Both the position numbers and the translations under genes were made by a program. Below are positions 1-24,004 of a stretch of DNA of 24,004 nucleotides, piece after piece (the first letter of the stretch is position 1; each line of letters opens with the position of its first letter). This DNA comes from a virus: positions 1 to 24,004 of IMG/VR virus record IMGVR_UViG_3300044993_000056, one strand, 5' to 3'. The notes under the pieces were generated by a model, which was not told where the DNA came from, did not search any database, and saw only the letters and a program-made list of their open reading frames with translations.

Positions 1-164
1 CCTTGAACAGTGTAGTGGGTGCCAAGCGTCAGCACTGTGTCCGTGTTGTTTTCAGTCAAAACAACTTTTACTTGGTTCGCGTTCCAGACCGGAAACAACC
101 GGGGGAACACCGTGGTGTTATTGTTCCCGACGTAAGTGCTTTTGTTGTTCTGGTTGGTGATCAT
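1..164 (-). CDS. Tail fibre / tailspike protein, N-terminal adaptor (partial, runs off left edge)
   Basis: The start codon ATG is at 164-162, four bases past the TAA of the giant upstream gene. An AAGGA ribosome site lies about 8 bases before it, inside the last codons of that gene. The 54 readable codons begin MITNQNNKSTYVGNNNTTVF and continue with a VKVVLTE strand, then TDTVLTLGTHYTV. This is the short N-terminal virion-anchoring module common to podovirus tail fibres and tailspikes, which docks the receptor-binding protein to the tail. Only the adaptor is visible, so the receptor-binding or depolymerase part and the total length are unknown. Its position directly after the core-protein genes fits a fibre gene. 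The identification rests on recalled family resemblance (YVGN...TVFP..F..W...VKV.....), not on a search. Confidence 0.75.
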   Translation of the reverse strand, partial: MITNQNNKSTYVGNNNTTVFPRLFPVWNANQVKVVLTENNTDTVLTLGTHYTVQ

Positions 165-167
165 CGC

Positions 168-3100
168 TTAATCCTTTCTATCAGTGAATCGCCGGATGTC
201 ATTGACGATGTTGTCTATGGGGGTGCCGGTGACAAACGCGGTGGCCCGGAACAAATCCATAGCGAATCTGCTCACGCCGTCGTCTTCTTGGAGCTTCTCC
301 GGATCGGCGGATTTAATGAGCTTACTGATTCTTCTGAAGCCTTCCATATAAGGCGATCTGTTCAGGTCTAGCAGTTGGCCTTTTGTCGCCAGAGTTCCCG
401 GAATGTCGCGGATAATCGGAATCCATTGGATCAAGTTTTCTATGGGTCCGACTAGGAATCTCCACCATTCGGGCGCGGTCCCGGCGATCGCGCTGTAAAG
501 CAATGTGCGGAGCCACGATTCCATAAAGACCTCATAGGTTATGTGCCGAATATAGTTTTTGGTTGACACTGCGCCTTCTGAGTAGGCCTTACCGTAGTAG
601 AACAGGCGGTTGCCAAATTTGAAGGACCACGTCATTAGCATGGTGAACAGTCGCACCCACCCCTCTGCTCTGGCGGCGGAGCTCATTTCCGCTTTGAGCG
701 CAGACGGCTGGGTGTCTTGAACGACGGTGTCAGCGTATTCCACGGCGGCTTTCTCCCGCTGTTCTAATGTCATGCTCTCATCAGCTAGAGTCTGGAGATA
801 CTTTTGATACGCGCCAGACCACACAACTGAAACCACAGCTCGGTCGTTCATTTTCATCCACTCAAACGCCAGATCGCGGACATTGCTCACAGTGAATTCC
901 CGCCCGGCAATCGTGAAGACTTTTTTGCCAAGTTGGATTCGGCTGACAATGTCGCGAATCTCGCGATCGATGTTGTCTTCCCGTTTTCGCATGTATTCGC
1001 TTTTCCCAATGATCGCGCTCCATGCGTCAGTGTTGGTTGTTCCAATCAACGCGGTGCCAAGCCCCTTTTGAGCAACGGCAGAGTATCCAATTCCGATCCA
1101 CTTCCACCCGCCAAGAGCCACCGCGGAGTTAAGCAGCGCAGTGCGCTGCGCGAGACCAGAGACGAGTTTATACCCCAACAACGCATAACTGGATCGGGCC
1201 CTAAGCCAGTCGGCGGCTTTGTCGAGCCCCCGGACCCAAGACTCAGTCTGCATACGTTTAGGCACCGCCTGATACTTGACCCAGTCTCGCAGCGCGTTGT
1301 AAGACTCGCGGCCAAATTTATCGAGATACGTTTCGCGCCATTCTTCTTTGGTCGATACGCGGTTCCAGTCTCGAATTACCGGCGCGAGCATTGCGTAGCG
1401 GCTCGCGTCGATAACATGATTGATCCACACATTGAGAGACAGTTCAGGCGGCAACGAGGTGCCTTGGCGTGTTTTAGCAAACCCGCTGTTTGGCGTGACC
1501 GAACGAAACACCGCAGCGGCTTTGTTCTTCATCAGGTCTTCTTCGTTGAACCTACCGGCGCGTGCATTGATTTCGTGGTCAAATATCAGCGGGTAGTAGC
1601 CGCCTCTTAGGTTGACGCCCGCGCCGTCTTTCGAACGGAGCACCAACGGATCGGCTTGGACTTTTTTGATTTCCCGGTTGTAGATTTTGATGTGGGTCTG
1701 ATTGATAGGCTCGAACAGCAGATCAGTGGCATCCCATATCTTCTGAATGGCGTAGAGCTCTTCAGCTGTTAGCAGAGCGGCCAATCGGTCGGCGGCATCT
1801 TCCGGAAGATTGTAGCCCTCTCGAAGCGCGGTGAGGTTGCCTTGGTTCCCGCAGTTGAGCAGCGCAGATACCACCATCTCACCGGTCCATTTGCCTTTGC
1901 CTTCGCGGACCATCGCATGTGGTAGCTCAAGCCCGTCGATGTCGAAATACTTTCCGCCCATCTCCTTCTCAATTCGTAGCACGGCTTGATGCAGCACTTG
2001 CCAAGCTGGTTCACTGGCCTTCAGCACTGTGTCAACCAGCTTAGATTGTTCCAGCTCAGCAGTGACGAGCCGCTGATAAAGCTTACGGAGCGGACCCTGT
2101 TTGCCTTCTTTCAGATTGGTGAAGCCGTCAGCAATGTCGGCCACGAATTGGGCCATCTGAACCCCGGCTTTGATCTGATGCGCGAACTGAATGAGCGGGT
2201 AGTTCCAATCTCCGCGCTGAGCGGTTTTGGCGTCTTTCAGTTTTTGCATACGCTCAACGCTACTCTGGACAAACTCGCTAAGCGTCTTCGCTTCTGATTC
2301 TTTGAGCGATGTCATGGCGTCACGGCCATACGCGACAATGCTCTTGATAGTTTCGTCAAGCTCGCGAACTTGGCTAAGTGTCAGATTCCGGTAGCCCCCG
2401 ATATTCTGTTTTTGCTTGATCCAGTCCGGCATCAAAGCGTCCAACCCGCCGTCTTCGTCGAGTTCACGCAAATCACTCAGATTAAACTCTGCGCCATCAA
2501 ACTGCAGCAGTCCATACCGTGACAACAAAGTCTGGACCACTGGCCGATACGCCATTTCAATTTTGTCGAGCAACGAATTGACTTTGCTCTTGGAATACCG
2601 CCGCTCTAAATTCTCACGGTATTTGCGAGCCTTGATGCTGGCCCGGACAATCGCGTGATACAAAAGTTGTTTTTCACGCAACTGGTAAGCACGGTCCCAG
2701 TCGCCTTTGCGGGCTGCGGCTAGGACTTCCGCGCCAAGGCGTTTTTCCTGATTCAGGAATCTAGAGTAATTTATCGAGTCTGAGAATTTGAGAGAGCCCA
2801 AGAACTCCTCAGCGGCCTGCGTGTAGGCTTCAGCAAAGAGCCGCGGTCGAACCGATTTTCTTTTTAATTTGGATCGTAGCAGCTCTGTTTCGGCGATCAG
2901 ATATTCTAGAGACTTGTCAGAATGCAGAGCTTCATCCGCTTCGGTGATAGGGCTTTTCGAAATGTCGTTGCGTATGGACTCTTCAACGCGGCGCAATTCT
3001 TGTTTGACAGCGGCATTGATTGCTTCGCTGATCGGGACCGCGTCACGTAGCTGTTCGGCGAGCTGCTCGCCGCTGGTCAGTCCAACATCAAAAGCGAGCC

Positions 3101-6100
3101 CGCTAATGTCTAGACCGTCATCGGTGATTAGATTCGGGTATTTATTAGCGAGGACCTCCACGGCGGAGTCACCAAGCAACGCGGCGATTGAACCAGCCGA
3201 TATGCCGCCTTGCGCTTTCGCTTTTTCGATTGCTTGGTAAACAGGCAGTGACTCAACTTGAGCTGTTTGCTCAGTCTTAATTTTGCTGAGACCGCCAAGG
3301 GCGCGAATGTATGCTTTCAGTCTGATCGATGTCTGGTGCTCCAATTCGGATCGCCGGGCGTCTTCTAGTTTCTGTTTGAGTTTTTCTTCGTCGTTTTCAA
3401 CGGCGATCAGGGCTAAAAGTCTGTCTCGGTTCCCGTAGAACTGTTCGGCCTGAGCGATTTCCTCTTCAGCCGCCAGCAGCCGGTCAAACACTTCTTTGAC
3501 CTCTTGGCTCATCTCAATGTCGAGAATTGAGCTGCCACGATAGACTGCAGTGAGCCAAGTCCTGAAACTGTGGAAAGCGCGGGCGAGCCCGATCGTCGGG
3601 GCGCGGCCTTCACGAAGATAGCTTTCAAAGGCCCGGGCCAGCTTTTCGTGCTGCTCAGTGGTCAGCTCTTTACTTGGGTCAAGCGCGCCAACAAAAGCCC
3701 GGAGCGTGTTGAGTTCGGCAAGGGCTTTCGGCCCGCCAAATCCAGCGCGAACTTGACGCTCCAGCTCCCCAACAAACAAGTGGCCCAATTCATGCAGCAA
3801 TGTGCTCAAGTTGGCGGTCTTGAACAGATGTATCGTCACGTTACCCGGATTGAATTCGATTGCTCCGTTAACCCGCGGCCCGCGGTCCTCGTTCTGGAAG
3901 TAGGCATTATTTTGCTGCTTCGTTTCGATCTCGTTAACGGCGGCGGCAATCTCAGGAATCTTGAGCTCGCCCGGTGTGAGCATTCGGATTATGGGGTCGA
4001 ATGTCTTAGCGTCTTTTCGATCCAGCCCTGTGTAGCCTGCGTTGGGCCCCCGCAAATCCGACACCAGCACATAAGCACCGGACGGAATCTGCACCACGTA
4101 AGTCTGCGCTGTGCTATCGGCGTTCAGCAGCAGAGATCGGAAGTTGGTGATTTTAACGGCCTTTTTATTTTCTAGCAATTTGTCAATTACGTCATTGACA
4201 TCAGCGTCATACCAGTTCGGCACGCCGAACATTTCTGGCTGGCTGATAAGCAGAGTCGGCGGACCATAGATGTCGGTCATGCCCAGCAGTTGAGTCGGCG
4301 TGCCCGAATTCATCGAATTCAGCAGCAGATACCGCTCAACAAGTCTGAGCTTGGTCTCTTCCGGAGTATTGCTAGAGGAGTCGTAAATATCCGCAGCGAG
4401 CCCGCCGTATCCGGTGATTATTAAGTCCTCAAGATGCAGGGCTGAGTCAAAGTCGAGGGCCTTAACGATTCCGGTCGGGGTCCTCCACAGCCCCATGACT
4501 TCGGAGCCGCCCGGCTGCTCCAGTTTGGCCCCGCCGACTATTTGCGCAATTTGATTTGCGTCGAGAACAGGTAGCGCGGCGAGAGTAGCCTGCGCCTGAT
4601 TACGTAGCTCGGACGCAAAGTAGAGTTGTTTCTCAGGCAGCGGAAGGCTAGCCAGAACCTGACTGCCGCCATTTTGAGCACTTGGGTCATTTTCACTTTG
4701 GAATAGTATCCTACCCGGAGAAGATTGTAAAGTCTTATCTGCAGACCGGATGATGTCCACGGCTTCGTTCATCACGGCCCGGATTTGCTGGGCCTCGGCA
4801 CTGCTGTCCGCTTTGAGCCGCCGTAGGAAATTATGGGCCTGAGCGACGGCCTTCAGCACATACTTAACGGCTCGGCTCTTGCCGGACGCCTCTTCGGTCG
4901 CGACATGATAAAGTTGCTTCTGAATGATGAGCCGAACAAACTCCGCACCGACACCGACATGGTCTTTTAGGCTCAAAGACGTATAGACTTTTTTGAGCGC
5001 GGCTTTTTCATCTTTGGTCATCAGCTTGGCCACGTTTTCGTGAAACTGTGTCCAGCTTAGGCCGCGTTTTCTGAGCACTTGACCAATCGCAGCGTGCACG
5101 ATTTCTTCGCGCATTGCCGCGCGAATCTCGTCGATAGTGTAGTCGTTTGCTAATGCCGATGGGTTGAATTCGATGTAATGGGAGCCTTGCCTGCCGGAAT
5201 AAATGTAGCTTGCGTCATGGCCAATGTAGTTCTGACTCAAGCCCGCTTTAAGTTTTCTGGCGATTGCGCCGAACTCACGTTCGATGAGTTGTTGGGCCTG
5301 AAGACTACTCAAGCCGCTCTTGGTTCGGGCTTCACCGTTTTCAGATTCAAGCCGGATGTTAACTCCGGCGGCGATGTCGTTTTCTTTAACGTCTGTATCG
5401 GAAACCCAGTTGCGCGGGTTTTGCTTAAATCCGTCAACCAACTTAAAAATCTTTTCTCGGGTTTCTTCTAGCGACTGACCACCGTTCTGGAATTCGGCCC
5501 ATTCTGCGGACACTTTTTCAACAAGGGCTTTATCCCGTTTCAGTGTGTCCGTGAATACTGAACGGGCCGCTTCCCAAACGATGCTTTGAAGTTCTCTTGA
5601 AGTGATACCGAGTTTAGAAGCCGCGCGCTTGTAGCCCTCATCATAGAGTATGTAAAGGCCTTTAAGCCCAAGCTCAGTGTTAGACGGCCCGCTAAAAACG
5701 TCATTGGCCGGTTTGCTTTTTTGACTTAAAGGCGCGAACAACGCGGCGGCGATAGCGTGCGTATCGATGGTTACACTTTCAGCGTTTGTTGGGTCAACGA
5801 TGTTATTGTAGAAGTTTCGTATTTTATGCGCGCCGCCCAGCAAATCGCTGATTTTTTCGATGTCTGCGCCTTTGAAAATTTCTATGGCTTTCTTTGTATT
5901 TCCATAGCTATTCCACGCCAATTCTGACAGTTTGCCTTCCTTGTCGATCGCTTTGCCGACCGGAGTTCCAGTGGGGTCGTAAATATGATAGCTGCGGTCT
6001 TGTGACTCAACATAAGCTCGCAGCATCCACGCCTGATGGTCCAGATTTTCAATTTCATTTATCGGCTTGCCTATTAGACCGGCCAATGCGTCTTTATCAG

Positions 6101-9100
6101 CAAGGGGTTTTTCCCCATCCGTTACAGAGTCCTCCAATCCTGCATAAAAACTGTCGATCAAATTTTGAGTGACGACGGCGGTAGGATCAGTCATTACCCG
6201 CATCACCCAAATGGCTTGTCCGATGTTGAGGTCCCAAGCCGTCCGCGGACTCAAAACAGCGATGATGGCCGACGATTGCTCTATCGTGATGCCGTATTTT
6301 TCAGCGAGTTCATTTGCTAGCCTATTCGCTCCAACATACCATCTGGAAGATTTTTCTCTGAAGTCTTTAGGAGTCTTGTTATACAGCCAGATCAAATTGT
6401 CTTCGATTCGCTCAACAAACTTTTTGATGAGGCCCTCTTTTTCTTTGTCGGTCATTTTTCCGACAAGCTCTTTTCTGATCTGCTTTTTCTTCTCTTTAAG
6501 CTTTTCGTCTTCTTTATCCGATTTAAGCCCCAAGAGCTCTAATTCGGTGGCTTTTCCGCCCAACTGAGGGTAGCCTTCCAGAAGGGCCCCGACCAAAGAA
6601 TCGACAAAACGCTTTGCTCCAAAGACGGCCTTAAAATCAGTAAATGCCGGAGAGCCTTCTTGAGTTTCCGCGCCAGTGGTGGATACAACTTGGCCACGGC
6701 GAACAACCGGGTCCCCGCTCACATAATGCACAAGCGGGCCGGTGCTGAACTTGTTGTTCAGATCACCTGCGGCTTTCAGGAACTTGTCCACTTTCTCAAA
6801 TGAATTTGAGGCGACATAGCCTTGGAAGTTTCCGGAGTCCCAATACTGCGCGACATAGCGGAAATTCTGAGCCAGCAGCTTTTCAAATTCTTGCCGCTGG
6901 ACCATATTGTCAACCATCCCGACGGTTTGCTCGTCCTGCTTGGATTGCGAGAATCCGACCTTCTCCGCTTTTTGTTTTTGCTCTTCTTCGGTGAAATACT
7001 TGTTTTTGTGCTCTTGGTCTTTGAACTTTTCGTTCTTTTCCCAGTCGGGGTTCAGCAGCTTTTCAGACGTTACAAATAGGCCGTCGTCTTTGAGCAGTCT
7101 TACGACTTCAGCAATTTGAGCTGTGCGGTCCGGGTCAATAAACTGAAAGCCCATCGACTCATGGATCGCGTCGTATTTTACGTCTGGATTATGGGCGTTG
7201 TATGTAACTCCGTCCTCCTCATCACGGAAGCCGTTGAGAAAGGCCTCCGCAGCAAATGCCGCACCGGGGGCCTGTGGCAGATCATCAAAGGTTTTCTTCA
7301 TGGCCCTGTTCGGGTCAAGAGACACAGTTTCGATTTTGCCTTTCGAAAGCGCGGAAATAGTCTTTCCGAAAGAGCCTTCAGACGCCGCAATGTCTAGAAC
7401 TTTGGAACCTTTGGGTAGCGTCAAAAAGCCTTTGATGGTTCTGACTTTCAATTCGTAAAAAGCCGGAATGCTCTTAAAAATGTGGTCATCGAAGTTACCA
7501 ATGTATTTGTGCATTTCTTCGATGATCTTTTTGTCTTTGGAAAGATCGATCAGCTCCGGCACAAACGGTATTTTGCTTTTTCCGAACAAGCCCGAAGTGA
7601 CTTTCCTGAAAAAGTCTTTGAACTCCAAACCGACTCTCGGCGAACGATTACTCGATTCGGGGGCCTCTTGGAAAAGCTGCTTACCGTTTTTATCGAAACG
7701 CGGGTGCGCAGCCCTCCATTCTTCGGCCCATCGCTGGAAGTCTTCGTCGGTGAAATTCGGGTTCTCAAGCATCTTCTGCCGCATGAACTCCCGCTGTTCT
7801 GCCATGTCTTTTGCGTAGAGTTCCTGCGGACTCGGTTGGCCTTCCGGAATAATCCAGATGCTTTTGCCGTCCGGAGCAAACACGGCTTTGGTGTTTACGT
7901 TGACATTAACGCCATTTGCGGACAGCCAATCTTCGACGGAGACATCTTGCCGTTTCGCAGCGATCGCGGCACCGGAAAGCATCAGATTCAAATAGTGGTC
8001 AATTTGCTCCTGAGTAAAACCCCCGCCGTCTTGGTTTCTAAAATTCTTGAGGGACTCTCGAATAGCTTGAATCTGCGCAGGCAACACACCGGTGCTTTCA
8101 GCGGCAAGCCGCTCACGAATGGTGTTGATCTCTTCGTTTAGCCACGCTTTCGTCATGGCCGCTTCATTGGCGGTCATGTTGTTTTCGCCAAACCGCAAGT
8201 CGGCCTTGATGGACTCGATGTTACTGACAGTAGCCGAATGCGCCAGATATGCAGAGTATTTGACTTTAAGCTCGCTAGCGGCTTCGTTTGTTAAAGCGTC
8301 AATGGCCTGCTGCTCAGAGACGCCAAGTTTGCCCATGAACTCAACATACTGTTCGTCGGTCTGGAACAGATTGCGAACCTTCGAGGCCGGAACAAACACT
8401 TCGTCGGAGACTTGGTGCTCATTGAGTATGGTTTCTACCGCAGATTGTGTTGCTTGCGGATCGGCGTTTTTAGCCGCAACGAATTTAATCTTTTCCGCAA
8501 GACCGTCATGCTGGGCAAGTTTGTTTTCGGCGTTGTGTATTTTCTTGTAGTTGAGCCCATAACTAGCTGTAGAAATTATAGTGCTCATAGCCGCGCCGCT
8601 GAACCCCCCGGCCAAAGCTGAATCTGAAATGCTGAACAGAAACTCCCGGAGCCCCATGTTTCCGTCGGTAGCTATGGTTACAAGATTTTGAAATGCCGAA
8701 GTCGCACCTTCAGAAACAGCTTCCGTAGCATACGATCTTGACGCCAAACCCAACATAGATTTGGGCGTTAATTTCTTAACACTGGAGGCCTCTTTAATAA
8801 TCCCAAGGGTCCCCAGTTTTTCGAACACGTATTCTAAGAGTCCGTGGCCCCCGGCTCTCACGATGGCGTTTTCTTTTGACGCCCCATCGCGTTGCGCTTC
8901 ATCAAACGCGCCGAAAGCGGACTTAGCGGACAATAACGCCATAGCCCCCGTTGGGTTGCCCGCGGCGGCTACGGACGCAGCCGCCCAATCATACAAAGAC
9001 TGGAGGCCTTGGTTAACAAATTGGTAAGCCCCCTCAGTGTAAAAGCCTTTCGAAATCAGCTCTGTCGGAGACTCCCCTGCTTGCGGCTTAAAAAAGTTCG

Positions 9101-9938
9101 CTGCTTTTTCCGGTGAAAAACCGCCCAGCATACTTTCGGCGATTTCGCTCCGGGCATTGCGTATTTCTATGCTTTGATTTAGAGCCTCGTCTTTGATCTT
9201 GATGAGCTCGTCCCGGACTTGTGGGTCAATGCCCGCGGGCAAGTTGTCGAGAATCTGCTGCCAATATGCGTCAGCCCTAGCAGCCGCTACAGCGTGATAC
9301 GAAGAAACTCCGGTGTCTAAAAGAGAGAATAAGGCGTTAACAATCCCGCGGGCCTGTTGAGTAAGAAAGCCCTCGTCCGCTTGCTTCGATTGCCGGACGG
9401 ACTCTTCAATTTCCATGAGGGCTTTTCTGCGCTCATTGTCGCCGATTAAATGCGACGGATCAGCCGCTAATTTGGCCAAAGCCGGATACAACGGCTCACC
9501 TTTTTCATCCGTCGCCAATAGCTCTTTGGCTATCTTGATCGACTCTTCAGAGGCCTTAATTTCCGGAAGCTGCTCTTTGGCTTTATCGGCGGGAAGATTA
9601 AAGCGGCGCATCACCGCTGCAATCTCGGCGGCTTTCTCTGGAGATTCTCCCATCCATTTAAGGCCTTCCTGAATGTCTCCGGATAGCTTGGCGACGTATT
9701 CGGCCCGGAGAGCCTTTGGCATTTTCAGCAGCTCGCCGGGTATCTGGTCAGCAAAAGCCGCCCCGCCCTTCGGCAATCGAAGAGACTCTTCTGCCGAAGG
9801 AAGCCCCGCGGCATCAAGCAAGCTGCTTCCGCTATCTGCCACAGATGGCTGGAGTTGTTTAGGCGCGGGAGGCGCGCTATCTAAACCAGCGGTTGCTAAA
9901 ATGCCGTTGTCTTCTTGGGGCTGCTCGAAAGGGTCCAT
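168..9938 (-). CDS. Giant multidomain polyvalent virion protein (gp16 position), 3256 aa
   Basis: A single open frame of 3256 codons. By position (after gp13-, gp14- and gp15-like genes, before the fibre) it corresponds to the T7 gp16 ejection protein, but it is more than twice as long. Readable parts: (a) Ala/Gly-rich hydrophobic stretches around residues 310-455, probably membrane-interacting; (b) a Rossmann SAM-methyltransferase domain around 800-970, with motif I VLDIAASEG at 847-855 and acidic D875; (c) a DUF7178-like domain around 1195-1450, with SPRTAWDLN from S1230 and TIDTHA with D1392/H1394; (d) a segment with EEIVH at 1611-1615; (e) a Kinase-PolyVal-like domain around 1750-2010 (K1826, ISQPE from 1898, D1961, N1966); (f) a zincin with HELGH at 2049-2053 and likely third ligand E2105; (g) charged helical regions around 2150-2560; (h) an LPD38-like C-terminus from about 2770 with a hydrophobic segment near 3142-3181. 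I saw no lytic transglycosylase motif. Such mosaics match the 'polyvalent proteins' of phages (Iyer and colleagues), thought to be delivered with DNA to counter host defences. The start is the first ATG after the preceding stop; no strong ribosome site is visible. Domain assignments are by eye. Confidence 0.85.
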   Translation of the reverse strand: MDPFEQPQEDNGILATAGLDSAPPAPKQLQPSVADSGSSLLDAAGLPSAEESLRLPKGGAAFADQIPGELLKMPKALRAEYVAKLSGDIQEGLKWMGESPEKAAEIAAVMRRFNLPADKAKEQLPEIKASEESIKIAKELLATDEKGEPLYPALAKLAADPSHLIGDNERRKALMEIEESVRQSKQADEGFLTQQARGIVNALFSLLDTGVSSYHAVAAARADAYWQQILDNLPAGIDPQVRDELIKIKDEALNQSIEIRNARSEIAESMLGGFSPEKAANFFKPQAGESPTELISKGFYTEGAYQFVNQGLQSLYDWAAASVAAAGNPTGAMALLSAKSAFGAFDEAQRDGASKENAIVRAGGHGLLEYVFEKLGTLGIIKEASSVKKLTPKSMLGLASRSYATEAVSEGATSAFQNLVTIATDGNMGLREFLFSISDSALAGGFSGAAMSTIISTASYGLNYKKIHNAENKLAQHDGLAEKIKFVAAKNADPQATQSAVETILNEHQVSDEVFVPASKVRNLFQTDEQYVEFMGKLGVSEQQAIDALTNEAASELKVKYSAYLAHSATVSNIESIKADLRFGENNMTANEAAMTKAWLNEEINTIRERLAAESTGVLPAQIQAIRESLKNFRNQDGGGFTQEQIDHYLNLMLSGAAIAAKRQDVSVEDWLSANGVNVNVNTKAVFAPDGKSIWIIPEGQPSPQELYAKDMAEQREFMRQKMLENPNFTDEDFQRWAEEWRAAHPRFDKNGKQLFQEAPESSNRSPRVGLEFKDFFRKVTSGLFGKSKIPFVPELIDLSKDKKIIEEMHKYIGNFDDHIFKSIPAFYELKVRTIKGFLTLPKGSKVLDIAASEGSFGKTISALSKGKIETVSLDPNRAMKKTFDDLPQAPGAAFAAEAFLNGFRDEEDGVTYNAHNPDVKYDAIHESMGFQFIDPDRTAQIAEVVRLLKDDGLFVTSEKLLNPDWEKNEKFKDQEHKNKYFTEEEQKQKAEKVGFSQSKQDEQTVGMVDNMVQRQEFEKLLAQNFRYVAQYWDSGNFQGYVASNSFEKVDKFLKAAGDLNNKFSTGPLVHYVSGDPVVRRGQVVSTTGAETQEGSPAFTDFKAVFGAKRFVDSLVGALLEGYPQLGGKATELELLGLKSDKEDEKLKEKKKQIRKELVGKMTDKEKEGLIKKFVERIEDNLIWLYNKTPKDFREKSSRWYVGANRLANELAEKYGITIEQSSAIIAVLSPRTAWDLNIGQAIWVMRVMTDPTAVVTQNLIDSFYAGLEDSVTDGEKPLADKDALAGLIGKPINEIENLDHQAWMLRAYVESQDRSYHIYDPTGTPVGKAIDKEGKLSELAWNSYGNTKKAIEIFKGADIEKISDLLGGAHKIRNFYNNIVDPTNAESVTIDTHAIAAALFAPLSQKSKPANDVFSGPSNTELGLKGLYILYDEGYKRAASKLGITSRELQSIVWEAARSVFTDTLKRDKALVEKVSAEWAEFQNGGQSLEETREKIFKLVDGFKQNPRNWVSDTDVKENDIAAGVNIRLESENGEARTKSGLSSLQAQQLIEREFGAIARKLKAGLSQNYIGHDASYIYSGRQGSHYIEFNPSALANDYTIDEIRAAMREEIVHAAIGQVLRKRGLSWTQFHENVAKLMTKDEKAALKKVYTSLSLKDHVGVGAEFVRLIIQKQLYHVATEEASGKSRAVKYVLKAVAQAHNFLRRLKADSSAEAQQIRAVMNEAVDIIRSADKTLQSSPGRILFQSENDPSAQNGGSQVLASLPLPEKQLYFASELRNQAQATLAALPVLDANQIAQIVGGAKLEQPGGSEVMGLWRTPTGIVKALDFDSALHLEDLIITGYGGLAADIYDSSSNTPEETKLRLVERYLLLNSMNSGTPTQLLGMTDIYGPPTLLISQPEMFGVPNWYDADVNDVIDKLLENKKAVKITNFRSLLLNADSTAQTYVVQIPSGAYVLVSDLRGPNAGYTGLDRKDAKTFDPIIRMLTPGELKIPEIAAAVNEIETKQQNNAYFQNEDRGPRVNGAIEFNPGNVTIHLFKTANLSTLLHELGHLFVGELERQVRAGFGGPKALAELNTLRAFVGALDPSKELTTEQHEKLARAFESYLREGRAPTIGLARAFHSFRTWLTAVYRGSSILDIEMSQEVKEVFDRLLAAEEEIAQAEQFYGNRDRLLALIAVENDEEKLKQKLEDARRSELEHQTSIRLKAYIRALGGLSKIKTEQTAQVESLPVYQAIEKAKAQGGISAGSIAALLGDSAVEVLANKYPNLITDDGLDISGLAFDVGLTSGEQLAEQLRDAVPISEAINAAVKQELRRVEESIRNDISKSPITEADEALHSDKSLEYLIAETELLRSKLKRKSVRPRLFAEAYTQAAEEFLGSLKFSDSINYSRFLNQEKRLGAEVLAAARKGDWDRAYQLREKQLLYHAIVRASIKARKYRENLERRYSKSKVNSLLDKIEMAYRPVVQTLLSRYGLLQFDGAEFNLSDLRELDEDGGLDALMPDWIKQKQNIGGYRNLTLSQVRELDETIKSIVAYGRDAMTSLKESEAKTLSEFVQSSVERMQKLKDAKTAQRGDWNYPLIQFAHQIKAGVQMAQFVADIADGFTNLKEGKQGPLRKLYQRLVTAELEQSKLVDTVLKASEPAWQVLHQAVLRIEKEMGGKYFDIDGLELPHAMVREGKGKWTGEMVVSALLNCGNQGNLTALREGYNLPEDAADRLAALLTAEELYAIQKIWDATDLLFEPINQTHIKIYNREIKKVQADPLVLRSKDGAGVNLRGGYYPLIFDHEINARAGRFNEEDLMKNKAAAVFRSVTPNSGFAKTRQGTSLPPELSLNVWINHVIDASRYAMLAPVIRDWNRVSTKEEWRETYLDKFGRESYNALRDWVKYQAVPKRMQTESWVRGLDKAADWLRARSSYALLGYKLVSGLAQRTALLNSAVALGGWKWIGIGYSAVAQKGLGTALIGTTNTDAWSAIIGKSEYMRKREDNIDREIRDIVSRIQLGKKVFTIAGREFTVSNVRDLAFEWMKMNDRAVVSVVWSGAYQKYLQTLADESMTLEQREKAAVEYADTVVQDTQPSALKAEMSSAARAEGWVRLFTMLMTWSFKFGNRLFYYGKAYSEGAVSTKNYIRHITYEVFMESWLRTLLYSAIAGTAPEWWRFLVGPIENLIQWIPIIRDIPGTLATKGQLLDLNRSPYMEGFRRISKLIKSADPEKLQEDDGVSRFAMDLFRATAFVTGTPIDNIVNDIRRFTDRKD

Positions 9939-9962
9939 AATAAAGGCACGTTAAATACTTTT

Positions 9963-11699
9963 TTACTTATTAAGGGAGTCCAGCTTAAATTTAACGGGCT
10001 CCCCATTTTTATCGTAAAATTCGGAATATCGGCGACCGCCCATTTCGAACACGCGATACCATTTGATTTTGCCCGGCAACGACGGAACGCGCTCCCGGTC
10101 GTTAAGAGTCACGGGCTTCAATCCGGAGATAGGCTCACCGTCACCGCCCCTTAACTTTTCCGGCACAGCATACTCGCTTGTGAGATATTCGTGCATGTAA
10201 AGCGGGATCATCTTTTTCGTGAACCACCAAGTGCGGTCCCCGTTAAATACAGGCGTCTGCGCTTTTTTGATTTCCTGATCGATCCTTAATTGGGTCCGCT
10301 CAGACTCTGGAATCTGACTAATCACGTTGTCCATGTATGCGCAGAAAGCGTTGTATTTAAGACGGTCTTCTTCGTCGCCGTTCGAATTGAGGCCTATGCT
10401 TTTTGCCGCTTGTCGGACTTGGGCCTCGGCGGATTCCGTTCTAAACTGCTTTGGCGGTTTCGGCCCGGCAAACGCGCCGTTTGCCTTAATCGTGTCCATT
10501 TGGGCAAGTATAAGACTCCTAAAATGGTCGTTGCTCAACTGGCTGCTATAGTCTTCCAGCTTGAGCTTAGCAAACCCCGCCGGGTCATTTTGCTGCATAT
10601 CGAGCAATTTGTGAAAAGTGGCGTAGTTAGTCGGCCTGTCACCCTCAAGCAAATTCATCTGGAACCGGGCGATTTTAGACTGCAAATCGCTAGGAAGAGA
10701 CTCGGGGACTTTGGCACCGCGGGGGTCTTGCAAAATCGCATCGAGGGCCTCGTTGATCTGCGACCTCTCGGCTTCAGTGATTTTTGACTCTTCGACCATG
10801 TAGGCCTTCATGAATGTTTGCTTGAGCTCTTCCCTCTTGACAGGATCACTGACCCCCATTTCGTCCAAAGTCTTGTCAGCCGCTTCAGAGCCTGGGACTT
10901 TTCCGTGGACGGCCTGAATAGCCGCATTCTCCACAGATCTCTTTTTAACCATTTGGTCCAGTGCCCCGGCGAGTTTGTCGTGGACTTCCGGGGCCATGTA
11001 GTCCTTATATTTTTCGGCCAATGCTAAAGCTTCAGCCGGATCGCGGTCGGCGATTGTAGCGATTGCTCGGGCGTAAACTTCGGAGATTTTGTTTCGCTTC
11101 TGTTCTTCGATGAATTCCGGTGCACGGCCACGGTGCTGCTCTTCGACCATGTTAGCGACTTTTATCGCTGTGTCGTGCAGATAATTTTCGTTGTAAGGAT
11201 TCTGCGAAGCCGAATAAATCGAAGACTCAATTCCTGAGCTTAAAGTATCCAGTCGGTATTGCTCTTGGGCTTTAGCGCGGAACCCAATCACGGACTCTAA
11301 ATTATTAGTCCGAAGCTGCGCAAATGCTTTCCCGAACAAGGCTTGCTGACGTTGGTTAAGCTTCGAGCTTGATTCAGCACCGATCTTGTCGAGAGTTTCC
11401 GCGGCTTTATCTGCAGCAGTTAAGGCCTCAGAACCGCTCTTGCTATAGACATCATTCTGGAGAAAATGCGTCGCTTTGAGCGTGGCGTCATTAAGCGCGC
11501 TTTGCACGACGAGCCTGTCATGTTCGTCAAGCCGCTCCCGATAAAGTGCCGCGGCCTGCTGCAGAAAATCGTTGCCAGCCGCGCCAAGTCGCTGAAGATT
11601 GACTGCGTCTCTATAGCCGAAAGCGTCCGCTGTTACGTTCGGCGTATTAAGCGGGTTGTTTCGGACTTGGCCCGGTTCGTATGTTGGAATAACTGGCAT
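9963..11699 (-). CDS. Internal virion (core) protein, gp15-like position, 578 aa
   Basis: I start at ATG 11699 (MPVIPTYEPGQ), three bases after the upstream TGA; an in-frame TTG at 11705 is the alternative. The protein is hydrophilic and almost wholly helical by appearance. It has repeated Ala/Glu/Lys/Gln-rich stretches (residues about 40-290), no signal peptide, no transmembrane segment and no recognised catalytic motif. Its last third is richer in Trp, Tyr and Pro. Its slot between the gp14-like gene and the giant gene is that of T7 gp15, a core protein that forms the DNA-ejection channel with gp14 and gp16. The role is therefore inferred from gene order, length class (T7 gp15 is about 750 aa) and composition, not from a motif. 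It ends 24 bases before the giant gene, consistent with co-expression. Confidence 0.6.
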   Translation of the reverse strand: MPVIPTYEPGQVRNNPLNTPNVTADAFGYRDAVNLQRLGAAGNDFLQQAAALYRERLDEHDRLVVQSALNDATLKATHFLQNDVYSKSGSEALTAADKAAETLDKIGAESSSKLNQRQQALFGKAFAQLRTNNLESVIGFRAKAQEQYRLDTLSSGIESSIYSASQNPYNENYLHDTAIKVANMVEEQHRGRAPEFIEEQKRNKISEVYARAIATIADRDPAEALALAEKYKDYMAPEVHDKLAGALDQMVKKRSVENAAIQAVHGKVPGSEAADKTLDEMGVSDPVKREELKQTFMKAYMVEESKITEAERSQINEALDAILQDPRGAKVPESLPSDLQSKIARFQMNLLEGDRPTNYATFHKLLDMQQNDPAGFAKLKLEDYSSQLSNDHFRSLILAQMDTIKANGAFAGPKPPKQFRTESAEAQVRQAAKSIGLNSNGDEEDRLKYNAFCAYMDNVISQIPESERTQLRIDQEIKKAQTPVFNGDRTWWFTKKMIPLYMHEYLTSEYAVPEKLRGGDGEPISGLKPVTLNDRERVPSLPGKIKWYRVFEMGGRRYSEFYDKNGEPVKFKLDSLNK

Positions 11700-11701
11700 G
11701 G

Positions 11702-12202
11702 TCAACCGGCTTGTGCTTGTGGCGGCTTCTCTTTCGACGGAAACGAGGTTCTGTAAATGCCAAGCGTGTTGCTTGCGCCAGCCAGAAGCGAAGAGGCCCC
11801 CGCCAAAGCAGCGGAGCCTTTAGACGCCCTTGCAATGCTGGCCTGAGCTCTGTAAGCCCACGCATCCCGCTCGGCGTTGTTTTTAATCGTCAAAGCGTCA
11901 AGTTCCCCAAATTTCGCAGCATCGGCCTGAATATCCATTGCAGAGCCGTCTTCGATCTGAACGCCGCTCGCACCGAGTCCGGCCCGCTGCGAGCCGATCA
12001 ATCGTTTGACTTCGGCGCGTTTTTTATCGGCCTCGATTTGACCGCGGGCGATCGCGTCCTTGGCCATCATCTCGTTGTATTTAGCTTGGGCCTCCGCTTG
12101 TCGGTTTTGCGCTTGTTGGGCGGCATACGCGCCGTAAGCACCAACGGCTGTAGAAATCACGCTAAGGGCAACCATTGCCACTGGGATTGCTGGGGCGCAC
12201 AT
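11702..12202 (-). CDS. Internal virion protein, T7 gp14-like, 166 aa
   Basis: Begins MCAPAIPVAMVALSVISTAV, an N-terminal hydrophobic segment of about 20 residues. A Gln/Ala-rich coiled-coil region follows (AYAAQQAQNRQAEAQAKYNE and onward). Then comes the family hallmark around residues 70-90, GSQRAGLGASGVQIEDGSAM, and a helix ending in an N-A-E-R-D-A-W-like pattern. These are the features of T7 gp14-type core proteins, which insert in the host outer membrane during DNA ejection. A second Ala/Gly/Ser-rich segment lies near residues 128-145. The start overlaps the upstream gene by 41 bases. The C-terminus is short, Pro/Gln-rich and disordered-looking. Confidence 0.75.
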   Translation of the reverse strand: MCAPAIPVAMVALSVISTAVGAYGAYAAQQAQNRQAEAQAKYNEMMAKDAIARGQIEADKKRAEVKRLIGSQRAGLGASGVQIEDGSAMDIQADAAKFGELDALTIKNNAERDAWAYRAQASIARASKGSAALAGASSLLAGASNTLGIYRTSFPSKEKPPQAQAG

Positions 12203-12683
12203 AGCTTTTTATCCAGAATCGGTGGAATGGAAGTTTATCAACGCCATACGGTTCCGCGGGTTCCACCGTAAACCCGCACCACCGCAGCCACCGAATAGCC
12301 GCCTTGTGGCGGGCATCGGTGTAATTTTCCAACATTGGAAAATCGGCCCTCATCATTTCGACATAGTAAATTGACCGTCTGGCCAAAGCAACGTCTTGGC
12401 TTGGCGTCAGCGGGGCCGACAAGAACCACGGAACGCCAATAGACGTGAATGCAGAGTTCGCCGTGACGCCGAACATCAGTTTGACTTCGTTCCCGTCAAG
12501 ACCGGTCCACGCTTTACCGTATTTACTCCGGACACCTAAAAGCAAGGCGTCTAATGGCGTGGCCCTATTCGCCGCCCATATTTCGGCCACGTCTTCGTCA
12601 CGGAGTTTGGGCGCCAATTCGTAAGCGTCCTGCTCTGTGGCCTCGCGGACCCAATAGCGGCTATCGGTCTTAGTCTTGGCCAT
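12162..12683 (-). CDS. T7 gp13-like internal virion protein / GNAT-like (DUF2833), 173 aa
   Basis: The pattern REATEQDAYELAPKLRDEDV, then EIWA, then a GxxP-like core with VKLMFGV, GVPWFLSA and a C-terminal AIRWLRWCGFTVEPAEPYG, resembles phage gp13/DUF2833 proteins. These have an acetyltransferase-like (GNAT) outline; the last motif looks like the late GNAT strand-helix seen in 'wLek.GF' sequences. In T7, gp13 is a minor internal protein needed for core assembly. Enzyme activity is not established for the family, and no clear acetyl-CoA pyrophosphate loop (Q/RxxGxG/A) is visible. The start overlaps the tail tubular B gene by 14 bases and the end overlaps the gp14-like gene by 41, indicating translational coupling. 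Confidence 0.65.
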   Translation of the reverse strand: MAKTKTDSRYWVREATEQDAYELAPKLRDEDVAEIWAANRATPLDALLLGVRSKYGKAWTGLDGNEVKLMFGVTANSAFTSIGVPWFLSAPLTPSQDVALARRSIYYVEMMRADFPMLENYTDARHKAAIRWLRWCGFTVEPAEPYGVDKLPFHRFWIKSYVRPSNPSGNGCP

Positions 12684-14700
12684 CGCTAATAACGGCGGTC
12701 ACGCTGGTTATTGTGCAGGGGACCGGGCTCCGCACTTCAAACGATATGCGGGCGTCTCTAAGACCGGACGGCGAAACAAATATCTCTTTGTCCCCGGTGA
12801 AAGGCTCGATCGGTTCGCCGTAGTCTTCCGTGTCTCGCATTGGGACTTCAAAATACTCATACCCGGGAGCGGTAGCCGCCCACAGCTCTCGGCTGTCCCG
12901 GAGCCCCACGATGACACTGGAGACCTGCCGCCGAACAGACAGCGCGGAGTTTGTTTCGGCAACTTGGTAGTCGAATCCTATCGGTTCGCAAACGCATGTG
13001 TATGGCAGGCCGACATGGACTTTAGCTGCCGGGTTGGGGAGCGTGATTGAACCGTTACTTACTTCAAGGTCCGGCACTACGTTGCCGTCAGCAAAAGCAA
13101 CAACCGTGCGACCGTTCAAATGGCTTAGACCAGAAATTGTGGTCGCTGGGGGCCCGGAATACGTCAGACCGCTATCGACAAAAAACGCATCCTCGATGTT
13201 GTCGAAGTCTCTTTCGGCCAATCGCTCAACATAGCGGACCTGCTGACCGCCGACCGTGCGGCGCACTACTACCCACACTTGAGATTGGCCCTCGCCAACG
13301 GTAGGGCACACCACGCTTTCAATGACTCCGTCCGTTGTGTGCCTCGCCCATGCGTAAACTTTGTGGCCTTTGTGGTATGTCAGGCTACATAACACGCCGT
13401 CTTCACGAAGGGCCCATAACACGGAATCCGGATACTTCGCGTGCCCCCACTGCACTATTTTGCTTTTATCAAAAAGGTGCTGCGCCAACACTGTTAAATC
13501 GTCGCCAGCGTAACCGTCTTTTTCGAGCGAGTAGCCCATGTCACGGATTCGTTTTTGACTCCCGTCAACAAAAAGCACAGCGTCGCCGACAATGTGGGGT
13601 TGTAAATCCGCGCAACCCCATCGACTTTGGATTTTAAGTTTAACGGAAGATGGCGTTATGGCTGGTTGATTAGGCGACGGTGCCATGAGCCATTCGCTAT
13701 CACTAGTCCCGACAATGAGGTCGCCCATTGACGCGAGCCAGCGAATTTCATTAACTGAAGACGAGTCAATCGTAAACTGGATGCCGTCGTCGTCTTGAAC
13801 TGGCGACGATCTGTTATGGTTTCGGAAATCCCCGGTTCGGGAGCCCCAAATGGTTTGCGGGCGGTTATTGGTTCTGGCGAGATAGAGCCTTTGATCGTGG
13901 AAGGCCCCTACAGCCGGGTAGTTGTTAGCGGTTTCAAACGGCAGCACGTTTTTAGGCGGTGTTCTTTTTACGTCCCTTGACGGGTTGGTAGGAGTTACAA
14001 TGCTTGTTAACTCAGTCCGCATTATGTAGGCCCACGCGCCGTTATACTTTTCATAGACGTTATAGTATTCCGCGCCGGTTACGGCGGTCCAAACTAGCGT
14101 GTAGCCTCTACCGTTAATAAGAAACTGATTGGACGACAAAGACTCTACGCCGCTTGAATCGACGGCGGTTACAGCGTAAGCAAATGAAGGGTCGCTGCCT
14201 GGGTATCCGTAGGACGTAATTGTCGGAGCAGCTATGCCTGTTCCGTTTGTCTGGACAGACAGCGTCCAGTTATTATGCGAGATTCTTGTAAGCTCGCGCA
14301 TTTTGTGGTTAGGAGAAAAAATGTAAAGAATGTCCGCGCTTTGCTCGAACTTCAATTTCGGTAAATCGGCTTCTGTGTAAGGAGTCGAAATTTCGTATAT
14401 ATTGTTGTTAGTGTCTAGTATAACGCCGTCGTCTTTGTAGAAGCGAATATATTGGTCTCCGAACTCAAGCACATACCACTGCACAACCGAAAACTGGAAA
14501 GCCCAAAGCCTAGACTTTTTGTTGTTGAACTTAGTGCCGTTAACAAAGCGGAAACCGGGCCGGTTTTCGACTGAGCCGCGGACCCGGGGCAAAAAATTCT
14601 CAAGTCTGCGAAGCGACGACGCCCACTTCTCCAAATCAGGCCGGACCCACAGTTCGGGCGATATTTCGCCACCGGTGAAAGACGCCTGACGAATTTTCAT
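12670..14700 (-). CDS. Tail tubular protein B-like (tail nozzle/stabilisation protein), 676 aa
   Basis: I use ATG 14700 (MKIRQASFTGGEISPELWVR). It overlaps the TGA of the tail tubular A gene as ATGA, so the nine residues in frame upstream of it are not needed. The N-terminal signature F.GGE.SP.L..R.DL..W...L....NF.P...G....RPG..F is shared by podovirus tail tubular B/stabilisation proteins, which form the nozzle tip of the short tail. The rest is rich in beta strands with repeated WGSRTGD, IRWLASMGDLIVGTSDSEW and VVVRRTVGG-type blades, as expected for a propeller-bearing nozzle protein (T7 gp12 is about 790 aa). The C-terminal 80 residues contain a VRSPVPCTITSVTAVI strand pair. Confidence 0.8.
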   Translation of the reverse strand: MKIRQASFTGGEISPELWVRPDLEKWASSLRRLENFLPRVRGSVENRPGFRFVNGTKFNNKKSRLWAFQFSVVQWYVLEFGDQYIRFYKDDGVILDTNNNIYEISTPYTEADLPKLKFEQSADILYIFSPNHKMRELTRISHNNWTLSVQTNGTGIAAPTITSYGYPGSDPSFAYAVTAVDSSGVESLSSNQFLINGRGYTLVWTAVTGAEYYNVYEKYNGAWAYIMRTELTSIVTPTNPSRDVKRTPPKNVLPFETANNYPAVGAFHDQRLYLARTNNRPQTIWGSRTGDFRNHNRSSPVQDDDGIQFTIDSSSVNEIRWLASMGDLIVGTSDSEWLMAPSPNQPAITPSSVKLKIQSRWGCADLQPHIVGDAVLFVDGSQKRIRDMGYSLEKDGYAGDDLTVLAQHLFDKSKIVQWGHAKYPDSVLWALREDGVLCSLTYHKGHKVYAWARHTTDGVIESVVCPTVGEGQSQVWVVVRRTVGGQQVRYVERLAERDFDNIEDAFFVDSGLTYSGPPATTISGLSHLNGRTVVAFADGNVVPDLEVSNGSITLPNPAAKVHVGLPYTCVCEPIGFDYQVAETNSALSVRRQVSSVIVGLRDSRELWAATAPGYEYFEVPMRDTEDYGEPIEPFTGDKEIFVSPSGLRDARISFEVRSPVPCTITSVTAVISDGQD

Positions 14701-15299
14701 TTGCGCACGTCCGCAAAGTCGCCCCACCCGGTAGGCTTAATGTGACTAAGGTTCACACTATCAGCCGCAGCAGCGGCCAACGCCCGCATATAGGCATTGT
14801 TCGTGACTTGAAGCAGTTGCTTATCGCCACGAAGCGGAAGCGCAATGTCAGCCGCTAGCCGCCATGCCAAACAATCAACGAATCCGGGGTCAAAAACCGT
14901 GGCGTTGTCGATATTAGCCGTATAGACCAATTCAGCTTCATCTTGATCCGTAGCAATTAGCTGAAGGCCTTGCGACGGGTGTGAGATTACTTCAAAGTCG
15001 ATTCGAAGATACGGATTAGAGCCTTTCGGATCGGCTGGATTCACAATGCGCCGCGGCGTCAAACAATCAGCAGGCTTAGCATAAACGTAGTCCCACGCGG
15101 GGTGCTCAACGGTCGTAAGAGCCAGTGGAGCTACCCTACGGGCGAAGCTCCAATCAAAATCGTTCAGAACAGCCTCTCTTACAATCGCAAGATGACGACG
15201 GCACACTTGGGCCTCGCGCGTAGGATCATCCAGCGACTGGATAGCCGGAGCCAAGACACGCGATAAGGCCAAGTTGCATATCTGAACGATGTTCGCCAT
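14697..15299 (-). CDS. Tail tubular protein A-like (head-tail adaptor), 200 aa
   Basis: The family pattern is clear: ICNLALSRVLAPAIQSLDDP near the N-terminus, then a helix with REAVLNDFDWSFARR (residues about 41-55). A WDYVYAKPADCLTPRRI segment follows, then a late LAWRLAADIALPLRGDK helix. T7 gp11-type proteins form the ring beneath the portal that joins head to tail nozzle. Length is close to T7 gp11 (196 aa). The ATG overlaps the stop of the 91-aa upstream gene (TAATG), and its own TGA overlaps the start of tail tubular B. Confidence 0.85.
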   Translation of the reverse strand: MANIVQICNLALSRVLAPAIQSLDDPTREAQVCRRHLAIVREAVLNDFDWSFARRVAPLALTTVEHPAWDYVYAKPADCLTPRRIVNPADPKGSNPYLRIDFEVISHPSQGLQLIATDQDEAELVYTANIDNATVFDPGFVDCLAWRLAADIALPLRGDKQLLQVTNNAYMRALAAAAADSVNLSHIKPTGWGDFADVRK

Positions 15300-15574
15300 T
15301 AGCTAAGGATGTCCAAGTCTTCGGGCTTAACATCGGCAGTAAATCCGCCGGTGCCCGCAATTTTTGTCCCGCCAGAAGCCCGGGGTTTACGTTTCGGTTT
15401 CTGAAGGTCATAGAGTGTTACAGGCTCCTCCCCTGCATCAGCGAGAGGAGCCTGCTGCACTTCTTCTGCTGGCTTAAAGCAGTCCTCCGGCTCATCCCCC
15501 ATTCTCTCCACAACATCGCCGGGAGAGAACAGGGTCGAGCGAAAGAAGACCTGCTTAGTGCAGACCAGTTTCAT
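15299..15574 (-). CDS. Conserved small phage protein of unknown function, 91 aa
   Basis: I do not recognise a family. The N-terminal 25 residues (MKLVCTKQVFFRSTLFSPGD) are strand-rich and end in a V-E-R-M-G-D-E turn. The remainder is acidic then basic and low-complexity: EEVQQAPLADAGEEP, then KPKRKPRAS. It finishes with an acidic tail, PEDLDILS. It lies between the capsid cement protein and tail tubular A, so a head or neck accessory role is plausible. It starts directly after tandem TGA TGA stops of the cement gene and ends in TAATG with the next gene. A 10-bp inverted repeat sits inside the coding region. Confidence 0.6.
   Translation of the reverse strand: MKLVCTKQVFFRSTLFSPGDVVERMGDEPEDCFKPAEEVQQAPLADAGEEPVTLYDLQKPKRKPRASGGTKIAGTGGFTADVKPEDLDILS
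15421..15454. repeat. 10-bp perfect inverted repeat inside the 91-aa gene
   Basis: CAGGCTCCTC (15421-15430) and GAGGAGCCTG (15445-15454) are perfect inverted copies with a 14-base loop. In the transcript the 3' arm carries GAGGAG, a ribosome-site-like sequence, which the stem would bury. No T run follows, so it is not a terminator. It may be chance. Confidence 0.4.
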
Positions 15575-15577
15575 TCA

Positions 15578-16000
15578 TCAGTTACCGGTTTCAGCTTTCA
15601 GAGCTTCCCAGTCCTGAACATTCAGAACCAAACCCGCGTCCAGCGTGCCGGTCGTCGGGTTGGTGCCAGTGACCACGTAACGGAACCGAAGATACCTACG
15701 CGCGCCTCGGGGCACCAAAGGAAGCTTCAGATCTTTGTTAGCGGTCAGTTCGGCAAGCGGGAACGACTTGGACCACAGATCGATGGGCGTAGTGAAAGCC
15801 GCATCGGTGGCAGTCTGGAGCACGACGGCAAGCGAGGTCAAGTTGTTGAAAGCGGCCCCAACGCGAGCGAAAGTTTCGATCGCTTGGTTGCTCCCACGTC
15901 CGACATCGGCTGCGCTGCCCGTATCATAGATATGGGTGCTGTTTGCGGTCGCGGTGATGGCTTGCCCATCACTGAGTAGGGTTTCTTTATCGATGATCAT
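15578..16000 (-). CDS. Capsid cement (decoration) protein, Bbp16-like, 140 aa
   Basis: MIIDKETLLSDGQAITATAN followed by S-T-x-x-I-D/Y-T-G-S-A-A-D-V-G-R-G matches the Bbp16 family of BPP-1. The middle has a beta-rich section with VVLQTATDAAFTTPIDLWSK, and the end has P-R-G-A-R-R-Y-L-R-F-R-Y-V-V-T-G-T-N-P-T. Bbp16 is the protein that binds the outside of the BPP-1 capsid and stabilises it against internal DNA pressure. It directly follows the major capsid gene, as in BPP-1. A GAGGAGAT ribosome site lies 4-5 bases before the ATG, suitable for a high-copy structural protein. Confidence 0.8.
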   Translation of the reverse strand: MIIDKETLLSDGQAITATANSTHIYDTGSAADVGRGSNQAIETFARVGAAFNNLTSLAVVLQTATDAAFTTPIDLWSKSFPLAELTANKDLKLPLVPRGARRYLRFRYVVTGTNPTTGTLDAGLVLNVQDWEALKAETGN

Positions 16001-16026
16001 TGTGATCTCCTCAGTTATGCGGCGGA

Positions 16027-17016
16027 TTAAGCGACCGCAGTTTCGTTCGAAATGATGGCGTCACAGCGTTTGACCGGAACACCATCAAAGTTCAAAACAT
16101 GCTTACCGGCGACGGTGTCAAGCGTGAGATTGACATTGTCGCGGTTCGCGATCTGCCGACGAAGGAACGAACGCACGGTCCGATTGCAATAGAAGACAGG
16201 GCGACCCATCTTCAAGTTGTGGACCTGCTCAAGAGCCTGAACCATCAAGTCGATCAGGTCGGCACCAGAGCTGGCGTCCTTAACCAACTGGCTGACTTTG
16301 ATATTGGCGATGCGAACGACATAACGCCAGTCGCGAACGGTCAGTCCGCAGTCCCAACGATAATGGGTGCGGTAAATCTGATATTCGCCGCCGTTACCGT
16401 CGCTAGCAGTGTCTTCGCCAAGATCGCGGACTTGAAGACCGGCTTTGCCGCCTTTCGGGAAAATTCCGTGGGCGGACTGATCCCCCCAAACGACGAGCCA
16501 GACCGACGTATTGCCAGTTCCGGTGCCGCCGCCGTTGATGATGTTCTTGCCGTTCTCAGCAGTCAGCGAGTTGAACCGAGGCGCGAGCCCCAAGAACCGC
16601 TCCTTGTTGACCTCAGTGTTGCCGTAGAACAGCGTGTTAGCGAACTCGATGTTCATGGCCTCGATGAACGCCTTATCTTCCGACAAGCGGAATTCAGGCG
16701 TGTTACCGTTGAGGTCGGCAAGGGCCTTGTCTGTCTTGGCGTAGGCCTCAAGCATCCCGCAAGTGTCCTGCACTTGCACGGTGCGAGACTTGCTGGGTTG
16801 CACGCCATAGTTCAGCAACCGCCATGTCGCGGAGGGCAGGCCCGAGCGAACGGTGGTTTTGTGTCCAGTAGGCAGATTTCCTTCGACCCAAAGCATGTCA
16901 TCCAGAACTTCGTTGGTCTGCGAAAGCAACTCAACGATGCTCGGAATGCTGCCATTGGGATCAACGCGCTTGGCCCAATCTGCGAGGGTCAACGCGGTTT
17001 GACCTAGAGTAGCCAT
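16027..17016 (-). CDS. Major capsid protein (epsilon15 gp7 / BPP-1 type, HK97 fold expected), 329 aa
   Basis: The protein begins MATLGQTALTLADWAKRVDP and continues with a helix containing IVELLSQTNEVLDDMLWVEGN. A P-T-G-H-K-T-T-V-R-S-G-L-P strand follows, then EDKAFIEAMNIEFANTLFYGN. This order is typical of the MCP family shared by epsilon15 and BPP-1. The middle carries a Gly-rich GGGTGTGNTSVWLVVWGD segment; the end, from about residue 280, is the A/P-domain part with RTVRSFLRRQIANRDNVNLT. Length fits the family (about 330-335 aa). A strong AAGGAGA ribosome site lies 7-8 bases before the ATG, one of the best in the window, as expected for the most abundant virion protein. Scaffold precedes it and cement follows. 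Confidence 0.85.
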   Translation of the reverse strand: MATLGQTALTLADWAKRVDPNGSIPSIVELLSQTNEVLDDMLWVEGNLPTGHKTTVRSGLPSATWRLLNYGVQPSKSRTVQVQDTCGMLEAYAKTDKALADLNGNTPEFRLSEDKAFIEAMNIEFANTLFYGNTEVNKERFLGLAPRFNSLTAENGKNIINGGGTGTGNTSVWLVVWGDQSAHGIFPKGGKAGLQVRDLGEDTASDGNGGEYQIYRTHYRWDCGLTVRDWRYVVRIANIKVSQLVKDASSGADLIDLMVQALEQVHNLKMGRPVFYCNRTVRSFLRRQIANRDNVNLTLDTVAGKHVLNFDGVPVKRCDAIISNETAVA

Positions 17017-17023
17017 TGTTGTT

Positions 17024-17030
17024 TCTCCTT
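17024..17030 (-). promoter_or_regulatory. Strong ribosome binding site of the major capsid gene
   Basis: AAGGAGA lies seven bases before the ATG at 17016, in a 23-base gap after the scaffold stop. Most genes here rely on overlap coupling and lack such a site, so independent high-level initiation at the capsid gene is likely. Confidence 0.7.
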
Positions 17031-17039
17031 GTTGTTAGT

Positions 17040-17675
17040 TTACCTATTTTGAGTCATCGTCGGATAGAGCTTTGCAGCCACCGAACGAGTGTCATTCGCA
17101 GAGGGGGAGCCCTCCACGAGTTTGTCCTCGCCAGTAGCCTTTGCGACCCTAGCGAGAAAACGGAACAAGGCGGGGTTGTCGCCCCACCCGGAATCGAAAA
17201 CGGCGTCAAGCTCTCGAAGATCGTTGCCCGCGAACTTGACGATAAAGTTGCGAGTGCGGAGCCGAGTCTCTTCGAAATTACGGCCCCCAAACTCGGGGTC
17301 GTTCTTAACTTCTGCGGTCCACTTTTCGCGAAGCGCGTTCCACTGCGCCTCTTGGGCTTTCGCGAATTTTTCCGGAGCAAAGTGCTTCGCCGCAATATCG
17401 ACCAGCTTTTGCGCTTGATCTTGAGAAAGATTCAGCTCCCTAGCAACTTTTTCAAATTCGGGAGTCGCTTCAGGATGCGGAGTGATTCCGTCTGGAAACT
17501 TGAACTCGTATTTTTCCGGAGCACCGACCGATTTGTCAGCGGAGTTGTTAGAGTTTTCAGGCTGCGGTTTTTGACCAGCAGCGGGGGCTTCAGGGGTGTT
17601 GGTTTCAGGCTCTGCGGTAGGGGCCTCAGAGTTGCCAGTTATTGGAGCGTTCGGGCTAAGAAGTGTGTCTTCCAT
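17040..17675 (-). CDS. Putative scaffold protein, 211 aa
   Basis: This acidic, hydrophilic protein has a disordered-looking N-terminus of about 60 residues rich in Pro, Glu, Ala, Thr and Asn. A segment YEFKFPDGITPHPEATPEFE follows, then ARELNLSQDQAQKLVDIAAK and helices with WTAEVKNDPEFGG. The 'F..P.G.......F...A.elgLsqeqAq.lvd' arrangement is common in podovirus scaffolds encoded just before the major capsid gene. It should chaperone assembly of the shell and be lost before DNA packaging. I see no protease motif (no GxSxG or Ser-Lys pair in context), so a fused maturation protease is not supported. It begins nine bases after the Bbp19-like gene and has no clear ribosome site. Confidence 0.75.
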   Translation of the reverse strand: MEDTLLSPNAPITGNSEAPTAEPETNTPEAPAAGQKPQPENSNNSADKSVGAPEKYEFKFPDGITPHPEATPEFEKVARELNLSQDQAQKLVDIAAKHFAPEKFAKAQEAQWNALREKWTAEVKNDPEFGGRNFEETRLRTRNFIVKFAGNDLRELDAVFDSGWGDNPALFRFLARVAKATGEDKLVEGSPSANDTRSVAAKLYPTMTQNR

Positions 17676-17684
17676 AAAGCGACA

Positions 17685-17972
17685 TTACCATTCTGGCTCA
17701 TCATCGCAAGTCCCGCCAGTTTCCGGCTCAACAAAGAACCTCACAACTTTGGGGTCAAGGGCCACGATTTCGTTAAACAGTTCGACACCTACCGAGCGGC
17801 GACCGTTCAAAAAGGCCATATTGTAAGGGTCGGGCGAATAGGTCGATGACCACATACCAGCGGCAAAAAGCAGACGGCGTATAAGCATCCGGCCTTCGGG
17901 CAACCGGAGCACGGCCTGAAGTTGTCGGCGTTGCTCTTCTAGGATTTTCAACTGGTCTTCGTTGGGCCTCAT
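17685..17972 (-). CDS. Bbp19-like small phage protein, 95 aa
   Basis: The signature is L-P-E-G-R-M-L-I-R-R-L-L (residues about 24-35) followed by MAFLNGRRSVGVELFNEI (about 52-69). Phage proteins of the Bbp19 family share the 'F..GRRsVGleL...i' block. Function is unknown; the gene sits between portal and scaffold, as in BPP-1-like phages. The C-terminus is Glu/Asp-rich (PETGGTCDDEPEW). The ATG overlaps the TGA of the portal gene (ATGA), so the two are probably translationally coupled. Confidence 0.75.
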   Translation of the reverse strand: MRPNEDQLKILEEQRRQLQAVLRLPEGRMLIRRLLFAAGMWSSTYSPDPYNMAFLNGRRSVGVELFNEIVALDPKVVRFFVEPETGGTCDDEPEW

Positions 17973-19681
17973 ACGCCTGACATTAACGCCGCGAGAGCCG
18001 GACCACCGGGAGTCTGCTGACTAGTTTCAGAAGACGTTTTAGCCGCATCAGCGGCACTAGACGCGGCCTGAGCAATCTGCGAAATCGGCTGCGCCATTTG
18101 CGCCATCTGCATGAGCTGCTGCTGTTGAGCTCTAGACGCCCTAAGTTCTTCGACCTTGTCGTCCGAGTTAACGATCGACGGGGGCACGCCCAACATGTCA
18201 CTGTAAACATCGACCGCTTGGTCCAAGTCAACTTTGTCCAGAACGTCCGGCTTCATGCCCGCGACCGCGCCAACAAATGTCATAAGCTGATCGACCGCGG
18301 ACGTTCCGACAATTTTTTGAGCCTGAGCAAGTAAAGAGATATACTCGATCTTCAGTTCTTGGCCTTGGAGCTCCGGCGGCGCGGGCGGAAGAATGCCCAA
18401 ATCATTCATGATGCTGAATGTTCGGTCAATGACCGGATCAAGAAACTCGCTGTCTAATCGCTCAAGTATTGGCCCTAGCATGACCAACTTTTCTTCGTGC
18501 CGCTTTGCGATTTCCGTAGCAGTCATGCGTTTTTCTTGATTGAGCACGGATAGAAACAAATCGTTAAAGAAGAATCTGCGAATGCGCTGCTCAACGGCGT
18601 CAATTTCAAGCCGAAGGTCCGCGAAGTTGGTCCGGTTCTCCATTGCCGGTCTAAGGCCGATATTCGCCGCCGTTTCGTCAATATAGTTAACCCCGCCAGC
18701 GGCAAGAGTCCCGCCGACTGCGCGGAGCCCAGCAGGAGCAACCATCGGGGGGTCAACTTGCTTATCGAGGGCTTTTAATTTTTTCAACTCCATCAACTGG
18801 AGCTGCTTAGCGTCCCCCAATGCGGCCATGCCCGGGCTCACACCGTAAGTGTCAACGCCAACGACTTCCCACCGTGGCGCGACAAATGGAATTTCGTTGT
18901 AGCCAGATTCGCGCAACAATTTATCACTGTCGCCGGACAGCAGAAAATACGCGGACTTGTAGGCTTTGCCCCTAAAATCCGCATAGCGTTCGTCGCGTTC
19001 GTTGTTGACCTCAATGACATGCACGACCTCAAAACGGTGGTCGTAATTACCGGCGTCCCATGCGTTCTGGATCGACTTGTCGAGATTGCCCCATTCGAAC
19101 TCTCCGACAAGCTGCTCAACCGTCATCGAGAATTGACGGTAAAGAGCGGAAGGCCGATAAGATGAATCGAGGGCCAGACAATACTCGCCAATGGTGAACG
19201 GTCGGCACCTAATGACCGTGCGAGCGTCTGACTCGATCAGCATACAGCCGGTGCCGAACACGCCGCATTCATCGTAGATGGTATGCGCCGATGCGTAAAA
19301 ATTCGAACGCGCGAACACCATGAGCATCTGATCTCGAACAACGCTCAGATAGTCCCTGACGCCTTCCTTCTCGGCGAGCGATTTATCGTGCGTTGTTAGG
19401 CGAAACCACGGCCTCGATGGGGACGTAAGCCCACCCTGCATACCCCCGGCCAAAGTCCGACGCGCATCTACAGCGGAGCCGTTAATGATCTTGTCGTGCT
19501 TCTTTCGACCATCGTTATGCTGAGTTATACTGTCACCTTTCAGATACCGGCCACGAACCGGAGAGAAGTATTCGGCAAGCTCCCGCCAATGGGCGTCCCA
19601 GCCTTGAGCAGAACGCTCAGACTTCAGAGCGTTGAACCGTCTGCGATAGCGAGCGGTCTTGGTTTCCTCTCTCCGCTTCAT
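17969..19681 (-). CDS. Portal protein (T7-type head-to-tail connector), 570 aa
   Basis: This has the layout of the podovirus head-tail connector family (T7 gp8-like). It opens with a basic helix, KRREETKTARYRRRFNALKS, then W..LAEYFSPVRGRY. A block with RTLAGGMQGGLTSPSRPWF (about residues 75-93) is typical of the family. It is followed by CGVFGTGCMLIESD, PRWEVVGVDTYGVSPGM and a helical crown region with RRFFFNDLFL. The C-terminal 70 residues are Gln/Met/Ala/Ser-rich, consistent with a flexible barrel end. Twelve copies should form the DNA entry channel that docks terminase and tail tubular A. An AGGT site precedes the ATG; the upstream 66-aa gene ends seven bases before it. Confidence 0.9.
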   Translation of the reverse strand: MKRREETKTARYRRRFNALKSERSAQGWDAHWRELAEYFSPVRGRYLKGDSITQHNDGRKKHDKIINGSAVDARRTLAGGMQGGLTSPSRPWFRLTTHDKSLAEKEGVRDYLSVVRDQMLMVFARSNFYASAHTIYDECGVFGTGCMLIESDARTVIRCRPFTIGEYCLALDSSYRPSALYRQFSMTVEQLVGEFEWGNLDKSIQNAWDAGNYDHRFEVVHVIEVNNERDERYADFRGKAYKSAYFLLSGDSDKLLRESGYNEIPFVAPRWEVVGVDTYGVSPGMAALGDAKQLQLMELKKLKALDKQVDPPMVAPAGLRAVGGTLAAGGVNYIDETAANIGLRPAMENRTNFADLRLEIDAVEQRIRRFFFNDLFLSVLNQEKRMTATEIAKRHEEKLVMLGPILERLDSEFLDPVIDRTFSIMNDLGILPPAPPELQGQELKIEYISLLAQAQKIVGTSAVDQLMTFVGAVAGMKPDVLDKVDLDQAVDVYSDMLGVPPSIVNSDDKVEELRASRAQQQQLMQMAQMAQPISQIAQAASSAADAAKTSSETSQQTPGGPALAALMSGV

Positions 19682-19690
19682 AGTGTTTAC

Positions 19691-19891
19691 CTACGCACCC
19701 AAGAGGGTCTTTTTCGCGACGGGCGCGGCACTTGCGTCGCCCTGTGGTCCGCTCAAAAGAGTGGACGACCGGCCAGCGGCAAGCGCGGCTTGTTTGCGCT
19801 GCTTTTCCGCGGCAGCGTCGCCTTCCGGGCCGGACATATCGACCGGGGATGGCGGCGGTGGTGGACTAGGGGCTTTGCCTCCCATGCACAT
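19691..19891 (-). CDS. Small proline-rich phage protein of unknown function, 66 aa
   Basis: This 66-residue protein starts MCMGGKAPSPPPPPSPVD and ends in a basic AKKTLLGA. It has no folded-domain appearance and no membrane segment. Small 'M(C)xGG...PPPPP' proteins recur just upstream of T7-type portal genes in podoviruses, but I know of no assigned function. A strong AAGGAGA ribosome site (19899-19905) is seven bases before ATG 19891, which argues that the gene is real and well translated. A second in-frame ATG follows two codons later. Confidence 0.65.
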   Translation of the reverse strand: MCMGGKAPSPPPPPSPVDMSGPEGDAAAEKQRKQAALAAGRSSTLLSGPQGDASAAPVAKKTLLGA

Positions 19892-19898
19892 ACGTTTG

Positions 19899-19905
19899 TC
19901 TCCTT
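19899..19905 (-). promoter_or_regulatory. Strong ribosome binding site of the 66-aa gene
   Basis: AAGGAGA with a seven-base spacer to ATG 19891. It decides the start in favour of MCMGGK over the ATG two codons later. Confidence 0.65.
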
Positions 19906-19909
19906 ATTG

Positions 19910-20728
19910 TCAACCCGCAGATGCGTAATAGGGCCCGCCATCTTGACCGGGTTTTGGTTTTTGTTTTTTAGCGAGCTCAAGCGCGAAATTGCGCCTGTGC
20001 TCAAATCGATTACGAAGGCCTTTCTCCAGATTCGGACGGCCCTTCAAATTCGCGTAGTCGATCTCGTATTTGAGAGCGGCATCAGTGAGCCTGTCAATTT
20101 GGGCCTCAGTGCTTAGGCCCTTTGGACCGTCTTTACCGAAAGCGATCTCAAATATTTTTCGCGCTCCGCCTTCGCCGCGGTGATAGACGATGTCACGGGC
20201 CATTTCCTGAATGACCGGATCGCTCGAAAACTTTGTAGCGGCTGCCGTTTTCTTTTCGACCATCTTAGCGAATTCGGCTTTGATTTCTTGCTGGCTCTTG
20301 CCGGACTTAATCATCTGAAGAAGTTGATCACGTTCGGCCTTGTTGTATCGGGGCGTCATGCCAGCGACTTCGATGTTGTCCGATCCGACCGCGCCGCCGT
20401 CATTGCTGGGCAGCGCATACGGCATGATGTTGCCGCTTTTGTCGAATCGGCCTTCCCTTGACCACAAATAATCGACGAACCCCCGAGACGCGCTCACACC
20501 GCTAGCCGCGGTGCTTTCTACCCGCCCACTATTGGACGGCGTATTATTCGATTTAGACGGCGTATTCGCTTGCAACGGCGCAGCCGAAGGTGGACTAGCA
20601 GGAGCCGGAGCTACCGATTTACCGACTTGCAACGGTGCAGGCGCAGACGGGGGCGGCACCGAAGACGCGGATAGCCCTCTCGCTGTTGACGCGGCCCATG
20701 CTGGTCCGTCTTTTTGTGGTGAGCACAT
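19910..20728 (-). CDS. Putative lysozyme-like (peptidoglycan hydrolase) protein with Pro/Ala-rich N-terminus, 272 aa
   Basis: I choose ATG 20728 (MCSPQKDGP); a TTG at 20734 would add two residues. Residues 1-80 are low-complexity Pro/Ala/Ser/Asn. From about residue 85 a compact domain begins: DYLWSREGRFD with E92, then NIMPYALPSNDGGA, then VAGMTPRYN, a helix with LLQMIKSGKS, IVYHRGEGGARKIFE with H183, and a late LRNRFEHRRNFALEL. The order (helix with REGR, 'P..DGG', 'VAG...RY', 'RG..GA.', terminal 'RNRF..RR') resembles phage and proteobacterial lysozyme-superfamily hydrolases in which the early Glu is catalytic. It probably acts on peptidoglycan, as a virion-associated or exit enzyme. No signal peptide or holin-like neighbour is visible. 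It lies between dNMP kinase and the 66-aa gene. The enzyme call is by recalled resemblance only. Confidence 0.5.
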   Translation of the reverse strand: MCSPQKDGPAWAASTARGLSASSVPPPSAPAPLQVGKSVAPAPASPPSAAPLQANTPSKSNNTPSNSGRVESTAASGVSASRGFVDYLWSREGRFDKSGNIMPYALPSNDGGAVGSDNIEVAGMTPRYNKAERDQLLQMIKSGKSQQEIKAEFAKMVEKKTAAATKFSSDPVIQEMARDIVYHRGEGGARKIFEIAFGKDGPKGLSTEAQIDRLTDAALKYEIDYANLKGRPNLEKGLRNRFEHRRNFALELAKKQKPKPGQDGGPYYASAG

Positions 20729-20737
20729 GCTCAATAA

Positions 20738-21352
20738 TTACCACGCCACCCAGCCATAGCAACTACCCCCGCAGCCCTTGGCTTTTTGGTCGCTCATGGA
20801 ATCAAGCGTTCTCGCGACTTCGGCCACACTCTCGTGGCCTTCCGCGATTCGGGCGGACCATGCCAGATACCGGCTGCTCAATCGGCTTTCTGAAGAATGC
20901 CGTCTTTCGGCCTCATTTGTGATACCGCTATTTTTTCGTAGGCCTCTACGCTCAATGAGCACCACAGAGCCCCCAAGACTTCTCACCAGTTCGGCTTCTT
21001 CAGGGAACCTCACATCATCGATGACGACTTTGCAGACTCCTTCCATGTGCAACCGCTTGATTTTTTCCGCGGCAAGATCGACCCATATTGTAGGCGAAAC
21101 CAGATTGCGCCCCCACTCAGTGCCGAGCGTTTGGAGTAAATAGCGAGTCGTTTTGCCATTAAACGCGGCCAGTGCTGGGGGCGAGTTTTTGTTGGCAAGA
21201 TCGTCTTCAGAAAGGCCTATCGCTTTGAGCATTTCTTTGATTGGTGTGGATAGCGACATGCGAGTCCAGCCCAACCGTTCTAGTTCTTTTGCCAGTGTGC
21301 TTTTTCCAACTCCAGCATAGCCGTGGAGCCCGATGACTTGTAAAGTTTCCAT
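20738..21352 (-). CDS. Deoxynucleoside monophosphate kinase, 204 aa
   Basis: The P-loop GYAGVGKST is at residues 11-19 when starting at ATG 21352 (METLQVIGLHG). It is followed by the family block LQTLGTEWGRNLVSPTIWVD and by VVIDDVRFPEEAELVRSLGG, equivalent to the 'DVRF.nEa' motif of phage dNMP kinases. It phosphorylates dNMPs to dNDPs, using ATP, to feed phage DNA synthesis. The frame is open up to TTG 21484, but that extension would cross a terminator hairpin and a promoter, so I take METLQ as the start. Only a short leader and no clear ribosome site precede it. The C-terminal tail, KAKGCGGSCYGW, is Cys/Gly-rich and unusual for the family. It ends nine bases before the lysozyme-like gene. 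Confidence 0.8.
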   Translation of the reverse strand: METLQVIGLHGYAGVGKSTLAKELERLGWTRMSLSTPIKEMLKAIGLSEDDLANKNSPPALAAFNGKTTRYLLQTLGTEWGRNLVSPTIWVDLAAEKIKRLHMEGVCKVVIDDVRFPEEAELVRSLGGSVVLIERRGLRKNSGITNEAERRHSSESRLSSRYLAWSARIAEGHESVAEVARTLDSMSDQKAKGCGGSCYGWVAW

Positions 21353-21364
21353 GTTCACAATTCG

Positions 21365-21393
21365 ATAGTAGCCCCGCGTCGCTTCAGTCGCAA
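21365..21393 (-). promoter_or_regulatory. Sigma70-like promoter upstream of the dNMP kinase gene
   Basis: On the minus strand TTGCGA (21393-21388) and TACTAT (21370-21365) are separated by exactly 17 bases; each matches 4 of 6 consensus bases. The expected transcription start (about 21358) is only about six bases before ATG 21352. The element lies just downstream of a terminator hairpin in the window's only gap over 100 bases, where a new transcription unit would be expected. It is a sequence match only. Confidence 0.45.
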
Positions 21394-21397
21394 CGCA

Positions 21398-21432
21398 AAA
21401 CGGGCCGGACAGCAACACCGCTATCCGGCCCG
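21398..21432 (-). terminator. Rho-independent terminator after the large terminase gene
   Basis: On the minus strand GGGCCGGATAGC (21431-21420), loop GGTGTT, GCTGTCCGGCCC (21413-21402) gives a 12-bp GC-rich stem with one G-U wobble, then G and TTTT. In the plus-strand RNA the wobble becomes a C-A mismatch and no T run follows, so the signal is oriented with the genes. It lies about 50 bases after the terminase stop. The T run is short, so partial read-through is possible. Confidence 0.65.
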
Positions 21433-21480
21433 CCACACAACTCACACAGGGCAAAACCCATGAACCAACATCAGCATACA

Positions 21481-22941
21481 TCAAATACCGGGCCCGTCAA
21501 GTGCCTTAAACACGTCGTATTCGGTTTCGAGTCGATTGGATGGCCGTTGCTTGATGGGCCCGCTGCGGGTGATGTCCTGTTGTATATGCACAGGCGCGGC
21601 AAACGTGAGGGCCAATGCGTCACCGATGTCCGGGGATCGAAGGCCTCTCCGTTTCATGTCTTTTTTCGATTCGAGGGCCTTTTTGCCGTTCGGCAAAATG
21701 AAGCACTGCGGCGCGGTGAGATCGGTAACAACCGCATCGGCTCCGCGGGTTTCGGAGCCTTGAGAGGCGGGCCACAAGGTGCCTCCAGATTCAAGCCATT
21801 GCAGCATGTCGAACCACATTTGGGTTCGTTTGTTGTGATACATCGGGCTACTGGACGCACCACCGAAATTGACCGGCATCGGATTTCGACCGAGCCTTCG
21901 CAAATAGTCGATGACTCCGGAGCCCCATCCGATGTCGATGAAGCACGCTGCTGCTTTATACTGAGTCCACCACTGATTCACCAAATCCCCCAATGTCTGG
22001 CTGTCCATTTTGGCAAACACACCAAGGCACTTAGAGGCGAGGCCCTGACGCATCACCACGACTGAGCGGTCGTCACCTTCCCATGCTGGATCAACGCCAA
22101 GCACGACCGGAGCAAATTCGTATTCATGCCGGGCCAGTTTCCGGTTCATCGCCGTTTCAACCAGTGTGCGCGGTATCAACTGATTGATCGAAGACTGCGG
22201 GAACTCACCAAGCACACGGACCCGATACACATCGGAGTCTTCGCCCCACTCTTGGCGCATCTCTTCGACATAGTTCTGGTCCGCCAGTTTGGAGTTGGTG
22301 CACGACAACGTGAACCGCCGCCACATGTGTGCATTGCGGTGAAACGTATTGTAGGCATATCCGGACGTGGCCGTCGGGTTCCCAATCAGCAGAGCGCGGG
22401 CCCCTTTAGTTGTTAGCGCGCCACGTGCGACTTCATAAATGGAATCTGCGACACCGAATGACTCTTCGATGATGAAAGCCATATTGGTAGCGTGGAGGCC
22501 CTGCAGCGCATCGGGTGATTCCGGCCTCGCTGTGCGAGCGGTCAGAAACTGAGTTTTTTCCGCTCCTTTGACATGGAGGCTTTTACCGGTCACGACCAAC
22601 TGATTGCGGAACCACGGGTTCATTCGGCCATGCCACTTAGCGATTTCAGCCATCAGCACGTCATGCAACTGTTGGGCCGAAGGAGCTGTGGCACCGACTT
22701 TGCAATCCGGAAATAGCGGGACAAACCAGAGAGCGGCCCAGCTCGCCACCGCTGTTTTTCCGACACCGTGGCCGGCCTTAACGGTTACTTTCGCGCCCGG
22801 CTGAGCGAAGGCCCTAAGAATTTCGGCTTGGTTGGACTCTGGTTCGACACCGATGACTTCCCGGGCATAAAGAACCGGATCAGTGCGCCACTGGTCCAGT
22901 TTTTGCCTGAGCCTGTTGATGTTCTCCAGATTGGTCGTCAT
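21481..22941 (-). CDS. terL: Terminase large subunit (packaging ATPase and nuclease), 486 aa
   Basis: The N-terminal ATPase has Walker A GHGVGKT at residues 57-63 and Walker B FIIEE at 156-160 (catalytic E160 or E159). An SGNP-like coupling region reads LLIGNPTATSG. The C-terminal RNase H-like nuclease shows the acidic set: D284 in GVDPAWEGDD, D336 in FIDIGWGSGVIDYL, and D438/D441 in SPDIGDALAL. Together with the small subunit it recognises, cuts and pumps phage DNA into the prohead through the portal. The ATG overlaps the TGA of the small subunit gene (ATGA). A terminator follows the stop codon, so the resolvase-terminase genes seem to form a transcription unit separate from the head and tail genes. 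Confidence 0.92.
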   Translation of the reverse strand: MTTNLENINRLRQKLDQWRTDPVLYAREVIGVEPESNQAEILRAFAQPGAKVTVKAGHGVGKTAVASWAALWFVPLFPDCKVGATAPSAQQLHDVLMAEIAKWHGRMNPWFRNQLVVTGKSLHVKGAEKTQFLTARTARPESPDALQGLHATNMAFIIEESFGVADSIYEVARGALTTKGARALLIGNPTATSGYAYNTFHRNAHMWRRFTLSCTNSKLADQNYVEEMRQEWGEDSDVYRVRVLGEFPQSSINQLIPRTLVETAMNRKLARHEYEFAPVVLGVDPAWEGDDRSVVVMRQGLASKCLGVFAKMDSQTLGDLVNQWWTQYKAAACFIDIGWGSGVIDYLRRLGRNPMPVNFGGASSSPMYHNKRTQMWFDMLQWLESGGTLWPASQGSETRGADAVVTDLTAPQCFILPNGKKALESKKDMKRRGLRSPDIGDALALTFAAPVHIQQDITRSGPIKQRPSNRLETEYDVFKALDGPGI

Positions 22942-23756
22942 TTGAAGATGTCATCTGTTTCGGAATCGAAGGCCTCCGATTCTTTCGTTTCAGTGTGGAC
23001 CTTGGGCAGTGGTGCATTCTTCTCATTCTTCTCATTTAGCTTTTCCGAAAAATTTTCCGGCGGCGGTTGAGGCCCCTCCGATTTTTTGCTCCCCCCGGCG
23101 TCGTCGTCAGAACGGTGGATGACCCCCGCCCCTTCTTCAGCGAAAAGCTCGCCCGCGTTTTCCAGAAGAAGCTTGGCACTGCATTGGACTTCTTCGGAAT
23201 CTAGCAGATCGGCATCGTCATCACTGGCCAACTGATGGGCTTCGGCCTGATGCTGTTCCACGGTTTGGGCCTGCTTCTCGACTTGACCGCCAACCAACGC
23301 AGCCAGCGACAAATCCGCAGAGACTTCGACACGCTCGACAAACGCCATCAGTGACTTGCCCAGCAGCTCTGAAGCTTTAAGCCGTGCTTGAATGCCAACC
23401 GGAACATGCACCACCTTTTGCGCTTTGGCGCGTCTTTCCACCGTCTGGCCAGTGTCAGGGTCAATCTCCTGCACGGTGTCGATGACATCGATCAACTGCG
23501 GCTCTGATTCGACCCCGTCCACAACCCTTGTCCAGAACTTCTGCAACTCTTCTTTCGTCGCTATCGCACCTAATCGGTCTGCCCGGTGCCGGATTGCGAG
23601 CCTTACCGCCGGGTCATTGTAATACTGCTTCGCTTTTCGTGGCGTCACGGGGAAGCCTGCCTTACGCATTCGCTCCGTAGTGCCTGCAATCGTGCCATCG
23701 AATAACTGCACAAAGGCTCGCTTTTTCTCCAGCTCTGCTGTTGTCGCCAATTTCAT
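22938..23756 (-). CDS. terS: Terminase small subunit, 272 aa
   Basis: I start at ATG 23756 (MKLATTAELEKKRAFVQLFD), which overlaps the stop of the upstream resolvase frame as ATGA; a TTG at 23792 is possible but would overlap more. Residues about 15-60 carry the DNA-binding helix pattern F....G....T..RMRKAGFPVTPRKAKQYYNDP, followed by AIRHRADRLG. This matches phage small terminases that recognise the packaging site. A helical oligomerisation section follows, then an acidic, Gln/Glu/Asp/Ser/Lys-rich low-complexity tail from about residue 165, which makes the protein longer than typical small terminases (150-200 aa). It overlaps terL by ATGA. Confidence 0.8.
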   Translation of the reverse strand: MKLATTAELEKKRAFVQLFDGTIAGTTERMRKAGFPVTPRKAKQYYNDPAVRLAIRHRADRLGAIATKEELQKFWTRVVDGVESEPQLIDVIDTVQEIDPDTGQTVERRAKAQKVVHVPVGIQARLKASELLGKSLMAFVERVEVSADLSLAALVGGQVEKQAQTVEQHQAEAHQLASDDDADLLDSEEVQCSAKLLLENAGELFAEEGAGVIHRSDDDAGGSKKSEGPQPPPENFSEKLNEKNEKNAPLPKVHTETKESEAFDSETDDIFK

Positions 23757-24004
23757 GTTAAGACACCAAAGCCCGCTGCGATGCCTAGCCAATAGGCATC
23801 CACCGCATTGTCATCCGGTTTCGCTGCTGCCATCACTGCACACTTCTGCAGACGGTGGAACGCTTCAGCCATAGCCAGCTTATCAGCCAGCCCGCAACCG
23901 GTAGCTTGTCTTTTGACCTGCTGCACTGATACCGCGACCCACTGCTTGACGCCCGCACGATGGCCCCACAGCCACAGCGCGCCCCGGAAAGAGCCCCACA
24001 GTTG
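23753..24004 (-). CDS. RuvC-like Holliday junction resolvase, C-terminal part (partial, runs off right edge)
   Basis: An open frame enters from the right edge and ends in TGA at 23755-23753, giving 83 residues. It contains FRGALWLWGHRAGV, then VQQVKRQATGCGLADKLAMA and, near the end, DDNAVDAYWLG. RuvC-family resolvases end in this way: a 'v.p..vKk..tG.G.a.K..m' segment followed by an active-site helix with D-x-A/D-A. The last Asp residues should be metal ligands. In phages such enzymes resolve branched DNA before packaging, which fits the ATGA overlap with the small terminase. The N-terminal half, with the first catalytic acids, lies outside the window. Confidence 0.6.
   Translation of the reverse strand, partial: QLWGSFRGALWLWGHRAGVKQWVAVSVQQVKRQATGCGLADKLAMAEAFHRLQKCAVMAAAKPDDNAVDAYWLGIAAGFGVLT

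Follow-up and report, generated by a model that had tools for sequence, protein, structure and literature searches.

A giant Bbp10-type polyvalent protein with a CmoA-like methyltransferase and a DUF7178 domain in its payload slot

Why should a phage encode a single polypeptide of 3256 residues at the place where T7 has gene 16, and what might such a polypeptide carry? The question is posed by a virus record of 24,004 bases that is probably incomplete and is termed the window here. An earlier note on this DNA had picked out the 3256-codon gene, which is indeed a single uninterrupted ORF, on the minus strand (Table 1), and had taken its product for a polyvalent protein of several enzyme domains that enters the host with the DNA. 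The answer favored here, and considered probable as a whole, is that of a Bbp10-type polyvalent internal virion protein consisting of a framework and a slot, which is ejected and, once released by its zincin, supplies a nucleic-acid-modifying payload. The phage would be a BPP-1/epsilon15-like podovirus, and the slot, residues ~705-1957, holds a CmoA-like methyltransferase, a DUF7178 domain and a further stretch of ~440 residues. No clear Shine-Dalgarno sequence is apparent in the 24 bases upstream of the giant's ATG (9939-9962, minus strand).

Table 1. Positions in the window of the giant gene, its parts and selected neighbors
Feature	Positions	Strand	Residues	Remarks
Gene of giant polyvalent, probably ejected, protein (P0001)	168..9938	minus		3256 aa; phrog_9880, E 1e-137
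N-terminal framework block	7839..9851	minus	~30-700	common to L096, L097, L099
Payload slot	4068..7826	minus	~705-1957	absent from closest relatives
CmoA-like class-I SAM methyltransferase domain	6735..7658	minus	761-1068	phrog_4752 'tRNA methyltransferase', E 6e-11
DUF7178 domain	5397..6464	minus	1159-1514	Pfam PF23802, E 1e-27; invariant K1372, D1392
Stretch after DUF7178	4068..5396	minus	1515-1957	no homologs found
C-terminal framework block	177..3932	minus	2003-3254	phrog_9880/Bbp10-type core
Zincin (metallopeptidase) region	3459..3932	minus	2003-2160	HELGH at 2049-2053 (3780-3794)
gp15-position protein	9963..11705	minus		phrog_10475 ('endolysin') match, N-terminal
gp14-like internal virion protein	11702..12202	minus		PF24072, E 6e-7; phrog_418, E 2e-38
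gp13-position internal virion protein	12162..12683	minus		phrog_308
Deoxynucleoside monophosphate kinase-like gene	20738-21484	minus		phrog_139, E 1e-37

On the minus strand the gene order is terminase small subunit (phrog_51), terminase large subunit, the deoxynucleoside monophosphate kinase-like protein (phrog_139), whose gene adjoins that of the large subunit, portal, protease-type protein (phrog_458), major capsid protein, tail proteins (phrog_394, phrog_376), the phrog_308 protein, the gp14-like and gp15-position proteins and finally the giant. The run transcribed ahead of the giant, from the tail protein (phrog_376) through the gp13-, gp14- and gp15-position genes, reproduces the order of T7 genes 12-16. 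To this extent the description of the cassette as 'otherwise T7-like' is apt, but it does not extend to the portal (PF12236, E 4e-167), the major capsid protein (PF20911, GP7, E 2e-146) or the terminase, with its matches of epsilon15/phiV10 type, all of which are of epsilon15/phiV10/BPP-1 type. Likeness to T7 gp16 itself is a matter of place in the order 12-13-14-15-16: gp16 has 1318 residues as against 3256, no transglycosylase domain was found in the giant, and hhalign detected no sequence homology between the two (P 0.17 over 18 columns). A search of solved structures (PDB) with the C-terminal core similarly gave no significant match. A motif of that core, LRGGYYPLxYD (alignment columns 775-792), resembles KGTYVPHVYD of T7 gp16 657-674, a resemblance not significant by itself. 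A review points out that in P22 and epsilon15, too, the protein at the gp16 position is little like that of T7 though the synteny matches (PMC8954989).

To which family, then, does the giant belong? Judged by its C-terminal part, it is a member of the BPP-1 Bbp10/phrog_9880 polyvalent family: residues 2006-3242 match phrog_9880 (E 1e-137), and the homologous core of ~1200 residues with invariant HExxH that characterizes the family is present. Homologs were found by tblastn in 43 phage records, among them those of BPP-1 (Bbp10), Cobetia phage Carin1 (gp32) and Pseudomonas phage AF as well as Caulobacter, Xanthomonas and Vibrio phages. A single-sequence search of viral contigs with the C-terminal part found no match, though an alignment of that part used as query found hundreds, with relatives encoded in at least 595 viral-contig stretches; a further 99 relatives, mostly proteobacterial, are in bacterial genomes. 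The gene tables of BPP-1, Carin1 and vir555 have the homolog in the same genome position, and the genes of phrog_9880 proteins come after gp13/14/15-position genes just as in the phage considered here. Bbp10, Carin1 gp32, the phage AF protein and Caudoviricetes vir555_00054 have the same C-terminal core with zincin as the giant, and Bbp10 and Carin1 have an LPD22-type N-terminus. The comparison proteins are shorter (1974-2854 residues versus 3256) and differ in payload: that of Bbp10 is PBECR1, that of Carin1 PBECR5, and no methyltransferase or DUF7178 was found.

The case for a polyvalent protein, and probably an ejected one, is thereby well supported, since Bbp10-type homologs in the same position carry LPD22, ART-PolyVal and PBECR1/3/5. 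Named combinations of polyvalent domains in relatives are LPD22 with PBECR5 (Carin1), LPD22 with PBECR1 (Bbp10), and LPD22 with ART-PolyVal (L097, L099 and phage zth2-2). The giant itself is encoded among late virion genes, as is characteristic of phage polyvalent proteins, and has the several unrelated domains in one polypeptide (methyltransferase, DUF7178, zincin) that are their other hallmark. It thus fits the available passages of Iyer et al. 2017 (PMC5512222), where polyvalent proteins are multi-domain, zincin-containing and encoded among virion genes. The methyltransferases in those passages are mostly DarB-type adenine methyltransferases fused to helicases; neither DUF7178 nor a CmoA-like methyltransferase is mentioned there, and the word 'glycosylase' is absent from the text available.

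Comparison with the closest complete relatives (L096, L097 and L099; 2100-2223 residues) reveals the anatomy. These align with residues ~30-700 and ~1960-3253 of the giant and have nothing matching residues ~705-1957. Their N-terminal region, homologous to that of the giant, is LPD22, which alignment places at ~92-189 of the giant even though the giant has no Pfam match for it at E<1. In the same slot L097 and L099 have an ADP-ribosyltransferase domain (ART-PolyVal), while nothing was recognized in that of L096. A domain scan of the region up to the zincin in 36 homologs found LPD22 in 34, with ART-PolyVal in 10, PBECR5 in three, GGDEF, MuF_C and LPD3 in two each, and PBECR3, LPD23, RadC, GNAT, HATPase, Pol-beta and DUF7178 in one each. 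Between 229 and 2964 residues precede the zincin (median 1085), and the 2048 of the giant are reached by only five of the 62 complete homologs.

What follows the slot is far less variable. The HELGH noticed earlier at 2049-2053 is no chance occurrence, with 0.04 HExxH expected by composition and HExxH kept in 80 of 81 homologs; in a 40-sequence alignment the H, E and H of the zincin never vary, nor does an E further on. The zincin is therefore, on these alignments, part of the framework, opening its C-terminal block, and not an optional effector or extra cargo. Across the ~80 homologs compared, Bbp10-type proteins have, as judged by sequence, a constant framework in which an exchangeable enzyme slot precedes the invariant zincin. 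A second, degenerate zincin was considered near 1589-1625 (IEFNP...EEIVH) and rejected, its score being equaled by the shuffled middle segment in 141 of 500 trials. In phage zth2-2 (L005, OL791268.1; 36256-40470 and 2-5083 involved) LPD22, ART-PolyVal and DUF7178 are on one ORF while the zincin and C-terminal core are on the next, in another frame and overlapping at the start of a record that is marked UNVERIFIED. Hydrophobic segments had been proposed near both ends of the giant, but the best 21-residue Kyte-Doolittle mean there is ~1.1, and therefore no typical transmembrane helix is present.

Does the slot of the giant hold enzymes? Structure prediction by segment together with profile searches recovered an enzyme fold in the methyltransferase segment and the DUF7178 match in Pfam. 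The SAM-methyltransferase motif noted at 847-855 (VLDIAASEG) lies within the first of these domains, which has the phrog_4752 match and shares ~38-40% identity with a Maribacter phage Panino domain. CmoA (4iwn, E 4e-8) is the PDB entry that the AlphaFold2 model of residues 740-1545 (mean pLDDT 80, folded cores mostly >85) matches best in structure, and more CmoA entries are among the top matches. When nine phage domains are combined into a profile, this aligns with residues 27-241 of E. coli CmoA (prob 95.7, E 1e-8) and, among solved structures, with YecO/CmoA 1im8 (E 1.6e-6). TIGR00740 is matched by six of the nine, and by the copy in the giant weakly and far below cut-off (E 0.0019). PADLOC gave a weak generic methyltransferase match to mad2 (E 2e-6), and a single viral fold search returned mainly uncharacterized Caudovirales proteins and methyltransferases.

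The domain shares with CmoA, the carboxy-SAM synthase, its fold and a full-length profile alignment; it differs in being embedded within a giant phage protein and in one telling residue. Throughout the CmoA family Arg199 is conserved, and it forms a salt bridge with the carboxyl of carboxy-SAM (PMC3663124). At its position the nine phage domains have A/S/N/S/K/A/A/G/G, in a register that agrees with the profile alignment to E. coli CmoA, though the adjoining Lys198 is invariant. With Arg199 lost, the domain is thus a CmoA relative without the carboxy-SAM feature, and on this comparison a plain SAM methyltransferase is more likely than a carboxy-SAM enzyme. True CmoA is used by phages for 5-carboxymethylcytosine (PMC12783734).

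The second payload domain had been described as DUF7178-like around residues 1195-1450, which the Pfam match (E 1e-27) bears out while extending it to about 1159-1514. Relatives of this domain are encoded in at least 584 viral stretches, its neighbors in other phage proteins being ART, InPase, PBECR5, RadC, GNAT and GGDEF domains. A protein of Roseobacter phage CRP-738, encoded near the portal gene, has it at its end. No papers naming DUF7178 were found in the literature searched, and PDB sequence searches with it gave no match. Four residues, K1372, D1392, T1393 and H1394, are invariant in all 41 DUF7178 sequences compared, whereas a Gln kept in 39 of the 41 is Arg1232 in the giant. In the model a helix at 1360-1367 and a short GG hairpin lead to a helix at 1371-1381, starting with H1371-K1372, and D1392 caps a helix at 1393-1400.

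The arrangement is reminiscent of a well-known one. In HhH-GPD glycosylases such as endonuclease III and OGG1, the second helix of the hairpin begins with the catalytic Lys, and the helix after it has the catalytic Asp as its cap. The DUF7178 model has a Lys so placed and, 18-20 residues further on, a helix-capping Asp, and both motif order and helix arrangement are like those of EndoIII, OGG1 and AGOG. A compact, stand-alone mycobacteriophage form of 191 residues (L287:1456-2031, L289-L302), annotated 'glycosylase' by its depositors, matches Pfam DUF7178 (E 5e-73), aligns with giant-type DUF7178 (E 4e-31) and has KT...LN...VD with a Lys-Asp spacing of 18; by comparison the DUF7178 of the giant, ~350 residues, has an internal insertion. 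Among the Foldseek matches listed for DUF7178, 1xqp, an 8-oxoguanine glycosylase, has the joint highest probability (0.47, E 0.54), tied with a TetR regulator. Against the Nth/MutY/AlkA profiles, DUF7178 with or without its internal insertion does not rise above shuffles; the giant type is equaled in score by 31/60 and 7/60 of them, and the compact form, which does slightly better and whose catalytic register is aligned, is nevertheless equaled by 10/60 and 1/60. Neither profile nor fold scores are significant, so the relationship to HhH-GPD DNA glycosylases is a lead only, for which the odds seem about even. The larger proposition, that DUF7178 is a divergent HhH-GPD DNA glycosylase ejected with the CmoA-derived methyltransferase, the two being a base-modifying/base-excising pair that acts at entry on nucleic acid of host or phage, is rather unlikely when taken as a whole.

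For the remaining stretch, residues 1515-1957, no homolog was found in the loci and collections searched. A kinase-like domain had been suggested at 1750-2010 (3909-4691), starting inside this stretch; it has no Kinase-PolyVal (PF18762) match at E<1, no homologs and a low-confidence structure model, mostly at pLDDT <60, and the suggestion is not upheld. The search for PF18762 covered 50 contigs and gave no match in any of them, controls included, and is accordingly of little weight.

How rare is the combination? The surmise that it and its order may be undescribed holds as to rarity and not as to uniqueness, since L025 shares the order CmoA-like methyltransferase, DUF7178, zincin, with a GGDEF-like stretch ahead of the zincin, in the same gene cassette and on an ORF ending close to the end of the contig. 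Among all ORFs scanned, the giant is alone in having both domains together with the full C-terminal core. Other arrangements were met with in passing. In L094 an ORF (7036-14571) has DUF7178 first and then the CmoA-like domain, without the Bbp10-type core. A protein of >3100 residues in Rhodobacteraceae phage LS06-2018-MD07 (L007, OP947163.1, 1-9336) has another kind of methyltransferase immediately ahead of DUF7178, as well as a weak ART match. In L010 and L011 (ORF 1-14205) DUF7178 is inside ORFs of >4700 residues open at the locus start. Giant polyvalent proteins, including those of Bbp10 type with LPD22, are already known; what is new, as far as the sources searched show, is a Bbp10-type framework with both a CmoA-like domain and DUF7178 as payload, the comparison in terms of framework and slot, and the hypothesis that DUF7178 is a glycosylase.

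Could the payload be something other than a set of working enzymes? One may envisage degenerate or structural domains, with the giant being essentially a DNA-ejection and envelope-crossing protein whose variable middle would do no enzymatic work in the host. The lost Arg199, Arg1232 in place of the prevalent Gln, the ~440 residues (1515-1957) with their low-confidence model and the slot of L096 with nothing recognized would all be in keeping with this. It is nevertheless unlikely, given that all nine methyltransferase domains retain the SAM-site Asp and seven of them the Glu164 position, that K1372 and D1392 are invariant in 41 of 41 and that enzyme families fill the same slot in relatives. 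That the giant is instead a late lysis enzyme acting on the cell wall at the end of infection and not at entry, as the annotation of homologs as 'lysin' and 'lysis protein', the description of OANV1 gp16 as lysis-related through Bbp10 (PMC9239159) and the phrog_10475 'endolysin' match of the neighboring gp15-position protein might suggest, is highly improbable for a protein in which Pfam and NCBIfam reveal no peptidoglycan-hydrolase domain, which is encoded in an internal-virion-protein cassette adjoining gp14-like genes and whose payload families comprise ARTs, RNases and nucleotide enzymes.

For the preferred reading, an ejected Bbp10-type protein with an enzymatic payload, the following course may be pictured. 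The giant would sit in the head core and, from its gene context and relatives, probably travels inside the particle and enters the bacterium together with the DNA, being the gp16-position protein in a gp14/15/16-position set. No proteomic report of the giant or a homolog in virions was found, which counts against this step. The slot would deliver enzymes to the cytoplasm, because ARTs, PBECR nucleases and GGDEF domains fill the same slot in sister proteins. The payload may be processed or released by the zincin; zincin processing is part of the polyvalent-protein proposal in the passages available of PMC5512222. Early in infection the payload would then modify nucleic acid, whether tRNA or DNA bases, and such modification might help takeover, for instance of translation, or evasion of host defense.

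The payloads of Bbp10-type proteins are hereby extended by two types, DUF7178 and a CmoA-like methyltransferase. Given the framework-and-slot anatomy, cultured relatives can be used to test directly whether these podoviruses deliver protein and what part the zincin plays. Moreover, should DUF7178 prove related to glycosylases, a large uncharacterized family would gain a hypothesis for its function and two named residues to mutate.
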